Below, piece by piece: positions 1-64,000 of a stretch of DNA of 64,000 nucleotides. The notes beneath the pieces were generated by a model. It was not told where the DNA came from. It worked only from the letters and a program-made list of their open reading frames with translations, and did not search any database. Each line of letters begins with the position of its first letter. Within the stretch, counting starts at the first letter, position 1. Source of the DNA: a virus; the IMG/VR virus record IMGVR_UViG_3300009509_000706, positions 1 to 64,000 of that record; one strand, 5' to 3'. The translations under genes were made by a program, and so were the position numbers.

Positions 1-1317
1 ACCCTGGCCGATGCGCCGATGTATGGCTGCTCTGGTCTCTTTAACCTGTGTGGCCCTGATGACGTGATCGGCCTGACTATGCAAGACGACCCGCTCGTAG
101 CATGGCTTGGCTTTTTTGAGGACATTTACTGTGAGCGGTTCGTCAAGGCGCTTTCCTATGTTGACCAGCAAGGCACAGCCGATGGTACTGTAGTCGGCAC
201 TATCTATGGCTCCCCGTGTGATGATCCCCCGACCAGTGAGAAGGGAACCTGCGAATATGTGGTAGGCGACTTTGGTACTTTGCGTGGTTGCGGCGAGGGC
301 GTTAACGTCACCATGATCGGTGAACGAAAATGTGATAAGCAGCCGACGTACACACTGCCGATTGAGGGCATTGGCATGGTTCGGATCGACAACGACCTCG
401 ACCTGGAAACCATCGCCGCCGCGCTCATGGTAAAACACGAGATGAGCCGCCTGCTCATCACTGGTGATGCCAACGTGGGTTATCAATTCGACGGCCTGAC
501 CAATATCGTACAGACAGGATACGTAAGCACACAAGGCAACCGCTGCGAGGAAATGGATAGCGTGGTAGTTGACTGGCTAAACGATAACCTCGATGGTTTG
601 GTTAATCTACATGGCAATATCGTCTGGAAAGTACGGGATATGTGGCGGCGCATTCGCTGGCGCATTCAACAAAGCTCTTACGGTATGCCAGCCGAGGGCG
701 ATGTTGTATTGCTTATGCCGTCCTGGATGGCCTGGGCATTCTTGGATGCCTGGGCTTATGCGACTTTGTGGACTGGCGGCGCTGTAGGCAACCAGGTCTT
801 TCACGATAACCTGGCTATGCGAGCCTTCCGTGACTCGTTCAACGGCGGCCTGTATGGTGGCGGGTTTATCACCATTGATGGTTTCAACATCCACATCTTG
901 CCTCACGACTGGCAAGCGATCCAACAAAATGCGCCATACTGGTGCACCGACATCTATCTGTTGACCCGTCGTCTCGGCGGCCAACGGGTGCTTTGGGGAC
1001 AGTACATGCCTCAGAATCTCGGCGCTGATGCCGTGAGTAATATCGCAGGCCATACCTATTACACAACTGAGCAAGGTGGCCGTTTCCTGCGCTGGGTAGA
1101 ATACGACAATGCCTGTGTTGCTCCTTGCATCTTGACGCGCCCGCGCATCATGTACACTGCGCCGTGGGCACAAGGTCGGATCGACAACGTTTGCGTAACG
1201 CAACAGTTCACACCTCTAAGTGTTGATCCACAATCCAATTACTTTATCGCTGCTGACGTAGAAGAAGCCGAAAACATTGTACAATACTGGTATGACGACG
1301 AGGGCTGGTTCCACTAG
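1..1317 (+). CDS. Probable major capsid protein, 5'-truncated by the window
   Basis: The frame is open from base 1, so the true start lies outside; the first internal ATG is at 19. At least 439 residues are visible. It lies after the terminase/portal/head genes if the genome is circular, and before the neck genes. The segment around residues 130-165 (a helix, then GDANVGYQFDGLTNI and a return strand) resembles the loop region of HK97-fold capsid proteins. The C-terminal third is rich in Trp, Tyr and Cys. No other gene here fits a capsid protein of this size and position. The family call comes from position and general features, not a recognised signature. Confidence 0.6.
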   Translation, partial: TLADAPMYGCSGLFNLCGPDDVIGLTMQDDPLVAWLGFFEDIYCERFVKALSYVDQQGTADGTVVGTIYGSPCDDPPTSEKGTCEYVVGDFGTLRGCGEGVNVTMIGERKCDKQPTYTLPIEGIGMVRIDNDLDLETIAAALMVKHEMSRLLITGDANVGYQFDGLTNIVQTGYVSTQGNRCEEMDSVVVDWLNDNLDGLVNLHGNIVWKVRDMWRRIRWRIQQSSYGMPAEGDVVLLMPSWMAWAFLDAWAYATLWTGGAVGNQVFHDNLAMRAFRDSFNGGLYGGGFITIDGFNIHILPHDWQAIQQNAPYWCTDIYLLTRRLGGQRVLWGQYMPQNLGADAVSNIAGHTYYTTEQGGRFLRWVEYDNACVAPCILTRPRIMYTAPWAQGRIDNVCVTQQFTPLSVDPQSNYFIAADVEEAENIVQYWYDDEGWFH

Positions 1318-1600
1318 TTCCACTAAACAAATAGCCAACGATAAGGGGAGGGGATATTCCCCTCCCCTTATCTGGGAATGTTCAACCTGTACTAGTGCGC
1401 CAAACAGATTCTCCCGGCCATTTTGTTGGTATTGTGGAAAGATATATGATCCACTGGTTGATAGGGCACTACCAGATAAGTTGATCAATGAGGGTAAAGC
1501 ACGTTCCGCCAATGTCAAACGCGCCAAGAAACGGCGGCGTAAAAGAACACATACGCCACTTACAGAATGCTTTGAAAGGGTTGGGAGTAAAATCGGTTGA
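1292..1600 (+). CDS. Small zinc-ribbon protein overlapping its neighbours
   Basis: 102 residues from the ATG at 1292, which lies inside the capsid gene; a TTG at 1277 is also possible. It shows a CSTC...CWYC zinc ribbon near residues 28-46 and a very basic tail (KRAKKRRRKR). Its 3' end overlaps the glycosyltransferase start by 113 bases, and the 1341-1371 stem-loop lies inside its coding region. The ribbon looks genuine; the tail read in the glycosyltransferase overlap may not be. Function unknown. Confidence 0.45.
   Translation: MTTRAGSTSSTKQIANDKGRGYSPPLIWECSTCTSAPNRFSRPFCWYCGKIYDPLVDRALPDKLINEGKARSANVKRAKKRRRKRTHTPLTECFERVGSKIG
1341..1371 (+). terminator. Perfect 14-bp stem-loop after the capsid gene
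   Basis: Two perfectly complementary 14-base arms (1341-1354 and 1358-1371; left arm ATAAGGGGAGGGGA) flank a 3-base loop, 24 bases after the capsid stop codon. No long T run follows, so it may act as a partial terminator or an mRNA 3' stabiliser that keeps capsid message high relative to the sugar genes downstream. Confidence 0.6.
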
Positions 1601-2339
1601 AAGTCCTATCGAAGCTGACTTGATACACCTTCAAACATCCTATACTTGGGACGGACGAATAGATATTTGGACGTGTCATGGCGGATTCGTGCCGCCTATT
1701 CCTGCCGTAACAAACAATATGCATAAGGCGCACAATATTATCTCTGTGGCGGCATGGCTCATAGAACGTCATTTCTCAAAAGAATATTGGCCCAAAACAG
1801 CAATCATACCAAATGGAATTGACCTTTTGGAATGGGAAGGCTTATTGCCATCTGGATTACAAGTTGGTTATATCCTATGGGGCAAAGGTTTTTACCGGCC
1901 AGATTGGCTAGACTTTTACAAGTTGGCCCAAAAGTTTATAGAACATCGCTTTGTTTCGACGATTGTACCATCAGAAATTGATATATTGCCTAATCTTGAA
2001 CAAATTGGACTTTGTGAGCAACAGAAAATGCGTCGAGTGATTAACGATTGTGCCGTCTACGTGAGTACTGGTTCTGAGGTGTGTCCTACGACGATCTTGG
2101 AAGCCTGGGCCTGTAGCAAGCCAGTGCTGGCCTGGGATAGCGATGGCAATAGGGAATTGCTCAGAGATGGCGGCGGCATGTTATATAGCGATATGAGCAG
2201 CATGATAGCGGGCTTGCAGGAATGTCTTGAAAATGCAAAAGAGTTTGGCGCTCAAGGCAGGCAGTTGGTAGAGCAAAGGTATAACTGGCAAGAGTTGGGG
2301 CGAAGGACGCTTGAGGTTTACCAACGATGCCTTTTCTAA
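1488..2339 (+). CDS. GT4-family (GT-B fold) glycosyltransferase
   Basis: 283 residues. The N-terminus has the NGGVKEHIRHL pattern typical of the GT4 donor/acceptor groove. 'IIPNGID' near residue 106 and the C-terminal EVCPTTILEAWACSKPVLAWD near residue 198 are the classic nucleotide-sugar binding E-x7-E region of GT4 enzymes. It is shorter than usual (about 350-400), mainly in the N-terminal Rossmann domain. It opens a sugar cluster of 10-11 genes and probably transfers a nucleotide sugar to a glycan or protein acceptor in the cytoplasm. The HNH gene start overlaps its end. Confidence 0.85.
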   Translation: MRVKHVPPMSNAPRNGGVKEHIRHLQNALKGLGVKSVESPIEADLIHLQTSYTWDGRIDIWTCHGGFVPPIPAVTNNMHKAHNIISVAAWLIERHFSKEYWPKTAIIPNGIDLLEWEGLLPSGLQVGYILWGKGFYRPDWLDFYKLAQKFIEHRFVSTIVPSEIDILPNLEQIGLCEQQKMRRVINDCAVYVSTGSEVCPTTILEAWACSKPVLAWDSDGNRELLRDGGGMLYSDMSSMIAGLQECLENAKEFGAQGRQLVEQRYNWQELGRRTLEVYQRCLF

Positions 2340-2659
2340 CCCGCAAGGAAAGACCAAAGACACTAGGCGGCTTGGCAATAGCCCGTAATGGCTACGGCCC
2401 AAACTGGCACGAACAACGCAAAAGGGCGCTTGAACGAGACAATTACACTTGCCAATGGTGTGGCAAGCAAGCTGGTCAGGAAAAATGGTGGCAGATAGTA
2501 CACGTCCACCATAAACGTAAGATAAGGTGGTTCTACGATTACGAGGCACAGGCCATAGACTATGAAATCGCCAATGATCTGTACAATCTTGTAACGTTGT
2601 GTAAAGCCTGCCATGTGGCAGCAGACAGTAAACCGAAAGGATTTAGTTTATTGTGCTAG
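2327..2659 (+). CDS. HNH endonuclease
   Basis: 110 residues with a complete HNH signature: RDNYTCQWCGK (residues 37-47), VHVHHKRK (58-65, catalytic His), NLYNLVTLCKACH-type finger (about 83-96, as NDLYNLVTLCKACH). Both CxxC zinc pairs are present. It sits between two glycosyltransferase genes rather than beside the terminase, so it is more likely a free-standing homing-type nuclease than the packaging HNH. It overlaps the preceding gene by 13 bases and the following one by 7. Confidence 0.85.
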   Translation: MPFLTRKERPKTLGGLAIARNGYGPNWHEQRKRALERDNYTCQWCGKQAGQEKWWQIVHVHHKRKIRWFYDYEAQAIDYEIANDLYNLVTLCKACHVAADSKPKGFSLLC

Positions 2660-4839
2660 TTTCAACTGTCACGCCACTTTACAATCTGGGTCATTTCTTG
2701 CCCGATGCAATCAATAGCCTTTTGGCGCAGCAATACCAGAACCTTGAAATTATCATAGTTAATGACGGCTCCAAAGATGATAGCGGGAGCGTTGCCGATA
2801 AACTGGCAAAGCGTGATGGGCGCATTCGTGTTATACACCAGGAAAATCGTGGCTTGTCTGGGGCTATGAATCGTGGCTTTGGTGAGGCACGGGGCGATGC
2901 TATGATCATCCTATCGCCAGATGATATGTTACATCCAGTGGCTATCGGCGATATGGTAATGGCTATGAACAGGACTAGTGCTGATATAGTCAACGTTGAT
3001 ATGCTGATCAATGGCAAGCATATCAAGACGCGGGCCGCAGATTTGGAATCTTTGAAAATAGCCAATTGTCACGGCTATGCCGCATTGTTCAAGCGATGGG
3101 TATTTGAAAAGACTGGTGGTTTCAAGACGACGATGAATCCGAGTTGGGAAGACTATGAGTTTTTTCTTAATGCGGCCAAATGTGGGGCGCGGTGGCACAG
3201 AATACCAAAACCGCATTTCGTCTATCGCCCTAATCCCAACGGCAGAAATGCTGAGGCGCAAGGTCAGGATCGCCTGCTGCGCGGCAAACTGGAAGGCTAT
3301 CACCAAGACATTTTTGGGCATGGGCGAGGTATAGTGACATTTATCATTCCACTATATGATCAAGAGCAATGGGTGAGAGAAGCTGCCGAAAGTGCTTTAG
3401 GGCAGATTTATCCTCATATTGAGGTGATTGTAGTAAACGACGGCAGTCCAGGCGACCCAGCTACAGTTCTTGACGGCCTGCCTGTTTGGCTAATTAACCA
3501 AGAAAACAGGGGATTATCAGGAGCTAGAAATACAGGTATAAGGGCAGCGATTGAGCGGCTTGGTTCCCAGTATCTCGTTTGCCTAGATGCTGACGACAGG
3601 GCCAAAAGTACATTCGTCGAAAAAACAATGGCAAAGATGGGTAACGATGAATATATCTATACTGACTTTAAGTTTATCGGCGATGCATGGCATGATTTTC
3701 CAGTTGAGGATTTTGGGCCAGAATTATGGGACAAACATTTACATGCCTGTACATTTCTTTTTCAGGCCAATATGTGGCAACAGGTAGTTGATGCGCGCGG
3801 ATACGGCTATGATGAGTCTATGAAATCTGGCTATGAGGATTGGGAATTTGCACTCGCCTGTGCTGAATTGGGTTGGTGTGGCAAACGTATCAAAGAACCC
3901 CTTTTCAATTATCGTTATCACAAAAATGGAAGTATGAGGACACGGGCGACCAAGAAAAATGCCCAACTAGTAAAATATATTCGCAGTAGGCATTCTAAGG
4001 AGGCTGTAAAGATGGGTTGTGCAAGTTGTGGCGGAAAAGGAAAGTATACAGGCGGCGCTGTAAATAGTAGGGCAACAAATATCAGCGGCGTACAAACTGG
4101 TGGGGCAATCATGGTGACTTATACCGGCCCAAAAACGGGAATGATCCGCAAGCTGGGTGCGCGAAGCAAATTGTATAGTTACTCTGCAAACAAGCGCACC
4201 TTCTATGCCGAGGCTTGTGATCGCCATCTATTCGAGCATGGGCCTTATCAGATAAGGCCAGTTTCAACGCCAATACAAGAGCAAATGATACCAGAACCAA
4301 AATCTACAGTTCCACCTCAAATGGTGCGCATGGATGGTGCGCCTGGCGTATCGCCTATAACACAAGCCCCAACTATGCCAGCACAGCCCCCACAATTACC
4401 AAAAGAACCAATTGAGCCACAAAAGATTGAAAAATTGAAACAATCCGTTTCCCGCGTTTATACAGGTGATAACCTAGCCCGTATCAAGGGCTTGACAAGA
4501 CCACAAGCTGAAAGGCTCGTTATTGCTGGCGTGACAACATACAAGGCTATCGTCGATCTTACACCAGTTGAATTATCATCTATCACGGGTTGCAGTTATA
4601 GTGATGCGCAGAGTATTATTGGGGCGGCGATTGACGCTTTACGGGCAAAAGAAAAGAAAGACGACTTTACACAACTCAAAGGCATAGGCCCCAGTAAGGC
4701 GGAAAAATTATTGGCCGCAGGCTTTGAAAGATTTGCTGATATTGCAGCGGCCAAAGTAGAAAAGATTGCTGAAGCTCTCGGCACTACAGAGAGCAAGGCT
4801 AAAAGGATAAAGAATGAAGCCAGAGAATTGGCTGGTTAG
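2653..4839 (+). CDS. Tandem GT2 glycosyltransferase fused to a Cys/HhH domain
   Basis: 728 residues from a GTG start that overlaps the HNH stop. Residues 1-215 form one GT-A (GT2) domain: TPLYNLGHFL, IIVNDGSKDDS, LSPDDM. Residues 220-450 form a second: PLYDQEQWVREA, VIVVNDGSPGD, CLDADDR (DxD). The segment after residue 453 is unlike a transferase: a CASCGGKGK motif, a short beta-rich domain, a Pro-rich linker and two helix-hairpin-helix units (LKGIGPSKAEKLL). A strong internal ribosome binding site lies exactly at that junction (separate entry), so two phage genes appear to be fused in frame. Confidence 0.8.
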   Translation: MLVSTVTPLYNLGHFLPDAINSLLAQQYQNLEIIIVNDGSKDDSGSVADKLAKRDGRIRVIHQENRGLSGAMNRGFGEARGDAMIILSPDDMLHPVAIGDMVMAMNRTSADIVNVDMLINGKHIKTRAADLESLKIANCHGYAALFKRWVFEKTGGFKTTMNPSWEDYEFFLNAAKCGARWHRIPKPHFVYRPNPNGRNAEAQGQDRLLRGKLEGYHQDIFGHGRGIVTFIIPLYDQEQWVREAAESALGQIYPHIEVIVVNDGSPGDPATVLDGLPVWLINQENRGLSGARNTGIRAAIERLGSQYLVCLDADDRAKSTFVEKTMAKMGNDEYIYTDFKFIGDAWHDFPVEDFGPELWDKHLHACTFLFQANMWQQVVDARGYGYDESMKSGYEDWEFALACAELGWCGKRIKEPLFNYRYHKNGSMRTRATKKNAQLVKYIRSRHSKEAVKMGCASCGGKGKYTGGAVNSRATNISGVQTGGAIMVTYTGPKTGMIRKLGARSKLYSYSANKRTFYAEACDRHLFEHGPYQIRPVSTPIQEQMIPEPKSTVPPQMVRMDGAPGVSPITQAPTMPAQPPQLPKEPIEPQKIEKLKQSVSRVYTGDNLARIKGLTRPQAERLVIAGVTTYKAIVDLTPVELSSITGCSYSDAQSIIGAAIDALRAKEKKDDFTQLKGIGPSKAEKLLAAGFERFADIAAAKVEKIAEALGTTESKAKRIKNEARELAG
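4012..4839 (+). CDS. Probable internal in-frame product: Cys-motif plus HhH protein
   Basis: AAGGAGG at 3997-4003 lies 8 bases before the ATG at 4012, a near-ideal ribosome binding site inside the glycosyltransferase gene. Translation from here gives 275 residues: MGCASCGGKGK start, a small domain with YTGPKTGMIRKLG and RHLFEHGPY, a Pro/Gln-rich linker and two C-terminal helix-hairpin-helix repeats. This looks like a complete phage protein of the sort found next to capsid genes, followed by the DUF1360-like gene. The domain boundaries and binding site are visible; independent expression is inferred. Confidence 0.55.
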   Translation: MGCASCGGKGKYTGGAVNSRATNISGVQTGGAIMVTYTGPKTGMIRKLGARSKLYSYSANKRTFYAEACDRHLFEHGPYQIRPVSTPIQEQMIPEPKSTVPPQMVRMDGAPGVSPITQAPTMPAQPPQLPKEPIEPQKIEKLKQSVSRVYTGDNLARIKGLTRPQAERLVIAGVTTYKAIVDLTPVELSSITGCSYSDAQSIIGAAIDALRAKEKKDDFTQLKGIGPSKAEKLLAAGFERFADIAAAKVEKIAEALGTTESKAKRIKNEARELAG

Positions 4840-5182
4840 ATTAGTTGTTTATGGCTTGGCAGTCTATCGGACTACGCATCTTTTCGTGTATGAGGATGGC
4901 CCATTTGATATTTTCGATTGGTTGAGAGCAAGGGCTGGTATTGGATTAACATATCACATGGAATCACGTTATGAGGTAGAACGTAAGGAGCATGTAGCTG
5001 ACACATTTTGGGGAAGACTCTTACTCTGCCCATTATGCCTCTCAGTATGGATCGGTGGTATAGCAGCGGCTTGTTTGTTCATTAAAAATATTATACTTGA
5101 TGGTATTGCGACATGGCTTGCACTCTCTGGTATTTCTACCATATTATTCAATCGGGAGGCAAAGAATGAAAATATTAGCTAA
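4814..5182 (+). CDS. DUF1360-like membrane protein
   Basis: 122 residues. It has the family hallmarks: YRTTHLFVYEDGPFDIFDWLR near the N-terminus (residues 18-38) and FWGRLLLCPLCLSVWIGG leading into a membrane helix (about 66-90), then a second hydrophobic helix. DUF1360 proteins are common in phage structural modules but their role is unknown. The start overlaps the preceding gene by 26 bases. The ATG at 5166 for the next gene lies in its tail. Confidence 0.7.
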   Translation: MKPENWLVRLVVYGLAVYRTTHLFVYEDGPFDIFDWLRARAGIGLTYHMESRYEVERKEHVADTFWGRLLLCPLCLSVWIGGIAAACLFIKNIILDGIATWLALSGISTILFNREAKNENIS

Positions 5183-5429
5183 AGGCCATAGCGAGTGGAT
5201 AGATAGGGAATTCTGTAAAAAGATAGGGCTTGAGACAGATGAAGATATGGCATGGTATCACATATCTGAAGCGGCAAAATATGCTTTTAGAGAAATAATA
5301 GAAAGACTCAAAGAATGCGATCTAATATCTGCATTTAGTACTGGCTTTTCTCTTGGCATTTCTGCGGAGACAATAGCAGAAAATATGGATACTAAAATAG
5401 TTGTAACTATAGAAACAGACATTGAATGA
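5166..5429 (+). CDS. Hypothetical protein
   Basis: 87 residues from the ATG at 5166, chosen because GGGAGG lies 9 bases upstream. It is an acidic, helical protein with no recognised motif. It overlaps the DUF1360-like gene by 17 bases and the epimerase gene by 4 (ATGA), so all three are probably translated as one unit. Confidence 0.6.
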   Translation: MKILAKGHSEWIDREFCKKIGLETDEDMAWYHISEAAKYAFREIIERLKECDLISAFSTGFSLGISAETIAENMDTKIVVTIETDIE

Positions 5430-6283
5430 AAGCTCTAGTTACTGGTGGCTGTGGCTTCATAGGTTCATATCTTGTCAAGCGATTGCTCAAAGAGGGCCAT
5501 AGCATCTCAATAATTGACACCTTCTTTTCTGGACATCCTTCTAATCTCGGCGATTGTCTATCAAAATGTGGTGTGATGCAAGCCAGTATCACAAATTGGG
5601 ATGCGGTGCGCCGGGCGATGCAAGGTTGCCATGTCGTCTATCATCTAGCAGCTAGAATGGACTGGACAGATAACTTACGCCATCCAGACGTTTTGAATAA
5701 GACCAATGCCTGGGGGACTTCTGTCGTATTAACTCAAGCACGGGCAATGGGTATTCAACAGGTTATTTTTGCGTCATCGGCGGCGGTATATGGCAACTTT
5801 GTGCCAGGGGTAGAGGGCGGCCCTTGTTTGCCGATTTCAATGTATGGTGCATCAAAATTGGCAGCAGAAAATATTTGTCAGGGTTTCAATGCGCTGGGCT
5901 TGGAAGTCGTGATTTTGCGCCTGTTTAATGTCTATGGTCTAGGCGGTCATGGTGTTATCAATTCGTTCCTGAACGGTGGAAATATCATCTATGGTGATGG
6001 CTTGCAAACACGAGATTTTGTACACATTTACGATGTAGTAGATGCCATGATAGCAGCACAACGTTGGGAGCCGGGAATTTACAATATTGGGACTGGCAAC
6101 GAAACGACTATCGTGGGCCTATGGCGTATGTTGCACGGGGAAGATGAACCTGAGATAAAGCCAGAACGGCCTGGTGACATTTTTCGCAGCTTTGCAGATA
6201 CAGAAAAGATTGGCAGAATTTGGAAAGCACGCCACGAATTAGTAGATAAAAAGACATTACGCCGGATAAAGGAGATTAAATGA
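5426..6283 (+). CDS. NAD-dependent nucleotide-sugar epimerase/dehydratase
   Basis: 285 residues, extended short-chain dehydrogenase. GGCGFIGSYL (residues 7-16) is the NAD-binding glycine motif, AARMDW and the SSAAVYG segment follow, and YGASK (about 138-142) supplies catalytic Tyr and Lys. FVHIYDVVDA is the usual C-terminal region. Related enzymes interconvert UDP-Glc/Gal or GlcNAc/GalNAc, or remove water at C4/C6. The protein is slightly short for the family (310-340). It is translationally coupled to both neighbours (4-base overlaps) and likely feeds the glycosyltransferases. Confidence 0.88.
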   Translation: MKALVTGGCGFIGSYLVKRLLKEGHSISIIDTFFSGHPSNLGDCLSKCGVMQASITNWDAVRRAMQGCHVVYHLAARMDWTDNLRHPDVLNKTNAWGTSVVLTQARAMGIQQVIFASSAAVYGNFVPGVEGGPCLPISMYGASKLAAENICQGFNALGLEVVILRLFNVYGLGGHGVINSFLNGGNIIYGDGLQTRDFVHIYDVVDAMIAAQRWEPGIYNIGTGNETTIVGLWRMLHGEDEPEIKPERPGDIFRSFADTEKIGRIWKARHELVDKKTLRRIKEIK

Positions 6284-7062
6284 AAATCGTGGTATTTGGT
6301 GCTGGCTATTGGGGCAAGAATTATATCCGGGAGCTTGGGCGACACTGTGTGCTCGTGGTTGACCCGAATAACGCGGCGCGCGAGGAAGCAATAGCAAGAT
6401 TCAAGATAAAAGCAATGCCAGGATTGCCTCATGATCTTGATTTTGACGGAGCAATTATTGCTACCCCACCTGATGAGCATTATATTACAGCGTTACCTCT
6501 ATTGCAAAATGGTAAATATGTTCTAGTAGAAAAGCCGCTTTCCCTCTCCCACGCAGACGCACTTATGTTGGCAGCTTATGATAAATGTATGGGCAGCTTA
6601 GTCTATTTATATCATCCAGAAGTAGAGAGATTGAAAGAATCCGTTGCTGAAATAGAGCTTTCCCACATTTTCAGCCGGCGCACGAATGATGGCCCTATCA
6701 GGCCAGACGTTGATGCGTTGTGGGATTTAGCTCCTCATGATATAAGCATGTTCAACTATATCTTTGGAAAAGCGCCAAATATCCCACTCAAGGCTCTTAG
6801 AAATCGCAATTATGCTACTTTCTCGCTGGATTATGGGGGAATACCCGCTATCTCTTACGTTTCTTGGCATGGTGGGCCTAAAATGCGCCAGGTGGAGCTT
6901 GTCCCGCGCAGTGGACAACGGATAATATTTGACGACCTGGCAGTTGTGCTTGAGGAGCCACCATTAACACGCATGGTCAAAGCATTTTTATCTGGGAAGT
7001 GGGATCGATGCTATGGTTGGCAAGCCGCTGAGGTGATCAAGGTTTTGGAGGCGTTAAGTTGA
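6280..7062 (+). CDS. Gfo/Idh/MocA-family sugar dehydrogenase
   Basis: 260 residues. VVFGAGYWGKNYIREL (4-19) is the dinucleotide-binding motif; IIATPPDEHY (63-72) and VLVEKPLSL (85-93) are family signatures, with Lys of EKP in the active site. DLAPHDI near residue 150 matches the family's substrate-site His. It is shorter than typical members (about 310-340), as for WbpB/WlbA-like enzymes that oxidise C3 of a UDP-sugar. Followed by an aminotransferase and an acyltransferase, it suggests synthesis of a 3-acetamido sugar. Confidence 0.85.
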   Translation: MKIVVFGAGYWGKNYIRELGRHCVLVVDPNNAAREEAIARFKIKAMPGLPHDLDFDGAIIATPPDEHYITALPLLQNGKYVLVEKPLSLSHADALMLAAYDKCMGSLVYLYHPEVERLKESVAEIELSHIFSRRTNDGPIRPDVDALWDLAPHDISMFNYIFGKAPNIPLKALRNRNYATFSLDYGGIPAISYVSWHGGPKMRQVELVPRSGQRIIFDDLAVVLEEPPLTRMVKAFLSGKWDRCYGWQAAEVIKVLEALS

Positions 7063-7820
7063 AAGCAAAGCAACGAGGCCAGGGCCTAGTTGAATTTGCT
7101 CTTATATTGCCAGTGTTACTTGTTATGCTGGTGACGATATTTGAGGGCGCAAAATTGCTTGGCTCACAGATGCGGGTTGACAATGAAGCGCGGGAGATAG
7201 CACGCCTTGCAGCTAGGGGCACTGTGCCAGAAGATATGATTACTTATTCTGGCGACATGTTGTTGGAAGGCTCTATGTTGCGCCTTTCATACGTGACAGT
7301 TAATTTAGAATCAACGGGCGAATTTTCAAGCAAGCTTGATGAGTATTTCCCCTTTGGTTTACTCAAAGCGCCAAGAATAGATAGCGTGCTATTCATTGCT
7401 GATCAAAAAGCAATGCTTAATACATTCGTCTCTATTGATTGGTCATCTGCTTTTACAGATACAGCCAATATTGAAAATTATGATATTGAGGTTAGTAGGG
7501 GCAATCAACATAATACATGGTTGACCGCCACGAAAGAAACAGCGGCATTATTTTTGGTAGAGTATAATGACTTGAAATCTGAGATGCTTTCTGTGTTTGT
7601 CCAGGCAAATTATTTGGGTCATCCATCCTCGCGGGTATATCTTGGGCGTTATGAGGTCAATTTCAACATGGAATTGATAAACCAGCCTTATAGAGTTATT
7701 GTGGTCGAGATAGAACAACCCTATACTTCTTTTACTGGGCTGCTTGACTTTATCATGCCCAAGATGCTCTATAGTAAAGCTGAAATGAGAGTGCTGCCAA
7801 TAAGGGGCCTGACAGAATGA
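7059..7820 (+). CDS. TadE-like pseudopilin-type membrane protein
   Basis: 253 residues from a TTG start overlapping the previous stop (TTGA). The N-terminus is the TadE/TadG signature: a basic KQRGQG, then GLVEFALILPVLLVMLVTIFE, whose Glu and hydrophobic helix form the pseudopilin stalk, then an N-E-A-x-R-x-A-A-R type segment. The remainder is a beta-rich ectodomain. TadE proteins belong to bacterial Flp pilus loci and are not ordinary phage genes. It lies in the middle of the sugar pathway with coupled starts, so it may be a surface-exposed acceptor or receptor modifier. Confidence 0.75.
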   Translation: MKAKQRGQGLVEFALILPVLLVMLVTIFEGAKLLGSQMRVDNEAREIARLAARGTVPEDMITYSGDMLLEGSMLRLSYVTVNLESTGEFSSKLDEYFPFGLLKAPRIDSVLFIADQKAMLNTFVSIDWSSAFTDTANIENYDIEVSRGNQHNTWLTATKETAALFLVEYNDLKSEMLSVFVQANYLGHPSSRVYLGRYEVNFNMELINQPYRVIVVEIEQPYTSFTGLLDFIMPKMLYSKAEMRVLPIRGLTE

Positions 7821-8914
7821 GACAAGTTAAATTCCTTGATGTCACAGAACCAAAGGCTATGATACAAGACGCGCTTGCGGCAATGTCTAAGGTTATCGAA
7901 TCTGGGCAGTTCATTTCTGGAAAATATGTTGCCACTTTTGAGGAAAAATGGGCAGAAATATGTGGAGCACAATATTGTGTGGCCTGTGGGAGTGGCGGCG
8001 CAGCCTTAATATTGGCCCTCAAAGCACTTGATTTGCCCATCGGTTCGCGGGTCATAGTCCCCGCCTTATCTTTTGCTGCTACGGCTATGGCTGTACTAGA
8101 GGCGGGTTACATCCCGCGTTATTGTGACGTTGATTCAAATGGCCTGATCGATGTTCATAAAATGACAGAGTTGGCCTTGCATGAAAGAGCCGTTGCAGTT
8201 ATTCCCGTCCATCTCTATGGACAGTTAGTAAATATGAAACCTATTGTAGAGGTTGCTAAACAATTTGGGATGCAAGTTATTGAGGATGCTGCCCAGGCTC
8301 ATTGTGCAATGAAAAGAGTACATGGTACAATGGCCTGCTTTTCATTTTATCCCGCGAAGAATCTTGGTGCTTTCGGTGAAGCTGGTGCAATCGTGACCGA
8401 TCACAGTGATTTGGCATATAAAGCACGCCAAATTGCCAATTATGGCGTAGCCCCTGGCAGTAAGTATGAGCACAAGATATTAGGTAGTAATTTAAGAATG
8501 GATGAAATTCAAGCCGCTATTTTATACGCCAAGATGGGCCATCTGGATTATTGCCTTGCCAAGAGGAAAGAAGTTGCTTTGCGCTATGCGGCAAACGGTG
8601 TCCATTCTATTGCCCGTGCCAAAACAAATGTATGGCATTTGTACCCTGTTAAGTGTGAACAGCCCGCCAAAGTCCGTGATGAATTAGGCAGCTGGGGCAT
8701 AGCCACAGGCTTGCACTATCCGATTATTTTGCCGGAGCTTGAGGCTTTACGCGGCAACTTTGGCTCAAATAGGCATAACTATAAAGGCTCGTGGCCTATC
8801 GCAAAGGCAATAGCAGAGCATCATATTACTTTGCCGATGGGGCCACATTTGAGCAATGATGATATTGATTATATATCGGAGGGGTTTTTAAATGCCTGTT
8901 CCAAGAATATTTAA
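7817..8914 (+). CDS. DegT/DnrJ/EryC1/StrS-family sugar aminotransferase
   Basis: 365 residues, full length for the family. ACGSGGAALILALKAL (56-71) binds the PLP phosphate, VIEDAAQAH (about 154-162) holds the PLP ring, and FSFYPAKNLGAFGEAGAIVT (about 175-194) contains the internal-aldimine Lys. These enzymes transfer an amino group to a 3- or 4-keto nucleotide sugar (FdtB, WbpE, PglE types). It fits between the C3 dehydrogenase upstream and the acyltransferase at 10185. Confidence 0.92.
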   Translation: MRQVKFLDVTEPKAMIQDALAAMSKVIESGQFISGKYVATFEEKWAEICGAQYCVACGSGGAALILALKALDLPIGSRVIVPALSFAATAMAVLEAGYIPRYCDVDSNGLIDVHKMTELALHERAVAVIPVHLYGQLVNMKPIVEVAKQFGMQVIEDAAQAHCAMKRVHGTMACFSFYPAKNLGAFGEAGAIVTDHSDLAYKARQIANYGVAPGSKYEHKILGSNLRMDEIQAAILYAKMGHLDYCLAKRKEVALRYAANGVHSIARAKTNVWHLYPVKCEQPAKVRDELGSWGIATGLHYPIILPELEALRGNFGSNRHNYKGSWPIAKAIAEHHITLPMGPHLSNDDIDYISEGFLNACSKNI

Positions 8915-9182
8915 CGAAACGATTGTAGCTGCTAATGAAGCTCACACTTTTTCATTTCCTGGTAGAGTTTATGGTTATCAATTCCAAGCTAGACAAAATA
9001 ATGTTGATATTCTATTTGCTTGGCAGCAAGGACAAATAGAGGCTGGGATTTATATGACTTTGAAAGCCGGAGATATTTATGCACATGAAAGAGGCGAAGG
9101 GGCTTCGATTATTGAGCCTCATACTATTTTATACTTTTCCTGTGCAACCGCCGGAACCGTTGTAGAGTTTGAGGTTTGGTAA
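8892..9182 (+). CDS. Hypothetical beta-rich protein
   Basis: 96 residues, overlapping the aminotransferase by 23 bases and preceded by GGAGGGG. The composition is beta-strand rich with no charged coiled region, like small phage decoration or tail-associated proteins. Together with the next two genes it forms a trio of unknown beta-rich proteins inserted among sugar enzymes. Function unknown. Confidence 0.6.
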   Translation: MPVPRIFNETIVAANEAHTFSFPGRVYGYQFQARQNNVDILFAWQQGQIEAGIYMTLKAGDIYAHERGEGASIIEPHTILYFSCATAGTVVEFEVW

Positions 9183-9583
9183 TGGGCATAAGACCAGGTT
9201 GCGCTTTATCCATATCAACAATAGCTCGCCTAGAATTGCAAGAAACTGGTGGCACACTGGTAGCTGATGGGACAGAGCAAAATATTTATATAGCAAATGC
9301 CCCTACGGCAGTAATTGATCCAATAATATTGTATATGAATTTGGATAATATGCAGGTAGGAGATGCAATTGCTATCAAAGTTTACTATCGCATTGCCAGC
9401 GGTGGGGCATGGTTATTGCACGACTTTCAGGGATTTGCTAATGCAAATGGAGAATTGACGAATGGCAAGGTCTTGATCTCTATTGATTTATCACATACTC
9501 GTTACGGCATCAGGGTGACTTTGCAACAAACGGCTGGCACTAATCGAAGTTATCTTTGGCAGGTAATATATGGGGGTAGTTAA
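9182..9583 (+). CDS. Hypothetical beta-rich protein, possibly virion-associated
   Basis: 133 residues from the ATG at 9182, sharing one base with the previous stop. It shows alternating hydrophobic strands (IILYMNLDNM, AIKVYYRI, YLWQVIY) and few charges, as in phage head or tail decoration domains. No specific family recognised. Confidence 0.6.
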   Translation: MGIRPGCALSISTIARLELQETGGTLVADGTEQNIYIANAPTAVIDPIILYMNLDNMQVGDAIAIKVYYRIASGGAWLLHDFQGFANANGELTNGKVLISIDLSHTRYGIRVTLQQTAGTNRSYLWQVIYGGS

Positions 9584-10179
9584 TGAGTCTTGGTATTGAT
9601 CTTATAGGTAGAATCAAAAGAATCCTAGATTCTACTGACCAATTGGTAAACGTTTCTGCGCCAGGGTTGGATGCTGCTATCGGCAGTGTTGCTTATATTG
9701 TTACAGAAACAGAAAACCATTTCCATACCCGCGAACGTTGGTTGGGTATTCGCAGTCCTCAAACAGCGACGCAATGGGCTGCTAAGGGCGTGACGAATCC
9801 TTATGTTGCTACTAGCGGGAATAATACGTGGGGAGCAGCTATTCAGCTAATCGGAACTGGTGATACACCAGTTATTCCAGGGACTACGATGTTTGATCCG
9901 CATCGTGTTCTAATAGTTGGTGTAAGTCAAGATACGCAATACCTTTTGCGAGTTAGTTATGGTTCTGGTGCTCAAGCAGATGCAATAACGGCTAATCAAT
10001 ACTCTGAGATAATGGTTAAATTTGATTCGCTTGCCCCACAGCAATCAGCCGGTATTCCATTCGATATAAAATTTCCAAGACAAAATTCTGGTTTCGACAA
10101 GTTATGGGCAGAATGCTGGAATGCAACGAATGGGGCAACAGTCAGCTTTTTTATTGGTATTCATGAATATACAGGATAA
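9583..10179 (+). CDS. Hypothetical protein, possibly virion-associated
   Basis: 198 residues; the start overlaps the previous stop (TAATG). It contains a HFHTRERWLG segment and a long beta-rich C-terminal half ending in SFFIGIHEYTG. The compact strand-rich composition and operon with the preceding two small genes suggest a capsid or tail accessory, but no family is recognised. Confidence 0.55.
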   Translation: MSLGIDLIGRIKRILDSTDQLVNVSAPGLDAAIGSVAYIVTETENHFHTRERWLGIRSPQTATQWAAKGVTNPYVATSGNNTWGAAIQLIGTGDTPVIPGTTMFDPHRVLIVGVSQDTQYLLRVSYGSGAQADAITANQYSEIMVKFDSLAPQQSAGIPFDIKFPRQNSGFDKLWAECWNATNGATVSFFIGIHEYTG

Positions 10180-10184
10180 TTAAA

Positions 10185-10649
10185 ATGACAATTCGCGGCA
10201 ACTTTGTAGCTGAAGAAGGAGCAATATATTCACCAGATATTGATACAGGATATAATGTCGTTCTTAGGAAATCGTGCTGTATTGGGCCAGGGGTACAAAT
10301 ATGGTCGAATACAGTCATAGATAGTGAGGCGCTTATCAGTGGCGACACGAAAATACATTGTAATTGCTACGTTGCTCAAAGGTGCAAGGTCGGAAGGGGC
10401 GTTTTCATTGGCCCTGGTACGCAACTCTTGAATGACAAATACCCTGTTAGAACTGATCCTGCGGCATGGGAACCTGTTATCGTGATGGATGATGTCGTAA
10501 TTGGCGGCGGCGTGACGGTATTGCCTGGAGTCACTATCGGCGAAGGGGCTTTGATCGGCGGCGGATCAGTCGTGACGAAAGATGTACCGCCCGGACAAGT
10601 ATGGGCAGGCAATCCAGCCAAACAAATAGGGACAAGGAAACAAGGATGA
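10185..10649 (+). CDS. Left-handed beta-helix sugar O/N-acyltransferase
   Basis: 154 residues built from hexapeptide repeats ([I/V]GxGVxI type): IGPGVQIW, VGRGVFIGPGTQL, IGGGVTVLPGVTIGEGALIGGGSVVTKDVPPG, then AGNPAK at the C-terminus, the usual acetyl-CoA site region. WbpD/WlbB/FdtC-like enzymes acetylate the amino group made by DegT aminotransferases, matching the gene at 7817. It overlaps the next gene by 4 bases (ATGA). Confidence 0.88.
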   Translation: MTIRGNFVAEEGAIYSPDIDTGYNVVLRKSCCIGPGVQIWSNTVIDSEALISGDTKIHCNCYVAQRCKVGRGVFIGPGTQLLNDKYPVRTDPAAWEPVIVMDDVVIGGGVTVLPGVTIGEGALIGGGSVVTKDVPPGQVWAGNPAKQIGTRKQG

Positions 10650-11353
10650 TTCTCAAGCTATCCGATATTACGCCGTGTATGAAAGTCAAGAATGAAGGTT
10701 ATTGGATTTACTACGTTTTACGTGATATGATGCGCGTCTTTGGCCGTTTCATCATGTTAGATACTGGCAGTACAGATGATACGAAGCGCATTGCTACTAA
10801 GACGGCTATAGAAATCGGTTGCCATTTTACGCTCATAGAAGCAAACTACGGCGATGACGCTAATGCTATTGGCAACTCACCAAATCTCTTGCGCGAATGC
10901 TGTCCAACTTACTGGATGTTGTTGGTTGATGGTGATGAATTGTGGCGCGCAGATCAATTGCGCAAACTGGACGGTCTCGAAGTGCCAGATGATAAAACAG
11001 TATTCATGGTGACGGGTCGTAACCTGGCACAAGTTGATAGTAAGATAATGGAGCGTGATGGTTTTAGTGCCGACCGGCTATTTGCGCCAGATATACGTTG
11101 GCATTTACGCACCGATTATCCATTCGAGAGTCATGGGCTTGAGAGGCGGATTGCTGCGGGACAGGTTGGTTATCTCAACTTATACTTCTGGCATATTCGT
11201 CACCTGATAAGGTCAAATAAGGATGGCGAGGCATATTTTAGACAACAAAAGCGAGATTATTTTCCGTATGAGGGGCCATATAGAGAATTGCCGCCAGACT
11301 GGTTCGGCGCTCTTGGGCCTTATGATAATCCCTATATAGGAAAGGCAAAATAA
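10646..11353 (+). CDS. GT2-family glycosyltransferase
   Basis: 235 residues from the ATG at 10646, which overlaps the previous stop and has AAGG upstream. MKVKNEGYWIYYVL and LDTGSTDDT match GT2 enzymes with an N-terminal KNE motif, and LLVDGDELW (about residues 91-99) provides the metal-binding DxD. The C-terminal part has a HIRHLIRS basic segment. It probably adds one sugar to a growing glycan. Confidence 0.82.
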   Translation: MILKLSDITPCMKVKNEGYWIYYVLRDMMRVFGRFIMLDTGSTDDTKRIATKTAIEIGCHFTLIEANYGDDANAIGNSPNLLRECCPTYWMLLVDGDELWRADQLRKLDGLEVPDDKTVFMVTGRNLAQVDSKIMERDGFSADRLFAPDIRWHLRTDYPFESHGLERRIAAGQVGYLNLYFWHIRHLIRSNKDGEAYFRQQKRDYFPYEGPYRELPPDWFGALGPYDNPYIGKAK

Positions 11354-11357
11354 TAAC

Positions 11358-12467
11358 ATGGAAGCAGGCATTGCATTCAATCCTGTTGAGTTGAAAAAGC
11401 GCGTCGAAGAACTTGCGCCGTGGCATTACTGTCATGCTTTCCCATTCGGTATTATGACCGGTACTTGTGAGCAAGAGGAACCTATGCATCCCAAACTGGC
11501 GCAGTTGTTAGCCAATAGAGCTTTCCAGAAGCCAGAATATCGGCGCGTGTTAGACTTGGGTGCAAACTCTGGTATTATTGCTATGTGGTTTTGTGACCAC
11601 AAATCGAGCCAAATAACGGCCATAGAAAATGGCGAGCGGTTCTATCCGCAGCTTGAGTTGGCAATAGCGGCAAAGGGCTATAGCAGCCAGATCATACCGG
11701 AGCAAAGAGATATACGGGAAGGTGATTTTGGCAAAGAATGTTTTGACCTGGTGTTGTTCTTGGGAACGCTACACCATATTGGGCCAGAATATCATCGGCC
11801 TATTATAGAAGCCTGTTTTGAGGCACTCGTGCCTGGCGGTGAAATAGTAGTACAAACAAAGACGGGCTTGCCAGTTAGGAATCTGTTGCGAGCCATTGGG
11901 TTTAAGAACGTCAAGAAATTATACAGCAATGCGGAAGAAAACCGCTCGGCTTGGCAGGGCGAAAAGCCATTATATGAGCAAGGTGCTGCTATGGCCCTAG
12001 CAGAGAAGTTGAAACTGCAAGAGATTCCAGAGGCCAGATTCAGGCTAATGATACTTGAGGCAATAGGCTATCTTGTGTTGCTCACTCATTGGCTACGCGG
12101 GCGCTTCAATTGGGAGCGATATTGTGAATCGGTAACTTTTGAGACGGATGCACAAAAGGAAAATGATGACCGGCTCGATCATATCGGTGGAGAACTAGAG
12201 AGTTTTCTTTGGGAAATTGCGCCACCGCGTGCATTATTGCCCGTTTTACGCCACTTGAGATTAAAAGAAGTTGATAAGTTGCACAAAGATGTTGACGAAT
12301 TGCTCAAATCTGAGGATATGGGGCGTTTTCCAGAGGATGGAAGTGTAAGTCGTGCAAAAGCTAATGCGGCGCTCGGTTGGGCTTTTGAGGATGTACCTAT
12401 GCCGCCTGCTTTTCAAGACCTTGAACGCGGATTGAATATCTATGGAGTGGAAAAGGCTGATGATTAA
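11358..12467 (+). CDS. Class I SAM-dependent methyltransferase
   Basis: 369 residues. VLDLGANSGIIAMWF (about 59-73) is motif I; ITAIENGERFYPQLELA is the acidic SAM-ribose region; LVLFLGTLHHIGPEY (about 131-145) is motif IV. The C-terminal 150 residues are an alpha-helical extension of unknown role. By context it may methylate a sugar or lipid-linked glycan, but the substrate cannot be read from the sequence. Confidence 0.82.
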   Translation: MEAGIAFNPVELKKRVEELAPWHYCHAFPFGIMTGTCEQEEPMHPKLAQLLANRAFQKPEYRRVLDLGANSGIIAMWFCDHKSSQITAIENGERFYPQLELAIAAKGYSSQIIPEQRDIREGDFGKECFDLVLFLGTLHHIGPEYHRPIIEACFEALVPGGEIVVQTKTGLPVRNLLRAIGFKNVKKLYSNAEENRSAWQGEKPLYEQGAAMALAEKLKLQEIPEARFRLMILEAIGYLVLLTHWLRGRFNWERYCESVTFETDAQKENDDRLDHIGGELESFLWEIAPPRALLPVLRHLRLKEVDKLHKDVDELLKSEDMGRFPEDGSVSRAKANAALGWAFEDVPMPPAFQDLERGLNIYGVEKADD

Positions 12468-13071
12468 AGCCAATGAGCAATCCTGGGCAATGTGGCAAGA
12501 TGCTGCGCGGGTAAGCTCTACGATCAAAAATTGGCAAGGTGATGCCAAGAAACACGCCCATGAGCTTTTTCTTGCTGGTTGGATAGGCGACACTAACTCG
12601 ATAGCAGACTTGGGTTGTGGCAATGGGCGCATGGCAGACCTGATAAAATGCCCTGTATATCATGGCTTCGATGCCTCGCCTATTATGCTTGAATATGCCA
12701 TGACGAATGAGGCAGTTGATGGAAAAGCCACCTTGCAGCGCGAAGTCGTATTTTATAGTTGTAATATTTTCGATCCAGAAGGCTTGCCGTGCAATGATTG
12801 GCAATATGATGTTGCCCTATTATATGATGTAGCCGTTCACCAAAATGAGCCGACTGCTGCTGTATTGAGAATAATGGAATTGTGGAAAGCAAAACGGTAC
12901 ATCTTTACTTTGCTCTATGGCGATTGTCGTCAAAACCTGTTATTGACGATAGTTGAGCCTTTCAGCGAATTTTTGAGGATAACCGATACTGTGCATATTT
13001 CAAGATTGCATATAGAGCGACATGCCGGCTGTGAATTTGCCACGTTTTTCGTGGAAGCTATTAAGGATTGA
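12442..13071 (+). CDS. SAM-dependent methyltransferase
   Basis: 209 residues from the ATG at 12442 (12460 is also possible). SIADLGCGNGRMADLI near residue 53 is motif I, HGFDASPIML follows, and VALLYDVAVHQNEP is motif IV. The N-terminus overlaps the preceding methyltransferase by 26 bases. It resembles small-molecule or sugar methyltransferases. It ends the sugar cluster; the next gene belongs to the neck and tail module. Confidence 0.8.
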   Translation: MEWKRLMIKANEQSWAMWQDAARVSSTIKNWQGDAKKHAHELFLAGWIGDTNSIADLGCGNGRMADLIKCPVYHGFDASPIMLEYAMTNEAVDGKATLQREVVFYSCNIFDPEGLPCNDWQYDVALLYDVAVHQNEPTAAVLRIMELWKAKRYIFTLLYGDCRQNLLLTIVEPFSEFLRITDTVHISRLHIERHAGCEFATFFVEAIKD

Positions 13072-13074
13072 ACT

Positions 13075-14202
13075 ATGTGGGGTATTCCAGATACTCATTT
13101 GTCGTTAGAAGAATACTGGCAATTTTTGCAAATCGAGGAGTGCGCAGGTTACGGTATTCGTGGCCGCCCAGGAGAATTGACCGGTAAGGGCTGTGGCGAT
13201 TATTGGAACCAGGACGAACGTTATTGGCTGGCCGAATCTATAGCCAAAGCAGAGAAGCGTCTGGAAAAAGACCGTCACTTAGGCTATCCCTTGCGGCGCA
13301 AATATTATGGCGCCGAGCTTTATGACTATGGCTGGCCTGTGATTCTGCGCCGGACATACGTGCGCGGCATAGGCGTCGAGGCCACGAGTGTCTTTGCGGC
13401 TGGCACGGCAATAACGCTTAGCCCCGGTGGGATCATTGCTGACCCCGTGACGGTAAGCGTAGCCGTTACTTTTACAGACGAGGATGAGTTAATTATCTAT
13501 TATCCAGGCCAGACGAGATATACTATCCGTCCATCTTCGGTGACGATTTCAGGCGGCATAGCGACTATTGAAATACCACGCTGTAGGCTATTGAAACCAG
13601 CCTATTTTATCAATTATACTGGCGCATTAGGTTATCAAGATACTGACCGCCCAGATTATAATACCGATAGCTATTTCTTGACTTCAGTTGACATTGCTCG
13701 TGATTATCTCAATACACAAACGGGCAGCAATCTCGTATGGCGACGTTACGAACCTATGATCTGTTGCTTGGGCGGCGGTGATGCGCATTGTGAGCCTACT
13801 ACCCCATGTGGCGAGACTTTGCAATTGGCCTGTGGCTACGTGGTAGACCAGCGGCTAGGCGTGGCACAATTCGAGCCTGCTACTTATAGCAGTGGATGGG
13901 TAAAGGCCAATTTTGCAGTTTCGCGTTGTCCAGATGCAATACAGACGAATTACATGGCTGGGCGCTGGGATCGCTATGAAGATATGGATGAGGACATAAT
14001 TCGGGCCGTTATTGCCATAGCACATAACAATTTACCAGAAGATTATTGTGCTTGTGCTATGCAAGAGCGGTATTATAAACGTGATCGCAATCCTATCGAG
14101 GGCGGTGTTGTGCGTTTAGCATTAGGCCCTAGCACATGGGGCATTCTCGAAGCAAACGAGATAGTTCACGAAAATACCGTGATGAGAGGGATGTTTATGT
14201 GA
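13075..14202 (+). CDS. Putative neck/head-tail connector protein
   Basis: 375 residues. It has a helical N-terminus, a central beta domain and a C-terminal helix with CACAMQERYYKRD. Its position between capsid and tail tube, its size and its coupling to the next small gene (ATG overlapping TGA) fit a connector or adaptor protein. There are several Cys pairs (ICCLGGG, CGETLQLACG). No specific family recognised. Confidence 0.5.
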   Translation: MWGIPDTHLSLEEYWQFLQIEECAGYGIRGRPGELTGKGCGDYWNQDERYWLAESIAKAEKRLEKDRHLGYPLRRKYYGAELYDYGWPVILRRTYVRGIGVEATSVFAAGTAITLSPGGIIADPVTVSVAVTFTDEDELIIYYPGQTRYTIRPSSVTISGGIATIEIPRCRLLKPAYFINYTGALGYQDTDRPDYNTDSYFLTSVDIARDYLNTQTGSNLVWRRYEPMICCLGGGDAHCEPTTPCGETLQLACGYVVDQRLGVAQFEPATYSSGWVKANFAVSRCPDAIQTNYMAGRWDRYEDMDEDIIRAVIAIAHNNLPEDYCACAMQERYYKRDRNPIEGGVVRLALGPSTWGILEANEIVHENTVMRGMFM

Positions 14203-14582
14203 TGATCGATGTTGAAGTAGTACAAATCACCCCCGGATGGGTAACAGTGCAATATGAAGATGGGGGATATTTGGAAAGAAAGATGATACCCTGGGAAGCC
14301 TTCCCGTGTTCAGAAAAAGGGCCTGCCCGCATCAGGCAAGAAACTCTGGCAATGGGAATGGATTACAGCGATGTTTATTTAGAAGATTGCCTGGGGAAAG
14401 AATTACCGCCGATCCGCGTGCGTGACGTACAGGACGCCCTGAGAAGGGGTGGCCTGTGGCGACGTGAGGACTATCGCAATAGCTCGCAAATCGTTGCGGG
14501 CGTCGTTCAAAGGCTGCGGGGGGCCGATACGACAAGAATTGTCAATGCGGCCCTTTCTAGGCCAAAGGAGATTGAAGAATGA
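14202..14582 (+). CDS. Small structural-module protein
   Basis: 126 residues from the ATG at 14202, overlapping the previous stop. Mixed beta N-terminus (ITPGWVTVQYEDGGYLERK) and helical C-terminus (RVRDVQDALRRGG, SSQIVAGVVQRLR). Its place just before the tail-tube gene suits a head-tail joining or tail-completion protein. The assignment is by position only. Confidence 0.5.
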   Translation: MIDVEVVQITPGWVTVQYEDGGYLERKMIPWEAFPCSEKGPARIRQETLAMGMDYSDVYLEDCLGKELPPIRVRDVQDALRRGGLWRREDYRNSSQIVAGVVQRLRGADTTRIVNAALSRPKEIEE

Positions 14583-16039
14583 CAACGAGCAGTCAAAAAT
14601 TATACTACGCGGGCGAGATCGCACTTTGGCTTCAGCGATCATGCGGTGATGAATTAGAATTTCTTGGTTGTCACAATATTACTGGTGTATCTGTGCCAAG
14701 AGGCGATCTTACACCATCTTATTGTCGTACCGATAAGCGCAAGTGGGAAGTGCAACGCTCTTATCGTGGCGTACCTGGCCTCGGCTCCATGACCATTCTT
14801 ACTTATGACACTGTAGTAAATTTGTTGCAAGAGCTTCCATGTCCATTTAACCTATATGTGCTTTATAGCGCGTGTGGCTCGGACGAAGACCCAACCAACT
14901 GGGATTTTGTGTATATCTATTACAATACTGAACCAACTAGCGAGGATATAGATACACTTGTTATCGGCATGACACCAGGTGACGAAACTGAGGTCAGGTT
15001 ATCTATGCCTGCCAGTTTTCACAACCGCCTTAAGGTCAAGCGGCTCGAAGTTGCATCACGTGATGTAAGCGGTATCACGACCAATGACATCAACGACATC
15101 TTTTTTTGTGACCAGCCGGAATGCTCCGATCTGTGCGGCAATGAATCAATCGGTTGTCAAGTGGGTTATTTCGTCACTGATTCGGAAGGTGTAGCAGCTA
15201 TCATTGGCAAAACAGTTAATGGCGGCACGACTTGGTCAGCAATCGCTACCCCATTTACGGTTGCTACAGATGACATCGTTGCTGGTGACTGTGATGGCGA
15301 TACTGTAATAGCGGTCAATGGCACAACCTCGGAATATGCTTACTCGTGGAATGCTGGCACGACTTGGGCAGTCGTTACTACACCTACTCAAGTTATGAAC
15401 GATGTTTTCATGCTTGGCGCGACTAAGGCGTGGTTCTGTGGTCATAATGGATATATCTATTATTCAAATGACCGGGGCGCTACGGTAACGCTACAAGATG
15501 CTGGCGTAGCCACCGCGCAGAGCTTGAACATGATTGCATTTGCTGATGCTAATCGTGGCTATGCCGTGGGTGATAGCAATGCTTTCGTCTATACACGCGA
15601 TGGCGGCGACACGTGGGTTGCTGGCACTGGCCCAGCGGCGGCTGTATTCCCCAATGATTTGTATGCTATAGCAGTTGTGCCAAATTCTGACATTTTGGTT
15701 ATCACGGATGAAAGCGGCAATAAGTATCGCAGCGAAGATTACGGCCAGAACTGGACAACTATTTTCACGGCCAATACCAACACGGCGGGCGGCATTCCTG
15801 GCGTTGCCATGTGCGATTGTAATGTGATCGCTTTCGTATCAAATAACCAAGACCCTTACTTCTACGCCAGCCCAACGGGCTATATGTACCAATCTATTGA
15901 TGGCGGTGTAACCTGGACAGGAATCGAGTTGCCGCCTACCAATAATGGGCTACGGGCTATCACGTGTTGTGACGTTAATCAGTATTGGCTCGTCGGTGAT
16001 GCTGGTTTCGTTGCCAAAGCGGCGGGGCCTGGCATATAA
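14579..16039 (+). CDS. Probable major tail protein fused to a YCF48/BNR beta-propeller
   Basis: 486 residues. Residues 1-195 look like a tail-tube domain and precede the tail chaperone genes, the standard place for the tube protein. Residues 200-480 carry repeated propeller blades with the sialidase/YCF48 Asp-box: TVNGGTTW, SNDRGATV, TRDGGDTW, SEDYGQNW, SIDGGVTW, spaced about 45-50 residues apart. Surface-exposed decorations on tail tubes usually are Ig-like; a whole propeller is unusual and may bind host glycans. The 4-base overlap with the previous gene supports coupling. Confidence 0.65.
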   Translation: MTTSSQKLYYAGEIALWLQRSCGDELEFLGCHNITGVSVPRGDLTPSYCRTDKRKWEVQRSYRGVPGLGSMTILTYDTVVNLLQELPCPFNLYVLYSACGSDEDPTNWDFVYIYYNTEPTSEDIDTLVIGMTPGDETEVRLSMPASFHNRLKVKRLEVASRDVSGITTNDINDIFFCDQPECSDLCGNESIGCQVGYFVTDSEGVAAIIGKTVNGGTTWSAIATPFTVATDDIVAGDCDGDTVIAVNGTTSEYAYSWNAGTTWAVVTTPTQVMNDVFMLGATKAWFCGHNGYIYYSNDRGATVTLQDAGVATAQSLNMIAFADANRGYAVGDSNAFVYTRDGGDTWVAGTGPAAAVFPNDLYAIAVVPNSDILVITDESGNKYRSEDYGQNWTTIFTANTNTAGGIPGVAMCDCNVIAFVSNNQDPYFYASPTGYMYQSIDGGVTWTGIELPPTNNGLRAITCCDVNQYWLVGDAGFVAKAAGPGI

Positions 16040-16064
16040 CTATACAAACAAAAAGAGGTAGAAA

Positions 16065-16691
16065 ATGATTGTCGGAAGCACGAATTATCGTGATGAGACT
16101 ATGAGTACAGGTATTACTGTTCGCGTCTATCCCGTTTCTGATGATATTGTCTGGCGCATGATTCCAGCGCATGAACCAAAGCCGAAAGTGCCAGTTCACG
16201 AGATGGAAACAAAAACTGGCGCTCAGAAGCGCATAGCTAAAGAAGGTGATCCAGAATGGGCAGCATATCAACACCAGCTTGAAGATTGGCAAGAATGCCA
16301 AGATCAATTGCGCAATGATGCACGGCTCGTGGCTTGTCTCGATGGTGAACAAAAAGACTTTGCATTGCCAGAGAAAGTAACGCCTGGCGACTTGCCTTTC
16401 ATCACACGGATCGCTATAGAAGACGGGCAGCTTGAATGGCCTGAATATCGTATCGGCCAATATGCCTTATGGCTGAAATCTTACGTCGTCAAATCACAAG
16501 ATGACATGGAAAAGGTATTAAATGCTAGCTATCTGGCAGGCGGCATGGATGAGGGGCTGGTAGAAGCCATGAGGGATCGATTTCGCCGTGACTTACGAAG
16601 TGGTTTACTTGGGGAAGTGGCCCGTGCTGAAAATCAAGTACAGCCAGTTTTACCGGAAGGCGAAGTCGGCCCTGAAGGCCGGCCTGATTGA
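16065..16691 (+). CDS. Tail assembly chaperone, short form (G-like)
   Basis: 208 residues, ATG at 16065 with AGAGGT upstream. The helical, charged protein sits between the tail-tube and tape-measure genes, the conserved site of lambda G/GT-type chaperones. A second frame opens at 16573 and overlaps its 3' end by over 100 bases, with a GGG-G slip site at 16611-16614, so a fraction of ribosomes should make a longer product. No sequence family was recognised; the call rests on order and frame layout. Confidence 0.7.
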   Translation: MIVGSTNYRDETMSTGITVRVYPVSDDIVWRMIPAHEPKPKVPVHEMETKTGAQKRIAKEGDPEWAAYQHQLEDWQECQDQLRNDARLVACLDGEQKDFALPEKVTPGDLPFITRIAIEDGQLEWPEYRIGQYALWLKSYVVKSQDDMEKVLNASYLAGGMDEGLVEAMRDRFRRDLRSGLLGEVARAENQVQPVLPEGEVGPEGRPD

Positions 16692-16809
16692 TCGTTTCTT
16701 TGGTTTAGACCCCTGGACACAAGCTCTAATAATCGCTACAGTAGAGCAAGAAGAAGAAACCGAACGGCGCGAGACAGAAATTGCCAATATGCCACCACGC
16801 GAGGTATAG
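16612..16809 (+). CDS. Tail assembly chaperone, +1 frameshift extension (T-like)
   Basis: This frame is open from 16573 to 16809. A GTG at 16588 is the only plausible independent start, with no ribosome binding site. Reading CTT GGG in the first frame and slipping +1 at GGGG (16611-16614) joins the chaperone to KWPVLKIKYSQF... and ends in an acidic EQEEETERRETE tail. The FFGLDPWTQALIIATVEQEE segment looks like tail-chaperone C-termini that recruit the tape measure. The slip site is inferred from layout. Confidence 0.6.
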   Translation, partial: GKWPVLKIKYSQFYRKAKSALKAGLIDRFFGLDPWTQALIIATVEQEEETERRETEIANMPPREV

Positions 16810-16813
16810 GGCT

Positions 16814-17314
16814 ATGCCTGTAGTAATGATTATACCTGAGCCGATAAAAATACGAGATGTGCGGGCGGCAATAGATGCTGGACTCATAAAGGCCAATATT
16901 ATCATCACGGTAGCTGATATGGATGAGGTAACGGCCACATGGGGAGAAAACGAAAAACCAGCATGGGAAGCTATTGGGCCGCGCACTTTAAAAGATGGCA
17001 GGGCGATAGATTATAAAACCAGCGATACCCCATTTTTATGGGTAAACGATGGCACGAAAGGCCCCTACCCTATCCCAAAATCAGGCCCGCATCCCAAAGG
17101 ATTGGGGCCTTTTCAGGTTGAATATATTCCAAAGACACAACCAAAAACTTTGCAAAGCGGCCCTGGTGGGCGTTTTGGCACGTTTATAAGTCCAAAGCGC
17201 GTTATGCATCCTGGCATAGAAGGTAGAGAATTCACCACGATAAGTGCGCTGCGAGCCGAGGAGCGGTTGGGCGGAATAATGCAACAACAGATAAACGCAG
17301 TATGGAGCTTGTAA
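16814..17314 (+). CDS. Tail-module protein before the tape measure
   Basis: 166 residues from the ATG at 16814. The N-terminal helix is followed by a Gly/Pro-rich middle (GPYPIPKSGPHPKGLGPF, SGPGGRFGTFISPKRVMHPG). It lies between chaperone and tape measure and could be a minor tail or tail-completion protein displaced from the usual order. No family recognised. Confidence 0.5.
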   Translation: MPVVMIIPEPIKIRDVRAAIDAGLIKANIIITVADMDEVTATWGENEKPAWEAIGPRTLKDGRAIDYKTSDTPFLWVNDGTKGPYPIPKSGPHPKGLGPFQVEYIPKTQPKTLQSGPGGRFGTFISPKRVMHPGIEGREFTTISALRAEERLGGIMQQQINAVWSL

Positions 17315-17315
17315 C

Positions 17316-20003
17316 TTGGCATTAAAAGAAGCTGGCGTAAGGCTGATTGCTCAAAACTTTCAAGAATACATGCGACAAATGGGCCAAATTAACAAGGCTC
17401 ACAAAACAGCCTTTAGCCAGACAGATAATATCCGCAAGCAAAATAGTGAAGTAGCCAAAAGTAGCAAAGAAGCTGGTGGCCTATCATCTGTCATGGGGGC
17501 TTTGAATCTCAAAACATTGGGCGCTGCTGGGGCCATCGCCATAATCACCAAAGGTGTGATAAGCCTCACCAAGTCTATGATACAACTCGCCAAAGAGAGT
17601 GCCTTAATTGCGGCTAGAAATGAAACGCTTGGCGTCGTGCTTGAACAGGTCGGAGATAATGCTGGCTATACTGCGCAGCAGATTTCCTTCGCTGAAGCCT
17701 CTGTAAAGAAAATGGGTATCACAACCTCGGCGGCCAGGCAATCTTTGGTAAAAATGGCACAAGCTAATATCGAATGGGCACAAGCCTCAGAACTTGCCCG
17801 CATTGCTCAGGATGCGGCAGTTATCGCCAATACCGATAGCTCACAAGCCTTCGAGACGATGGTATTTGCTATTCAATCGGGCAGTGTGCGGATGCTGCGC
17901 ACGCTCGGTATCAATGTTAGCTTTCAGCAAGCCTACGATAAAATGGCAAAGACACTTGGCACGACTTCTGAAGCCCTGACAGAACAGCAAAAAGTACAGG
18001 CGCGAGTTAATGCAGTCGTAGAGCGTGGTAGTGACATCGCTGGGGCTTACGAGGCCGCAATGGGTACAGTCGGCAAGCAAATGTCTTCTTTGACGCGCCT
18101 CGAAGAAGAAGCGAAGGCACAACTTGGCGAATTTACCAAGTTTGCATTGGCTGCTAGAGTAGAATTACAAACAGGGCTACTAAAAGCTGCAAATGCGGCG
18201 GGGCAAGGTTTTAGTGGGCTTGGGATGTTAATCAATCATGCCTGGCAAGAATCTGTCAAGATGCGTCAAAAGGTGGGTGAATTAGCCGAAAGCTGGTTGC
18301 AGGCACAAGGCTGGTTGAAAGAAGGCCAGACAATTCTTGACGGTCTGGCAGAGCGTATGTTCACCTTCAGCAAGGGTGTGTTCATCGTCGTGGCTGGCCT
18401 GCAAGCCTCAGTACAGACCTTTCTTGATTTCAGGCAAGTAATAAACGATGTTGTGGCCGCGTTGATCAAATCTTCTCCGGGCTTCCAAAAGTTCGTTGGT
18501 GGCTTGATTGCTATTCGAGATGTTGCCCAGAGTACCATTCGTACATTGTCTGGCCTCGTAGGCGGTCAGCGGGCGCAATTGATAGACGAGGAATCAGCGA
18601 GAGAACAGGAAAAAACTATCACAGGGCTTGGCAAGACCTTCGAGGAAAATTTCAAAGAGCGCATGGAAGATTTGGTAAATACTTTCCCATTTCTTAATCA
18701 ATCTTGGGATGAATTCAAGACGACTGCCGAGGTTTCTCTAGATCGGGGTACTGAGGCTATACAACGCCAGATCGCAGCCTTGAAACAGCAGCAAGCACAA
18801 CTTGAAGCCAGTGCAGAAGCCTTGCGCAAGGTAGAGGATATACAGCTTCGTTTCCAGCGGGCGGTTGCCGATGAAAATAGACGCTATGCCAAAGAGCAAG
18901 CAGACTTTGCTAGAGAAACAGCTAAAAAGCGTGAAGATTTACAGCGCAAGTTAAGCAAAGATTTGCAGAATCTAGAACGCGATGCGGCCAAGAGGGAAGC
19001 TGAAATTATCGCCGATGCCAGCCGCAAGCGCGTCGAGGATGAAAAGAAACGCAATCTAGAACTTGAACAAGAACGACGCCGTTTTGAATTGGCACAAATG
19101 CAGTCTTTGCGCCGTTTCCAGCTTGACGAACGACGCCTTGCTGCCGAGGGTGATATACTCGGCCTGATCCGCTTACGTGAGGACTTTGCATTACAGCAGC
19201 AGGAGGAACGAGAGAATAGAGACCTTGAGTTAAGAGAACAGGCCGAACAAGAGCGCCAAAGGCAACAGCAAGAACAGCAAGATATACAACGGCGGCTTGA
19301 GGATTTACGGCGCGAAGTGGAAGAACGGCGACAAGAGATATTTTCTCAACACGCCGAGGAACTGGCAGAGTTTCAGCGTTCAAACGAGGAAAAGCGGGCC
19401 GAAATGCAACGTTCCCACCAAGAGCGCCTGGAAGATGCGCAGCGGGCGCGTAATGAATCGTTACAAGATTTAGGCCGCGCCTTACAAGAGGAACAAAAGT
19501 TAACTCAAGAGGGGATGCAAGCCGTTGCTGCTGAAATTGCCAAAGTATTTGGCGACCAGGGTGCGGCGGATGCGCTGATTCAGGGATGGTCAGATCGCTC
19601 TCAAAGCGTCATGGCCCAAACTTTGACTGCCTATCAAGAGCGATTGTTAGAGCTTGCGCGTGCAATAGAGGCGCTGGAAAGCGGTGAAACTATACCATCA
19701 CCTACTGCCGGGGCTATCCCTTCCCGCCGACCACGCCGTCCTGATCGCGTCTTTAGAATGCAACACGGCGGGTCTGGCGTAGTAACAGGCCCAGCTACTT
19801 TCGAGGTAGAGCCAGGAATCACGGAGGCTTTCAGTTTTAGGCCGGTACGGGCCAGAAACACACTCGACGTGAATTTTAATACACTTAATGTTGCAGGGCT
19901 TGAGGGGGCCAGTCCGGGTGTTGTAGATGCGGCGGTTGAGAAAATGTGGCAGACTATGCAAGAGGCAGTTGATCGCCTATCGCTCAGGAAAGGACGTGGT
20001 TAA
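17316..20003 (+). CDS. Tape measure protein
   Basis: 895 residues from a TTG start. It is the longest gene of the module, directly after the chaperones. A hydrophobic patch lies near residues 67-95 (GAAGAIAIITKGVISLTKSM). Residues 1-350 are Ala/Gly-rich helices; about 490-790 is an almost continuous charged coiled coil rich in Arg, Glu and Gln. Tape measures set tail length at about 0.15 nm per residue, predicting a tail near 130 nm. The Gln/Arg/Glu-rich repeat is unusually dense. Confidence 0.88.
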   Translation: MALKEAGVRLIAQNFQEYMRQMGQINKAHKTAFSQTDNIRKQNSEVAKSSKEAGGLSSVMGALNLKTLGAAGAIAIITKGVISLTKSMIQLAKESALIAARNETLGVVLEQVGDNAGYTAQQISFAEASVKKMGITTSAARQSLVKMAQANIEWAQASELARIAQDAAVIANTDSSQAFETMVFAIQSGSVRMLRTLGINVSFQQAYDKMAKTLGTTSEALTEQQKVQARVNAVVERGSDIAGAYEAAMGTVGKQMSSLTRLEEEAKAQLGEFTKFALAARVELQTGLLKAANAAGQGFSGLGMLINHAWQESVKMRQKVGELAESWLQAQGWLKEGQTILDGLAERMFTFSKGVFIVVAGLQASVQTFLDFRQVINDVVAALIKSSPGFQKFVGGLIAIRDVAQSTIRTLSGLVGGQRAQLIDEESAREQEKTITGLGKTFEENFKERMEDLVNTFPFLNQSWDEFKTTAEVSLDRGTEAIQRQIAALKQQQAQLEASAEALRKVEDIQLRFQRAVADENRRYAKEQADFARETAKKREDLQRKLSKDLQNLERDAAKREAEIIADASRKRVEDEKKRNLELEQERRRFELAQMQSLRRFQLDERRLAAEGDILGLIRLREDFALQQQEERENRDLELREQAEQERQRQQQEQQDIQRRLEDLRREVEERRQEIFSQHAEELAEFQRSNEEKRAEMQRSHQERLEDAQRARNESLQDLGRALQEEQKLTQEGMQAVAAEIAKVFGDQGAADALIQGWSDRSQSVMAQTLTAYQERLLELARAIEALESGETIPSPTAGAIPSRRPRRPDRVFRMQHGGSGVVTGPATFEVEPGITEAFSFRPVRARNTLDVNFNTLNVAGLEGASPGVVDAAVEKMWQTMQEAVDRLSLRKGRG

Positions 20004-20395
20004 TGAGTCTGGCTGGTTCTTATGTGCTTCAAGATGCAACGGAGGCATACGAATTTCCAGTGCCACAAACGGTATGGAATGAACAGCCGCTTGGTGACGG
20101 ACTTGATGGTATACCAGCGTTGGATGCTTATCGTATCCATACTTGGCGCTGGACGACTCTCTCTCAAGATGAAATGTCAAAACTAACCGCATTTCAAACG
20201 AGGCAGCAAAATGGCACTTCTAGCTGGTTATATGTCGAGACCGAACCCTACGATCCAGCGTGCAATACTTCGCGCTACGGCACGGTAACTTATACCGATG
20301 CTAAAATCAAAAGTGTTACCAGAGATCGCGGCTTTCCAAATTACGAGAATGTTACCATCACCTTTGAAATATTGGTAACGGGGGCAGAAACATAG
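20003..20395 (+). CDS. Putative distal tail / tail-tip protein
   Basis: 130 residues, one base of overlap with the tape measure. Strand-rich, with WRWTTLSQDEMSKLTAFQT and a C-terminal VTITFEILVTG. Small beta-sandwich proteins just after the tape measure are usually distal tail proteins. Assignment by position and fold impression. Confidence 0.5.
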   Translation: MSLAGSYVLQDATEAYEFPVPQTVWNEQPLGDGLDGIPALDAYRIHTWRWTTLSQDEMSKLTAFQTRQQNGTSSWLYVETEPYDPACNTSRYGTVTYTDAKIKSVTRDRGFPNYENVTITFEILVTGAET

Positions 20396-22557
20396 TGGCA
20401 ATACCAGCGGGGCGTATAGACGACAAAGTACATGCAGCAAGGTTTAGGGCTAAGGCTGGTTTAATCATTAGCTTCGAGCCAAATTATTGTCCAATCGGTA
20501 TAGATTATCTGGACGTTGATTTTTCACCTGTGCCGATATTTGACCTAGCTAATGTCCATGTTTGTGAGGATGTTGACGTGGCATGGGATGCTACGTCATC
20601 TTATAGTCCATTCGATACATTGGTCGGGCCGCCGCCTGCTGGCACGACTTGGCATGTTGACTGGGGAGATGGTAATACTTCGAGTGGCAATAACATTGCA
20701 ACGGCTAGCGGCAATTATGGCGCAGCAGCGAACGAGTGGGATTTAGGCGCTGCCGATGCGCCAGAAGATGGTGTGTATACCATCACTTTTACCTTGACGG
20801 ACGATAATGGTTTACAAACGGTCATAGAACGTCAAATACAAGTTATTCAGTGCGTGGGACTTTTTGCTGGTATAGCAGGACTTGGCGGCGGTGATGGGCC
20901 TTATGTTGCTCCTGGTGCTGGTACAGATGATTGGATAGCGGGGCCTGGCGATCTGGACGGCAATTTGTTAAATGTTAACGCCGTTTTGGAAGATGACTCG
21001 AATAGCGGCTTCTGGATTGCCACAGATGGCGGCATAGCTTATAGCGGCGATAACGGCCAACATTGGAAGCGCATAGAAAATAGTGCGCCGCCAAACTCTT
21101 GGAATGATGGCGTTGCCCCTATAGGCTCAGATGTTCGTTATATCGGTATCGTGCAAAGCAAGGGCAATGCCAACCAGCTTTTTGCCCTGGCTCGCTGGCA
21201 AGAGGCAGGGGGCAATTGGCGCAGTGCGATCCGTTATTCATTCGATAAGGGCCAAACTTGGACATGGCATAATCTAGGCGGAAATCACGGTCTAGCAGCA
21301 GCAAATTGGGGCTATCCCTACTCATTCGTGCAAGATTCCTGGTGCTGGAGCGATAACCCAGGAGTCGGTATAAACAGACAACAGCCTTCAAAACATGAGC
21401 ATATTGATACGGCTAATGTCACACAAGCAGCGGGCGAGGGCGGCGCAAGAATAACATGGAGTTATAATAAAGTCAACACGGATTCAATTCTACAAACGTT
21501 CGTTATAGACTTGGGTGTCTATATCGTTCTGAGTAACGTTACACAAATAGGCGGTATCAATTGCCAGGGCAGGACAGGAGATTGTACCGATACCATGACG
21601 TGGGTTGTCACTATACCATTGGTCGATCTAAGTACGGCGACACTTAATCCGCAAACAGGACATGGCCCTGACTCATGTCCGATCACTGGCAGCTCACAAC
21701 TTTTGCTATGGGATTCTGCTGTAGTAGGTTATCCACCAGACAATGTAACACGAACGGCACTTGCACACTTACCTTTGGAAATTTTTAGATATGCAGTTGT
21801 AACATTTAGTCACACCCCACAATTCTACACGGGCCAGGGTTACAACGAGCTTCTTTTCCAATGGTTTCAATTCTATCCTCACGTCGTTTACGATGAAGTA
21901 TACGTCATCGGTGCTGATACCTCACAGGATGGGCAATATCTACACGTGACGACGTGGGAAGGCGAGGCATTGAGACACCGTATTTACGAGCTTTCAGAAG
22001 ACAGTTTCAGGTTGCTAGGTGTAGTTAGTCTTGGTGGAGCGACCCTCGCCCAGGTACAGGCGCGGACGTATTGGGCCAAGCCGTTTTGCCCGAATGGCTA
22101 TACAGGTAGCGTGGTAGACAAGGTTTATATCTATGGCCGGATGAACCACCCCACTCTAGGCATTGCACAACTCATAGAATCTGATAATAGAGGCGAAACG
22201 ATTGCTGACTTGAGTGATGGAACCTGGACGACAGAATGGATCGGCGCAATGGAGATCGATCCGTTATACCCTGACACTATCTATGTTTGCTTAAACAGCG
22301 GCGCATCTAGAATGTGGATTAGTGATGACGGTGGGACGGCGTGGTCTAACGTGAGCGCCCTCGGCTTTCAAGTAGAGACGATGGATTTAAATCCTGATTT
22401 TGAATTTGAAATTATCATCGGCAATCGTGCAGCAGCAGCTAATCCGATAAAGTATTCTATGGATGATGGCCTGTCTTGGTTTACCGTTTCTACAGGTCTG
22501 CCCGCCGCGCCCGCTGGTGGCATAGGTGGGATATATCTGATTAGTGAGAGAGTATAA
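20395..22557 (+). CDS. Tail protein with PKD domain and BNR-like propeller
   Basis: 720 residues from a GTG overlapping the previous stop. Residues 50-150 contain a PKD-type domain (WHVDWGDGNTSS; YTITFTLTDDNG). After residue 200, Asp-box blades recur: ATDGGIAYSGDNGQHW, SFDKGQTW, ESDNRGET, SDDGGTAW, SMDDGLSW. A long insertion separates the early and late blades. This is the second propeller protein in the tail, which points to carbohydrate or surface-polymer binding. No catalytic sialidase Arg triad or FRIP motif was recognised, so hydrolase activity is not claimed. Confidence 0.65.
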   Translation: MAIPAGRIDDKVHAARFRAKAGLIISFEPNYCPIGIDYLDVDFSPVPIFDLANVHVCEDVDVAWDATSSYSPFDTLVGPPPAGTTWHVDWGDGNTSSGNNIATASGNYGAAANEWDLGAADAPEDGVYTITFTLTDDNGLQTVIERQIQVIQCVGLFAGIAGLGGGDGPYVAPGAGTDDWIAGPGDLDGNLLNVNAVLEDDSNSGFWIATDGGIAYSGDNGQHWKRIENSAPPNSWNDGVAPIGSDVRYIGIVQSKGNANQLFALARWQEAGGNWRSAIRYSFDKGQTWTWHNLGGNHGLAAANWGYPYSFVQDSWCWSDNPGVGINRQQPSKHEHIDTANVTQAAGEGGARITWSYNKVNTDSILQTFVIDLGVYIVLSNVTQIGGINCQGRTGDCTDTMTWVVTIPLVDLSTATLNPQTGHGPDSCPITGSSQLLLWDSAVVGYPPDNVTRTALAHLPLEIFRYAVVTFSHTPQFYTGQGYNELLFQWFQFYPHVVYDEVYVIGADTSQDGQYLHVTTWEGEALRHRIYELSEDSFRLLGVVSLGGATLAQVQARTYWAKPFCPNGYTGSVVDKVYIYGRMNHPTLGIAQLIESDNRGETIADLSDGTWTTEWIGAMEIDPLYPDTIYVCLNSGASRMWISDDGGTAWSNVSALGFQVETMDLNPDFEFEIIIGNRAAAANPIKYSMDDGLSWFTVSTGLPAAPAGGIGGIYLISERV

Positions 22558-22560
22558 TGC

Positions 22561-23622
22561 ATGGCAGGTTTTGAGTGGTTAAACGATCTTGAAGTTTCAA
22601 ACATCGTCGGCGATGGGGAAGCTGGCGGATATTCGGCCAGCTTTTCTTTCTATAACGACCAGGCCGCACCGCAACTTATGCGTCAGATTGAATTTTATCA
22701 TCGCAACTTTAGCCGAGTAACCTGGGAAGCCGCCGACAGACTTGCATTTCGTGGCGTCTTGACACCACAATCATTAGATGCCAGCCGTTCAGCTTCGCGC
22801 GTTACAGCTATTGCCCATACTTATCATCACCCATTAGGACAGATACCCCTTTCTGGATGTTCGTTCGAGAATAGTGCCGCAGGCGCCCATAATCACCAAA
22901 TCAACGGCTTGAACTTGGGAAAGGTTATTGAGCATTTGTCAACCGAACATGTAACGATAACAGGCGGCATAGATATTTCACAGGTTGAAACGACGAGTTG
23001 GGCCGATCCTGGGGCGACAGATGGTACATCGCCACTCACTGTTTACGTCGTGCGCGAAAGTGCGTCGTTGTGGCAAGCTATGCGTAATGTGGCGGATGAC
23101 GAATTTTTCATATTGTACTTTGATCGGCTGAACAGACTCGTTTATAAACAGCATCCACAATTTGCATCTACCACGCCATCTGTAGTTGCTGAATTGGATA
23201 ATACTATTTTATTGTCTCCCTACCGAGTAGACTATCGCACTGAACCTGGACCGCGCAATGTCATGATTCTGGGATTAACCAGTAATTTTACAGTGCTTGA
23301 ATCAACTTATCCCGCAGGGGCGGGTGTTGACGTGCGGGGGCAAAGATTTGAGATTCGTTGTGAGAGCCAAGCACGTCTCGATGCGTTAGCTTACAGGATG
23401 TACAATTGGCTCAATAGAGATTACACGGCGACCATTGCATTGCCAGGGGCATGGCCCTTTGAGCTTTACGATCACGTAGAGCTTACTCTGTCTGGCACAG
23501 CGACAAATGGCGTTACATTTTCGTGGTCAGAAAAGAGCTTTTATGTGAGGCGTGTTGAATACCGTAAAGTACAAACTTTTGGCTGGGTAACAACTTTGAC
23601 GCTTGATGAGGCAATGGTATGA
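22561..23622 (+). CDS. Putative tail-tip hub / baseplate protein
   Basis: 353 residues. Mixed alpha/beta with WQAMRNVADDEFFILYFDRLNRLVY and YRVDYRTEPGPRNVMIL, resembling gp27/gpD-like hub proteins, which also read a domain with conserved E-x-P-R-N. The next gene begins with an OB-like domain, as in hub-spike pairs. A role in tail-tip assembly and host contact is inferred. Confidence 0.5.
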   Translation: MAGFEWLNDLEVSNIVGDGEAGGYSASFSFYNDQAAPQLMRQIEFYHRNFSRVTWEAADRLAFRGVLTPQSLDASRSASRVTAIAHTYHHPLGQIPLSGCSFENSAAGAHNHQINGLNLGKVIEHLSTEHVTITGGIDISQVETTSWADPGATDGTSPLTVYVVRESASLWQAMRNVADDEFFILYFDRLNRLVYKQHPQFASTTPSVVAELDNTILLSPYRVDYRTEPGPRNVMILGLTSNFTVLESTYPAGAGVDVRGQRFEIRCESQARLDALAYRMYNWLNRDYTATIALPGAWPFELYDHVELTLSGTATNGVTFSWSEKSFYVRRVEYRKVQTFGWVTTLTLDEAMV

Positions 23623-25421
23623 GAAACAAAGAAGATACCCTACTTGAAATTATCAGGATAACGAAAGAACATGAGCGGTCACGTGTTTATATCGGCGTAG
23701 AAGTGACGCGCAATTCTGGCAGTGCGACCGTGCCACCTGTTGGATACGTCGATGTCAAGATAGATGGTATTGGAACATTGGCCCGCTATTTCGGCGCTGA
23801 ACCAGCAATCGGTGATTATGTAGAAGTAATGATGGTAGAACGATCAACGCCAGTTATCATAACCAATCATTCTAGCGGCTTGAGTCGAGGTTGGCCTTTT
23901 GACAATACTGTCAAGACCGATCCGACGAATCCGGCAGCAGATACTACGACTGTCGCGGGGGCCATTGCGCTTGCTGCTGCGGGTGATAATATCATTTTCG
24001 GGCCAGCAACTTATACTAGCGACGGCCAGACATTGCCCGATGATACGGCAGCCTCATCTGTCTCACAAGACAAACAAGATACCGTCTTACAGACGACAAC
24101 TAATCAAAGTTGTATAATTATTGGAACCAACAGAACAAATCTGATAAGTCATTTAACTATAAAAAATACTTATACCGCCGATACTAGCACTATTAGGGCC
24201 ATTACGACTGGTGCTAATTCTATTCTTGATTTGCGGGATTGTTATCTCTATGCTTACAATGCCAGTGTGACAAATGCCTATGCGCGAGCATTATATGCAT
24301 CTGGTATAGTATATGCTACTGATTGCAAGTTTGAAGCTAATTGTGGCTATAGTAATATTACAGTAGCAGCTTTCGCTGATAATGGCGGAATTATTTATCT
24401 TGATGCAGGTTGTATCTGTGATGGATTGGACTATGATGTTTATGCAGTGGCAGGTGGTACAATCAGATTAAATGGCTGTGTGCTCGTAAACGGCACGATA
24501 GGTGGCGCGGGAACGATCACGGGTTGGTGGCGGGATACGAGTGGTAATCTGCACGCCTCGACGACCGGGGGCGGGAACATAGATTTAGAGGGAACTGGAA
24601 ATATCATCTTCGATGCCGATGCTGATACCTATGATACAGAAACAGCAGACGATGAAATAACACGCTATATCGGCGGTAATGCGCGGATGCAATACGATGA
24701 CGAGGGAATCAAATCGCTTAGTAGGATATTTGAAGGCGTCTGGTATGACTATCCTTTATCAGATACGACAGAAGGTGATCACTTTCGAGAATATTCTGCA
24801 ACTTATCCAACTGGTTGGACAGAAGTAGATGCACCAGCAGCTACGAACACTAATAATCTCTATTCTTTTTGGTTCATTCGTGGTACGAGTGCCGAGGTCA
24901 GTTGGGATTATCGTTTACAAACAGGTATTACTATAGAGAGCCTCGCAGCAAGTGCCTGGGCTTCATTTCTATTTGGGCCTTTTCTATTTCGCGATGGTGG
25001 ATATACCGCTGACATTGATTATTACTTTTCTATACATGGTGAAACAGCCGCCGCCTTTGATGCGAGCAAATATGTTCGTGTTCATTTACAATGGTCTAGT
25101 GCTGGATCGGTATGGCGTGTTCAGGGGGAATCTGATGCCAACGACGGGGGAGGGCAAACTGCTTCTGGTTGGACTAACTTAACTGCCGGCCCAATTGTTC
25201 AACCGCTTTATTTTAGGATTGCGATTCAGAATAATGCAAATAAAACGACACGCGAATATTGGGGAGCACAATATTTACCAGCTTTTCATTCGCTAATACA
25301 ACAGGTAGATGAAACGACAACCTGGGGGCAAGTATGGTGGAGGGTACATCAAAGTCGTGGGGCTGGAATTGACGATTATTGGTCTTTAGGAGCGGTAGAT
25401 TATCTTGCTGGAAGTCCATAA
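23619..25421 (+). CDS. Putative tailspike: OB-like N-terminus, beta-helix, C-terminal lectin-like domain
   Basis: 600 residues, 4-base overlap with the hub gene. Residues 1-90 look like a gp5/gpV OB domain (GYVDVKIDGIGTLARYFGAEPAIGDYVEVMMV). Residues 110-310 have parallel beta-helix periodicity (ANSILDLRDCYLYAYN, ASGIVYATDCKFEAN, NGGIIYLDAGC, GGTIRLNGC). After about 390 a beta-sandwich domain follows (FWFIRGTSAEVSWDY ... YWSLGAVDYL). This is the likely receptor-binding protein. No depolymerase active site could be recognised. Confidence 0.6.
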   Translation: MRNKEDTLLEIIRITKEHERSRVYIGVEVTRNSGSATVPPVGYVDVKIDGIGTLARYFGAEPAIGDYVEVMMVERSTPVIITNHSSGLSRGWPFDNTVKTDPTNPAADTTTVAGAIALAAAGDNIIFGPATYTSDGQTLPDDTAASSVSQDKQDTVLQTTTNQSCIIIGTNRTNLISHLTIKNTYTADTSTIRAITTGANSILDLRDCYLYAYNASVTNAYARALYASGIVYATDCKFEANCGYSNITVAAFADNGGIIYLDAGCICDGLDYDVYAVAGGTIRLNGCVLVNGTIGGAGTITGWWRDTSGNLHASTTGGGNIDLEGTGNIIFDADADTYDTETADDEITRYIGGNARMQYDDEGIKSLSRIFEGVWYDYPLSDTTEGDHFREYSATYPTGWTEVDAPAATNTNNLYSFWFIRGTSAEVSWDYRLQTGITIESLAASAWASFLFGPFLFRDGGYTADIDYYFSIHGETAAAFDASKYVRVHLQWSSAGSVWRVQGESDANDGGGQTASGWTNLTAGPIVQPLYFRIAIQNNANKTTREYWGAQYLPAFHSLIQQVDETTTWGQVWWRVHQSRGAGIDDYWSLGAVDYLAGSP

Positions 25422-25490
25422 ACTCAAGTCAGGATATACCAGACTTTAGCAGCCAACAGGTGGGGATATTAGAGAAAGGCATTAAAACAC

Positions 25491-25868
25491 ATGGTTGACA
25501 CGTTGCTAGACGCTGAACGCCTACGGGCACAGGTAGAAATTGAGATTACGAAGCAGGCACTAGAGCTTTTCAAAAGTCTGCGGCAAGAATACTCCGATAT
25601 GAACGAGCGCCTACAAAGGCGCGTTGATGAGCTTGAAAAACAGCGAGCCGATAGTATCAAGCGCCTTGACGATCTCTCGATTTCATTAAAGGCCGCGCAG
25701 AAAAAAGAGAAAGATTATCAGAGCACAATCGCCAGGTTGACTAGAGAGGTAGAGGATTTGCGCCGAGAGATTATTTCATTGCGCAATGAAAATGTAGCCC
25801 TGAGCCGTTTGGTAGAGGAACTGCGCAACGAGATAGATGGTTTCCGGGCGGATATGCGCGGGGATTGA
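25491..25868 (+). CDS. Coiled-coil protein
   Basis: 125 residues, AGAGAAAGG upstream of the ATG. It is almost wholly heptad repeats (residues 30-120: LQRRVDELEKQRADSIKRLDD, TREVEDLRREIISLRNENV) without a membrane segment or signal peptide. It lies between tailspike and holin candidate and could be a tail-fibre chaperone or lysis accessory. A copy of the 16-bp palindrome lies within it, and its stop codon forms part of the next promoter. Confidence 0.7.
   Translation: MVDTLLDAERLRAQVEIEITKQALELFKSLRQEYSDMNERLQRRVDELEKQRADSIKRLDDLSISLKAAQKKEKDYQSTIARLTREVEDLRREIISLRNENVALSRLVEELRNEIDGFRADMRGD
25775..25790. repeat. 16-bp palindrome, copy 1
   Basis: TTCATTGCGCAATGAA, perfectly self-complementary, here inside the coiled-coil gene. 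Identical copies are at 40124-40139 and 53787-53802. Symmetry and length suit a dimeric DNA-binding protein. Confidence 0.75.
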
Positions 25869-25893
25869 AATTTAATGCAAGATATGATATAAT
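25865..25893 (+). promoter_or_regulatory. Sigma70-type promoter for the holin candidate
   Basis: TTGAAA (25865-25870), 17-base spacer, perfect TATAAT (25888-25893). The TGA inside the -35 box is the stop codon of the upstream gene. Confidence 0.65.
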
Positions 25894-25909
25894 GAGTATA
25901 GGTATTTCT

Positions 25910-25965
25910 CCAGGCGTTCTGTAAAGCAGACTTTGGCAATTGGTATATCTGCTGGGGATGCTTGG
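25910..25965 (+). ncRNA. Structured leader before the holin candidate
   Basis: CCAGGCGTTC (25910-25919) pairs with GGATGCTTGG (25956-25965), using G.U pairs, and GCAGA (25926-25930) with TCTGC (25948-25952) inside it. The element begins about ten bases after the predicted +1 and lies about 45 bases before the ATG at 26012. It could tune timing of lysis. Confidence 0.4.
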
Positions 25966-26011
25966 CAGGTTTCACAAAACTTATATTAAAAGAAAGGTAA
26001 AAGGTGTTAGA

Positions 26012-26281
26012 ATGGAATACATGATCGGTACAATAGCAGTAAGCGCCCTGATTTTCGCTATCGTCGAATTTGCCAAAGCGAAACTCGGAATCAAGGACGG
26101 GGCCGTCGTTACTCTCGTGGCTATTCTTGGCGTGCTATTCACGGGGGTTTCAATATCAATCACTCAGGGTTACATCCCGCCCGACGTTGCTATCTGGATC
26201 GCTGGTATTGTTGAGTTTTTGGCTTCTATCCTCGGAGCGATGGGATTCTATAGTTATTTGAAGCGAAAGAATATCTATTGA
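26012..26281 (+). CDS. Holin candidate (small three-helix membrane protein)
   Basis: 89 residues from the ATG at 26012 (AAAGG upstream). Three hydrophobic helices: about residues 5-20, 32-53 and 61-82, then a short basic tail KRKN. Size, topology and position at the end of the tail module suit a class I-like holin. No endolysin gene was recognised next to it or elsewhere in the window. Confidence 0.6.
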   Translation: MEYMIGTIAVSALIFAIVEFAKAKLGIKDGAVVTLVAILGVLFTGVSISITQGYIPPDVAIWIAGIVEFLASILGAMGFYSYLKRKNIY

Positions 26282-26306
26282 CGCCGCCGTGATTTCATGG
26301 TACAAT
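26278..26306 (+). promoter_or_regulatory. Sigma70-type promoter overlapping the holin stop codon
   Basis: TTGACG (26278-26283), 17-base spacer, TACAAT (26301-26306). The TGA of the -35 box is the holin gene's stop codon. The only thing downstream before a strong terminator is a hairpin-rich stretch without a reading frame. Confidence 0.65.
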
Positions 26307-26312
26307 ATAACT

Positions 26313-26425
26313 GGTAAGCATTTAGTCCGTTGCGTGGGGACAAGCCCCACGCTACAAGACGGGCGCTATTTCTCCTTTCGCAGACGGCCCTGGTAAAAGG
26401 TGACACCAGGGCCGTTCTGTTTTTA
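26313..26425 (+). ncRNA. Candidate small RNA between promoter and terminator
   Basis: About 110 bases from the predicted +1 to the terminator. It contains GCGTGGGG/CCCCACGC (hairpin near 26330-26351), extended by CCGT/ACGG arms, then the terminator hairpin. No start codon with a ribosome binding site and usable frame was found. Expression is inferred from the promoter and terminator. Confidence 0.45.
26384..26425 (+). terminator. Intrinsic terminator
   Basis: An 11-bp stem (26384-26394 with 26405-26415, ACGGCCCTGGT/ACCAGGGCCGT), 10-base loop, followed by TCTGTTTTTAT. Confidence 0.85.
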
Positions 26426-26461
26426 TAGTGATTTCAGGGCCAATCTTGCCAAAGTCTGCAT

Positions 26462-26493
26462 ATTCTAACTTTTCGGTTAAGAAAGGTTAGAAT
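26462..26493. promoter_or_regulatory. Operator-like site, inverted form (ATTCTAAC...GTTAGAAT)
   Basis: ATTCTAAC (26462-26469) and GTTAGAAT (26486-26493) form an inverted repeat about 34 bases upstream of the next -35 box. The half-site is the same as in the direct-repeat sites at 27829, 33981 and 53041. Confidence 0.55.
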
Positions 26494-26526
26494 TTTGTTT
26501 TATAAGGCAATATACTATAACTTCGC

Positions 26527-26555
26527 TTGACAATGCGGGGGCATTGTGGTATACT
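26527..26555 (+). promoter_or_regulatory. Consensus sigma70-type promoter, rightward region
   Basis: TTGACA (26527-26532), 17-base spacer, TATACT (26550-26555), 33 bases before the first gene of the tiny-gene region at 26589. Confidence 0.8.
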
Positions 26556-26588
26556 GTAACTATGTTGGAATGAAGGGAGAAATAGACA

Positions 26589-27086
26589 ATGAAACGCTTG
26601 TTTGACCCAAATTGTCAAGAGGTTAATAACGCACCTGCAAAACTCCGAGACAGGGCTATAAAAGAGGGGTTGAAACTTCTACAGATTGTCTGGGATAAAG
26701 AAGGTGGATACCTAGAGCATACCTGGGGATTTGAGCAATGGTCAATACGTCCTTACCGTTTGGGCTATGGGTGCGATGGTACTACAGACGAAAATATACA
26801 CCTCATAGCCTGGAAAATCTGCGAACAGATCGGGATAGATTATCTCGCCTTGTATCTTGAGGCATATAACGATGACCTGCTTAACTTTGACGAATGGGAT
26901 ACAATAGCTCAGGAAACAGATATGCCAAAGCTTGGCGCACAATCAGATTTGGTGCTGCGCGGGATATTACATGACCTTAACGAAATAAACTGTAGAACGG
27001 TTGGGGATTCATTGCAAGATGAATTAGAACGACTTGGCTATAATGTTGATCAATGGTGGAATTATAGAGAGGAGAAACTAACATGA
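26589..27086 (+). CDS. Hypothetical protein
   Basis: 165 residues, GAAGGGAG upstream. Acidic and rich in Trp and Tyr, mostly helical, with a CDGTTDENIHLIAWKICEQ segment. It is the first gene after a consensus promoter, so probably early. The next small gene overlaps its end by 4 bases. No family recognised. Confidence 0.65.
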   Translation: MKRLFDPNCQEVNNAPAKLRDRAIKEGLKLLQIVWDKEGGYLEHTWGFEQWSIRPYRLGYGCDGTTDENIHLIAWKICEQIGIDYLALYLEAYNDDLLNFDEWDTIAQETDMPKLGAQSDLVLRGILHDLNEINCRTVGDSLQDELERLGYNVDQWWNYREEKLT

Positions 27087-27244
27087 TTGAATTGATAAGT
27101 TTTGAAATATGGTACGAAGATGGAAAACTTGTAATCTGCGAACGCTATACTGGTAAACGAATAGTCTTTGATACGCTTGCCGAAGTAATAGCCTTTATTG
27201 AGGCAGAATTGCACGAAGTTCTAGGGGAGGATGACGATGGCTAG
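27083..27244 (+). CDS. Small hypothetical protein
   Basis: 53 residues: begins MIELISFEIWYEDGKL and ends in an acidic tail GEDDDG. GAGAGGAG lies 7 bases upstream of the ATG. It is coupled to both neighbours by overlaps (ATGA with the previous gene; its end overlaps the next ATG). The start looks beta-hairpin-like. Function unknown. Confidence 0.6.
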   Translation: MIELISFEIWYEDGKLVICERYTGKRIVFDTLAEVIAFIEAELHEVLGEDDDG

Positions 27245-27491
27245 GCCATTCGGAGAATACCCACAGCAGCACTTGCGGATTGCCGCAGAAAAGCAAGAGC
27301 TTTGCCAAGTCCTTGAAGCAGTGCCAGATACCAGGCGGCGGACAATCGTGCTGCTAACACTGCCAGCAGTAATTGACGTATTGGTTGCAATTGAGCAACT
27401 TGCACAAGGGCAAACCGCTGCGGACTGCCGAGAGATCGCGTCGCTTGCTCATGATGCATTGATGGTATTGAGGGGGAAACCGCAAAAGTGA
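27237..27491 (+). CDS. Hypothetical helical protein
   Basis: 84 residues from the ATG at 27237, placed 6 bases after GGGGAGG; an ATG at 27231 is too close to the site. Helical with VLLTLPAVIDVLVAIEQLAQ, perhaps an oligomerising bundle. Unknown function; it overlaps the next gene by 4 bases. Confidence 0.55.
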   Translation: MARPFGEYPQQHLRIAAEKQELCQVLEAVPDTRRRTIVLLTLPAVIDVLVAIEQLAQGQTAADCREIASLAHDALMVLRGKPQK

Positions 27492-27757
27492 AACTCTACC
27501 ACGTAACGACAGAGAAAAAGGCACGTCTCTATAGACAATGCGGCCATATCAAGAAGCCTGTACGCGGATTCACAACGTTGCAAGCAGCAATGGCATGGGC
27601 TATCAAAGTCGGGCGCAAAGTGATATATGAGGTTGAAGCGCCAGACGAGGATTGCCACAAACTTCCCGACCATCACAACCAATGGGACGACGCATGGTGG
27701 ATTGACGCCGATGTTACTCAACTCAAGTGCGTTTTTTCTGCCGAAAAAGATGCTTGA
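27488..27757 (+). CDS. Small conserved-looking phage protein (YHVTT family impression)
   Basis: 89 residues, GTG start. The KLYHVTTEKKARLYRQCG opening followed by RGFTTLQAAMAWAIKVGRKVIYEVE resembles small phage proteins whose start recalls ADP-ribosyltransferase-like folds (Y-H-V-T-T, x, residues around a G-x-I). The remainder is too short for a complete enzyme. Only the resemblance is claimed. Confidence 0.55.
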   Translation: MKLYHVTTEKKARLYRQCGHIKKPVRGFTTLQAAMAWAIKVGRKVIYEVEAPDEDCHKLPDHHNQWDDAWWIDADVTQLKCVFSAEKDA

Positions 27758-27774
27758 CCGACAAGAGATATTTG

Positions 27775-27813
27775 AAAAAGGCCGCTAGAGAGGATTGGCA
27801 GCCTTTTCATTTT
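27775..27813 (+). terminator. Intrinsic terminator of the first tiny-gene operon
   Basis: AAAAAGGC (27775-27782) pairs with GCCTTTT (27801-27807) around an inner partly paired segment, followed by a T-rich stretch. Confidence 0.65.
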
Positions 27814-27828
27814 CCTGCTACTACAAAA

Positions 27829-27848
27829 GGTTAGAAATAGTTAGAATG
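27829..27848. promoter_or_regulatory. Operator-like direct repeat (GTTAGAAATA-GTTAGAAT)
   Basis: GGTTAGAAATAGTTAGAATG: two GTTAGAA half-sites 10 bases apart, 24 bases upstream of the -35 box. Closely similar sites at 33981 and 53041. Confidence 0.6.
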
Positions 27849-27871
27849 TCGCACAACAGTTACACAATCAC

Positions 27872-27900
27872 TTGACGGCAGACTGTTTTGCCTTTAAAAT
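27872..27900 (+). promoter_or_regulatory. Sigma70-type promoter for the phosphoesterase operon
   Basis: TTGACG (27872-27877), 17-base spacer, TAAAAT (27895-27900). Confidence 0.65.
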
Positions 27901-27906
27901 GGTAGT

Positions 27907-27963
27907 ATGAACATCATAGTCATCATGATAGCATATCGGGGACGGGGCGGGCAAGGCGCGTAA
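27907..27963 (+). CDS. Possible leader peptide
   Basis: 18 codons starting at or next to the predicted +1: MNIIVIMIAYRGRGGQGA. The peptide is rich in Ile, and its last codons lie in the left arm of the hairpin at 27946-27984. If translated it would be leaderless. The arrangement resembles transcription attenuation. Confidence 0.25.
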   Translation: MNIIVIMIAYRGRGGQGA

Positions 27964-27984
27964 TATGCGCCTGTCCGCCTTTTC
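27946..27984 (+). terminator. Attenuator-like hairpin ahead of the phosphoesterase gene
   Basis: GGCGG...GGCGC (27946-27959) pairs with GCGCC...CCGCC (27967-27979) and is followed by TTTTCAT. It lies about 45 bases after the predicted +1 and 25 before the next start codon, so readthrough must be needed for the operon. Confidence 0.65.
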
Positions 27985-28007
27985 ATAATACACATAAGGC
28001 AAACATC

Positions 28008-28868
28008 ATGGCAGGGTATTTTACAGTTGACGTAAGCGATGCGCATGTTGGGTGCAGGCGCGGGCTATGTCCACCTTCTGTAATGTTAGATGGTGGCGAT
28101 GAATATCAGCCCAGTAAGATTCAGCGAGCACTATGGGATTCCTGGCTTGACTTCTGGGAAACTATGGCGAAGCTGGCTAAGGCAAAGCGGGCGAAATCTG
28201 CTAATATTGTCTTTGGCGGCGACATGGTAGACAAAAATGTTCACAAGGCTGGGGCGACTTGGACGCGCAATCCTAAAGACTTGAAAGAAGCCGCCTCACA
28301 AGTTGCTGAAGTACCATTTAGAGCTTTCAAAAAGCACGCGCCAAAGATTGCTACTTTTGTCTTTGTCGTGCGTGGTACTGAAGCACACGTTGGACGTGAT
28401 GCGCATATCGAGGAATGGCTTGCCGAAGATATAGGGGCTGTGAGATCAACCGAGGGAACGAATACAGCATCTTGGTGGGTACTTGATATAGAAAATAGCG
28501 GCGGATTATGGTTAAATTTTCAACACCATCCAGAGGCAGCTAGCCTTAGAGAAAATACTGTCGGAAACGCTGCCAGAACTTGTGCAAACGAGATTTTTCT
28601 ATCGTATACTAGATATGGCGAGAAACCCCCTGATATAGCCATTCGACATCATTTGCATCGTTTTCAAGACTCAGGCCGCAACCTGCCAGTCCATTGTCTT
28701 TTTAATTGGGGCTGGCAACATAAGACGACGTATGTCCAACGGCGCGGCGGGGGTACTAAGATAACTCCTGTCGGTGGCTTGTGGCTTCTCTGTGAGGATG
28801 GTAATTATATATGGGACGAATTGCACTATATACCGAGCGCGAGCGAGAGATGGCAACAAAAAGGATGA
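28008..28868 (+). CDS. Calcineurin-like metallophosphoesterase
   Basis: 286 residues. The metal-binding motifs appear in order: DVSDAHVG (D-x-H, residues 8-15), FGGDMVD (GD, about 69-75), GTEAHVG (in place of GNHE, about 126-132), FQHHPEA and HHLHRF (late His residues). This fits phage members of the calcineurin-like family that hydrolyse phosphodiesters, possibly host nucleic acids or nucleotides. The third motif departs from GNHE. It is followed without gap by the winged-helix gene. Confidence 0.75.
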   Translation: MAGYFTVDVSDAHVGCRRGLCPPSVMLDGGDEYQPSKIQRALWDSWLDFWETMAKLAKAKRAKSANIVFGGDMVDKNVHKAGATWTRNPKDLKEAASQVAEVPFRAFKKHAPKIATFVFVVRGTEAHVGRDAHIEEWLAEDIGAVRSTEGTNTASWWVLDIENSGGLWLNFQHHPEAASLRENTVGNAARTCANEIFLSYTRYGEKPPDIAIRHHLHRFQDSGRNLPVHCLFNWGWQHKTTYVQRRGGGTKITPVGGLWLLCEDGNYIWDELHYIPSASERWQQKG

Positions 28869-29131
28869 GAATAACTGAGGCCGAAGTATTTGCCGAAATC
28901 GCAGCACTGTTATCGGCTGGCAAAGAGCGGGAACTTGGAACATTTACCACAGCAGAGCTTGCAGAATATTTAGGCTGCTGTGCACCAACGGCACTGGTCA
29001 GAATCAAAAAACTTCTGGCCGCTGGAATAATTGAGAATGCACGTATACCTATTACCGATCTAGTAGGTAGGCAAACAACGACATTTGGATTCAAGTACAT
29101 CGGCAAGTCAGAGCCGCCTATTGACGACTAG
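28850..29131 (+). CDS. Winged-helix DNA-binding protein
   Basis: 93 residues from the ATG at 28850. TFTTAELAEYLGCCAPTALVRIKKLLAAGIIENAR is a clear helix-turn-helix followed by a wing (residues 33-70). It overlaps the phosphoesterase gene by 19 bases. A probable regulator of early transcription; it is one candidate for the protein that binds the GTTAGAA sites. Confidence 0.75.
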   Translation: MATKRMRITEAEVFAEIAALLSAGKERELGTFTTAELAEYLGCCAPTALVRIKKLLAAGIIENARIPITDLVGRQTTTFGFKYIGKSEPPIDD

Positions 29132-29149
29132 GCTATAATATGCTATAAT
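29121..29149 (+). promoter_or_regulatory. Sigma70-type promoter in the tail of the winged-helix gene
   Basis: TTGACG (29121-29126), 17-base spacer, TATAAT (29144-29149). The hexamer lies in the last codons of the gene and a strong terminator follows about 30 bases later. Confidence 0.6.
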
Positions 29150-29155
29150 GAGATC

Positions 29156-29220
29156 GTAGACCTTTCCCTCTCTTTCGCTTGGCGCTGGTAGCACTATCCC
29201 GCTACCAGCGCCTTTTGTTT
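29156..29220 (+). ncRNA. Candidate very short RNA
   Basis: About 65 bases between the promoter at 29121-29149 and a strong terminator; no reading frame. The 5' part is pyrimidine-rich (CCTTTCCCTCTCTTTC) and could base-pair with purine-rich ribosome binding sites such as GAGAGGGAAA upstream of 29299. Confidence 0.4.
29181..29220 (+). terminator. Strong intrinsic terminator
   Basis: A perfect 12-bp stem (GGCGCTGGTAGC 29181-29192 with GCTACCAGCGCC 29201-29212), 8-base loop, then TTTTGTTTTG. Confidence 0.9.
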
Positions 29221-29234
29221 TGTGAAATTGGGGC

Positions 29235-29263
29235 TTGACAAATTCTGCATTTGGGTGTATAAT
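29235..29263 (+). promoter_or_regulatory. Perfect-consensus sigma70-type promoter
   Basis: TTGACA (29235-29240), 17-base spacer, TATAAT (29258-29263). Its flanks match those of the minus-strand promoter at 47714-47742 (GGGCTTGACA and TTTGGGTGTATAATA). Confidence 0.85.
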
Positions 29264-29298
29264 AGGTTATAATATATACAAGAGAGGGAAATAACAAA

Positions 29299-29442
29299 AT
29301 GAGTGACTTTGATGAATGGTTCGCACAAAAATACGAGGGTAAACTGGGGCCTCCGCCTATTGAATTGTCATTTCGCGAAGTCGCAAAAATGCCTGGGATG
29401 CTGCTAGGCAATTATCTATTGGTAGGGGCATTAGCGAAATAA
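29299..29442 (+). CDS. Small hypothetical protein
   Basis: 47 residues: starts MSDFDEWFAQKYEGK and ends MLLGNYLLVGALAK. GAGAGGGAAA lies upstream of the ATG. First gene after a perfect promoter, so likely strongly and early expressed. Function unknown; small early phage proteins of this size often target host machinery, but nothing specific is visible. Confidence 0.6.
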   Translation: MSDFDEWFAQKYEGKLGPPPIELSFREVAKMPGMLLGNYLLVGALAK

Positions 29443-29445
29443 AGG

Positions 29446-29673
29446 ATGATTTGGTTGATGATTCTGCCAGTATACCTTAGCGAAAAAAAACACGCCGACA
29501 TTATTTGCCGCTTGGAAACTGAGGCAAACAAATCGGCGGTGGTACAGGTAGCACTCACTAGCTACTATGCAAAGCAAGATGCAAGTGATGATTTGCTCTT
29601 GCAACTTGCCGCGCAAGTCGCCAAGCTAGATGCTGATGTTGTGCGGTTGTGTGAGTTGCTTGAAGGTGGTTAG
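29446..29673 (+). CDS. Small hypothetical protein
   Basis: 75 residues (the ATG at 29458 would give 71). Residues 30-72 are helical with SYYAKQDASDDLLLQLAAQVAKLDADVVRLCELL, a likely coiled coil. Three bases after the previous stop, same operon. No function assigned. Confidence 0.55.
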   Translation: MIWLMILPVYLSEKKHADIICRLETEANKSAVVQVALTSYYAKQDASDDLLLQLAAQVAKLDADVVRLCELLEGG

Positions 29674-29676
29674 AGC

Positions 29677-29898
29677 ATGACTAGAAAAACAATCACGGGC
29701 AGGCCGCTCCAAGAGCTTGCCGAACCGATCACGATTCCGCTGAGTACCAAAGTCCCCGATAAGTGGGTATTAGTTGATACTGAGACTGGTGACGTTTGGG
29801 TATTTGACAATACTCTATGGCCCAGCGGACATTTTCGGCGGGCGAATGAGACAGAATGTCAAGAGGCGTTAGAGGTATTGCAGAGAGGAGAAACGTAA
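29677..29898 (+). CDS. Small hypothetical protein
   Basis: 73 residues. Contains WVLVDTETGDVWVFDNTLWPSG, a beta-hairpin-like pair of strands, and an acidic C-terminal helix. The AGAGGAG for the next gene lies in its 3' end. No family recognised. Confidence 0.55.
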   Translation: MTRKTITGRPLQELAEPITIPLSTKVPDKWVLVDTETGDVWVFDNTLWPSGHFRRANETECQEALEVLQRGET

Positions 29899-30142
29899 TG
29901 GCGTGGCTTGACAAAATCAAAGAGTATATTGCACATCTTGCAATCAAATCGTATTAGAGCTTGATTGGGATGGTAGTTGTCCTAATTGTGACTGTGACAG
30001 CAATCTTGGGCCTCATTTGCCGACCATTGGGGAAATATTACAACAGGGCGAAGATGTTTTCTATCCCGACATGAATCTAGGGCCGTTCTTGAATACGCTA
30101 TTTGGCACAATAACTGAGATTTTGAAAGGAGAAAAAGCATAA
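29898..30142 (+). pseudogene. Zinc-ribbon gene with a reading-frame break
   Basis: The ATG at 29898 has a good AGAGGAG site and starts MAWLDKIKEY, but this frame stops at 29957. The -1 frame, open to 30142, encodes CTSCNQIVLELD, then CPNCDCDSN and an acidic, helical tail ending TEILKGEKA. Joined by a -1 shift near 29925 they make one sensible zinc ribbon of about 81 residues with CxxC...CxxC. It may be programmed frameshifting, a real mutation or a sequencing error; no classical slippery heptamer is evident. Confidence 0.5.
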
Positions 30143-30312
30143 TGCAAATTAAAATTTCACGCGAGTTTATTATCGGCCTTATTATTGGCGGCCTCATTGG
30201 GGTAAGTTATTGCAAATCAAGCTGGCCGATATTCCCGTTATTCATAGCTAACCTAATTCTTACTACTGTATGTCATTCCTATATTGTGCGGTATTGGTTG
30301 CCATCAAGGTAA
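30142..30312 (+). CDS. Small two-helix membrane protein
   Basis: 56 residues. Two hydrophobic segments: FIIGLIIGGLIGVSYC (about 9-24) and FPLFIANLILTTVCH (about 31-45), with basic ends. The ATG shares a base with the preceding stop; AAAGGAG lies 10 bases upstream. Unknown function. Confidence 0.6.
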   Translation: MQIKISREFIIGLIIGGLIGVSYCKSSWPIFPLFIANLILTTVCHSYIVRYWLPSR

Positions 30313-30332
30313 CAGGAAAGGATAGGTTGAAC

Positions 30333-30593
30333 ATGGCAAAGGTACAAATTAAGATCGCCCTAGCGATTGATTCAGAAGGCAATTGGGGAGCCAGCGGTTG
30401 GGGCAATCTCAAGGAATGTGCTAAAGATGAGGCGATGGCCGTTGCGCTGGAATGTCTGGACGAATGGCCGGATACCGACGCGCGTTACTGGATTATACTT
30501 GAAAAAGAAGTGCCAGAAATTGAGACAAAAACAATCGGCGCTGACCAGGTTGTTATTGAGGTAGAGCGCAGAGCTATAGAAGGGAGAAACTGA
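30333..30593 (+). CDS. Small hypothetical protein
   Basis: 86 residues from the ATG at 30333. IKIALAIDSEGNWGASGWGN is followed by an acidic helix and a C-terminal strand pair, an alpha/beta layout. It ends 2 bases before the actin-like gene, so is co-transcribed with it. A GAAAGGAT site lies upstream. Confidence 0.6.
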   Translation: MAKVQIKIALAIDSEGNWGASGWGNLKECAKDEAMAVALECLDEWPDTDARYWIILEKEVPEIETKTIGADQVVIEVERRAIEGRN

Positions 30594-30595
30594 AA

Positions 30596-31573
30596 ATGAA
30601 CATCGGACTTGACGTAGGTTATTCAGCGACGAAAGCAGTCTCAGGGGAACGACGGGTAAATCTGCCGTCTATCGTCGGCACGCCAGACCGGGCGCGGTTT
30701 TCTATGGACGGTACAGATAATATGATTCTGGCTATGCCAGACGGCAAGGCTTTTCAGGTGGGGCAAGCCGCCATTCTACAGAGCCGCTTTGTTGACCGGC
30801 AAGAGGATCGGGGATGGATCGAGAGCGCGGCCTACCATGCCTTGATGCTGGCCGCACTCACAGAATTGACACCAGCGACGGTTGATGCCGTTGTCGTCTC
30901 TGGCCTGCCGGTAGCCTTCTACGGCGACAAGGACGTACTGCGGAATCGTCTGCTGGGCGAGCACCGTGTAACCCGTGAGGGACGACGCGCGCAGCTTTTC
31001 CGCGTCACCGAGGCGCGTGTCATCCCCCAGCCCTTCGGCACGCTCTTGGCGGCGGCGCTGGACAATAGCGGGCGCATCGCAGACCAGACACTTGCCGCTG
31101 GCTCCGTAGGCGTAATTGATTGCGGGGGTAAAACCACCAATTTGCTCTCTGTCCACCGACTGGCCGAAATCAGCCACAAGACGGCCAGCGTCAATCTGGG
31201 GGCCTGGGATGTGGCGCGGGCGGTTGGCAATTGGCTGGCCGACAACTGTCCGAATCTCGACTTGCGAGACCACCAATTGATGGACGCTATCATTGCTCGT
31301 GAAGTCACTTACTATGGCGAGTCGGTTGACCTGAGCGAAATCGTTTCCGAGACATTGCAACCTATGGCCGACCAGGTTATTGCTCAGGCGGGCCAGTTGT
31401 GGAATGGGGCGGCTGGGCTGGCAGCTATTCTCGTGACTGGTGGCGGGGCGCTCATGTTGGGACCTAGCATCAAGGCCCACTTCCGGCACGCCAGAGTAGT
31501 TGACGATCCAGTATTCGCTAATGCACTGGGCTACTGGAAGTTTGCGCAGCGCCTCTCTAATAATCAATCATAA
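30596..31573 (+). CDS. ParM/Alp-type actin-like ATPase
   Basis: 325 residues. IGLDVGYSATKAV (3-15) is the phosphate-1 loop, VGVIDCGGKTTNLL (about 177-190) phosphate-2, and ILVTGGGALMLGP (about 279-291) the adenosine loop. Archaeal and plasmid ParM-like proteins polymerise on ATP and segregate DNA or move phage DNA. It is followed by a ribbon-helix-helix protein in the usual ParR position. Base composition is clearly richer in G+C than its neighbours, suggesting separate acquisition. Confidence 0.85.
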   Translation: MNIGLDVGYSATKAVSGERRVNLPSIVGTPDRARFSMDGTDNMILAMPDGKAFQVGQAAILQSRFVDRQEDRGWIESAAYHALMLAALTELTPATVDAVVVSGLPVAFYGDKDVLRNRLLGEHRVTREGRRAQLFRVTEARVIPQPFGTLLAAALDNSGRIADQTLAAGSVGVIDCGGKTTNLLSVHRLAEISHKTASVNLGAWDVARAVGNWLADNCPNLDLRDHQLMDAIIAREVTYYGESVDLSEIVSETLQPMADQVIAQAGQLWNGAAGLAAILVTGGGALMLGPSIKAHFRHARVVDDPVFANALGYWKFAQRLSNNQS

Positions 31574-31596
31574 ATAGCCACTAATAAAGGCTCACT

Positions 31597-31875
31597 ATGG
31601 CGACTGTCGTTTACAGTTTTTCGCTGGATAACCAAGAGGATAAAGACTTAATGCGCTGGCTCGATAATTTGCCAAAGCGCGAGCGGTCGGGCGAGATACG
31701 CAAGGCATTACAGGCATGGCGCAATGGTAGTGACGTGACTCTGTTAGACCTTTATCAGGCTATCGAGGCGCTTGAGCGGAAAATAGGCAGTGGTGTTGTT
31801 TTGGTACAAACTGAGCAAGTGGCAGCCGTAGAGCCGCCAGATATTGCGGCAAACTTAGACGGGCTAGGGCTATAA
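31597..31875 (+). CDS. ParR-like DNA-binding adaptor
   Basis: 92 residues. VVYSFSLDNQEDKDLMRWLDNLPKRERSGEIRKAL (4-38) is a ribbon-helix-helix pattern as in ParR/StbB proteins, followed by an acidic C-terminal helix that could contact the filament. Directly follows the actin-like gene. Together they would form a type II partition system; the cognate DNA site is not established. Confidence 0.65.
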   Translation: MATVVYSFSLDNQEDKDLMRWLDNLPKRERSGEIRKALQAWRNGSDVTLLDLYQAIEALERKIGSGVVLVQTEQVAAVEPPDIAANLDGLGL

Positions 31876-32045
31876 TGTACTGCATGGTATGCTGCCAACG
31901 TATTTCATGGCGTGACTTGATTGCTGGCCGCGTCAAGCTGGCCTCAAACTGCCAATGTATCTATCACGAACAGCACGTCACAAACACGCTATTGTTTAGT
32001 GGTGAGTTTTTAGCGGCGTTTTGTGGCAAGATAGAAAGGAATTAG
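31875..32045 (+). CDS. Small Cys-rich protein
   Basis: 56 residues: MYCMVCCQRISWRDL opening, a NCQCIYHEQH second Cys cluster, ends FCGKIERN. Two Cys pairs and a His suggest one zinc ion. Its ATG overlaps the preceding stop (TAATG), consistent with coupling. Confidence 0.55.
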   Translation: MYCMVCCQRISWRDLIAGRVKLASNCQCIYHEQHVTNTLLFSGEFLAAFCGKIERN

Positions 32046-32056
32046 AGGAGGATAAA

Positions 32057-32281
32057 ATGTTAGACTTTTTACTAGATTTGTTTTTCGGCAGTAATCGTGG
32101 CGAAGATATTGAAGGCCATTACTGTCAGGGTTGTGACACTCATTATGGCGGGACTAACAGTTTCATATATAACCATAAACCAGATTGCTCCTCAGAAAGG
32201 ACAGAAAAAAAGCGACGCGAGGCAGCAGTCAAAGCCTGGTGTGAAGGCAATGGAGCCAGCCCGCCCCCTAGCCTATGGTAA
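32057..32281 (+). CDS. Small zinc-finger-like protein
   Basis: 74 residues from the ATG at 32057 with GAGGAGG 7 bases upstream. CQGCDTHYGG...HKPDC forms a CxxC-x-H-x3-C type site (residues 23-44). The rest is basic, ending in a Pro-rich tail. Function unknown. Confidence 0.55.
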   Translation: MLDFLLDLFFGSNRGEDIEGHYCQGCDTHYGGTNSFIYNHKPDCSSERTEKKRREAAVKAWCEGNGASPPPSLW

Positions 32282-32301
32282 ATTCAGAGAGAAGAAAGTA
32301 G

Positions 32302-33189
32302 ATGAGTGATGGAAGTTGGATTGAGCGAATAACCAGGCCAGCCGTTCAGGTCTCAGAGCAAGTTAACATTGAGACTAATTTCAAGCTGCCAGCCCTCAAG
32401 GCTTTTGTTGGCATCACTATTTCGCTGTTTGCGCTGGGGCTGAGCCTAGTATGGGCCTTGTGGATAACGCCGCCAGATATTGCCAAAGATGTTGCTTGGT
32501 TCATTTTTCTGTTTGGGACGGCAACTTCTTTTTTCTATGGGACTGTCAAGCGCGGTTTCCTTGAGCGGGACAAAGTCGTCGCTATTTACGGTTTTATCTC
32601 TGGCTCAGCTTTTGCTATCCTGATGTCGTGGATAGGCAGTCTACCAGACAGTTGGTGGGGGATACCGCCTATCTGGTTTGAAAATGGATTTCTGACGGCT
32701 TTACAATATGTCATTTGCCTGGGCATCTTTGGTGGGGGCCTTTACGGCTTCTATTGGTTTGCCAAAGAGATCGTAACGCCGTATGAACTTACTGGCCGCG
32801 AACGTGTTGCATTTGACATGTGGCTAGAGGAAAGGCGCCGCGCTGAAGTTGCAGTTGTTGACGACAAGACATGGTTTATCCAGGCGCGGGTTGCCGATGA
32901 TAGCAGTAAGCGCAAGCAGGATATTTCTCTACAACTAGAGGTGCATCCCGACAACTTTGCCACGTGGGCAAAGAACGTCCTGGAAATGAAAAAGCCAGAT
33001 TTGACCTATGAAAAGTGGGGCGGGCGCGGCAAGCTGTTTAGTCGTCCAGGCTATAAGAAAATGCTTGATGAGCTTATCAATTGTGGCGTATTAAAAAAAG
33101 GCGGTGACGCCATAAATTCAACGCTAGAACTTACTGGGCGAGGGCGTGCTGTCTTATGTTCCTGGCTTGAAGATTATGAAGATTCTTAG
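32302..33189 (+). CDS. Four-helix membrane protein with cytoplasmic winged-helix-like domain
   Basis: 295 residues. Four hydrophobic helices at about 32-52, 63-80, 90-110 and 128-150. The C-terminal 130 residues are soluble, with YKKMLDELINCGVLKKGGDAINSTLELTGRGRAVL, resembling a winged helix that recognises DNA or protein. This combination is unusual for a phage. Possible roles include membrane anchoring of phage DNA beside the partition genes, or superinfection exclusion; neither is shown. Confidence 0.6.
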   Translation: MSDGSWIERITRPAVQVSEQVNIETNFKLPALKAFVGITISLFALGLSLVWALWITPPDIAKDVAWFIFLFGTATSFFYGTVKRGFLERDKVVAIYGFISGSAFAILMSWIGSLPDSWWGIPPIWFENGFLTALQYVICLGIFGGGLYGFYWFAKEIVTPYELTGRERVAFDMWLEERRRAEVAVVDDKTWFIQARVADDSSKRKQDISLQLEVHPDNFATWAKNVLEMKKPDLTYEKWGGRGKLFSRPGYKKMLDELINCGVLKKGGDAINSTLELTGRGRAVLCSWLEDYEDS

Positions 33190-33190
33190 C

Positions 33191-33246
33191 CGTATGTATG
33201 CAGTATGTATGTATGCGCGGGGCCATGTTTTGCATACTTGCATACG
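33191..33246. repeat. Cluster of GTATG/GCATAC repeats
   Basis: Four GTATG units on one side (CGTATGTATGCAGTATGTAT then GTATGC) face GCATACTTGCATACGC on the other, separated by GCGGGGCCATGTTTT. The arms form an imperfect inverted repeat. It follows the membrane/winged-helix gene and lies about 1.3 kb after the ParR-like gene, and may be a binding site for one of them. Confidence 0.55.
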
Positions 33247-33278
33247 CAAAAACGAGGGGATAGGGGAGAGGTTGAAAA

Positions 33279-33407
33279 ATGTTTGACCTTAGATGCGTGA
33301 TGCTCAATTGTATAATGCCGCTAATGGGGGCTATCCTGCTAGTATCAAGCGGCATCGCCTGGTTATATTTTTATCTAAAGAGGAACGGAGTATATAATGA
33401 CAATTGA
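33279..33407 (+). CDS. Small single-helix membrane protein
   Basis: 42 residues with one membrane helix (CIMPLMGAILLVSSGIAWLYF, about residues 11-31) and a basic C-terminus KRNGVYNDN. GGGGAGAGG lies upstream. It overlaps the next gene by 11 bases. Confidence 0.5.
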   Translation: MFDLRCVMLNCIMPLMGAILLVSSGIAWLYFYLKRNGVYNDN

Positions 33408-33648
33408 ATTGAACGAAAACACGTTTTATAGCAACGTCAAACTCGATAGGATACCAGAGATTTTGAGGGTAGCCAAAGAGTTGGATCACGAGGTTACGTT
33501 CGTCTATCCGGCGACCTTCACTTTTGGAGATCAGGTACACGAAAACCCACGTTGTGTAGCAGTTTACCACACGAGGGGCAACCGCCGCAAGTTTGCAGAG
33601 GCGCTAATGCCTGCCGACATCTTGGCGACGATGCAAAGGGTAATGTAA
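33397..33648 (+). CDS. Hypothetical protein
   Basis: 83 residues, GAGGAACGGAG upstream. Mixed alpha/beta, with TFVYPATFTFGDQVHENPR and YHTRGNRRKFAEAL. No family recognised; separated from the next gene by a single base. Confidence 0.55.
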   Translation: MTIELNENTFYSNVKLDRIPEILRVAKELDHEVTFVYPATFTFGDQVHENPRCVAVYHTRGNRRKFAEALMPADILATMQRVM

Positions 33649-33649
33649 C

Positions 33650-33886
33650 GTGGGCCTGGACGTATACTATCCTGCCGACATTCGCAATGCTCTAATGGCC
33701 GCCGAGCAATCGGCCAGCGCAGCCTTTGATGCAATCGGGGGAAAAGATGATCCATTCGCTAACGGGTATACGGCGGGTTATCGGGCAGCATTGGTCACGG
33801 TTGCCCTGGCCTTTGGGCTTCTCCCGGAAAAAATCCAGACGGGAGACGGACTTGGGCTACTTATACAACAACTTCTTACAGGCTAG
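33650..33886 (+). CDS. Hypothetical protein
   Basis: 78 residues, GTG start. Helical; contains DPFANGYTAGYRAALVTVALAFGL, a segment reminiscent of short helical phage proteins with F-x-x-G-Y-x-x-G-x-x-x-A. It is the last gene before a strong terminator. Confidence 0.55.
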   Translation: MGLDVYYPADIRNALMAAEQSASAAFDAIGGKDDPFANGYTAGYRAALVTVALAFGLLPEKIQTGDGLGLLIQQLLTG

Positions 33887-33894
33887 ATTCACAC

Positions 33895-33930
33895 AAAAAG
33901 CCCCCTAGTTGCGAGGGGGGCTTTTTGTTT
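33895..33930 (+). terminator. Strong intrinsic terminator
   Basis: AAAAAGCCCCC (33895-33905) pairs with GGGGGCTTTTT and is followed by GTTT; 10 bp with a 9-base loop. It ends the operon begun at 29235. Confidence 0.9.
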
Positions 33931-33980
33931 CTCTGTGCGCGAAAATACCAAAGTCTACATTTTTCAAATTAGCATTAACA

Positions 33981-34000
33981 AGTTAGAAATTAGTTAGAAT
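33981..34000. promoter_or_regulatory. Operator-like direct repeat
   Basis: AGTTAGAAATTAGTTAGAAT: two GTTAGAA half-sites 11 bases apart, 46 bases upstream of the -35 box. The 33887-34219 gap otherwise holds a terminator, this site, a promoter and a leader. Confidence 0.6.
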
Positions 34001-34046
34001 TGTAGCGAATGTGGCAAAATTACACGGTAAACCTATTTACAAACGC

Positions 34047-34075
34047 TTGACAAATTGTGCCAGTTGTGCTATAAT
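34047..34075 (+). promoter_or_regulatory. Perfect-consensus sigma70-type promoter
   Basis: TTGACA (34047-34052), 17-base spacer, TATAAT (34070-34075). Drives the operon that starts at 34220 after a leader of about 140 bases. Confidence 0.85.
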
Positions 34076-34165
34076 TTAGCTAGAAACACAGAGAGAGACA
34101 AAGGCACATGAACAACAGAATAACCCGATAAACGAACTAACGGGGGGCGGACAGGAGTGCGGTAA

Positions 34166-34207
34166 ATGCTCAAAGTAAAGTGGGTTTTCATAGATGATTT
34201 TGGCTAA
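34166..34207 (+). CDS. Possible micropeptide in the leader
   Basis: 13 codons, MLKVKWVFIDDFG, with CAGGAG 10 bases upstream. A 7-codon ATG frame (34108-34131) lies earlier in the same leader. Either could be a regulatory leader peptide; neither has independent support. Confidence 0.2.
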   Translation: MLKVKWVFIDDFG

Positions 34208-34219
34208 AAGGAGAAAAGT

Positions 34220-34462
34220 ATGAGTGAATTAGTATCAATCAACGAGGCTCTGGCGGCTATTGCCGCCGAGCAACCTCAAAAAATCCCTGGCCGTACAACT
34301 CTCAACTTGGCTTTGAATAGGGGCCAAATCGCAGGGGCGGAAAAAAACGAATGGGGGCGTTGGGTCATGCCTATGCCCGCACTGTTAGAATGGAATGCGG
34401 CCCGCAAAGGTCATGGCGGGCGACCATGTAAAAGGCAAAAGGAAAGCGAGATGACAAAATGA
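34220..34462 (+). CDS. Excisionase/MerR-like helix-turn-helix protein
   Basis: 80 residues, AAAAGGAGAAAAG upstream. VSINEALAAIAAEQPQKIPGRTTLNLALNRGQIAG and then GRWVMPMPALLEW resemble small excisionase-type winged-helix proteins that bind DNA, followed by a basic GGRPCKRQK tail. No integrase is present, so a transcriptional role is likelier than excision. Confidence 0.55.
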   Translation: MSELVSINEALAAIAAEQPQKIPGRTTLNLALNRGQIAGAEKNEWGRWVMPMPALLEWNAARKGHGGRPCKRQKESEMTK

Positions 34463-34737
34463 AATTCAAGGTGGATTATCAGCGCATGGGTATGCAATCA
34501 AGAAGCAGTAATACCAAATGGTATACCGCCAAAGTTGGTGAACTGATAACGATTGTCGTTTATAGCGTTGGCTCATATTGGGCCTATGACATTCACTTTC
34601 ATGGCGGGAAAAATTGTAGCCAACTTGTTGGCAAGCTATTTGGCACGCGCGATCTTGCGCAAGAAGGGGCTATTGACTTTGCCAAAGGTCTTTTGGCTAA
34701 GGCACAAGAGGAACTGGAAAGCGAGGTGGAAGAATGA
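34459..34737 (+). CDS. Hypothetical protein
   Basis: 92 residues; ATGA overlap with the helix-turn-helix gene. Beta-rich N-terminal half (WYTAKVGELITIVVYSVGSYWAYDIHFHGG) and an acidic helical C-terminus. No family recognised. Confidence 0.55.
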   Translation: MKFKVDYQRMGMQSRSSNTKWYTAKVGELITIVVYSVGSYWAYDIHFHGGKNCSQLVGKLFGTRDLAQEGAIDFAKGLLAKAQEELESEVEE

Positions 34738-34940
34738 AAGTCTATCATTTTAAACTGACAATTGAGGCAACATTTACAGCAGTAGAGACCGCATATATTG
34801 ACGATACGTTGCAACCGTTGGCAGTAGAGCGCCGCCACATTGATAGAATGGGAGTTGTCGAATACCTGTCTATGCAAGAAGATGGCGGCGCAGAATTTGA
34901 GACGCACTTGCAGCTTGTAGAAGTAAGCGAGGAGGAATAA
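34734..34940 (+). CDS. Hypothetical protein
   Basis: 68 residues, acidic, overlapping the previous gene by 4 bases with GAGGTGGAAG upstream. The start MKVYHFKLTIEATFTAVETAYID suggests a beta-hairpin. It ends in EVSEEE. Unknown function. Confidence 0.55.
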   Translation: MKVYHFKLTIEATFTAVETAYIDDTLQPLAVERRHIDRMGVVEYLSMQEDGGAEFETHLQLVEVSEEE

Positions 34941-34942
34941 TA

Positions 34943-35284
34943 ATGAGAAAAACCTTAGCCCCAACTGCTGAACTAGCAACGCCACGGGTTCGCAAATTCA
35001 TTGAATCAAAATTGCTTCCAAGGCTATTTGGTGAGTCAGCCGTAATCACAGATTTTTACCTATGTGAGCCAGCTACAAATCTGGTATCGAGCCGCGAGGA
35101 AACATGGATTGAGGCAAACTGGGGCCTAGAAATTGAAGCTGAGAGGTTTTGTGTTATGGATTTTGATGAGGTGAGAGAATCATCTACGACAGTAGGCATT
35201 GGCGATGCTTCAGTTTGCGGTACACCAAATCCGTTCAAGATCGCAGTATCATTGTGGCTATACGCCAAAGTGATGCGAGAATAA
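34943..35284 (+). CDS. Hypothetical protein, last gene of the rightward operon
   Basis: 113 residues, GAGGAGG upstream. Alpha/beta with KLLPRLFGESAVITDFYLCEPA and FKIAVSLWLYAKVMRE. A strong terminator begins 12 bases after its stop. No family recognised. Confidence 0.55.
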   Translation: MRKTLAPTAELATPRVRKFIESKLLPRLFGESAVITDFYLCEPATNLVSSREETWIEANWGLEIEAERFCVMDFDEVRESSTTVGIGDASVCGTPNPFKIAVSLWLYAKVMRE

Positions 35285-35295
35285 AAGGCAAAAAA

Positions 35296-35329
35296 GAAGC
35301 CGAGGGCTAATCCCCTCGGCTTCTTTTTG
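35296..35329 (+). terminator. Strong intrinsic terminator
   Basis: GAAGCCGAGGG (35296-35306) pairs perfectly with CCCTCGGCTTC (35313-35323), 6-base loop, then TTTTTG. Confidence 0.92.
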
Positions 35330-35377
35330 CGTTCCATTTTGATTGGTTTAATTGTTGCTATAACACATGAATCATAA

Positions 35378-35457
35378 AATAGAAGCCCCCGGCGTAGGTG
35401 TCGGGGGGCTTCTTTGGCGCTCCATTGCGCCATGCGCCAGTGCTGACTGTGCACTGC
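35378..35457 (-). ncRNA. Candidate small RNA, about 80 bases
   Basis: Runs from the predicted +1 of the minus-strand promoter at 35463-35491 to the terminator at 35382-35412. It has no reading frame. Predicted hairpins in order: CAGTGC/GCACTG with a 7-base loop, GGCGC/GCGCC, then the terminator stem. It lies in the convergent space between rightward and leftward operons. Confidence 0.55.
35382..35413. terminator. Bidirectional intrinsic terminator
   Basis: GAAGCCCCC (35382-35390) pairs with GGGGGCTTC (35404-35412). Rightward it is followed by TTT, leftward by TATTTTAT, so it can end transcripts from both sides. Confidence 0.85.
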
Positions 35458-35462
35458 CTGCC

Positions 35463-35491
35463 ATTGTATCATGGCCGTGGCATAGTGTCAA
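35463..35491 (-). promoter_or_regulatory. Sigma70-type promoter, minus strand
   Basis: TTGACA (35491-35486), 17-base spacer, TACAAT (35468-35463) on the minus strand. The TGA of the -35 box is the stop codon of the 65-residue gene upstream. Only a short RNA and a terminator lie downstream. Confidence 0.7.
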
Positions 35492-35685
35492 GACGTTGTG
35501 ATGTGGATTTCGGCATCGCTGCCGAAACTTGCACTGACTGTGGCCGCAAGGCCACTAGCCAAAATGGCTTGATACCAAAATTCTGGATAGCCATCACAAG
35601 CAGCTTTGACTTTATCACAATTACTATCCCACTCTGCCCTTGTCTTACTTCCACGCATCAACTCAACAACTTCTTGCTCTGTCAT
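35488..35685 (-). CDS. Small phage protein of a recurrent type
   Basis: 65 residues, GAAAGGA 9 bases upstream of the ATG. The pattern SKTRAEWDSNCDKVKAACDGYPEFWYQAILASGLA resembles tiny proteins seen in many phages (E-W-x-x-N-C-x-x-V-K-x-A ... G-Y-P-x-F-W). Function unknown. Last gene of the leftward operon. Confidence 0.65.
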   Translation of the reverse strand: MTEQEVVELMRGSKTRAEWDSNCDKVKAACDGYPEFWYQAILASGLAATVSASFGSDAEIHITTS

Positions 35686-35725
35686 TGCTCATATCCTTTC
35701 TATACTATGGTATATCCCGAATAAA

Positions 35726-36643
35726 TTATGCCTCGGCGGCCAATTGTTCCGCCTGTTCGACCTCAGCTTCTGCCCTGTTGGCATATCCCTCAAGGTCAGC
35801 GATAACATCCGCCAGATTCGCATCGTTGATTTCGAGATAGCCCATCTTGCCAGCAGCGCCTAACATGTGAAAGAAATCTGGCGATCCGTTTGCGGTCTGA
35901 TAATACGGCTCTTTCTCTGATAGTTGTGTTGCAGCAGAAGTCCAGCCGCCGCCCTTGACAGGCGGACGCTTGCCAGTCGGCCCGTCTTGTTTCCAGCCCG
36001 TTGTGGCATGTTGTGCGGGCGCCGGCGCTTTTCTGGCAGGGTGGGCAGGCGCGTCTTTGCGGGGCATAGGCTCGCGCTGTTCCGGCTCTGACATGGCAGG
36101 CCCAGATAATACTGCCCCCTCAATAATCTCGCCATCGGCGTCTACTTCTACGCCAAGCTCTTCTGGCGTATAGACTGGCCCGCCGAAGATGTCTGGGCAA
36201 TACCATTTTGCCCCGTTGCTCAAGGCGCGAGCAAGATACATATTTGCTGGATGTTTTTTCCAATTATCCTTACCGAGCAATCCAGCGCGGGCAGCATCCT
36301 CTTTGTCGAACTTTGAGATACCCAAACTCTGGCTATTCTCGAAAAACTCGATTTCGCAACTATCGTTACTATGACTCTTGATTCTATAGTCATACTTCCC
36401 ACTGCGTTTGATAGCAGCGCCCATGAGAATGGCAGACAATGTGACCCGACCATTGACGATATAAATATTCGTCATAGATGCAATTGGGCCAAAGCCCAAT
36501 TCACGCCCAGCTAAAACTTTTGTAACCGCCTGGGCTGCTTGTCGGCTATCCTGGAAAAATCCAGACTGCGCCAATACCTCACCGAGCCGGATTGTTTCTG
36601 CCAGGCTCATATCTTGCTGAAATGGAATGATTGCCTTGCTCAT
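35726..36643 (-). CDS. RecT-like single-strand annealing recombinase
   Basis: 305 residues, AGGGAGAAAT upstream. The N-terminal 165 residues match the phage recombinase type, with GRELGFGPIASMTNIYIVNGR, ISKFDKEDAARAGLLGKDNWKKHPANMYLARALSNGAKWYCPDIFGGPVYTPEE. A Pro/Lys/Gly-rich linker (about 180-235) leads to an acidic C-terminal helix that could recruit SSB or a nuclease. It would anneal ssDNA in phage recombination. No partner exonuclease was recognised. Confidence 0.8.
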   Translation of the reverse strand: MSKAIIPFQQDMSLAETIRLGEVLAQSGFFQDSRQAAQAVTKVLAGRELGFGPIASMTNIYIVNGRVTLSAILMGAAIKRSGKYDYRIKSHSNDSCEIEFFENSQSLGISKFDKEDAARAGLLGKDNWKKHPANMYLARALSNGAKWYCPDIFGGPVYTPEELGVEVDADGEIIEGAVLSGPAMSEPEQREPMPRKDAPAHPARKAPAPAQHATTGWKQDGPTGKRPPVKGGGWTSAATQLSEKEPYYQTANGSPDFFHMLGAAGKMGYLEINDANLADVIADLEGYANRAEAEVEQAEQLAAEA

Positions 36644-36683
36644 TATATTTCTCCCTTCATTGTTTTGTTAAACGCATGTTCAT

Positions 36684-36712
36684 ATTATACATCTATTCCT
36701 GCTAGGTGTCAA
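36684..36712 (-). promoter_or_regulatory. Perfect-consensus sigma70-type promoter for the recombinase gene
   Basis: TTGACA (36712-36707), 17-base spacer, TATAAT (36689-36684), about 40 bases before the recombinase start. Confidence 0.85.
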
Positions 36713-36714
36713 GT

Positions 36715-36930
36715 CTATCCTATCACGAGCCAAAAATGGCTGGGAGTAACGCTATTATCCTGCCGTACTGGTATATTGCCCACGCCTCCCGCGTCATGCC
36801 CCCGCGTCAAAATGGCTGCTGGCAACTTATAGTGCTTTGCCATGAATCCTGGCAGTGCCTCTTTCACGGCGGCCTCTAGAGACATATCTTTTGGCTTCCA
36901 GTACAATTCTCCCTTAGTTCCCGCTTTCAC
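36715..36930 (-). CDS. Small hypothetical protein
   Basis: 71 residues from the GTG at 36930, whose GTGA overlaps the preceding stop; GGAGGG lies upstream. KGELYWKPKDMSLEAAVKEALPGFMAKHYKLPAAIL suggests a helical start followed by strands. Ends just before the recombinase promoter. Unknown function. Confidence 0.5.
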   Translation of the reverse strand: MKAGTKGELYWKPKDMSLEAAVKEALPGFMAKHYKLPAAILTRGHDAGGVGNIPVRQDNSVTPSHFWLVIG

Positions 36931-37049
36931 GCTTCTCTCACCCTCCACTTTCTCTCACCATTCTCGCCTATTTGCTCCACAAGCCCCCGCCCTTGTAGCG
37001 ATTTCAACCATCTAACCGTTGTCTTTTGTGACTGGCCGATTTCTGCCAC
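36927..37049 (-). CDS. Very small winged-helix-like protein
   Basis: 40 codons from a GTG at 37049: VAEIGQSQKTTVRWLKSLQGRG, then LVEQIGENGERKWRVREA. This is the recognition helix and wing of a winged-helix domain, lacking the first helices. It overlaps the 3' end of the gene at 37004-37231 in another frame and couples to the next gene by GTGA. It may be a remnant of a longer regulator or reached by frameshifting. Confidence 0.4.
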   Translation of the reverse strand: MAEIGQSQKTTVRWLKSLQGRGLVEQIGENGERKWRVREA

Positions 37050-37231
37050 GATTCACCATTCCATTCGTAGCCCATAGCAGCAAGCCACCAGTACAAATAA
37101 CCGGCGGCCCACATGCCGATTGTCGTTGGCTTGAGAGTGATTCTTGTACAAATATTGGCCGCAAGCTCACGGGCCTTGTCCTCTTTACTTCTCTGTTCGT
37201 CATTATTCATTATTTTATCATTGAGGCTCAT
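37004..37231 (-). CDS. Hypothetical protein
   Basis: 75 residues from the ATG at 37231, overlapping the previous stop. Charged helical N-terminus then a Trp/Tyr-rich segment (IGMWAAGYLYWWLAAMGYEWNG). Its last 15 codons overlap the winged-helix frame. Function unknown. Confidence 0.5.
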   Translation of the reverse strand: MSLNDKIMNNDEQRSKEDKARELAANICTRITLKPTTIGMWAAGYLYWWLAAMGYEWNGESWQKSASHKRQRLDG

Positions 37232-37377
37232 TCGTCTTGCCTCTTTGCACAAGTAAGTATACAGTCTGAACAAATAAGCATTCTTTTTGCTTGCTCTAGT
37301 GTATAGTGCTTTAGATTATCCCAATCTGCTTCTCGCCACATTTGCTTCCCGCATTTTTCACAATAGAATAAAATCAT
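37228..37377 (-). CDS. Small zinc-ribbon protein
   Basis: 49 residues: FYCEKCGKQMW and ICSDCILTCAK supply two CxxC pairs, with helix between. GAAAG lies 7 bases upstream of the ATG; ATGA overlap with the next gene. Function unknown. Confidence 0.6.
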   Translation of the reverse strand: MILFYCEKCGKQMWREADWDNLKHYTLEQAKRMLICSDCILTCAKRQDE

Positions 37378-37392
37378 TGCTTTCTATCCTTT

Positions 37393-37653
37393 CTAATTTG
37401 CTACACAAATAGCACTCGCAAGACTATCGCCGAGATGCTTCCAAAGTTTTGATAATTCTACCCATGAGCCAGGCTCTAATTCTGCGAGGGCATGTAATAG
37501 CTCGGCATATTCACATTCGCGTCTAGTAACTGGCCCAGGGGAGCTTATATCGTTTATAGCTTTTAGTACTGAATTATAGAAATCTCGTTTGCCTGATGTT
37601 TTGCTACGAGCCTCATAGACTCCTTGTATCAAGGCAACTGTATCAACTCTCAT
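37393..37653 (-). CDS. Hypothetical helical protein
   Basis: 86 residues from the ATG at 37653 (GAGAGGAAA upstream). Helical throughout, with RRECEYAELLHALAELEPGSWVELSKLWKHLGDSLA. The 11-base overlap with the preceding gene suggests coupling. No family recognised. Confidence 0.55.
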   Translation of the reverse strand: MRVDTVALIQGVYEARSKTSGKRDFYNSVLKAINDISSPGPVTRRECEYAELLHALAELEPGSWVELSKLWKHLGDSLASAICVAN

Positions 37654-37927
37654 CGTTTTTTTCCTCTCTATTTGCCGGCATGGGTAACTCTGGCGTCCAC
37701 CAGGTATACCCATCGCAGATATGATATGCCCCACCAGGGCCTTGAAAAAATCCAGGGCCAAATTGGCCTTGCAGAACGCTATAATAACCACTTGTCCAGT
37801 AGCCATGTTTCGGTACGAGCCAATGGACGTATTGCCGAGACTCTGGCAACCATTCTCTATCTTTCTTTACAGCCTCTCTTTGTTCTGGCATAACATCATT
37901 TGGCCTAATGTCATTGACCCCCAACAT
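37643..37927 (-). CDS. Hypothetical protein
   Basis: 94 residues. Aromatic and Gly-rich middle (PKHGYWTSGYYSVLQGQFGPGFFQGPGGAYHICDGYTWWTP). It overlaps both neighbours by 11-17 bases. No family recognised. Confidence 0.55.
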   Translation of the reverse strand: MLGVNDIRPNDVMPEQREAVKKDREWLPESRQYVHWLVPKHGYWTSGYYSVLQGQFGPGFFQGPGGAYHICDGYTWWTPELPMPANREEKNDES

Positions 37928-38159
37928 TTAGCTTCCCCCCTCGCATTCTAACACAGAGACATTTGAAATTTGAAAAGAATCGAGACAACCCAGTGTGAAT
38001 TGATTGTTCATTGATTCTTCTCCCACAATATGGGCAGAACCTTACAGACTCATAATCTTGACACCAGCACTCTGTGGGAGGTTTATCTGTACCTGGATAA
38101 TTGGTCTTTATTTTCCATTTTATGATAAAAGCGGACTTACATTTCCTACACTTTTCCAT
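37911..38159 (-). CDS. Zinc-ribbon protein
   Basis: 82 residues: CRKCKSAF at the N-terminus and FCPYCGRRI near residue 41 form a zinc ribbon, with an extra CWCQDYE. Its ribosome binding site (CAGGAG) lies in the last codons of the FkbM gene. Function unknown. Confidence 0.6.
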   Translation of the reverse strand: MEKCRKCKSAFIIKWKIKTNYPGTDKPPTECWCQDYESVRFCPYCGRRINEQSIHTGLSRFFSNFKCLCVRMRGGKLNVGGQ

Positions 38160-38161
38160 TT

Positions 38162-39328
38162 TTACTCCTGATTCGTTTTTGTTTTGTAGTCAAAAATCCT
38201 CAAAGCCTCATATCGCACTTGTTCCCCCAAACCGCGTTGTAAAGCCAGTGTCCACTCCAAGTCCTCTTGTGCTCTGCTCACCGCAGATGGAGCAGGAATA
38301 GCCAAAGGCATGTTTTGATAACGCTGCTGCAATCTCATATAGGCCGCCGAGCGTTCGGCCAGTCGCTTGACCAAGTCTCCGTTCGCTAAAAACTGTGCAT
38401 TGATCGGAGTAGCACTAAATGTAGGTAATCCGTCAGACAACCCAGACATCGTTATTTCTGCCGGCACAAATCCCATATCCGCAAGGTCAAAACGACCGGT
38501 GGGGATTGCACAAGCATAGAAAAATTGCTCCTTGTCCCAGGGCCGATGTGGTGCATCGGCGACTGCTATATAATAACCAATTGCTTCTAAATCCACAAGA
38601 AATGGAAGCCCCACATTGGCCAAGGGAAAAGCAAGAACAGGTTTTACATCCATACATGCGAGGGAAAGAATTGCTCCTGCCAAGATCGAATCTTCTGCCC
38701 CATTAGCAGTGAGATTTATAAAATCTGGGGCAGGAGACATTTCCAAAAAGGATGCCAATACATCAACTGGAATGAGAACTGATGATCGCAACATATCTGC
38801 CACGCGATCTCTCCCCCATCTGTGGACCATCCCTGACCATTTTGTTTTCAAAAGCATCGTTGGCATATTTGACGACGAAAAGTCTGGCTCCTCCGAGAAC
38901 TGGAGAAATCCTGGTTTGTCCCACAGGCCAACTTGCACCACAGAAATGTTGTCCAGGCCATGCATCATTGCATAACGACTAATGGCTTGTGCATTCCTTT
39001 CAGTTGGCTCAACCACAACAAGCCGACCTGTTTGACCAATGATAGCTCGCATCATGAGAGGCTGAGAAATCCCGGCTTCAATATAGAGGTCATGACATCC
39101 AACCTGGATTGCTATATCACCCTCTTTCAAAAACTGGAAAGGCTGCAAAGCACCGTAAAGATGAGAACACGCATCATAAGGCGGCAAAGCAGCATAAATA
39201 TGAGACCCTACATCATATTGATGCTGAAGCAACTCAATTTTCGCTGCTCCAGAAAGTGGCCCTGCCGCAGCTATATGAGCACTATAATATGCCCGTTGAG
39301 CAACAGTCTGTGGCTGAAAAAATCTCAT
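38162..39328 (-). CDS. FkbM-family methyltransferase
   Basis: 388 residues. LKEGDIAIQVGCHDLYIEAGI (about 68-88), GRLVVVEPTERNAQAI (about 101-116) and NISVVQVGLWDKPG (about 126-139) match FkbM SAM-binding motifs; the C-terminal 100 residues are helical. FkbM enzymes O-methylate sugars or polyketides. The gene stands alone among replication genes, directly after a glycosyltransferase-like fragment, so both probably arrived as one cassette. Confidence 0.8.
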   Translation of the reverse strand: MRFFQPQTVAQRAYYSAHIAAAGPLSGAAKIELLQHQYDVGSHIYAALPPYDACSHLYGALQPFQFLKEGDIAIQVGCHDLYIEAGISQPLMMRAIIGQTGRLVVVEPTERNAQAISRYAMMHGLDNISVVQVGLWDKPGFLQFSEEPDFSSSNMPTMLLKTKWSGMVHRWGRDRVADMLRSSVLIPVDVLASFLEMSPAPDFINLTANGAEDSILAGAILSLACMDVKPVLAFPLANVGLPFLVDLEAIGYYIAVADAPHRPWDKEQFFYACAIPTGRFDLADMGFVPAEITMSGLSDGLPTFSATPINAQFLANGDLVKRLAERSAAYMRLQQRYQNMPLAIPAPSAVSRAQEDLEWTLALQRGLGEQVRYEALRIFDYKTKTNQE

Positions 39329-39740
39329 TTACCCTCCCGCATGCTTTACACCCATGTTATAGACAATCCTTGCAATATTGACCGCTCCATTACCATTAAC
39401 AGCCCGATGTCCAGCATAGGCCATGAAAGCTCGCCGATATTTGTCTCTTATCATTTCCAACAATGCCGTCCTAACACTTGACGATTCAGGCGTTGCAACC
39501 ATTACCATATCTTTTGATTCAAGGAAAGATGCCACACTTTCGTGAAATGGAGTAAGAGGCAGGACAATTTGACAAAGCCCCATACAACACGCCTCAAACA
39601 TCGTCATTCCACCAGCCGTGATGGCTATGTTGCTTGCCATCATCAATTGCCCCATTTGACTTGGCCCTATATCCCTATGGACACAGATATTATGTGGAGA
39701 GCAGGACCAATCTTCTTGACCAGTATACTCCGCCCCTCGC
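39329..39740 (-). pseudogene. C-terminal fragment of a PseG/GT28-like protein
   Basis: About 120 residues. HRDIGPSQMGQLMMASNIAITAGGMTMFEACCMGLCQIVLPL is the C-terminal nucleotide-sugar-binding half of PseG or MurG-like GT-B proteins (A-x-x-A-G-G-x-T-x-x-E). No N-terminal domain exists; the frame runs into a zinc-ribbon gene read in another frame. It adjoins the FkbM gene without a gap. Best seen as a truncated gene at an insertion edge. Confidence 0.65.
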
Positions 39741-39831
39741 CGCCGCAAATTGGGCAGTGACCGCCAACTAGATTCTCACTGCCATAGGTTGCCCATCCGC
39801 AATCGGTACAGACATAGCGCGTTTTAGCCAT
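39667..39831 (-). CDS. RadA-like zinc-ribbon protein, probably truncated
   Basis: 54 residues from an ATG overlapping the previous stop. KTRYVCTDCGWATYG then GGHCPICGGEG is a RadA/Sms-type zinc ribbon. After about residue 38 the frame runs into the glycosyltransferase-like fragment and ends in an unrelated tail (HIISVSIGI). This suggests the ribbon gene was cut by the cassette. Confidence 0.5.
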   Translation of the reverse strand: MAKTRYVCTDCGWATYGSENLVGGHCPICGGEGRSILVKKIGPALHIISVSIGI

Positions 39832-40114
39832 TATCATCATTCTCCACTTGATAGGATTTCCAGACTCCCAAAAGCGGATCGCAACATGATACCATTTTGA
39901 AGCCCAATAATTCTTTTAATTTTCTAGCGGTCTCATGTGGCGGATAGTTTTGTTCTCTAATATATCCGAGGGAGAATCCCCCAGTAGGCAACTCAAAAAC
40001 GGCTGCTGGCCTAAGCAGTTCATACTTATATAATTCTTGTGCTTCCTCTATTGTTCTCTTAGGAAAACAAAGCCATTTCACAATATCATGTTCGCTTTCA
40101 AATTGTAATTGCAT
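39824..40114 (-). CDS. Hypothetical protein
   Basis: 96 residues from the ATG at 40114 (AAAGGG 7 bases upstream); a longer frame from 40177 overlaps the helicase and lacks a binding site. It contains DIVKWLCFPKRTIEEAQELYKYELLRPAAVFEL. The 16-bp palindrome sits just before its ribosome binding site, so this gene may be regulated there. Confidence 0.55.
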   Translation of the reverse strand: MQLQFESEHDIVKWLCFPKRTIEEAQELYKYELLRPAAVFELPTGGFSLGYIREQNYPPHETARKLKELLGFKMVSCCDPLLGVWKSYQVENDDNG

Positions 40115-40123
40115 TTTGTCCCT

Positions 40124-40139
40124 TTCATTGCGCAATGAA
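40124..40139. repeat. 16-bp palindrome, copy 2
   Basis: TTCATTGCGCAATGAA, identical to 25775 and 53787. Here it lies between the helicase gene and the ribosome binding site of the gene at 40114. Confidence 0.75.
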
Positions 40140-40161
40140 GCGCCATCTCCCAACTGCGGCC

Positions 40162-41151
40162 TCATGCCGTCTGCCAATCGTCAACCTTGCATCTTTGCAA
40201 TTCAAGCTCGGCTAATTTCAGTGTAGCCATGTCAAAGTGCAAGGCCCAGGTAAATCTTGCCCTATCACCACGCTGTTTCAACATCCTGAGTAAAAATAGA
40301 TTTTCAGTAACGGGAAACTGCCTGCCGTCCTCAAGCTCAATAATAGAGTCTGGCCCTTCCGTCTTCGACGGTCGCCAAATGCCGAACATTTTATCACTAC
40401 ATTGCTCAAGCGCGGAACTCCATTGTGAATCTGATTCATTTGGTATCTTTTCTTTATAATCATCAACGCGCCTAGCAGCCTGTACAGCACACACTGCTGG
40501 CGCACCTACTCTGAGAGCAAGTTCCTTGATTAAGAATGGAGCATTAGTAACTTGCGTTACCCTGTCAGTTGCATCCTCTATGGGAATAATCTGTATATAA
40601 TCGAATAATATCAAGGATGGCTTGACATTATACGTACTTTCCATTGCCTCAATTGCATCAAGTATTGTTTCAGGGTACATGCGTGGCATTCTTTGACCGG
40701 CCCGTCCTATGCCGTGACCTATAATCCATAATGGAATCCGCGCTCGTTTTACGGCTTGCGATTTTATGATACTCATATCAGCGCGGCCCCATGCAATATC
40801 TGTAGCCGTTACAGATTGGTCTGCCTGAAACATAGCCTCAAGCACCTCTGCTGGGGATTCGTATGTCACATAGACAACAACATTGTTTGTAGTCTGTTTC
40901 ATTAGGCGCTGGCTCTCTATTTTCGCAAAACGCGCCAGCGTTGTTGTTTTTCCATGTCCTGGTCGTGACAGAATGGAGATTAACTCACCTGGCCTCATTG
41001 GAATTACTACCTGGTCTATACTTTTCACCCCCCAAGTAATACCAGGGTATTTTCGTGTATATTCAGCCCATTGCACATACTCTGTAGCCAGATCGGCCGG
41101 GGAATGTATCAATGTTCTTACGTTACCCTGCTTCTGTAGTGCCTTGACCAC
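40162..41151 (-). CDS. DnaB-like replicative helicase (RecA-fold domain)
   Basis: 329 residues. SRPGHGKTTTLARFA (about 61-75) is Walker A; PSLILFDYIQIIPIE (about 178-192) is Walker B followed by the DnaB-type D-Y-x-Q; VCAVQAARRVDD contains the sensor Gln region. It lacks the N-terminal primase-binding domain of cellular DnaB (about 450 residues), as in several phages. It would unwind the phage origin after loading by the initiator encoded just upstream (3-base gap). Confidence 0.82.
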   Translation of the reverse strand: MVKALQKQGNVRTLIHSPADLATEYVQWAEYTRKYPGITWGVKSIDQVVIPMRPGELISILSRPGHGKTTTLARFAKIESQRLMKQTTNNVVVYVTYESPAEVLEAMFQADQSVTATDIAWGRADMSIIKSQAVKRARIPLWIIGHGIGRAGQRMPRMYPETILDAIEAMESTYNVKPSLILFDYIQIIPIEDATDRVTQVTNAPFLIKELALRVGAPAVCAVQAARRVDDYKEKIPNESDSQWSSALEQCSDKMFGIWRPSKTEGPDSIIELEDGRQFPVTENLFLLRMLKQRGDRARFTWALHFDMATLKLAELELQRCKVDDWQTA

Positions 41152-41153
41152 TT

Positions 41154-42068
41154 TTATCGTCCTACCTTTATCACCTTTGGCCCACTGGCAACTGATTTGC
41201 TTTCATTCGCCATAAACTGTGACACGACGTTAATTAAGCTCTGCGGGCCTGCCAGGGCCATAGTCGAGTTAGTTTCGACATAATGAGCATAAAAGCCGCG
41301 CAGCGTCGCCTTAGTTGCCTCTAGATCGCCATCGTGGTATTCCAACAGCTTTTTAGCCCCCCATTGCCAGTTTTTGATGCGTTTGTCGTCACCTTGCTCT
41401 AGCATAGGCATTCGTTTGCCGAACCACAACTCGGCAACCAATTCGCATACCTCGAAAATTGGCTTTTTGACACGCTGCCAACCTTCGGGTCGCTTCAATT
41501 CGTCTTGAGTCGCAAAATGCAAGGCGCAATCTAACAGATCGCCTTCTGGTAGGTTATTTCGTTTGCCATTAGTTGGCTCTGTGGGTAAGTTGGATTCTGA
41601 TAACGGGTTGTCGGTTGATGGCAAAATCGAAAAATCGCTATTTGTATTTTCCTTTTTAGTACAATCAGTATTAGTAGTTACCAGGTTTTCCGCTGGCGGA
41701 GTTTCCGCTGGCGGATTTTCAACTCCTGGATTATTTGTCTGAAAAGTTCTGTCTTGTTCTAGGACGGGTATCTCATGTACTAGAACCAAAAGCCCCGCAA
41801 AGCGCCCATTGTCACGCAGTACATGGCGGGTAAGATAGCCTGCCTTTTCTAATTCTCTGAGACCAGTTTTTGCAGAGTGCAGACCATCTGCTGCTCTGTT
41901 TGCTATGTCTTTCAGGCGCACAGTCCAATCGTCTGGCCTTGAGAGCAAATACCCCATAATCCCCTTCGCCTTCCATGAGATAGACGTGTCCTCAAACACA
42001 GATTTGTCAATCATGACGAAGGGATTATCTCTGTCTTTTGCTCGCCTAAAAATGGTTTTGTCATCCAT
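41154..42068 (-). CDS. Replication initiator, lambda O-like layout
   Basis: 304 residues. The N-terminal third is a winged-helix domain (DTSISWKAKGIMGYLLSRPDDWTVRLKDIANRAADGLHSAKTGLRELEKAGYL). A Pro/Glu/Asn-rich linker (about 110-175) is encoded by tandem repeats. The C-terminal half is helical. The layout (DNA-binding head, iteron-bearing middle, helicase gene next) matches lambda O-type initiators. Similarity is architectural. Confidence 0.7.
   Translation of the reverse strand: MDDKTIFRRAKDRDNPFVMIDKSVFEDTSISWKAKGIMGYLLSRPDDWTVRLKDIANRAADGLHSAKTGLRELEKAGYLTRHVLRDNGRFAGLLVLVHEIPVLEQDRTFQTNNPGVENPPAETPPAENLVTTNTDCTKKENTNSDFSILPSTDNPLSESNLPTEPTNGKRNNLPEGDLLDCALHFATQDELKRPEGWQRVKKPIFEVCELVAELWFGKRMPMLEQGDDKRIKNWQWGAKKLLEYHDGDLEATKATLRGFYAHYVETNSTMALAGPQSLINVVSQFMANESKSVASGPKVIKVGR
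41641..41717. other. Candidate replication origin (iterons inside the initiator gene)
   Basis: Two tandem 15-base repeats at 41687-41701 and 41702-41716 (core TCCGCTGGCGGA, itself a palindrome) lie next to an A+T-rich stretch at 41641-41680. Lambda-like phages place their initiator-binding repeats in the same place. Only two full units are visible. Confidence 0.5.
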
Positions 42069-42143
42069 TGTTTAATGCCTCTACAAAGCCGCTGTAAATT
42101 TTTAGCCTAGTTGTTTCTAAGGCATCGTTGGTAGCTTCCCAGC

Positions 42144-42353
42144 CTATTTATTGGCTGCTTCACACCTTTTGCAAATATCCACCGGCCTACTTTGATACTT
42201 GATGTGCCTAAAATGCTTTCGGGGCAACTCTTTGTGGCAGCGATCGCAGACCCATCGGCCACGACGTGCGTGTCGGTGGGCGTATATCTCACGTACTTGC
42301 TGTACGATTGAATTTGGCTCACGGATGAATCTGGGTGGGATTTTCTTTACCAT
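42144..42353 (-). CDS. Zinc-finger protein
   Basis: 69 residues. WVCDRCHKELPRKHFR and DICKRCEAA form a treble-clef-like C-x2-C...C-x2-C site in a basic protein. The leader TTTTGTTTTAGGAAAGG matches the leaders of the genes at 42929, 43315 and 45089. A DNA or RNA contact role is plausible only. Confidence 0.6.
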   Translation of the reverse strand: MVKKIPPRFIREPNSIVQQVREIYAHRHARRGRWVCDRCHKELPRKHFRHIKYQSRPVDICKRCEAANK

Positions 42354-42401
42354 TTATAACCTTTCCTAAAACAAAATCACCTGCTCTGTTCGCATCTTGA
42401 A

Positions 42402-42929
42402 TCAATAGTTACTATTACTAATTCCATATTCATAACCGCATACTACGCAGAGCCATTCTTCGTCCCAACTCATCGGCATACCGCCAAATTCCATTGCCGC
42501 GCCAGGGTTATAATGGGCTTCTCCAATTGATAAGATAGCATGTTTGTCAGAATCACAGCGCGGGCATTGATAGGGCCATTGCCAGAATTTTTCATGCCCG
42601 CACTCCACGCAGGAAAAGAATCTGTCTGGTAATTTGTCGGCTGACAGTGGCTCATTGCAATATGTACGCCCAGGAGCATTCATGGTCAAGCTATCACAGC
42701 CGCTACACCAAGAATATTTGCCCAGTGCTTTGCCAAGTTGCTCTTCTTTGAGTTCCCCAATACCTTCAATTTCTACGTCAAGGCGAGTATTGCATTTGGG
42801 ACACTGAATCGGCGTAGCTTCTATGCCATAATCAGGCCATGTATATCCGCAGGCTGCACACTCATAATCAGAGCCGTGACCTATATCCAGTTCACTATAT
42901 TGTGTGGAAGCATTGACAATCCTAAACAT
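42402..42929 (-). CDS. Multi-zinc-ribbon protein
   Basis: 175 residues with at least four CxxC pairs: ECAACGYTW, QCPKCNTR, WCSGCDSL, SCVECGHEK, QCPRCDSD and LCVVCGYEY, which combine into three ribbons in tandem. Such serial ribbons resemble rubredoxin-like or RNA-polymerase-associated modules. Preceded by the shared GTTTTAGGAAAGGATAAGGCG leader. Function unknown. Confidence 0.65.
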   Translation of the reverse strand: MFRIVNASTQYSELDIGHGSDYECAACGYTWPDYGIEATPIQCPKCNTRLDVEIEGIGELKEEQLGKALGKYSWCSGCDSLTMNAPGRTYCNEPLSADKLPDRFFSCVECGHEKFWQWPYQCPRCDSDKHAILSIGEAHYNPGAAMEFGGMPMSWDEEWLCVVCGYEYGISNSNY

Positions 42930-42973
42930 CGCCTTATCCTTTCCTAAAACAAAAAGTCCTTCTGTTCTATCAC

Positions 42974-43315
42974 CTAAGACGATCTTGCCTTGTCAACGAT
43001 AGATATGACGCGCGGGTCTGCCGTATCAACAAGGTCTGGCATATATCCAGCAGCGATGAGCCGCCAGCATGGCCCACTCTGATTCTCTGGTTTCTGATAA
43101 CAGTCAACCCAGTCGTCTGTCGTTTCTTTTATAACGTCAATGATCCAGATGTCCCCTTGACGCAGTGAGTTCCATTCTTGTACTGCTTCTTCAACAGTTG
43201 GGCCACTTTGATAATGCTCACAGTTTCCGCACCAGACTTTGTAACCGAGGGCATACTTGAATATCTCAAGGCTCATATTGTCACAAAAAATACAAGGGCT
43301 AAGAATTTCGCTCAT
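42974..43315 (-). CDS. Restriction alleviation protein Lar-like
   Basis: 113 residues from the ATG at 43315. PCIFCDNMSLEI...VWCGNCEHYQSGPTVEEAVQEWNSL (7-51) is the Lar family layout: two CxxC pairs and the E-A-x-x-x-W-N end. Lar proteins relieve type I restriction. The second half is a separate domain of unknown role. A long pseudoknotted leader precedes it. Confidence 0.6.
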   Translation of the reverse strand: MSEILSPCIFCDNMSLEIFKYALGYKVWCGNCEHYQSGPTVEEAVQEWNSLRQGDIWIIDVIKETTDDWVDCYQKPENQSGPCWRLIAAGYMPDLVDTADPRVISIVDKARSS

Positions 43316-43498
43316 CGCCTTATCCTTTTCTAAAACAAAATCACCCGCTTTGATCGCAGTTCCCCCAAACCATAAGGACTTTTGAGGGTAGCGACTCCCC
43401 CTTCTACTAAGGGGAACCGCGACCAAAACAGGTGATTCATTTTGCGCCTTATGGTATTTACAGCTTCCATTGTCAGGTCGCCATCCCGACTGCTGTAA
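43316..43498 (-). ncRNA. Pseudoknotted leader RNA, copy 2 (Lar-like operon)
   Basis: Minus-strand leader from the predicted +1 near 43496. A 5' hairpin (43458-43464 with 43492-43498, inner GTCG/CGAC) is followed by a long stem: 43411-43437 pairs with 43339-43365 over 27 positions, with four G.U pairs and no mismatch. A loop segment, CCTTATGGT in the RNA (43369-43377), pairs with ACCATAAGG (43447-43455) between the 5' hairpin and the stem, giving a pseudoknot. The stem ends about 8 bases before TTTTAGAAAAGGATAAGGCG-ATG. Confidence 0.6.
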
Positions 43499-43502
43499 GT
43501 TC

Positions 43503-43531
43503 ATTTTATCACGTTTCGCCAGAATTGTCAA
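43503..43531 (-). promoter_or_regulatory. Sigma70-type promoter for the Lar-like operon
   Basis: TTGACA (43531-43526), 17-base spacer, TAAAAT (43508-43503). Its 16-base core CGCCAGAATTGTCAAG recurs at 43703 and 45288. Confidence 0.75.
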
Positions 43532-43691
43532 GTAAGTATTTCTTTGAGAGCAATTTTCCATTGAGCTTGACAATGATTTCTGATATTGAGCAATCTTCTG
43601 GCGTTTCATCTGGTGCTGCTGCCCATGAACCTTCGAGCCAGTATAATAGGTCAATGGCTTGCTTGTTAGTAAGATAGATTGTTATGCCCAT
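43509..43691 (-). CDS. Small hypothetical protein
   Basis: 60 residues from the ATG at 43691 (GAGGTG upstream): MGITIYLTNKQAIDLLYWLEG opening and a LLDNSGET end, the latter encoded by the promoter repeat. Helical. Function unknown. Confidence 0.5.
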   Translation of the reverse strand: MGITIYLTNKQAIDLLYWLEGSWAAAPDETPEDCSISEIIVKLNGKLLSKKYLLDNSGET

Positions 43692-43702
43692 TTGCCACAC
43701 CT

Positions 43703-43718
43703 CGCCAGAATTGTCAAG
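43703..43718. repeat. Promoter-core repeat CGCCAGAATTGTCAAG, degenerate copy
   Basis: Same 16 bases as at 43517-43532 and 45288-45303. Here the -35 TTGACA is intact but the -10 position reads CAAATG, so promoter activity is doubtful. The TGA in the -35 is the primase stop codon. Confidence 0.6.
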
Positions 43719-44658
43719 CAACTGCCCTCGCCACTTTCATAAAGCCCCAAAAGTCATCAACCGAGCCGCCATACCTATAAAAAAATTCGTCGGCCTTGAC
43801 CGGCAGATTGACGACGCGCCCGCGTCCATCAAATAGTTTTGCCAGTCGAAAAGCCGACTCTATAGCATCTGGGTCGAGGGCTACGTAAACGACCTTTGTG
43901 GCCTTGAACTCATTTAGCCAGCTTCTCTTGAAAGAACGCTGACTCATGATTCCACAGTTTGGGATTCCATGTTGTGCCAAGACAATGCTCTTTTTCTCGC
44001 CCTCTACTACCACGGGATCAGGCCATTCGTTAATCAAATCGAGATTGAATAGTGCAACTGACAAGCCTGCCATGTGGGGCCGATATTTGTCTCCCCCATT
44101 AGCGCCCTTGATTCTGTGTCGGATATTGAGCAATTGACCGCCGTTTACTACGGGAATAGTATAGCTTGCTCTCCCATCATAGTCTGTTGGGCAGCGCGGG
44201 CAGTAGCCGAGATTGTAGCGGGCAATACTGCCGTCGTCAATGCCCTCGTTGTGCCACCATTCCCGCGCTTCTGGCATTCTATCTAGCAGGCGATTATAAG
44301 CAATGTGATCCTGGCAACGAGCCATCCGCTCAAGCGCATCGAGCCGTCGTTCGTGTTCTCGTTGCTTGCGCTCTAGCGCCTTGACTCTGGCCTCAAGCCT
44401 TACCTGTTGCAATTTTTCTGGTGACAGGCCAGCATCAGGCCAAAGGTCTTTTGGCTCAAGTCCCAACGCAGCCACGATAGCGTCAAAGTCGCAACCTGAG
44501 AAGCAATGGAGTAGCACCTGGCCTTGATCGCCGATGCCAATGGATAGAGATGGGTTATGATCGTCGTGTGCTGGGCAGCGGGCAAGCCACTTGTCTAGGC
44601 CATGTGATTTGACTGCTTCGAGTAACGATAGGACAAGTTCAAGAGACTGCATAGTCAT
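43714..44658 (-). CDS. DNA primase (CHC2 zinc finger plus TOPRIM)
   Basis: 314 residues from the ATG at 44658 (GCGAGGG upstream). The N-terminus has a CHC2-type zinc motif: ARCPAHDDHNPSLSI...VLLHCFSGCDFDAI. A charged coiled segment (about 80-110) leads to a TOPRIM domain: PVVVEGEKKSIVL (about 213-225, catalytic Glu) and YVALDPDAIESA (D-x-D). It would lay primers for the helicase encoded downstream. A separate helicase domain is absent. Confidence 0.82.
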   Translation of the reverse strand: MTMQSLELVLSLLEAVKSHGLDKWLARCPAHDDHNPSLSIGIGDQGQVLLHCFSGCDFDAIVAALGLEPKDLWPDAGLSPEKLQQVRLEARVKALERKQREHERRLDALERMARCQDHIAYNRLLDRMPEAREWWHNEGIDDGSIARYNLGYCPRCPTDYDGRASYTIPVVNGGQLLNIRHRIKGANGGDKYRPHMAGLSVALFNLDLINEWPDPVVVEGEKKSIVLAQHGIPNCGIMSQRSFKRSWLNEFKATKVVYVALDPDAIESAFRLAKLFDGRGRVVNLPVKADEFFYRYGGSVDDFWGFMKVARAVA

Positions 44659-44776
44659 GTATGCCCTCGCAATTGGCGCACTGATAAACTTCGTGCCTTG
44701 CGCCATTTTCTGCTATGTATTCATACAAAAACGATAGAAATGTATAGGCCTCACAGTGTGTACAGTAAGAGTGCAT
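44639..44776 (-). CDS. Tiny zinc-ribbon protein
   Basis: 45 residues: YCTHCEAYTFL and YQCANCEGIHDY give two CxxC pairs. GAGGAGC lies 7 bases before the ATG. Its end overlaps the primase start by 20 bases. Confidence 0.6.
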   Translation of the reverse strand: MHSYCTHCEAYTFLSFLYEYIAENGARHEVYQCANCEGIHDYAVS

Positions 44777-44786
44777 TGTTTGCTCC

Positions 44787-45089
44787 TCAAAACAAAAGCT
44801 CTTGCATTTTGTCACCATCGGCAAAGCCCGCGCCATGAATAGGGCAGTCGGGATTTGAAATCGGGTCAGGATTGCAATTGAGAAAATCTGCGCAAATGCA
44901 GCGAGCCTCTGTCATCCCTTTTTTGTTATGAAATAATGTCGGCATGGCTTCTGATTGCCAGTACCAATCTATGAGAGTCACCCAATCGCACTCAGTACAA
45001 TAATAGAACGTGATAAGCAACACCCTATTATTTACTGTAGCCTCAGTTACGGTTTTTTCGGCGTCTGCGCCACATTCTTGGCAATACAT
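44787..45089 (-). CDS. Zinc-ribbon protein
   Basis: 100 residues: YCQECGADAEK and YYCTECDWV form one ribbon; a second Cys cluster (RCICADFLNCN...CPIHG) resembles a second metal site. It is preceded by the TTTAGGAAAGGATAAGACG leader and a pseudoknotted RNA element. Function unknown. Confidence 0.6.
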   Translation of the reverse strand: MYCQECGADAEKTVTEATVNNRVLLITFYYCTECDWVTLIDWYWQSEAMPTLFHNKKGMTEARCICADFLNCNPDPISNPDCPIHGAGFADGDKMQELLF

Positions 45090-45267
45090 CGTCTTATCCT
45101 TTCCTAAACAAAAGCCCTAATGTGCTATCACCTGAGCGGTATCGGCGGCAAAGGTTTTTTGTGCTATACGTGACGCTCCGTATAGCCCGTTACCGCCCAT
45201 GTGATAGTCCACAAGGGCTTTTCCTTACCTTTGCCTAACTGTTAAAATAGGGGCGTCACTCCCTACT
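45090..45267 (-). ncRNA. Pseudoknotted leader RNA, copy 3
   Basis: Minus-strand leader from the predicted +1 near 45267. Long stem: 45110-45118 with 45214-45222 (9 bp), 45121-45123 with 45211-45213, 45125-45131 with 45201-45207 (7 bp), 45136-45141 with 45191-45196 (6 bp). Inside is a hairpin (45163-45169 with 45180-45186). GGCAAAGGT near the 5' end (45227-45235) pairs with ACCTTTGCC in the loop (45147-45155), 9 bp, making a pseudoknot. A further 7-bp match links the inner hairpin loop (45170-45176) to 45253-45259. Confidence 0.6.
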
Positions 45268-45273
45268 AACTCC

Positions 45274-45302
45274 ATTCTACCACGTTTCGCCAGAATTGTC
45301 AA
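45274..45302 (-). promoter_or_regulatory. Sigma70-type promoter for the zinc-ribbon/primase operon
   Basis: TTGACA (45302-45297), 17-base spacer, TAGAAT (45279-45274). The TAG of the -10 box is the stop codon of the helicase-methyltransferase gene. Confidence 0.7.
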
Positions 45303-47541
45303 GCGGAATACTGTCATTTGCAGACTGCGCTTCCGCCCAGGCAAACAAATCGAGGGAATTTACATCGCGCTCGACCATTTGCAGATTCTTGACGGCTACG
45401 TTGAAATAACTTTGCTTCAATTCTATGCCGATCCCCTTGCGTCCCATCTTGACGGCCTGGTAAATCTCTGAGCCAATCCCGGCGAAGGGCGAAAGGATCG
45501 TTTCGCCAGGATTGCTCCAAAGCGCGATACAGCGTTCAATTGTACCAAGTTGCAGGGGGCAGATATGCTTGTCATCATCCTCGGCGCGGGCAGTCGTATA
45601 TTGTAGGGTATCAGTTTCTCTGATTCCCCACCAAATCGGATGCGCCCATTCGATCCATTGATCCCGTGTTAACTCTCCGTTGGCTACGGGATTGATCGGC
45701 GTTTGATTCTCGCCAGGTTTTTTGAAAATCAGGATATAATCGCCAATCGCTGGCCTTGACCACGAGCTGTCTTTTTCCATTTGGACAAAAAGAAGCGCCT
45801 TGCTATGCGTGCGAATGGCCTGTGCTTGCGGATTCTTATCTATCGTGACTCTGCCGTGATAAATCCATCCGCGATCCTCAAAGGCAGCGATGACTTTGCC
45901 AGGGAAATCTTTAAGGCCAATATAGCCATCCTTGCTGAGCAGAGCAGGTACATCAGCAGTATGGACGGCGCAGATACGTCCAGGTCGCGTTACCCGCAGT
46001 AAATGATCAATGATATAGCCAAAGTGGATAAAGAAATCATCCGCATTGGCAGAATTACCCAAGTCACGCTCCGTAGGACTATATGTATACAAATCCATAA
46101 AAGGCGGACTGAATACGCTAAAATCAATGCTGTCAGTCTTGATTTCTGCCAGACGCTCTACAGAATCACCCAGCATCAAAGTCCAATCCTTGCCCTTGAT
46201 GGTATCAACGTTATATGTTTCCCCACCATCATTTTGTTCCGCCAGCTCATCTCTTTCAAAAGCCTGTACATTTTCGATGAGTTTAGTTGCCATAGTATTT
46301 GCCTGCTCCTCTTTTCTCATAATATTAGTGTAAATCTCTTGTTCTACATCTCCGAGTACAATGTGAACATTGACCTCTTCTTTTTGCCCGAACCTGTAAC
46401 AACGACGGATGGCCTGATAGTATGCTTCCCAGCTATCACTCAAGCCGACGAATATCATATTGTGGCAATTCTGGAAATTCATACCGAAGCCAGCGATCTT
46501 CGTTTTAGTAACCAAGACTCTTATAGTGCCATTCTGGAAGTTTTCTAACGCCTCAATCTTCGCATCAAGGCTATCACTGCCTTGTACCTCTACAGCATCA
46601 TGTATGGCTTTAGCCAGCGCCGCACTTTCATCATTCAGACCGCACCAAACGATCCATTGTTCGCTAGAATTATTGACGATTTCAGCAGCAGCAGAGACTC
46701 TATCTCCTATGGTTTCGCGTCTTATTTGTCGCCTATGCCCTATGCCCTTGAGACCAGTAAAAAACAACTGGTCTTCTGGGACATAATCTGTGGGGACGAA
46801 TAGTGAAAAGATATTTAGTGGGGGAAGTACGAATCCGTCATCGTCATAGCCGAGATCGGACGGCTTGCGTACTGACATGCCCCAACTGGCGAGCCAACGG
46901 TAAAATGCTTCTTCAGCATGGCCGCGCAATCGCCAGCCTTTGTCATCATGTACGAAAAAGGCGGCAAGCATATCGGCTCTGGTCATCACGCCTAGAAATT
47001 CGGCATGGTTGGCAATCTCTGCAATGTCATTCGGGGCTGGCGTTGCTGTACAACAGAGTCTTAGTTGCACATCAGAAAACATATCCGTTAGCTTGCGCCG
47101 CGTCTTGCCGTCAAGCCCTTTCAAAATCGAGCTTTCATCTAATATTACCGCGCCGAAGGCGGCAGGATTAAATCGCTCGATCATTTCATAATTGGTTATA
47201 TAGATTTGCGATGGGCTATTATCCGCCTGTTCCTGGCTGCGTACATAATAGACTTGCAGATCAATTTTCTGCGCCTCTCTTACCGTTTGTTTGGCTACTG
47301 ACAAGGGGGCAATAATCAATGTTCTTTTGCCAGATAACCTGGCCCATTCCAGTTGCATGAATGTCTTCCCCAGGCCAGTATCAGCAAATATCGCCGCCCG
47401 CCCCTTGCGCAGCGCCCAGATAGTCAAATCCTTTTGGAAGTCAAAAAGTAGCCTGTGTACTTCAGATTGTGGCGCAGAAATGCCGCACGTTTTTGCTTTG
47501 ATACATTTTGTTTTCAAGAAGGCTTGATAATTCATGCTCAT
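45277..47541 (-). CDS. SNF2-type helicase fused to DNA methyltransferase
   Basis: 754 residues. Residues 30-430 are a superfamily 2 ATPase: Q-region FDFQKDLTIW, Walker A DTGLGKTF, LDESS (DEAH-like), CTATPAPND (motif III), and late motifs AGFGMNFQNCHNMIFVGLSDSWEAYYQAIRRCYRFGQ. Residues 460-735 are an amino-methyltransferase: FSPPFMDLY (SPPY catalytic) and SPFAGIGSEIYQAVKMGRKGIGIELKQSYF (SAM-binding, D/F-x-G). The likely role is modification of phage DNA at adenine or cytosine N4, with the translocase scanning or remodelling DNA. Confidence 0.9.
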   Translation of the reverse strand: MSMNYQAFLKTKCIKAKTCGISAPQSEVHRLLFDFQKDLTIWALRKGRAAIFADTGLGKTFMQLEWARLSGKRTLIIAPLSVAKQTVREAQKIDLQVYYVRSQEQADNSPSQIYITNYEMIERFNPAAFGAVILDESSILKGLDGKTRRKLTDMFSDVQLRLCCTATPAPNDIAEIANHAEFLGVMTRADMLAAFFVHDDKGWRLRGHAEEAFYRWLASWGMSVRKPSDLGYDDDGFVLPPLNIFSLFVPTDYVPEDQLFFTGLKGIGHRRQIRRETIGDRVSAAAEIVNNSSEQWIVWCGLNDESAALAKAIHDAVEVQGSDSLDAKIEALENFQNGTIRVLVTKTKIAGFGMNFQNCHNMIFVGLSDSWEAYYQAIRRCYRFGQKEEVNVHIVLGDVEQEIYTNIMRKEEQANTMATKLIENVQAFERDELAEQNDGGETYNVDTIKGKDWTLMLGDSVERLAEIKTDSIDFSVFSPPFMDLYTYSPTERDLGNSANADDFFIHFGYIIDHLLRVTRPGRICAVHTADVPALLSKDGYIGLKDFPGKVIAAFEDRGWIYHGRVTIDKNPQAQAIRTHSKALLFVQMEKDSSWSRPAIGDYILIFKKPGENQTPINPVANGELTRDQWIEWAHPIWWGIRETDTLQYTTARAEDDDKHICPLQLGTIERCIALWSNPGETILSPFAGIGSEIYQAVKMGRKGIGIELKQSYFNVAVKNLQMVERDVNSLDLFAWAEAQSANDSIPLDNSGETW

Positions 47542-47707
47542 TTCTCCATTCTTATATTACTCTAGTTGTAAAATAAAAGGCCCTGATCCCCATGCCCGTT
47601 GCCCGCTTTGTTGTTAAAATCCACTCTCGCTGCCAGGCAAGAATGCGGCAAAACGGGCCGGGGGATCAAGGCCCTCGGCTAAAACCTATATTCATTCTTG
47701 CCTGGCA
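47542..47707 (-). ncRNA. Pseudoknotted leader RNA, copy 1 (helicase-methyltransferase gene)
   Basis: Minus-strand leader whose first bases are the predicted +1. TGCCAGGCAAGAATG (15 bases at 47693-47707 as RNA) is perfectly complementary to CATTCTTGCCTGGCA in the loop (47631-47645). The long stem pairs 47661-47673 with 47579-47591 (13 bp, one G.U) and 47652-47658 with 47594-47600 (7 bp). The order 5' segment, stem arm, loop segment, stem arm makes an H-type pseudoknot. The stem ends about 37 bases before the ATG. Confidence 0.65.
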
Positions 47708-47713
47708 TTCTCT

Positions 47714-47742
47714 ATTATACACCCAAACACAAAATCTGTCAA
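47714..47742 (-). promoter_or_regulatory. Perfect-consensus promoter for the helicase-methyltransferase gene
   Basis: TTGACA (47742-47737), 17-base spacer, TATAAT (47719-47714). The TGA of the -35 is the stop codon of the upstream 50-residue gene. Confidence 0.88.
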
Positions 47743-47891
47743 GCCCCAATCTGTGCTGCATATTCACGGCGCAACGCCTCAAGAATCCTGGTCGCTGTGC
47801 TTGCCCCGCAAGCCTCAACCTCGGACAGTGCGGCCTCAAGCTCTACCAGGTCAAAGTCATCTGGAATGAGCAATGTTAGAATCTCGCCCAT
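47739..47891 (-). CDS. Small helical acidic protein
   Basis: 50 residues: starts MGEILTLLIPDDFDLVELE and ends REYAAQIGA. GGGAG lies 6 bases upstream; ATG overlaps the end of the previous gene's stop region. Its stop codon is the TGA of the next -35 box. Unknown function. Confidence 0.55.
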   Translation of the reverse strand: MGEILTLLIPDDFDLVELEAALSEVEACGASTATRILEALRREYAAQIGA

Positions 47892-47892
47892 A

Positions 47893-48504
47893 TTACTCCC
47901 AATTCACCCAGGCCCTAGTAGCCTCAATAATGGTGTCAATCTGTTTCAGCGCATTACCATTGCACCAAATCTCTAGCCGCCCTTCTTCGTAATAAACAAT
48001 GCCCTTTGCTCTGCCGTCATTGGGCGGCGGCAACTGCGGCTTGTGAATCATCTTGCGTAAAGTGCGAGCCGACAATCCTTCTTGCTCTGCCTTGTCAAGC
48101 CACTCCATTTGCTGTTCTACTGGAAGTGGGGCGACGGCCCGATGGTGGTCAAAGGTCAGAGTTTCCAGCCGCCTTACTTCCGGTGCTACTTTGCGGGCAA
48201 CCCATTGGACATTGGCCGCTGTTCCGCTTGAATAGTCAGAAGCCTCTAGCGCCTGAGTATATGCTTCTCCGAATCTGCCCTGCATATAGTTCAGCAAATC
48301 TCCAATAGCAAGCTGTATAATATTGTGAGCAGCCTTAAGTGTTGTTACAGCATTGTTGCAAGTATCAAAGTCTGGTTTTCCTTCGATTTCAAGGCCAGCC
48401 TTGCCGAAGCGAAAAGGGCCGACGCGGATGAGGTAAGAATCGTTGCTTATAGCAGAATCACTTTTAGATAGTACGATTTCGCCGTTGTTGTCTATGATGT
48501 CCAC
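47893..48504 (-). CDS. Phage protein with predicted DNA-binding helical domain
   Basis: 203 residues. KVAPEVRRLETLTFDHHRAVAPLPVEQQMEWLDKAEQEGLSARTLRKMI (about 108-155) matches a helix-turn-helix-like segment seen in mobile-element proteins (the S-H-H-x-A-V-A...L-x-x-A-x-x-x-G-x-S pattern), reminiscent of ParB-related HTH. The N-terminus is beta-rich. Possible regulator or partition-like protein; uncertain. Confidence 0.55.
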   Translation of the reverse strand: MDIIDNNGEIVLSKSDSAISNDSYLIRVGPFRFGKAGLEIEGKPDFDTCNNAVTTLKAAHNIIQLAIGDLLNYMQGRFGEAYTQALEASDYSSGTAANVQWVARKVAPEVRRLETLTFDHHRAVAPLPVEQQMEWLDKAEQEGLSARTLRKMIHKPQLPPPNDGRAKGIVYYEEGRLEIWCNGNALKQIDTIIEATRAWVNWE

Positions 48505-48518
48505 AATGCAAGCTCCTA

Positions 48519-48902
48519 TTAGTGTTCAAAGTCAAGTTCACAGTTTGGACAAAAACATCCTAGGTCATCGCATTCACACTGTGCACTACATTTAGGACAG
48601 AATACAACTGGTTTTGGCTCAAAATAAGCTCGTTCATAATTAGTGCAATCTGGGCAATCCAATTTACCATCGCACAATTCCAACTTTCGGCCACAAGCAG
48701 AGCAAGATTTCCAGCCTGGATTTTGTCGCCACATTCTGAGCCAATAAGGGGCGACCTGCTCCCATCCTGTTTTTTGGGCCAATGCAAAGCCTAGCCGCAT
48801 CCATCGCTCGGCTTCTGGATTAAATTGTCTATAGGCAGCGATAGCAGCTTCAAGCAATTCTTGCGGCGATGCTTCTTTTAAATCTCGATATTCATCACTC
48901 AT
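48519..48902 (-). CDS. Protein with helical N-terminus and three zinc sites
   Basis: 127 residues from the ATG at 48902. Helices up to about 65, then CSACGRKLELCDGKLDCPDC, FCPKCSAQCEC and FCPNCELDF. It overlaps the resolvase stop by 4 bases (ATGA). Function unknown. Confidence 0.6.
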   Translation of the reverse strand: MSDEYRDLKEASPQELLEAAIAAYRQFNPEAERWMRLGFALAQKTGWEQVAPYWLRMWRQNPGWKSCSACGRKLELCDGKLDCPDCTNYERAYFEPKPVVFCPKCSAQCECDDLGCFCPNCELDFEH

Positions 48903-49384
48903 AGCCAAATCCTTTCACGTTTCAAAAATGCAAGCGCAATACCTATAGCATCTACCTCATCTTTGCCAACCTTGCGCCCAGAGTCGCGGGCTTCATGTCT
49001 TATCCAAGCTATTCCTGATTCCAGATTGTGCTTACTAATTCCAGTTACTTTGACTTCGGCAGGCGTCACATCTACAAATTCAATACCATATTTCTGGCAC
49101 AAGTAGGCCAGTAGATAATAGACGCCGCCTAGCATCCTGTCGGTTTTACGATTGCCATGATCGCCGGTCGGACGTTCAATAATGCAGTACTTGACAATCC
49201 CTCTTTTGGTTATAGTCTTTGCTATGAACCCGTCGAACCATCTACCTATAGCAATGATACGCTCTAGAGCATCACCAGGCTTGACAAATGAACTACTCTC
49301 TAGGTAGACGTTGCCGTTGAACAATGCCCAACCGAATGGGTTTTGTTTCGTTGCAGTTGAAATATCACAACTGAGAATTAGCAT
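48899..49384 (-). CDS. RuvC-like Holliday junction resolvase
   Basis: 161 residues from the ATG at 49384. MLILSCDISTATKQNPFGWAL (acidic strand 1), YCIIERPTG (second acidic residue), VDVTPAEVKVTGI (RuvC/YqgF-type TPAEVK) and KDEVDAIGIALA (C-terminal D-x-x-D-A) match RNase H-fold resolvases. It should cleave branched replication or recombination intermediates before packaging. Confidence 0.75.
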   Translation of the reverse strand: MLILSCDISTATKQNPFGWALFNGNVYLESSSFVKPGDALERIIAIGRWFDGFIAKTITKRGIVKYCIIERPTGDHGNRKTDRMLGGVYYLLAYLCQKYGIEFVDVTPAEVKVTGISKHNLESGIAWIRHEARDSGRKVGKDEVDAIGIALAFLKRERIWL

Positions 49385-49670
49385 ACCAATTCCCAAACTG
49401 TTGTCGCTGGCCGATCTCTACCTCAAGCTCCGATAGCAACCAACCAATATTGCCGTCAAGTTCCTCTAGTCTTTGCAATAGGTGGACAAATAGTTTGCCC
49501 CAATTGCGCTTTGGTACAGCGCCTAGATCGGCAAGGAATTGGTCAATCGTCTTACACATTGCCTGCCGATCTTGGGCAATCGTTCCTTCGTAGCACGTCT
49601 GACACATTGGCTTGCCTGCTTGGCGCGTTGCAGGCTTGCCGCAGTAGATACAAAAAGCATCTAAAGTCAT
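49365..49670 (-). CDS. Zinc-ribbon protein with helical tail
   Basis: 101 residues. FCIYCGKPATRQAGKPMCQTCYEG is a CxxC...CxxC ribbon (7-30), followed by a helical segment (FLADLGAVPKR, LLQRLEELDGNIGWLLSELEVEI). It overlaps the resolvase start by 20 bases. Function unknown. Confidence 0.6.
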   Translation of the reverse strand: MTLDAFCIYCGKPATRQAGKPMCQTCYEGTIAQDRQAMCKTIDQFLADLGAVPKRNWGKLFVHLLQRLEELDGNIGWLLSELEVEIGQRQQFGNWYANSQL

Positions 49671-49915
49671 GTTTCAGCCTCCATTTTCTGTGCAACCCGC
49701 AATGACCGACTGGCCCTAGTTCCATCTGCCAGTGTAGGCCATTCTAGAAGGCCATCCTTTACCATCTTGTCAATAATAAGAAAGGTGCCGGTGAGGTTGA
49801 GGCTGAGGATACGGGCAATGTCCCGGACGGCAGGCCCATAAGAGTGGTCCCTATACCACTCGTTGATAATTAAGACGATTTCATCCTTCCGATCTTTGTT
49901 ATCGTTATCGTTCAT
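49667..49915 (-). CDS. LexA-type winged-helix DNA-binding protein
   Basis: 82 residues. SYGPAVRDIARILSLNLTGTFLIIDKMVKDGLLEWPTLADGTRASRSLRV matches the LexA N-terminal domain: P-x-x-x-x-I-A-x-x-x-x-L, recognition helix and the R-S-L-R-V end. The protease/dimerisation domain is absent. A phage repressor or activator is likely, and it is a second candidate for binding the palindrome or GTTAGAA sites. Confidence 0.7.
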   Translation of the reverse strand: MNDNDNKDRKDEIVLIINEWYRDHSYGPAVRDIARILSLNLTGTFLIIDKMVKDGLLEWPTLADGTRASRSLRVAQKMEAET

Positions 49916-49923
49916 AGCCCCTC

Positions 49924-50028
49924 CTAAAAAGGCATGTCCTCGAAACTTGTCACCGACTTACCAGCGGGCGTGTAACGCATCTCCGGGTCACGTCCCACGT
50001 TGCCTACAATCACTAGCTTTTGATACAT
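49924..50028 (-). CDS. Miniature SSB-like peptide (N-strand plus acidic tip)
   Basis: 34 residues: MYQKLVIVGNVGRDPEMRY, then TPAGKSVTSF, the N-terminal strands of an SSB OB fold, joined directly to EDMPF, the acidic C-terminal tip by which SSBs recruit partner enzymes. About 100 residues of a normal SSB are missing. GGGAGG lies 6 bases upstream of the ATG, and the downstream gene follows, so it appears to be expressed. It could act as a competitor for SSB-binding proteins. Confidence 0.6.
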   Translation of the reverse strand: MYQKLVIVGNVGRDPEMRYTPAGKSVTSFEDMPF

Positions 50029-50041
50029 ATTTCCTCCCTAT

Positions 50042-50434
50042 TTAAGTTTGACCGCACCAGTGCGGCGCTGGCCCCTTCGGGATTTTTCCCTCGTTTCTTT
50101 CCCAAGCCTCTGTTCCTATGGCTTGGGGCCACAGTTTGGCATATTCCCCGCGCACAGTTTTTAGCCATGTGCGGGGGGAATAAACTTTGCCTTTGTACGG
50201 CTTATGAACGTCGCGTTTCCAGGATTGTGTGCTCTTGTCATACTGGAAGCCTAACTGTTTCCATGTTTTGGCTGCCTCGGCATTGTAAAATGCTGAAGGA
50301 ATAACTATCGTATATCCATCCGAGTCTAAGAACGGGCCGCCATCCATGAATCTCTCGGTTGCTTGATAGCTGCTATGTTGCGCCCGCTTTCTAGCAAGAT
50401 ATGTTCGGTCTGTGTCGTCGTCACGCCAGTTCAT
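50042..50434 (-). CDS. Hypothetical protein
   Basis: 130 residues. FNAEAAKTWKQLGFQYDKSTQSWKRDVHKPYKGK (as FYNAEAA...) is the conserved-looking part, resembling short phage domains of the pattern W-x-x-x-G-F-x-W-D-x-x-x-x-x-W. It may bind DNA or a nucleotide. It lies between small zinc proteins and the mini-SSB. No family confirmed. Confidence 0.55.
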   Translation of the reverse strand: MNWRDDDTDRTYLARKRAQHSSYQATERFMDGGPFLDSDGYTIVIPSAFYNAEAAKTWKQLGFQYDKSTQSWKRDVHKPYKGKVYSPRTWLKTVRGEYAKLWPQAIGTEAWERNEGKIPKGPAPHWCGQT

Positions 50435-50643
50435 GGCTTTGCCTGTTCTATCCCGTGATCGTAACCAGCACTATAGCCGCTTTGATAGGCATTATCCTCC
50501 AAGCGTTTTGTGCAGTGTTCACAGGGAGCAACTTCTATAAATGGCATACCGCGTTTTGGCGTTCTACCTTCCTGAACGTTATTGCAAAGCCCTGCGCCGC
50601 ATTCAGCACAGAACACCTCAAAATCCAATTCTAGTGTCGGCAT
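50431..50643 (-). CDS. Zinc-ribbon protein
   Basis: 70 residues from the ATG at 50643. FCAECGAGLCNN and APCEHCTKRL form the ribbon, with a Tyr/Gly-rich tail (YQSGYSAGYDHGIEQAKP). It overlaps the preceding gene by 26 bases and the next by 4. Function unknown. Confidence 0.6.
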   Translation of the reverse strand: MPTLELDFEVFCAECGAGLCNNVQEGRTPKRGMPFIEVAPCEHCTKRLEDNAYQSGYSAGYDHGIEQAKP

Positions 50644-50893
50644 TTTTATCCCAGCCTCGTTCATTATTGATATAATCTTGCTCCTCGCCGTATTCGATAT
50701 ATCCGGTTAGTATATCATGCGTATCGTCACACAAAAGTCTCAATGACTTACCCTCGTGATCACGTAGAAACTCACCAAGACGGGCCATTATTTCTAGCTC
50801 TCCGCTGTAAAAAGTCGTCATCTTCCCCCATCCTTGCCCTACCCACACCTTTTGCTTAGTTTCCTCACATACAAGGCTAAATGTTTGACTCAT
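50618..50893 (-). CDS. Hypothetical protein
   Basis: 91 residues. The segment LEIMARLGEFLRDHEGKSLRLLCDDTHDILTGYIEYGEE suggests an alpha/beta fold. AGGAGT lies upstream. No family recognised. Confidence 0.5.
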   Translation of the reverse strand: MSQTFSLVCEETKQKVWVGQGWGKMTTFYSGELEIMARLGEFLRDHEGKSLRLLCDDTHDILTGYIEYGEEQDYINNERGWDKNADTRIGF

Positions 50894-50896
50894 TCT

Positions 50897-51076
50897 CTAC
50901 TCCTCTAGTCTTATTCCCCATGCTGCGCACTCTGCTTTTATTTCGCGCCACAGCGCAGCAAGTTCCAATACTTGCGCCCGCGTCATCGTGGCAACTATAC
51001 TGCCGTCTGGTTCTCTGTGCCACGTCCCAGCGAATACGGGGCCTTGATAGGCAGGAGGAAATCGTAGAGTGATCAT
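50897..51076 (-). CDS. Small hypothetical protein
   Basis: 59 residues: MITLRFPPAYQGPVFAGTW start, then helical MTRAQVLELAALWREI and AECAAWGIRLEE. It overlaps the upstream gene's stop by 4 bases and ends just before the next start. Function unknown. Confidence 0.55.
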   Translation of the reverse strand: MITLRFPPAYQGPVFAGTWHREPDGSIVATMTRAQVLELAALWREIKAECAAWGIRLEE

Positions 51077-51444
51077 AAATCGGTTAATAATTCTTCTAAT
51101 TTTACAATCTCGTTATCCACTGTTGCCCGCCTGCGTTTCAATTGTTCTAGTTGGTATTCTACAAATAATCGGTCAATCTCATTGGCATGTTGTCTACACC
51201 AGGCAATGATTTCGCGCTGCTTTTCTCTATTGGTTGATAGCCAGTATTCCTCTACCCGCCGACTAATCAATTCGACGATTTCACTGGCAAGCAAGCCGTC
51301 AATTTCTGGCTCATGGTCTTTTGCCCATGCTTCTGACAACTTTTGCCCATTGGGAAGATATAGAATTACGAGCCATTCCTTTTCATTTGAACAAAGATTG
51401 TACCTATCACAATGTTTTGTAACCCTAACTATATTTGTTGTCAC
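51073..51444 (-). CDS. Hypothetical protein
   Basis: 123 residues from a GTG at 51444 (AAAGGAGAAGG upstream). Strand-rich start then long helices (ISRRVEEYWLSTNREKQREIIAWCRQ; LEQLKRRRATVDNEIVKLEELL). Possibly a coiled-coil adaptor. No family recognised. Confidence 0.5.
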   Translation of the reverse strand: MTTNIVRVTKHCDRYNLCSNEKEWLVILYLPNGQKLSEAWAKDHEPEIDGLLASEIVELISRRVEEYWLSTNREKQREIIAWCRQHANEIDRLFVEYQLEQLKRRRATVDNEIVKLEELLTDL

Positions 51445-51466
51445 CTTGCCTTCTCCTTTTTCTGGC

Positions 51467-51763
51467 CTATAGACCAAGCTGACTTTCTAGATACATCAAG
51501 CGGCCTTCAATACCGTGAATATATTCACGGTATTGTTTTGTCCCATCCAGGGCGGCAAGATTACTCAATATCTCTGCGCGCTCATCAAAGATTTTGTAGA
51601 AGGCGCTCAGATTCATGGGGGACTGAAAGCTGCTGACTGCCCGCTCGATATATGCAGAATAATTCTCATCAGAAAGCTCAAGTTCCCTTTTGCGGTTAAT
51701 GAGCCATTCTGTCTGCGCCTCGATCTTTTTGATTCGCCTAGCAGTTTCTTTGTTGGCTGGCAT
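51467..51763 (-). CDS. Coiled-coil protein
   Basis: 98 residues, GGAGAAAAAT upstream. Helical throughout (ETARRIKKIEAQTEWLINRKRELEL; EIHGIEGRLMYLESQLGL type end). No family recognised. Confidence 0.55.
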   Translation of the reverse strand: MPANKETARRIKKIEAQTEWLINRKRELELSDENYSAYIERAVSSFQSPMNLSAFYKIFDERAEILSNLAALDGTKQYREYIHGIEGRLMYLESQLGL

Positions 51764-51773
51764 AATTTTTCTC

Positions 51774-52073
51774 CTATAAACTTGGTAGGCGGGCCAGTAT
51801 TGGATTTTGGGCGGCCTCAGCTAATGGCCCTGTTTGGCAGTTTGCCCGGTTGGTCATTTGCCTATGTGCCTCCCGCCAGATTGCGCGGGCTATATCGTCT
51901 ATGCTGTGTGCATTAGTCATTTTTCCATTTCTCACAAGGAATGCAACCTGCTCCTCGATTTCAAGCCATTTTCTCGTTGAAATCTCTCTAAGCTCTGCAC
52001 TCGTTATGAGCCGCAAAGACGACTTGTCTGTATAGGCTAATAAAAGTTCTTTTTGTTCTTCTTTGCTTATCAT
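51774..52073 (-). CDS. Hypothetical helical protein
   Basis: 99 residues. Helical with EEQKELLLAYTDKSSL and HSIDDIARAIWREAHRQMTN. It is followed by a 10-base gap and the coiled-coil gene. No family recognised. Confidence 0.5.
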   Translation of the reverse strand: MISKEEQKELLLAYTDKSSLRLITSAELREISTRKWLEIEEQVAFLVRNGKMTNAHSIDDIARAIWREAHRQMTNRANCQTGPLAEAAQNPILARLPSL

Positions 52074-52116
52074 CGTTGTGCCTCTTTGTCCAGACGATCT
52101 ATAATTCGCGCCTTAT

Positions 52117-52383
52117 TTATATCCCGCTTGGTTGCGCCGTTGTATCTTGATGGTCGCGCCAGTCGGCGGCTTCTTGCTCGGCTTCTTCAATCGTCGGCCA
52201 CTTTGGGCCTGATGTGCAATGGCAACGGCGCTCCTCAAACTCACCACACCAACTCATACTTGGGCTTGTAACTTGGGGCCATTCCCACCTCAATTCATCA
52301 GAATATGGGCGCGGGGCATACCGCCTGCACTCTCCAAGCCCCTCGTGTAATTCATTGTAGAATCTGCAATTTTGACATTTCAT
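52117..52383 (-). CDS. Cysteine-rich protein of a recurrent phage type
   Basis: 88 residues. CQNCRFYNELHEGLGECRRYAPRP...WPQVTSPSMSWCGEFEER (3-50) matches a recurrent small Cys-rich family (C-x2-C-R-F...G-x-C-R-x-x-P...C-G-x-F/Y), thought to bind metal. AGAGAGGGAAAG upstream. Role unknown. Confidence 0.6.
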   Translation of the reverse strand: MKCQNCRFYNELHEGLGECRRYAPRPYSDELRWEWPQVTSPSMSWCGEFEERRCHCTSGPKWPTIEEAEQEAADWRDHQDTTAQPSGI

Positions 52384-52398
52384 CTTTGCTTTCCCTCT

Positions 52399-52500
52399 CT
52401 ATATTGCCGCCCCGCCGTCAAGCCATACACCCTCTAGTCTGGCCCTCCCCGCTCGATAGAATCTAGTGATGTTCCTTTGCAGGTAAACCTCGCCCGTCAC
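52399..52500 (-). CDS. Possible small protein (weak)
   Basis: 33 codons from a GTG at 52500: VTGEVYLQRNITRFYRAGRA then LEGVWLDGGAAI. It fills the 140-base space between its neighbours, but there is no convincing ribosome binding site. Confidence 0.3.
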   Translation of the reverse strand: MTGEVYLQRNITRFYRAGRARLEGVWLDGGAAI

Positions 52501-52522
52501 GAACGGGGCAGCAATCTATTTT

Positions 52523-52666
52523 TTATCCACAAACCTGCTTTGTAAACCAGGCGTCAAAGCCATCGGCGTTTCCAAAGCTGGCTATCCACTTCGTGCGATA
52601 TTCATTGTATCGTTCCATGAGTTCCCTGAAAAGTTTGGTATCTATCGTATTCGTCTTTGTTAACAT
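52523..52666 (-). CDS. Small hypothetical protein
   Basis: 47 residues, AAGGAAGAAGG 1 base upstream of the ATG region: MLTKTNTIDTKLFRELMERY, then NEYRTKWIASFGNADGFDAW. Helical. It overlaps the previous gene's end by 7 bases. Confidence 0.55.
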   Translation of the reverse strand: MLTKTNTIDTKLFRELMERYNEYRTKWIASFGNADGFDAWFTKQVCG

Positions 52667-52938
52667 CCTTCTTCCTTTCTGGCCTCGTATACTTGCTTGG
52701 CTTTTATATTGCGATAAACTGGCTGGTAATAATCGTCAGCATGACGATATACCAGTGCTGGCAAATCCTGGCAAGCATCAGCGCAAGCCATTGCCTGTTC
52801 TTTATTAAGCCGCCACCCGATGTTCCACCTTGCAATTTTGTTGTAGAAATTTTTTATATCAACGCATACGACGAAATAACGTCCACCCTTTCCAGTTATA
52901 CATTGAGGAATATAATTCGGCTTTATTATCACTGTCAT
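52660..52938 (-). CDS. First gene of the leftward operon, hypothetical
   Basis: 92 residues. GRYFVVCVDIKNFYNKIARWNIGWRLNKEQAMACADACQDLPALVYRHADDYYQPVYR. GAGAAT upstream. First gene behind the leftward promoter, so expressed early and at high level. No family recognised. Confidence 0.6.
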   Translation of the reverse strand: MTVIIKPNYIPQCITGKGGRYFVVCVDIKNFYNKIARWNIGWRLNKEQAMACADACQDLPALVYRHADDYYQPVYRNIKAKQVYEARKEEGC

Positions 52939-52978
52939 TCTCCTTTATTATGCCCCTTTTTATAAACATCTGTTTATC

Positions 52979-53007
52979 ATTATACAGCATTTCGCCAAGT
53001 CTGTCAA
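52979..53007 (-). promoter_or_regulatory. Perfect-consensus leftward promoter of the divergent region
   Basis: TTGACA (53007-53002), 17-base spacer, TATAAT (52984-52979), about 40 bases before the gene at 52938. Confidence 0.88.
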
Positions 53008-53040
53008 GCCTTTTTGCAAGGCTATTACCTTATGCGACAA

Positions 53041-53060
53041 ATTCTAACCATTTCTAACCA
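53041..53060. promoter_or_regulatory. Operator-like direct repeat between divergent promoters
   Basis: ATTCTAACCATTTCTAACCA: the GTTAGAAAT site in reverse orientation, two half-sites 10 bases apart. It lies between the leftward promoter (52979-53007) and the rightward promoter (53071-53099), so one protein could control both. The 52939-53292 gap otherwise holds only promoters and the leader RNA. Confidence 0.65.
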
Positions 53061-53070
53061 AAATGCGCTA

Positions 53071-53099
53071 TTGAATTTCTGGATAGTTTGTGGTATAAT
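53071..53099 (+). promoter_or_regulatory. Rightward promoter of the divergent region
   Basis: TTGAAT (53071-53076), 17-base spacer, TATAAT (53094-53099). Confidence 0.75.
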
Positions 53100-53105
53100 A
53101 TTGGT

Positions 53106-53292
53106 ACGGGCGGTCGCCAGTGTTGAAAGTCGGCTCTCTGCCGTGTAGTATTGCCTCTGCGGGGCCAATACTCTAGACGCTGGCAGGCCGCATTAAAACC
53201 CGCCTGGACGCGGGGGTAAAATAGCGGGTTAATATGGAAACAGGGGGCGGTAACGGCGTCCAGGCATATATTTGAGGGCAGAAGGGGACGAT
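53106..53292 (+). ncRNA. Structured, pseudoknot-capable leader RNA
   Basis: About 187 bases with no plausible gene. Hairpin AGTATTG/CAATACT near 53146-53174. Then AACCCGC (53197-53203) pairs with GCGGGTT (53224-53230), and GCCTGGACGC (53202-53211) with GCGTCCAGGC (53256-53265), an A-B-A'-B' order that gives an H-type pseudoknot (or two exclusive folds). GCCAGTG near 53115 can pair with CGCTGGC near 53178. It lies ahead of a row of tiny genes. Confidence 0.5.
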
Positions 53293-53358
53293 ATGGGAAA
53301 TGGGAATATTGGGGGCCTTGCCCAGATTAGGGGCGGCGGCGAGGTATGTAATGAATAA
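53293..53358 (+). CDS. Possible leader peptide before the zinc protein
   Basis: 21 codons, MGNGNIGGLAQIRGGGEVCN then Glu and stop, with GAAGGGGACG upstream. Its stop overlaps the next ATG, suggesting coupling. Weak. Confidence 0.3.
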   Translation: MGNGNIGGLAQIRGGGEVCNE

Positions 53359-53539
53359 GAAGTGTATCGTATGTGACGGCGATATACTGCTGAGCTCAGG
53401 CTGGTTCGTCAAAGGTTATAGAAAAGGCTGGGTGTGTTCTGACGAATGTTGGGACAAATATCATCAAGATGAGCGAGCGCGCGCAATCCGCATTTCTTGG
53501 TTGGGGTCTGGGTTGGGACGAGGCGCTATCGGCGGATAG
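53351..53539 (+). CDS. Small zinc-binding protein
   Basis: 62 residues from the ATG at 53351. CIVCDGDILLSSGWFVKGYRKGWVCSDECWDKYHQDE gives CxxC...CxxxC with a His, a treble-clef-like site. Basic C-terminal tail. First certain gene after the structured leader. Confidence 0.55.
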   Translation: MNKKCIVCDGDILLSSGWFVKGYRKGWVCSDECWDKYHQDERARAIRISWLGSGLGRGAIGG

Positions 53540-53564
53540 CTAGAGCTAGAAAGGTAAAGTAAAA

Positions 53565-53645
53565 ATGTTCGAGTTTCCGTGTTGGTTTGAGATTCTTGCC
53601 AAATGGATACTGGGGCCACACCTCAATCATTGCTGTATAGAATGA
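53565..53645 (+). CDS. Micropeptide
   Basis: 26 residues: MFEFPCWFEILAKWILGPHL then NHCCIE. GAAAGGTAAAG lies upstream. A second micropeptide with a similar binding site follows. Hydrophobic and possibly membrane-associated. Confidence 0.4.
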   Translation: MFEFPCWFEILAKWILGPHLNHCCIE

Positions 53646-53677
53646 TTTTTGCCCATATAGACTAGAAAGGTCAAAAT

Positions 53678-53743
53678 ATGTATGCTTACGATTGCTTAGA
53701 GGATTTCATTGTGTCAACACTCGGTTGGTCTTGGAGCGGATAG
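53678..53743 (+). CDS. Micropeptide
   Basis: 21 residues: MYAYDCLEDFIVSTLGWSWS then Gly, with GAAAGGTC upstream. Same spacing and signal as the previous micropeptide, which argues for expression of both. Function unknown. Confidence 0.4.
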   Translation: MYAYDCLEDFIVSTLGWSWSG

Positions 53744-53750
53744 GCGTTCT

Positions 53751-53785
53751 GGGCGGGCGCGGTTGGACGGGGCCGCGCCTGGCCC
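53751..53785 (+). terminator. G+C-rich stem-loop
   Basis: GGGC and GGCGCGG arms (53751-53762) pair with CCGCGCC and GCCC (53773-53785). Followed by GTTCATT and the palindrome rather than a T run, so it is a weak terminator or an mRNA-stabilising stem. Confidence 0.45.
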
Positions 53786-53786
53786 G

Positions 53787-53802
53787 TTCATTGCGCAATG
53801 AA
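53787..53802. repeat. 16-bp palindrome, copy 3
   Basis: TTCATTGCGCAATGAA, identical to 25775 and 40124, here 43 bases before the lipoprotein start codon. Confidence 0.75.
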
Positions 53803-53844
53803 AGATAATCTTCACAAGTCTGGCGTTATGAAAGGAAACTTGCA

Positions 53845-54492
53845 ATGATTGTTTCGAGAAAAGCAAAGCATTTTATTCTGTCATTGGTATTTGTTGGCTT
53901 GCTAGTCGCTATCGTGCTTTTGGCAACCAGTAGTTGCACTACTACTCCAGAGCCAACAGAGCCTACCCCGACGATGACGGTAACTAGTGAGGCGTCGCCT
54001 ATTTCGCCATTAGCAACGCCGACGCCTGTATTGCCAGAGGACTTTGTGCCCGTGCCGATTGTGACTATCGGGCCAAAAGAGTCTGATAATGTGCGGCCTT
54101 TATTTCAAGCTGCCAGTCACGCGCTGGTAGACTTGGGCAGATTATTGCCCGTTGAATCAACGACACATTTTCACCAACTGCGACTTATTAGACAATTGAG
54201 GCGCATTGATACTGGCGAAGTTTTGTTTGAGGCCAGTGTTGTGACGGGTATCATAGGCACAGATTATATACCTGAACCTGAGACTAAGTTTGCTGCTGCT
54301 TGGACTTATAATGTAGACCTTGAAGCAGAATTCGGCGTCAAAGAGGCATCAGAATATATCAAGCCTGTATGGGTATGCATACGGGAACCCGATGATATTG
54401 AGCCTTGTTTGTGCCAGATGAAACCTGGCGAGGATTTGGTAGATTGTACTGAGATCGTCGGGCAATGTGAAAGCAAGGGCGGCTTGCCTTAA
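53845..54492 (+). CDS. Lipoprotein with Pro/Thr-rich stalk
   Basis: 215 residues, GAAAGGAAAC upstream. A signal peptide of about 30 residues (HFILSLVFVGLLVAIVLLATSSC) ends in a lipobox before Cys31. Residues 32-65 are a Thr/Pro stalk (TPEPTEPTPT, SPLATPTP). The folded part (about 66-215) has strands and a Cys cluster (CLCQMKPGEDLVDC, GQCESKGG). Phage-encoded lipoproteins commonly block receptors to exclude other phages; that role is inferred. The stalk style resembles Chloroflexota secreted proteins. Confidence 0.7.
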   Translation: MIVSRKAKHFILSLVFVGLLVAIVLLATSSCTTTPEPTEPTPTMTVTSEASPISPLATPTPVLPEDFVPVPIVTIGPKESDNVRPLFQAASHALVDLGRLLPVESTTHFHQLRLIRQLRRIDTGEVLFEASVVTGIIGTDYIPEPETKFAAAWTYNVDLEAEFGVKEASEYIKPVWVCIREPDDIEPCLCQMKPGEDLVDCTEIVGQCESKGGLP

Positions 54493-54588
54493 GACGATGA
54501 CGGGTTTTGTTTCACAGACTTTTTCAGAGTTACCTGCCCCAGAGCTACATAGACAATGGCTGCCTATCGTGTTTGTAGAGAGAGAATA

Positions 54589-55047
54589 ATGATTCTCCCC
54601 GATACTGCTCTAATAGACTGGGCCTCACATGGCGGCTTGACACCATTCGATGCTGGTTGCGTCAATCCTGCTAGTATTGACCTGAGACTGGGCGAGGAAT
54701 ATATCGAGTTAGTGACTGGCAAGCGGCTTTATGGCGATATCGTCCTTCGGCCCGGAACTGCAATCCTGGCGACTACGGTTGAGTTTGTAAGAATGCCAGC
54801 TTGGGCAGCAGGCGTCTTGTATCTCAAGTCAAGCCTTGCGCGAATGGGTCTCGACCACGCCCTGGCCGGCTGGATCGACCCTGGATTTTGCGGGGAGTTG
54901 ACGATGGAATTGCACGCGCACAGAGAGATCGTGCTAACGGCAGGGCAGCGGATCGTCCAACTCGTTCTGATGCAAATGACTAATGAACCTGAAGCGGTAT
55001 ATAATGGCCGCTACCAGGGACAAATGGGGCCTACCTGTGCAAGATAA
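54589..55047 (+). CDS. dcd: dCTP deaminase / dUTPase-family protein
   Basis: 152 residues from the ATG at 54589 (AGAGAGAAT upstream); an earlier ATG at 54556 is possible. GCVNPASIDLRLGEEY (about 22-37), LYLKSSLARMGLDHALAGWIDPGFCGELTMEL (about 82-113) and the C-terminal GQRIVQLVLMQ are the trimeric Dcd/Dut fold motifs; the SSLAR and E of GELT fit dCTP deaminase. It yields dUTP/dUMP for the thymidylate synthase encoded next. The C-terminal loop (YQGQMGPT) is the usual Q-G-x-x-x-P-T. Confidence 0.85.
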   Translation: MILPDTALIDWASHGGLTPFDAGCVNPASIDLRLGEEYIELVTGKRLYGDIVLRPGTAILATTVEFVRMPAWAAGVLYLKSSLARMGLDHALAGWIDPGFCGELTMELHAHREIVLTAGQRIVQLVLMQMTNEPEAVYNGRYQGQMGPTCAR

Positions 55048-55663
55048 GATTCTAACCTATCGCACCATCGGCGAAGCGTGGCTAAATTGCTGCCAGCTTT
55101 GTCTTGAGCGAGGCCGAACCTACACTATCCAGCGTGGTTCTTATGTAGGCCAGCAGCGCAAACAGCTTGACTTCTTGGCTTTTATTATTTCCCATCCTGA
55201 GACCCGCCCACTTGGCATAGAGTATCGGGGACAACAGATAAGCCGTGACGATGCGATCCTGGCCTATTTCCAAGATTATCTCATTTCGCCTTACTGCCCG
55301 CCAAACACTCAGTACACCTATGGGCAACGGATCGAGCCGCAACTTGAGATGGTATGCGAAATGCTCAGGCAGACGCCCGACACGAATCAGGCAGTCATCG
55401 AAGTCGGCAAGCCCAGCGATGTTTGGCTAGACGACCCGCCGTGTTTGCGCCTTATTAGCTTCAAGGCGTTGCCCACCGAAGGCTTGCAGATGACAACATT
55501 CTGGCGGTCATGGGATTTGTGCGCCGGGTTGCCGATGAACTTGGGCGGCTTGCAATTGCTGCTTGAGTTCGTGGCAGAATGGGCAGGATTGAAACCTGGC
55601 CGCCAGGTGTGTGTGAGCGATGGGGCGCACTTGTATGATCATAGTTGGGGGCTTTTTAAATAA
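55004..55663 (+). CDS. Thymidylate synthase-like enzyme
   Basis: 219 residues from the ATG at 55004 (54983 gives 226). DDPPCLRLISF near residue 147 holds the catalytic Cys, FWRSWDLCAGLPMNLGGLQLL (about 165-185) is the R-S-x-D...P-x-N motif region binding dUMP phosphate and base, and VSDGAHLYDHSW near the end is the H-x-Y motif. The length matches the short archaeal-type ThyA. With dCTP deaminase it would supply dTMP. A hydroxymethylase cannot be excluded. It overlaps the upstream gene by 44 bases. Confidence 0.75.
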   Translation: MAATRDKWGLPVQDKILTYRTIGEAWLNCCQLCLERGRTYTIQRGSYVGQQRKQLDFLAFIISHPETRPLGIEYRGQQISRDDAILAYFQDYLISPYCPPNTQYTYGQRIEPQLEMVCEMLRQTPDTNQAVIEVGKPSDVWLDDPPCLRLISFKALPTEGLQMTTFWRSWDLCAGLPMNLGGLQLLLEFVAEWAGLKPGRQVCVSDGAHLYDHSWGLFK

Positions 55664-55695
55664 GTACAATCTGGATGCTTTGGAGTGAATGGGGC

Positions 55696-56022
55696 ATGAA
55701 TGATAAAGCTATAGCGGCTATAAAGCACCACTTTTGGCGATGTAATGTAAACCTAACGGATGAACAAGCAGCGGATATTATTGAGATCGATGTCAACCTG
55801 TCGGCTATTGGCGCGCCAGGCTTTACCCCGGCATTTACAAATACGCTGGGCAGTTTATCTATGTCTGACATTGAGAGATTGTTTCCAGTACCGTCAAAGT
55901 TGAAAACACTGCGCCGCAAATTTGTAATGCGGCTCATAAATTTGTGGTATAGACTTTCGGGATTCAAAGCATCGCATACTCTCAAATGGTGGTTGGGTAG
56001 TGATAAGTTTAGGAGAGAGTAG
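55696..56022 (+). CDS. Hypothetical protein
   Basis: 108 residues from the ATG at 55696 (an upstream ATG at 55675 exists). Helical N-terminus then Arg/Lys-rich helices (SKLKTLRRKFVMRLINLWYRL). No family recognised. Confidence 0.5.
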   Translation: MNDKAIAAIKHHFWRCNVNLTDEQAADIIEIDVNLSAIGAPGFTPAFTNTLGSLSMSDIERLFPVPSKLKTLRRKFVMRLINLWYRLSGFKASHTLKWWLGSDKFRRE

Positions 56023-56034
56023 AAAAGAGGAATT

Positions 56035-56232
56035 ATGCAAATAAGTATTACTAGTATCAAGAAGGTCGTTCCAGTTTCTACGTTGCCAGATGGGGAGTAT
56101 TATGGTACATGGTGTGGATATGAAGCCAAAGTAGAAATCGCTGGCGAGCATTATGAAATAAAAACAAAAGATGGTATAAGGGGCACTGCACTGCACCATG
56201 TATTGTCTACGTCAGGGATGGTAATTGTGTGA
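56035..56232 (+). CDS. Small hypothetical protein
   Basis: 65 residues, AGAGGAAT upstream. Beta-rich: DGEYYGTWCGYEAKVEIAGEHYEIKTKDG, an SH3-like pattern. Function unknown. Confidence 0.55.
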   Translation: MQISITSIKKVVPVSTLPDGEYYGTWCGYEAKVEIAGEHYEIKTKDGIRGTALHHVLSTSGMVIV

Positions 56233-56247
56233 CAGTTAAGGTCAAAG

Positions 56248-56664
56248 ATGATTGACTCAAATCGGCTATTCAAATCACCTTTTTTACTAGTTGGCAATAA
56301 TATTTCATGGGGGAAAAGCATTGAGATAATAAAGCCTGGAGATATTATTGATGCCGCTCATTTTACTGTAGATAGGGTTGAAATTACCTCAAGAAAAAAA
56401 GGAATATTGTATATTCTTAGATTAAGTTGGGGTAATGAAACAAAAGAGGTGGCAATTAGGCATAGTCAATATACTGAAATTGTACTTCCTAAGTTACAAC
56501 GTAGTATATTACAGATATTGCAGCCCGGGCTATCATATAATGTTAATGTGATACCAAGATTAAATTCAAAAACAGATACAATATGGGCTGATGTACAAAG
56601 TATTCCAACAAAGGCCCCCATCAAGTTTTTTGTAGAGATTATAAAATATCAAGAACGGGGATGA
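56248..56664 (+). CDS. Hypothetical protein
   Basis: 138 residues. Beta-rich with AHFTVDRVEITSRKKGILYILRLSWGN and a C-terminal KFFVEIIKYQERG. More A+T-rich than its neighbours. No family recognised. Confidence 0.5.
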   Translation: MIDSNRLFKSPFLLVGNNISWGKSIEIIKPGDIIDAAHFTVDRVEITSRKKGILYILRLSWGNETKEVAIRHSQYTEIVLPKLQRSILQILQPGLSYNVNVIPRLNSKTDTIWADVQSIPTKAPIKFFVEIIKYQERG

Positions 56665-56665
56665 T

Positions 56666-56995
56666 ATGCAGCAAGATTTAGTAGTTTGTAGTTCAAGAAG
56701 GGAGAAAAACAAAAGAATGAAGTTGCTTGAGAGAGAGTCTGGTTATTATGAAGTTGATCCGGCACGGATTTTTACTAGCCAAGTAGCACTAAGCAAATCA
56801 GAGATTGAGAGGTTCCCGCAGTCTATAGTGTACGCGCGCCAGACCGCATTATGGCAAGCATCTAGGTATCTAAAACAAAGTAGTGACGTATATGATCCGC
56901 TTGGAATAGAAGAACTGTTAATACATGATATTTTGTATCTCAGGCATTACTATGCCATGCGGGGTTATTATCACTTTGTAGAAAGTAAGATATGA
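56666..56995 (+). CDS. Hypothetical protein
   Basis: 109 residues. Helical, with ARQTALWQASRYLKQSSDVYD and YHFVESKI end. It overlaps the next gene by 4 bases (ATGA). No family recognised. Confidence 0.5.
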   Translation: MQQDLVVCSSRREKNKRMKLLERESGYYEVDPARIFTSQVALSKSEIERFPQSIVYARQTALWQASRYLKQSSDVYDPLGIEELLIHDILYLRHYYAMRGYYHFVESKI

Positions 56996-57201
56996 TCGCC
57001 TTTACTCTCACTCGACCAACACGCGCCGAGGTCGTGGCAGCACTTCAAGAAGTCTTTGCCAATTCCGCCTGGCTCAATCTGCTAGTCAGCCGCATGGAAA
57101 TGGAGTTTGGCGATGCGGGCGGCGTCATCACGGCGCAAGTAGCGTTGTGGGGGCATGATGCAAAAATCGAGCAAGAATTGCACGAAGCGGGGGTGATGTA
57201 A
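56992..57201 (+). CDS. Small hypothetical protein
   Basis: 69 residues: EVVAALQEVFANSAWLNLLVSRMEMEFG then a beta segment. Coupled to the next gene (TAATG). Function unknown. Confidence 0.55.
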   Translation: MIAFTLTRPTRAEVVAALQEVFANSAWLNLLVSRMEMEFGDAGGVITAQVALWGHDAKIEQELHEAGVM

Positions 57202-57482
57202 TGGAAACCTGTCCAACGTGTGGGAGCCTATTGCCAATTGAGGAAATTCGCACTTGCGGAAACTGCGGCGCAGAATCGCCCAGCTTGGTTGCTCGCATAT
57301 TGTACAAAAGCGGTGTATACCAGGACGTTTATCTGTGCGACTGGCGCTGTGTTTCAGCTTGGCTCCAAGAGGTGACGACCGACCTTGCCATCGTATTGCC
57401 CGTGCTTTATCTCGCCCAACGGCAGCAGTTTTTTGACGCTATGCGGGTTGAGCAAGCGGGTAATAAGGTGGGGCCAGAATGA
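57201..57482 (+). CDS. Zinc-ribbon protein
   Basis: 93 residues. CPTCGSLLPIEEIRTCGNCGAES is a classic ribbon; a Cys/Trp segment (YLCDWRCVSAWLQ) follows as in MYM-type fingers. A helical C-terminus. Coupled to both neighbours. Confidence 0.6.
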   Translation: METCPTCGSLLPIEEIRTCGNCGAESPSLVARILYKSGVYQDVYLCDWRCVSAWLQEVTTDLAIVLPVLYLAQRQQFFDAMRVEQAGNKVGPE

Positions 57483-57664
57483 ATCAAGAAAAAGTTACTT
57501 TTCTTGCCTCATTCCCCCCGATTCAAACGGCAATCAAAGTACACGGTTCTGGCGATGGAATGAGAATCCAATTGGATATACCAGAGAGTGAAATGGCAGA
57601 GGCTTTAAAGTTGCTTATGTGGCGTGAATCGATATTGAAGGTGACTGTGGAGTTGTCAAAATAG
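57479..57664 (+). CDS. Small hypothetical protein
   Basis: 61 residues; ATGA overlap. Beta-helix-beta layout (KVTFLASFPPIQTAIKVHG; ESEMAEALKLLMWRESILKVTVELSK). No family recognised. Confidence 0.55.
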   Translation: MNQEKVTFLASFPPIQTAIKVHGSGDGMRIQLDIPESEMAEALKLLMWRESILKVTVELSK

Positions 57665-57686
57665 CGGTTTAGACGGCGGGAAAACG

Positions 57687-57998
57687 GTGGTAGAGCGAAA
57701 CGAAAACGGCCAATTTGCAAAAGGAAATAGTGGCGGCCCTGGGCGACCAAAAAAGGAACGTGAGGAACGATTCCTAGAAATCACGTTGTCTGCTTGTACT
57801 TATAGCGATTGGCGCAAGATTATTAAGAAGGCTGTAGAGCAAGCCAAACGTGGCAATTCACAGGCTCGCAAGTTTCTTGCTGATTATTTGCTTGGGCCTC
57901 CAAAACAGCGCCACGAGCTAACCGGCGCAGACGGGGGGGAATTGATCCTCAAGGTAGTATACGATGGAACTGACGATTCGCCTACGGCAACCACATGA
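57687..57998 (+). CDS. Probable terminase small subunit
   Basis: 103 residues from a GTG at 57687. NENGQFAKGNSGGPGRPKKERE is the DUF5681-like opening, followed by a helical segment (YSDWRKIIKKAVEQAKRGNSQARKFLADYLLGPPKQ). DUF5681 proteins precede large terminases and are thought to be small subunits that bind the packaging site. It overlaps TerL by 35 bases. Confidence 0.65.
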   Translation: MVERNENGQFAKGNSGGPGRPKKEREERFLEITLSACTYSDWRKIIKKAVEQAKRGNSQARKFLADYLLGPPKQRHELTGADGGELILKVVYDGTDDSPTATT

Positions 57999-59199
57999 GC
58001 AGCAAAAGCGGTTTATTGATAGCGCAGCGAAGCGCAAGATTATCCGGGCTGGGCGGCGCGGCGGCAAAACAGTCGGCGTTTCGATCTTGGCAGTCAGGGC
58101 TTTCCTTGCTGGCAATCGTGTGCTTTATGCTACGCCAACACAGGAACAGATAGACAGATTTTGGGAGGAATGCAAGCGGGCTTTGAAAGAGCCTCTTGAA
58201 CATGGAATCTTTTACAAAAACGAGACGCGCCATATCATTGAATTGGCAGGAACGCAACAGCGCATCAGGGCAAAGACTGCTTGGGATGCTGACACCTTGC
58301 GCGGTGATTATGCCGACTTGCTTATATTGGACGAATGGCAGTTGATGAAAGAAAATGCCTGGGGGCTTGTAGGCGCGCCTATGCTCTTGGACAATAATGG
58401 TGATGCGGTTTTTATCTATACCCCACCATCACTAGAATCCAGAACACGGAGCAGGGCCAGAGACCCGTTGCACGCCGCCAAGATGTTCAGATTGGCAGCA
58501 CAAGATCGAACTGGCCGCTGGGAAGCCTTTTCATTTCCGAGCTATGAGAATCCTCATATCAGCACAGAAGCACTCGCAGAAGTTTCAGGGGATTTGACCA
58601 GTATAGCCTATCGGCAAGAGATATTGGCGGAAGATATAGAAGATGCGCCGGGGGCGCTTTGGACGCGGGAAACGATAGAGAAATATCGTGTCACGTCATA
58701 TCCTGAGCTTTATATGATCGGTGTTGGAGTTGATCCGCATGGGTCAGTAGGTGAAACTGGTATTGTAGCTGGTGGTGTTGCAAAAGTAGACGGTCTAATT
58801 CATGGCTATATACTTGAGGATGCGACAAAGGGCGGCGCGCCAGCAGAATGGGCTACACAAGTTGTCGCGACGCATAACAAATACCGCGCCAATTTCGTCG
58901 TGGCTGAAAAGAATGAGGGCGGTGATATGGTGCTTCATACGTTACGTTCTGTTCCTGGGAGCAATGATGTAGTTTATCGCACAGTTTGGGCCAGTAGGTC
59001 TAAACAGGCCAGGGCGCAACCTGTCTCGGCTTTATATGAGCAGGGGCGTGTCCACCATGTTGGTGTCTTCCAAAAACTTGAGGATGAATATTGCACTTGG
59101 GAACCTGGGCTTGGGATGGAAAGCCCAAACAGGCTAGACGCGGCGGTTTGGCTGCTAACAATTATGATGATAAAGGGTGGGGAGGCTTGGGGATTTTAG
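57964..59199 (+). CDS. terL: Terminase large subunit (ATPase plus nuclease)
   Basis: 411 residues. Walker A IRAGRRGGKTVG (about 27-38), Walker B LLILDEW (about 119-125), coupling motif IYTPPS (about 151-156), and nuclease acidic residues IGVGVDPHG (about 258-266), VVAEKNEGG (about 315-323), MESPNRLDAAVW (about 388-399). It packages DNA into proheads and cuts concatemers. No intein or insertion. Confidence 0.92.
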   Translation: MELTIRLRQPHEQQKRFIDSAAKRKIIRAGRRGGKTVGVSILAVRAFLAGNRVLYATPTQEQIDRFWEECKRALKEPLEHGIFYKNETRHIIELAGTQQRIRAKTAWDADTLRGDYADLLILDEWQLMKENAWGLVGAPMLLDNNGDAVFIYTPPSLESRTRSRARDPLHAAKMFRLAAQDRTGRWEAFSFPSYENPHISTEALAEVSGDLTSIAYRQEILAEDIEDAPGALWTRETIEKYRVTSYPELYMIGVGVDPHGSVGETGIVAGGVAKVDGLIHGYILEDATKGGAPAEWATQVVATHNKYRANFVVAEKNEGGDMVLHTLRSVPGSNDVVYRTVWASRSKQARAQPVSALYEQGRVHHVGVFQKLEDEYCTWEPGLGMESPNRLDAAVWLLTIMMIKGGEAWGF

Positions 59200-59212
59200 A
59201 AAGGAATTTTAC

Positions 59213-59419
59213 ATGGCGGAAGTTATTATATTTGATTATGGAAAACAAGCACAATTACAAGGCATGGAAAGCAATGATATATGGGTGATTAAAGTGGATG
59301 ATAATGGCAATATTATTTTTCACCAACCAGCCCGCAAGCCAACTCTGGCGACTGTAAATTTGGCGCTTGACTTTGCGCAGGCGATTATCACTGTTTGCAG
59401 ATATGCTTTAGATAATTAG
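59213..59419 (+). CDS. Small hypothetical protein
   Basis: 68 residues from the ATG at 59213 (AAAGGAAT upstream). WVIKVDDNGNIIFHQPARKPTLATVNLALDFAQAI: a beta-hairpin and a helix. Between terminase and portal; function unknown. Confidence 0.55.
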   Translation: MAEVIIFDYGKQAQLQGMESNDIWVIKVDDNGNIIFHQPARKPTLATVNLALDFAQAIITVCRYALDN

Positions 59420-59431
59420 TAGGGTCTTAAA

Positions 59432-59647
59432 ATGACAGAACTGACTAAAGAACAGGCTTTTGAAAAACTGCTTGCTGGCATCAACGATGTGCCGCGCCAA
59501 TTGCAGTTTTTGGTTGATAGCATTGTAGGGATACAAGAGGTATTTCCTATGTCTATAGAGTCATGGCGACAGTTCGTGCAAGATATTGATTATACCAACA
59601 AAAAGCATGGGTTGAACCTCGTGATACCAGAGGAATTGCGGAAATGA
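59432..59647 (+). CDS. Small hypothetical protein
   Basis: 71 residues. Helical, starting MTELTKEQAFEKLLAGINDV and ending HGLNLVIPEELRK. It overlaps the next gene by 4 bases. Unknown function. Confidence 0.55.
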   Translation: MTELTKEQAFEKLLAGINDVPRQLQFLVDSIVGIQEVFPMSIESWRQFVQDIDYTNKKHGLNLVIPEELRK

Positions 59648-60015
59648 AAGCCGATCAACTAGCCATTATTGGATTCATTATTACTATTATCATGCTTCTG
59701 ATAAATGCTGTTCTGTGGTATATTGCGTTGCAGAAAATAAAAAGGGGCCGTGCATTATCATGGTTTATTTCTAGTGCCGAACCCTCTGATTCTGAACCAT
59801 GGCATGTTACTCATACTAAACTTGAACCGTGGTTCACTACTCGCTGCGAAACGTGCAAGCATGAAGTCGCCTTTGATGATCCGATTGAGCCAGGACAAGT
59901 ATCTGTTGTGCGTTGTCCACAATGCGGCGATGCTTGGGCCGCTGTGCTTCCATCGGTTTATGTAGTTAAGGCCGATAGGCTAGAGTTGAAACAGGAACAA
60001 CTTATTAGTGGCTAA
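59644..60015 (+). CDS. Membrane-anchored zinc-ribbon protein
   Basis: 123 residues. One N-terminal membrane helix (AIIGFIITIIMLLINAVLWYIAL, about 7-29), then a soluble part with a ribbon RCETCKHEV...VVRCPQCGDAW. It overlaps the portal start by 8 bases. A membrane-bound ribbon next to the portal is unusual; no role can be assigned. Confidence 0.6.
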   Translation: MKADQLAIIGFIITIIMLLINAVLWYIALQKIKRGRALSWFISSAEPSDSEPWHVTHTKLEPWFTTRCETCKHEVAFDDPIEPGQVSVVRCPQCGDAWAAVLPSVYVVKADRLELKQEQLISG

Positions 60016-61519
60016 AGTATATAGTATACAACCGAGGTTTATACATGGCAACGTTGCCACAGGCGGCTGGGCATGGGTTGATTATCTGTTTTCCAATTAT
60101 ACTAAAGAGAAACTGCCGCCCTATGGCTCTTATGACCGTGATGCATATCTTGCCGAAGCCTGGAAACATGAGCCAATATTATCTGGTATTCTGAACGCCT
60201 ATACAGAGCGGTTGCAAACCAGACAATGGACGGTAACGGGCGGCAAGATAAATGCAACGCGGGAAGCTCGCAAATTACACGATGCTGAGGGCGGTAAGGG
60301 GTTCACCTATTATATTGGCCTTGAGGGCCTTGACTTTTTGGCGACAGATAAGGGAGCCTGGGCAGAGTTAGGGCGTAGACGTAAAGGCTCAACCTTTGGG
60401 CCAGTACTCGGCATACAACACCTCGATAGCGTGCGCATGGTGCGCAGTTATGACCGCAATAAAAAGACTGCATTCTGGTATTATCTGCCAGAATATGGCG
60501 AAGCTGTAGCGATACCAGATGAAAACTTATTGCGCATTATTCCAGCAGCCAGTGGCCGTGATAGATTCAGGGGATTCGGTTATTGTGCCGTTAGTCGCCT
60601 ATACGACGCGCTTGAGTTAATGATCGGATTCTTACAATACTATCGCCAGAAGATTGGCAACCTTCCGCCGCAGTGGGTTGCAATTTGGTCGGGCATATCA
60701 CGCGAAAAGTTGGAAACGGCCTATCGCACCTATATGATGGAAAGGCAGAATAAAGAGAGCGAAATTTGGCCTGGTGTATTCAATCTTGGCAATGACGATC
60801 CGCTAAATCCTGTATCCCTTAGCTTGCAATCCCTCATCGGATTGCCAGAGAGTTTTGATTGGGATGTTATGCAAGAATGGTGGGCCAAAGTCGTTGTTTT
60901 GAATATAGGCGAGGCTATAGGTGATTATTGGTTGATTCGGCACGCTGGTATAGGTGGTGGGCAAGCATATTCTGTGCAAGCAGAAAAGGCGCGGGGTAGA
61001 GGCACTGGCAGGTTCATACATGAGGTAGAACTGCGCTTTAATACCGAAATCATGCCAGTCGGCGTTACTTTCAAATTCGATGCGCCAGACGATGAACAAG
61101 ACAAGCTGGCCGCAGATATTCTGTCCACAAATATGCAGACGATAGAACGCATGGCGCGGGCAGGAATGGAACGCGGCGAGTTTGTTTTTACTATCGAAGA
61201 GGTACGCAAATCGGCGATTGAGTGGGGCGTGATTGATCCAGAGATAGCAGGCGAGGATATACCATCAGTTATTGGGGCGATGCTCAAATCACATTTGCCA
61301 GACAATGGCGAATTTGAGCCACAAGTTAGAGTCAATAATTCTTTGCAAATCTTCCCGATTCGCCACAAATTCGCGGGAAAGACAGCAGATGCGGCCCGCA
61401 ACTTGCTATATTTGTTAGAAAAATGCTATATTCCAGAGGCGGAACGTGCATATAGTGGTGTGGAAGGCGATAACGGCTCTCAGAAGCCTACACAAAATAT
61501 TCAGGTACAAGCAAACTGA
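60008..61519 (+). CDS. Portal protein, Mu gp29/DUF935-like
   Basis: 503 residues from a GTG start. WKHEPILSGILNAYTERLQTRQWTVTGG (about 52-80), KGAWAELGRRRKG and IQHLDSVRM (middle), then a helical wing and FRGFGYCAVSRLYDALELMIGFLQYY (about 189-213), which resembles the gp29-like portal core. C-terminal helices with ILSTNMQTIERMARAGM follow. It forms the dodecameric vertex for packaging and binds the head protein that follows. Confidence 0.82.
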   Translation: MAKVYSIQPRFIHGNVATGGWAWVDYLFSNYTKEKLPPYGSYDRDAYLAEAWKHEPILSGILNAYTERLQTRQWTVTGGKINATREARKLHDAEGGKGFTYYIGLEGLDFLATDKGAWAELGRRRKGSTFGPVLGIQHLDSVRMVRSYDRNKKTAFWYYLPEYGEAVAIPDENLLRIIPAASGRDRFRGFGYCAVSRLYDALELMIGFLQYYRQKIGNLPPQWVAIWSGISREKLETAYRTYMMERQNKESEIWPGVFNLGNDDPLNPVSLSLQSLIGLPESFDWDVMQEWWAKVVVLNIGEAIGDYWLIRHAGIGGGQAYSVQAEKARGRGTGRFIHEVELRFNTEIMPVGVTFKFDAPDDEQDKLAADILSTNMQTIERMARAGMERGEFVFTIEEVRKSAIEWGVIDPEIAGEDIPSVIGAMLKSHLPDNGEFEPQVRVNNSLQIFPIRHKFAGKTADAARNLLYLLEKCYIPEAERAYSGVEGDNGSQKPTQNIQVQAN

Positions 61520-62195
61520 ACCAGAGATACCTGCTGCATACTTGAAATTGTCTGAGGCTACGAGCCGCTATGAGCGAGACATAGCACGGCGCTGGGAGCA
61601 AGCAAAGCGCGAAGCTGAAGACGATGATCGGGGGGCCATAGCGGCTTTCATCGCTTGGTTCGTGACTCAAGCGCGCAGGCGATGGGAACGCGCCTTGCTC
61701 AATATGCTTGGCATTGAAGAATTCACACCAGAACAACTTGAGGTGTTTGAGGCCGCACTGGCCGAACACATACGTTATATACAAGATAGCCTTGAACCTG
61801 CTATCGTTGCTCAAATGGAACTCGATGACGATAGGTCTTTGGCAGAGAAATTACTGGCGCTTGACCACCGGGTAACGGCCATGTATGCGGGCGCATTGTG
61901 GGCCGCCGGCTCGCTCATGTTTGCCATGTTCGACGGGGCACAGCCGCGTGACATGGTGGCCCTATTCATGTTCGCTGGGCCGAATGATGCGAATACCTGC
62001 ACGGGGCCGAGAGGTTGTGATCAATATGCCAACCATATCTTCCCGCTTGCTCAGATATTAGCTGAGGACATCATCCCTGGACATTTGGAGTGCTTGACGA
62101 ATTGTCGGCACATGCTGTTGCCTATCGTGCGCATACCGGCAGGTGAGGAGCGACAAGATATTGCAGCGATGATGGAGGAGGAGGGAATACCATGA
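61446..62195 (+). CDS. Head morphogenesis protein (Mu F-like)
   Basis: 249 residues from a GTG at 61446; later GTG codons could serve, and the true start is uncertain because it overlaps the portal by 74 bases. Residues 25-150 are helical. The C-terminus has the family's motif DANTCTGPRGCDQYANHIFPLAQILAEDIIPGHLECLTNCRHML (C...C...H...NCRH), seen in Mu F/SPP1 gp7-like proteins that sit inside the capsid near the portal. Confidence 0.75.
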   Translation: MHIVVWKAITALRSLHKIFRYKQTEPEIPAAYLKLSEATSRYERDIARRWEQAKREAEDDDRGAIAAFIAWFVTQARRRWERALLNMLGIEEFTPEQLEVFEAALAEHIRYIQDSLEPAIVAQMELDDDRSLAEKLLALDHRVTAMYAGALWAAGSLMFAMFDGAQPRDMVALFMFAGPNDANTCTGPRGCDQYANHIFPLAQILAEDIIPGHLECLTNCRHMLLPIVRIPAGEERQDIAAMMEEEGIP

Positions 62196-62557
62196 CCATA
62201 CCAAGCGAAGTTGTGGCTGGCAAAATTGCATTGTGGGTGAAAAAAGAAACTGATAATGCCTATACCTATGCCAGTTTAGGAGACATTGATCTAGAAAAGT
62301 TTATGCCATGTAAATTTGTTTTGTCCGCTATGACCCTTTGCGATCTCCTATTAGACCAATGTGCTACAATAGAGCATGAGGGAGATAATATTTTCAGGAT
62401 TGTAAATGCGCTTGATGGAAGCGCGGTTGCAATTAAAGTAGATGCTGACAAGGCTATTATCATGAAGCAATGGGCTAAAGATAAGGCTTTGATACACGTT
62501 GAAATGGATGAGAATGATAATCTTGTTCTTATACATATTGGGAAATGGAAGGCATAA
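62192..62557 (+). CDS. Hypothetical protein
   Basis: 121 residues. Beta-rich with KIALWVKKETDNAYTYASLGDIDLEKF and LVLIHIGKWKA; 4-base overlap with the head protein gene. More A+T-rich than the portal region. No family recognised. Confidence 0.5.
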   Translation: MTIPSEVVAGKIALWVKKETDNAYTYASLGDIDLEKFMPCKFVLSAMTLCDLLLDQCATIEHEGDNIFRIVNALDGSAVAIKVDADKAIIMKQWAKDKALIHVEMDENDNLVLIHIGKWKA

Positions 62558-62560
62558 ACT

Positions 62561-62794
62561 ATGAAACAAAGCAAAATTACCTATATAAAGAACGGGGCAA
62601 ATAATTCATATCTTATTGAAGGGCGAGAAAATTGGTATTCTATAAGAATAACTTTCTTAGAAGTTCCAATTGAACATCATGATAGAGAAACACAAGATAA
62701 TATTGTAAGAATGCTGAATGCCGAGCTTGAAAGGTACATGGATATGCTTATTCAGACTATACACATTAAAAATACGGTTATCAATGGAACCTAG
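62561..62794 (+). CDS. Small hypothetical protein
   Basis: 77 residues. Alpha/beta: ITYIKNGANNSYLIEGRENWYSIRITFLEVPIEHHDRE and a helix EIQDNIVRMLNAELERYMD-type. A+T-rich. Function unknown. Confidence 0.5.
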   Translation: MKQSKITYIKNGANNSYLIEGRENWYSIRITFLEVPIEHHDRETQDNIVRMLNAELERYMDMLIQTIHIKNTVINGT

Positions 62795-63149
62795 AGAACG
62801 CCTTTGGACAACACAAGAAATCATCAACGTCTTAGCGGCATTACATAGTGCACATAATACTTTGCCGTGGCCCTTTAAGTTTTTGCTTCGTGATTGGCAT
62901 AAGGCATTAGGCAGAATCGGGGCATACATTGTTTACCAGTGCGCCATAGAATCATGGGAAGTTAATATAGAAAGAATCTGGACGCACCAAGAGATATTGG
63001 GTATACTCACCATGCTATATGGCCGTGCTGGAAAAATTGGTAGGCTCGCCTTATCAGCAGCCTACCATGCGCTTTATGGAACCACGCAAGAAGTAGAATT
63101 GGAGCAACTTGATCCTGAAGTGTGGGGAGATATAAAATGCCAAAGGTAG
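62784..63149 (+). CDS. Hypothetical helical protein
   Basis: 121 residues from the ATG at 62784, overlapping the preceding gene by 11 bases. Repeated internal pattern: RLWTTQEIINVLAALHSAH near residue 6 and RIWTHQEILGILTMLYGRA near residue 63 suggest an internal duplication. The helices are amphipathic. No family recognised. Confidence 0.5.
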   Translation: MEPRERLWTTQEIINVLAALHSAHNTLPWPFKFLLRDWHKALGRIGAYIVYQCAIESWEVNIERIWTHQEILGILTMLYGRAGKIGRLALSAAYHALYGTTQEVELEQLDPEVWGDIKCQR

Positions 63150-63610
63150 AACCATGTCCTTTTTGCGGTAATGCTATTATTGAATATATGCAAGAATACA
63201 ACGATTATCATTTCAATGGAAAAGGGCGGATGCGTTGCCCTCTTTGTCAAGCTGCTGGGCCGATTGTTCATTTTACACTTCCATCAGACGGCTCTATCAT
63301 ACTACAAGAAAATCATAAAAAGAATGAAGCTATAAGAAATTGGAGTCTCCGTAATGAGGCTAGGGCAGAGCCAGTAAATAAGGTGATAGCATTAAATACA
63401 AAAGATGTAACAGCGATACAACTTTCATACTCAAAAGTGTATCCCAAGAACTTAAGATTTACACTGGTTCCTTTCAGGTCGCAGTATTTTCATCATTTGG
63501 ATGAATACGACAAAATAGATACAGCTTCAATTGAGCTTGAATATGAAGCCATTGAGTTTGTCGGCAACACAATTCTATACCACTTATCTGCAATAGAGAT
63601 AAAGCGATGA
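63137..63610 (+). CDS. Lar-like zinc-ribbon protein with C-terminal extension
   Basis: 157 residues from the ATG at 63137. EPCPFCGNAI...MRCPLCQAAGPIVHF then HKKNEAIRNWSLRN matches the Lar layout (two CxxC pairs plus E-A-x-x-x-W-x). A beta-rich C-terminal domain of about 90 residues follows. This is a second Lar-like gene besides 42974. The role against type I restriction is inferred. Confidence 0.55.
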   Translation: MPKVEPCPFCGNAIIEYMQEYNDYHFNGKGRMRCPLCQAAGPIVHFTLPSDGSIILQENHKKNEAIRNWSLRNEARAEPVNKVIALNTKDVTAIQLSYSKVYPKNLRFTLVPFRSQYFHHLDEYDKIDTASIELEYEAIEFVGNTILYHLSAIEIKR

Positions 63611-63819
63611 TAGAAGAACGAACGACTTATTCCACCGGCGCAGCAAAGATTGTAGAAATGCCCGTCTCGATTGATGAGTGTTGCCTGCTCCAACGGCTCC
63701 GACAATTACGAAAAGAGGTATTGCAAAATCAGGAATTTCGTGTTATAATAGACGTAAGGTGGGATGCTATGAAATGGTGGGTAGCAGAGAAGGGAGAGGG
63801 AGCAAGCCATGACAGGTGA
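63607..63819 (+). CDS. Small hypothetical protein
   Basis: 70 residues, ATGA overlap with the Lar-like gene. YSTGAAKIVEMPVSIDECCLLQRLRQLRKEVLQ. No family recognised. Confidence 0.5.
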   Translation: MIEERTTYSTGAAKIVEMPVSIDECCLLQRLRQLRKEVLQNQEFRVIIDVRWDAMKWWVAEKGEGASHDR

Positions 63820-64000
63820 AGAATCAAAGAATTGCCTAATATTTGATAGTGTTATTGTACCCTGCCGAATATGGGAAACACTATTATTCGTTGGAAATGC
63901 GCCGCCTGCTAGGGAATGGGTAAAGCTAGAGTCGTATGCAGTTCGCTTTATTGGCCCATGTTGGTTAGTATGGCTTATTCACAAATTCAAGATAATAGTA
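63809..64000 (+). CDS. Hypothetical protein, cut by the window end
   Basis: At least 64 codons from the ATG at 63809: MTGEESKNCLIFDSVIVPCR then WETLLFVGNAPPAREWVKLE, with GGGAGAGGGAG upstream. It overlaps the previous gene by 11 bases and continues past base 64000. Confidence 0.5.
   Translation, partial: MTGEESKNCLIFDSVIVPCRIWETLLFVGNAPPAREWVKLESYAVRFIGPCWLVWLIHKFKIIV

Follow-up and report, generated by a model that had tools for sequence, protein, structure and literature searches.

The stretch of DNA analyzed in this study comprises 64,000 nt of the IMG/VR virus record IMGVR_UViG_3300009509_000706 (positions 1 to 64,000), which we refer to as the window. Three leaders are located on its minus strand, namely, L1 (43541-43315), L2 (45303-45089) and L3 (47742-47541). 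L1 precedes a gene encoding a protein of 113 aa (42974..43315) with a weak match to Lar_restr_allev below the Pfam cut-off, L2 precedes a gene for a 100-aa cysteine-rich protein (44787..45089) that is followed by a primase-like gene (43714-44676), and L3 precedes a gene for a 754-aa SNF2-type helicase fused to an N6/N4 DNA methylase (45277..47541). Each leader starts with a near-perfect sigma-70 promoter with a 17-nt spacer: TTGACA-17-TAAAAT in L1 (43503..43531, 11/12 matching positions), TTGACA-17-TAGAAT in L2 (45274..45302, 11/12) and TTGACA-17-TATAAT in L3 (47714..47742, 12/12). These are exactly the best three sigma-70 matches on the minus strand between 42300 and 47800. The promoters of L1 and L2 share the 22-mer TTGACAATTCTGGCGAAACGTG, for which 0 chance matches are expected, and an exact search for it in all viral contigs returned no match.

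Each promoter is followed by four long arms, A, B, C and D, such that the helix A-C crosses the helix B-D, and D is followed by a U-rich tract and then the start codon. In L1, arm A (ACCATAAGG, 43447..43455) pairs with arm C (CCTTATGGT, 43369..43377), and arm B (43411..43444) pairs with arm D (43336..43366) over 28 or more nt, with a duplex energy of -49.7 kcal/mol; the U-rich tract and ribosome-binding site are at 43319..43340. The base of this B-D helix is A-U rich, which would make a weak terminator. In L2, A (GGCAAAGGT, 45227..45235) pairs with C (ACCTTTGCC, 45147..45155), and B (45191..45222) with D (45110..45141) over 32 nt (-42.5 kcal/mol), with the U-rich tract and ribosome-binding site at 45093..45113. 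In L3, A begins at the predicted transcription start (47693..47707) and forms a perfect 15-bp helix with C (47631..47645), B (47647..47674) and D (47579..47604) form about 25 bp (-45.2 kcal/mol), and the U-rich tract lies 3' of D at 47568..47578. L1 and L2 contain a third crossing helix, E-E', whose first arm precedes A. It is formed by GGGATGGCGACC (43476..43487) and GTCGCTACCC (43386..43395, within a hairpin 3' of B) in L1, and by GTGACGC (45253..45259) and GCGTCAC (45170-45176) in L2, the latter located in the loop of hairpin P2 (GCTATACG/CGTATAGC, 45163..45186); no E-E' helix was found in L3. A sequence-only reading of this locus had proposed that three operons each carry a promoter and a D-B pseudoknot, and the sigma-70 promoters and crossing helices described above bear this out on the minus strand. 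The crossing of A-C and B-D in its layout also stands, but it overlooked both the U-tract after D and the E-E' helix.

The same reading had named folding against shuffled sequences as a check, and all three leaders pass it: their pairing scores range from 78.5 to 85.5, versus means of 33-36 and maxima of 55-59 for the shuffled sequences, and none of 1000 shuffles attained the real score of any of the three. Scanned blindly on both strands, the window returned these three places only, and three shuffled copies returned none. Replication-region location and long complementary arms would also be expected of a DNA element (origin, cruciform or operator), or the arms might be chance inverted repeats. 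However, the B-D helices of window-type leaders contain 29 G.U versus 5 A.C pairs, which points to an RNA on the transcribed strand. On this ratio we reject a DNA-level function, and the single orientation, with a promoter on one side and a start codon on the other in every case, the crossing order of the arms and the absence of matches in shuffled sequences likewise make a DNA element or chance repeats very improbable.

The genes at 42353, 42929, 43315 and 45089 had been suggested to share a start signal, and this holds with zero to three mismatches: TTTTAGGAAAGGATAAG is exact at 42929, the copies at 43315 and 45089 each deviate at one position and that at 42353 at three, and five matches were found versus 0.18 expected. 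The gene after L3 (47541) is without this signal. The remnants of the 3' arm that had been seen before 42353 and 42929 are real as well, and both lack arm B. One comprises a D-like arm, a U-tract and a ribosome-binding site (42933..42974, minus strand) upstream of the gene 42402-42929, with 82% identity to the D arm of L2 over 50 nt, and the other a D-like remnant and a ribosome-binding site (42355..42383, minus strand) upstream of the gene 42144-42353. These B-less copies indicate that D and the ribosome-binding region can occur without the rest of the leader.

To our reading, the three leaders belong to no described family. None of the Rfam 15 models matched the window above its gathering score, only weak unrelated matches appeared at E-values up to 10, and cmscan of the window and its relatives found no known RNA family, in agreement with the earlier reading, which knew of no described family with such a layout. 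Recurrence elsewhere, another check that had been named, was observed, as the layout is present upstream of phage genes in other contigs. A descriptor consisting of the crossing helices, the U-tract and then a start codon had 26 matches in 1.72 Mb, 23 of which are family members, and 7 matches in 0.83 Mb of further loci, with 0 in shuffled DNA in both cases. For each of six relatives tested by shuffling, 0 of 1000 shuffles reached the real score. The same fold precedes the helicase-methyltransferase gene in the window and in three other phages, L005, L030 and L325, with unrelated arm sequences. The GGCTTGGNNGCTAATATT pattern was found in L057, L091 and the L026 contig, and also in the unrelated sequences L092 and L094-L096. 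Other searches added little: scanning genome contigs with a DUF1376 alignment gave five MAG loci only, a DnaB-like neighbour used as bait gave two loci only, both on contigs already in our set, blastn of the L057 and L042 leaders against annotated phages found nothing, blastn of the tight-class leaders (see below) found one environmental phage, and no leaders were found in the plasmids searched.

A more uniform set of leaders, the tight class, apparently of proteobacterial phages, sits before replication genes, with at least 120 pattern matches and 72 loci confirmed by a covariance model (R1). It shows strong covariation: 97.3% of its cells are paired, versus 78.0% in shuffled controls and 34-46% when slid, 26 pairs are changed on both sides, and there are 277 double-changed cells versus 80 in shuffled controls. 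The third pseudoknot E-E', which involves the loop of P2, is present in 42 of 42 members, no linkers separate the B-D helix from P2 and P3, against which it packs, and a run of 5-8 U comes directly after D in almost every member. Every invariant column is either paired or within the U-tract, which speaks against a small-molecule pocket. The model ends 3-10 nt upstream of the start codon in 70 of 83 cases, leaving no room for a promoter between leader and gene. R1 has no match in the window at E ≤ 5, while it matches one L030 leader (4.5e-5) and L033 (0.015), which form a bridge to the window type. Since R1 misses the window, it is their architecture, together with intermediates such as L030, that links the two, and a single common ancestry is not shown. 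The earlier suggestion that diverged sequence under the same architecture reflects selection on structure is nevertheless borne out by relatives in many phages and by strong compensatory change, whereas the functions that it put forward (translational control by a phage protein, RNase protection or timed expression) are candidates. Taken together, the best explanation is that the three leaders in the window are members of a group of phage 5' leader RNAs that is defined by architecture and has not been described, and the knotted fold in the window and in many uncultured phages looks like an RNA switch of a kind not yet described, not chance. The leader RNA family is well supported, while its mechanism is what we infer below.

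In nearly all members, the combination of B-D and the U-tract resembles an intrinsic terminator directly next to the ribosome-binding site. What the data show are the crossing A-C, B-D and usually E-E' helices, their maintenance by compensatory change in the tight class, their recurrence ahead of replication and early genes of phages, and this terminator-like end. We put at an even chance the reading that the leader is a cis-acting gate on early genes. The transcript would begin at or just before arm A (or E), fold via these crossing pairs, and end in the long B-D helix and a U-tract touching the ribosome-binding site of the first gene. The apical pseudoknots would set B beside the emerging D, so that the helix of 19-32 nt closes before the U-tract and transcription stops ahead of the gene; were B not placed beside D, the polymerase would read through and the gene would be expressed. 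Read-through might also occur if A-C holds B inside a loop through which D is unable to pass. The arms could diverge freely because selection would act on pairing, not on sequence. A stronger form of this idea, which we regard as quite unlikely, is a topological race in which A-C forming first locks B, so that D cannot wind round it and the terminator fails without base competition; these leaders would then be a widespread RNA class, defined by topology and nearly free in sequence, in which threading sets the expression state. Counted against the gate are the presumably weak terminator of L1, the lack of a window match to R1, the B-less D remnants, the complementarity of C to the ribosome-binding site in some window-type leaders, and the adjacency to that site, which would equally suit translational control.

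Such control of translation or stability without termination, in which the knot would shield the 5' end, or access to the ribosome-binding site would be governed by a protein or by the C arm, seems to us unlikely, if worth weighing. The fixed 3-10-nt spacing to the start codon fits it, as does the complementarity of C to the ribosome-binding region in L1, where part of C can pair with ATAAGG, in L3, where its first 8 nt can pair with TAAGAATG at 47547-47554, and in L319 and L335; for some window-type leaders the permutation p is 0.011, a post hoc value. There is also a precedent in T4 gene 32, a phage replication gene whose leader pseudoknot is bound by its own product (PMC3014915). However, the complementarity of C is absent from the tight class, the G-C-rich helix followed by 5-8 U in that class would be left unexplained, and no sequence element is common to all members for a protein to read. 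Moreover, T4 gene 32 has a single short pseudoknot, which lies 67 nt upstream, binds gp32 and is without a terminator-like end, whereas the helices described here are far longer and recur before unrelated genes.

The cis-acting gate has also to be weighed against antisense action in trans, similar to that of P1 c4 or P4 CI, in which a short A-B-C leader would accumulate and its B arm would pair with D on other nascent transcripts, stopping replication-gene expression upon superinfection or with increasing copy number of the phage. The P1/P7 c4 RNA (RF01695) has the same topological scheme, being a phage operon leader with a closing stem (as A-C), an antisense segment inside it (as B) and a target (as D) just downstream, at the icd ribosome-binding site in P1 (PMC5320573). 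In P4, CI RNA halts transcription before the replication genes by pairing within the leader with seqC downstream (PMC4825925). In addition, L026 and L057/L091 have almost the same flanking sequence but entirely different B-D arms, which is the pattern of heteroimmune pairs, and the B-less D copies at 42929 and 42353 would fit such action. On the other hand, the annotated c4 target sites are 7-8 nt, overlap the ribosome-binding site and are without a U-tract, and the 5' end of c4 RNA is generated by RNase P (PMC5320573), whereas the leaders here have B-D helices of 19-32 nt and a first arm near the promoter, and the c4 covariance model matched none of 16 records, including the window's virus, at E ≤ 10. 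P4 CI has two flanking targets (seqA and seqC) and acts in lysogens, whereas we found no second partner for B near the elements, with one D per B, nor a second site for B in the examined DNA of carrier phages; the crossing-helix descriptor had no match in P4. The carriers look mostly non-temperate, with a tyrosine integrase in 2 of 26 records, and elements occur in 1 of 399 Burkholderiales-order and 0 of 398 Pseudomonadota genomes. The linker-free packing of B-D in the tight class is what is expected of cis pairing. We consider action in trans improbable, about on a par with translational or stability control. The few integrases and the near-absence of copies in bacterial genomes lower the likelihood of prophage immunity as the main role. 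IsrK of Salmonella Gifsy-1 (PMC4825925) resembles these leaders in that its promoter is followed by a small RNA and a terminator, with read-through that reaches the phage gene beyond, but it controls an antirepressor rather than replication genes.

With these results, phages that are known chiefly through metagenomics gain a large family of structured RNAs that has no entry in Rfam 15 and lies at the point of switch-on of the first replication genes. A secondary-structure model with three pseudoknots can be taken directly from the covariation, and the position of the leaders makes RNA-only timing of phage early genes testable in a simple reporter. Furthermore, the near-freedom of their sequence suggests a rule by which synthetic RNA gates could be designed.

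In the virus record containing the window (67,465 bases in full), the minus-strand genes at 43315, 45089 and 47541 are each preceded by one leader (L1, L2 and L3, respectively), and the three top minus-strand sigma-70 matches of the region are the promoters of these leaders. In all three, pairing arm A is followed by arms B, C and D, and the pairing of A with C and of B with D yields crossing helices that score 81.5, 78.5 and 85.5 in L1, L2 and L3; among 1000 shuffled versions of each leader, the best scores were 57, 55 and 59. An extra crossing helix, E-E', is seen in L1 and L2, and in L2 a perfect 8-bp hairpin carries E' as its loop. A position-blind scan of both window strands found the crossing architecture nowhere besides L1, L2 and L3, and no crossing-helix place in three shuffled windows scanned alike. 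The start signal that the sequence-only reading had described as common to several genes is borne out by sequence comparison in the window, and the D-arm remnants it noted at 42929 and 42353 are also real. The shared promoter block recurs a third time at 43696-43717 in decayed form, with 3 mismatches (TTGACAATTCTGGCGAGGTGTG). Since every copy of this block sits at the 3' end of an upstream gene, it encodes a shared C-terminus, LDNSGE.

We retrieved relatives of the helicase-methyltransferase encoded downstream of L3 and scanned their upstream regions for crossing helices. In the phage contigs L005 (71% protein identity to the window's), L030 and L325 this gene likewise follows a leader of the same architecture. 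The arms are unrelated in sequence, the pairs being TGCCAGGCAAGAATG/CATTCTTGCCTGGCA in the window, TGCGGCGAGG/CCTCGCCGCA in L005, TTGCCAGATCGTG/CACGGTCTGGCAA in L030 and AGCGAGGCT/AGCCTCGCT in L325. Such leaders also precede other genes in L030, L033, L070, L072 (two), L315, L319 and L335. A descriptor combining crossing helices, a U-tract and a start-codon rule matched 26 places in 1.72 Mb, all family members except three (L063, L064 and L158), and none in shuffled DNA. Ten B-D helices of this window type contain 29 G.U pairs versus 5 A.C oppositions, a ratio somewhat inflated as the segments were picked by G.U-favouring scores. A DNA hairpin would have no preference for G.U, so selection acts on the transcribed RNA.

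The crossing-helix scan also led to phages with DUF1376 or a related protein as the first replication gene, and viral contigs yielded at least 120 matches to a single core pattern. We aligned 42 distinct elements of this tight class. They start with a 5' hairpin with loop A (UUGGCGG), followed by E, B (19 nt), hairpin P2 with loop E', C (UCCGCCAA), hairpin P3, D (19 nt), 5-8 U, a ribosome-binding site and the start codon. In this alignment 97.3% of the cells pair, versus 78.0% when shuffled and 34-46% with partners slid, and 277 cells are changed on both sides versus 80 shuffled. No member lacks E-E' (mostly 5-8 bp; 4 bp in L202), and each member's own pairs are better than swapped ones. As the core pattern fixed A-C, this helix could not vary within the set; members found otherwise show covariation (GGUGG/CCACC, GGUCG/CGACC, GGCCG/CGGCC and GGUAG/CUACC). 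That every invariant column is paired or belongs to the U-tract weighs against a small-molecule riboswitch. In about half of the elements B-D is interrupted mid-helix by a mismatch, in many cases A.G or A.C (columns 42-43 with 106-107 of alignment A2), which possibly avoids RNase III.

The covariance model R1 of this class confirms 72 of the 78 pattern loci. It also recovers 15 divergent members at E < 1e-11, an L030 leader (E 4.5e-5) and L033 (E 0.015), with no match in the window. Since one L030 leader fits R1 and the other precedes the methyltransferase gene, L030 connects the window type with the tight class. Between L026 (5481-5700) and L091/L057 the flanks are nearly identical and the RNA core (B, P2, D) differs, and so does the downstream initiator in its N-terminal half, its C-terminal Phg_2220_C domain being common; core and protein domain may have been exchanged together.

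The genes downstream of the elements, mostly the first of a replication module, belong to several unrelated families (DUF1376, helix-turn-helix initiators, ParB-like, endonucleases and small proteins, most names being assigned by reading the sequence). A -10 box lies 9-13 nt upstream of A in 54 of 81 cases; therefore, the RNA starts at the first hairpin. Two matches to other RNAs were noted on leader-type contigs: int-alpA (RF02996) above gathering score in L028 (4129-4194), which also bears a leader, and a below-threshold anti-hemB match (RF02837, E 3e-4) in L042 (6359-6451).

Action of the leader RNA in trans is a serious alternative, because the same finder recovers a common topological scheme in the P1 c4 leader, whose target is the icd ribosome-binding site, and because P4 halts its own replication genes through RNA pairing within a leader (PMC4825925). 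However, trans-acting immunity would fit poorly with the lack of other B sites near the elements and the scarcity of integrases (2 of 26 carrier records of 28-71 kb encode a tyrosine integrase) and of prophage copies (1/399 and 0/398 bacterial genomes in two sets), although copy-number feedback is unaffected by these points. A record usually has one element, and among annotated phages only one environmental phage, in two records, carries it.

Two observations support translational control by the leader. The start codon follows the R1 model end at a fixed spacing (3-10 nt in 70 of 83 elements), and C of several window-type leaders is complementary to the ribosome-binding site (p 0.011, a test picked once the data had been seen). 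The methyltransferase ribosome-binding region (window 47547-47554) holds a copy of the end of arm A (AAGAATG), so C of L3 (47631-47645) could pair with either; such a copy also occurs in L335, L319 and L1.

Judged from sequence, the B-D helix with its U-tract looks like an intrinsic terminator, which simple terminator scans miss because of the long loop. As no promoter fits between U-tract and gene, each mRNA of the gene has passed the U-tract, and for these two reasons we favour the leader as a putative conditional gate in cis. The part of A-C in this gate may be either of two. In the tight class the B-D, P2, C and P3 helices abut, and this apical fold would carry B towards D. The 15-bp A-C helix of L3 would close before D is transcribed and lock B in a loop, and as a 25-bp helix would require threading, A-C may prevent the terminator instead.

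Rfam 15 has no matching family, and the papers covered by our literature search describe no leader of this kind. A large catalogue of viral RNA candidates has reportedly been published, and may hold an unnamed entry. The leaders are structured phage leader RNAs, a known kind, with a new architecture.
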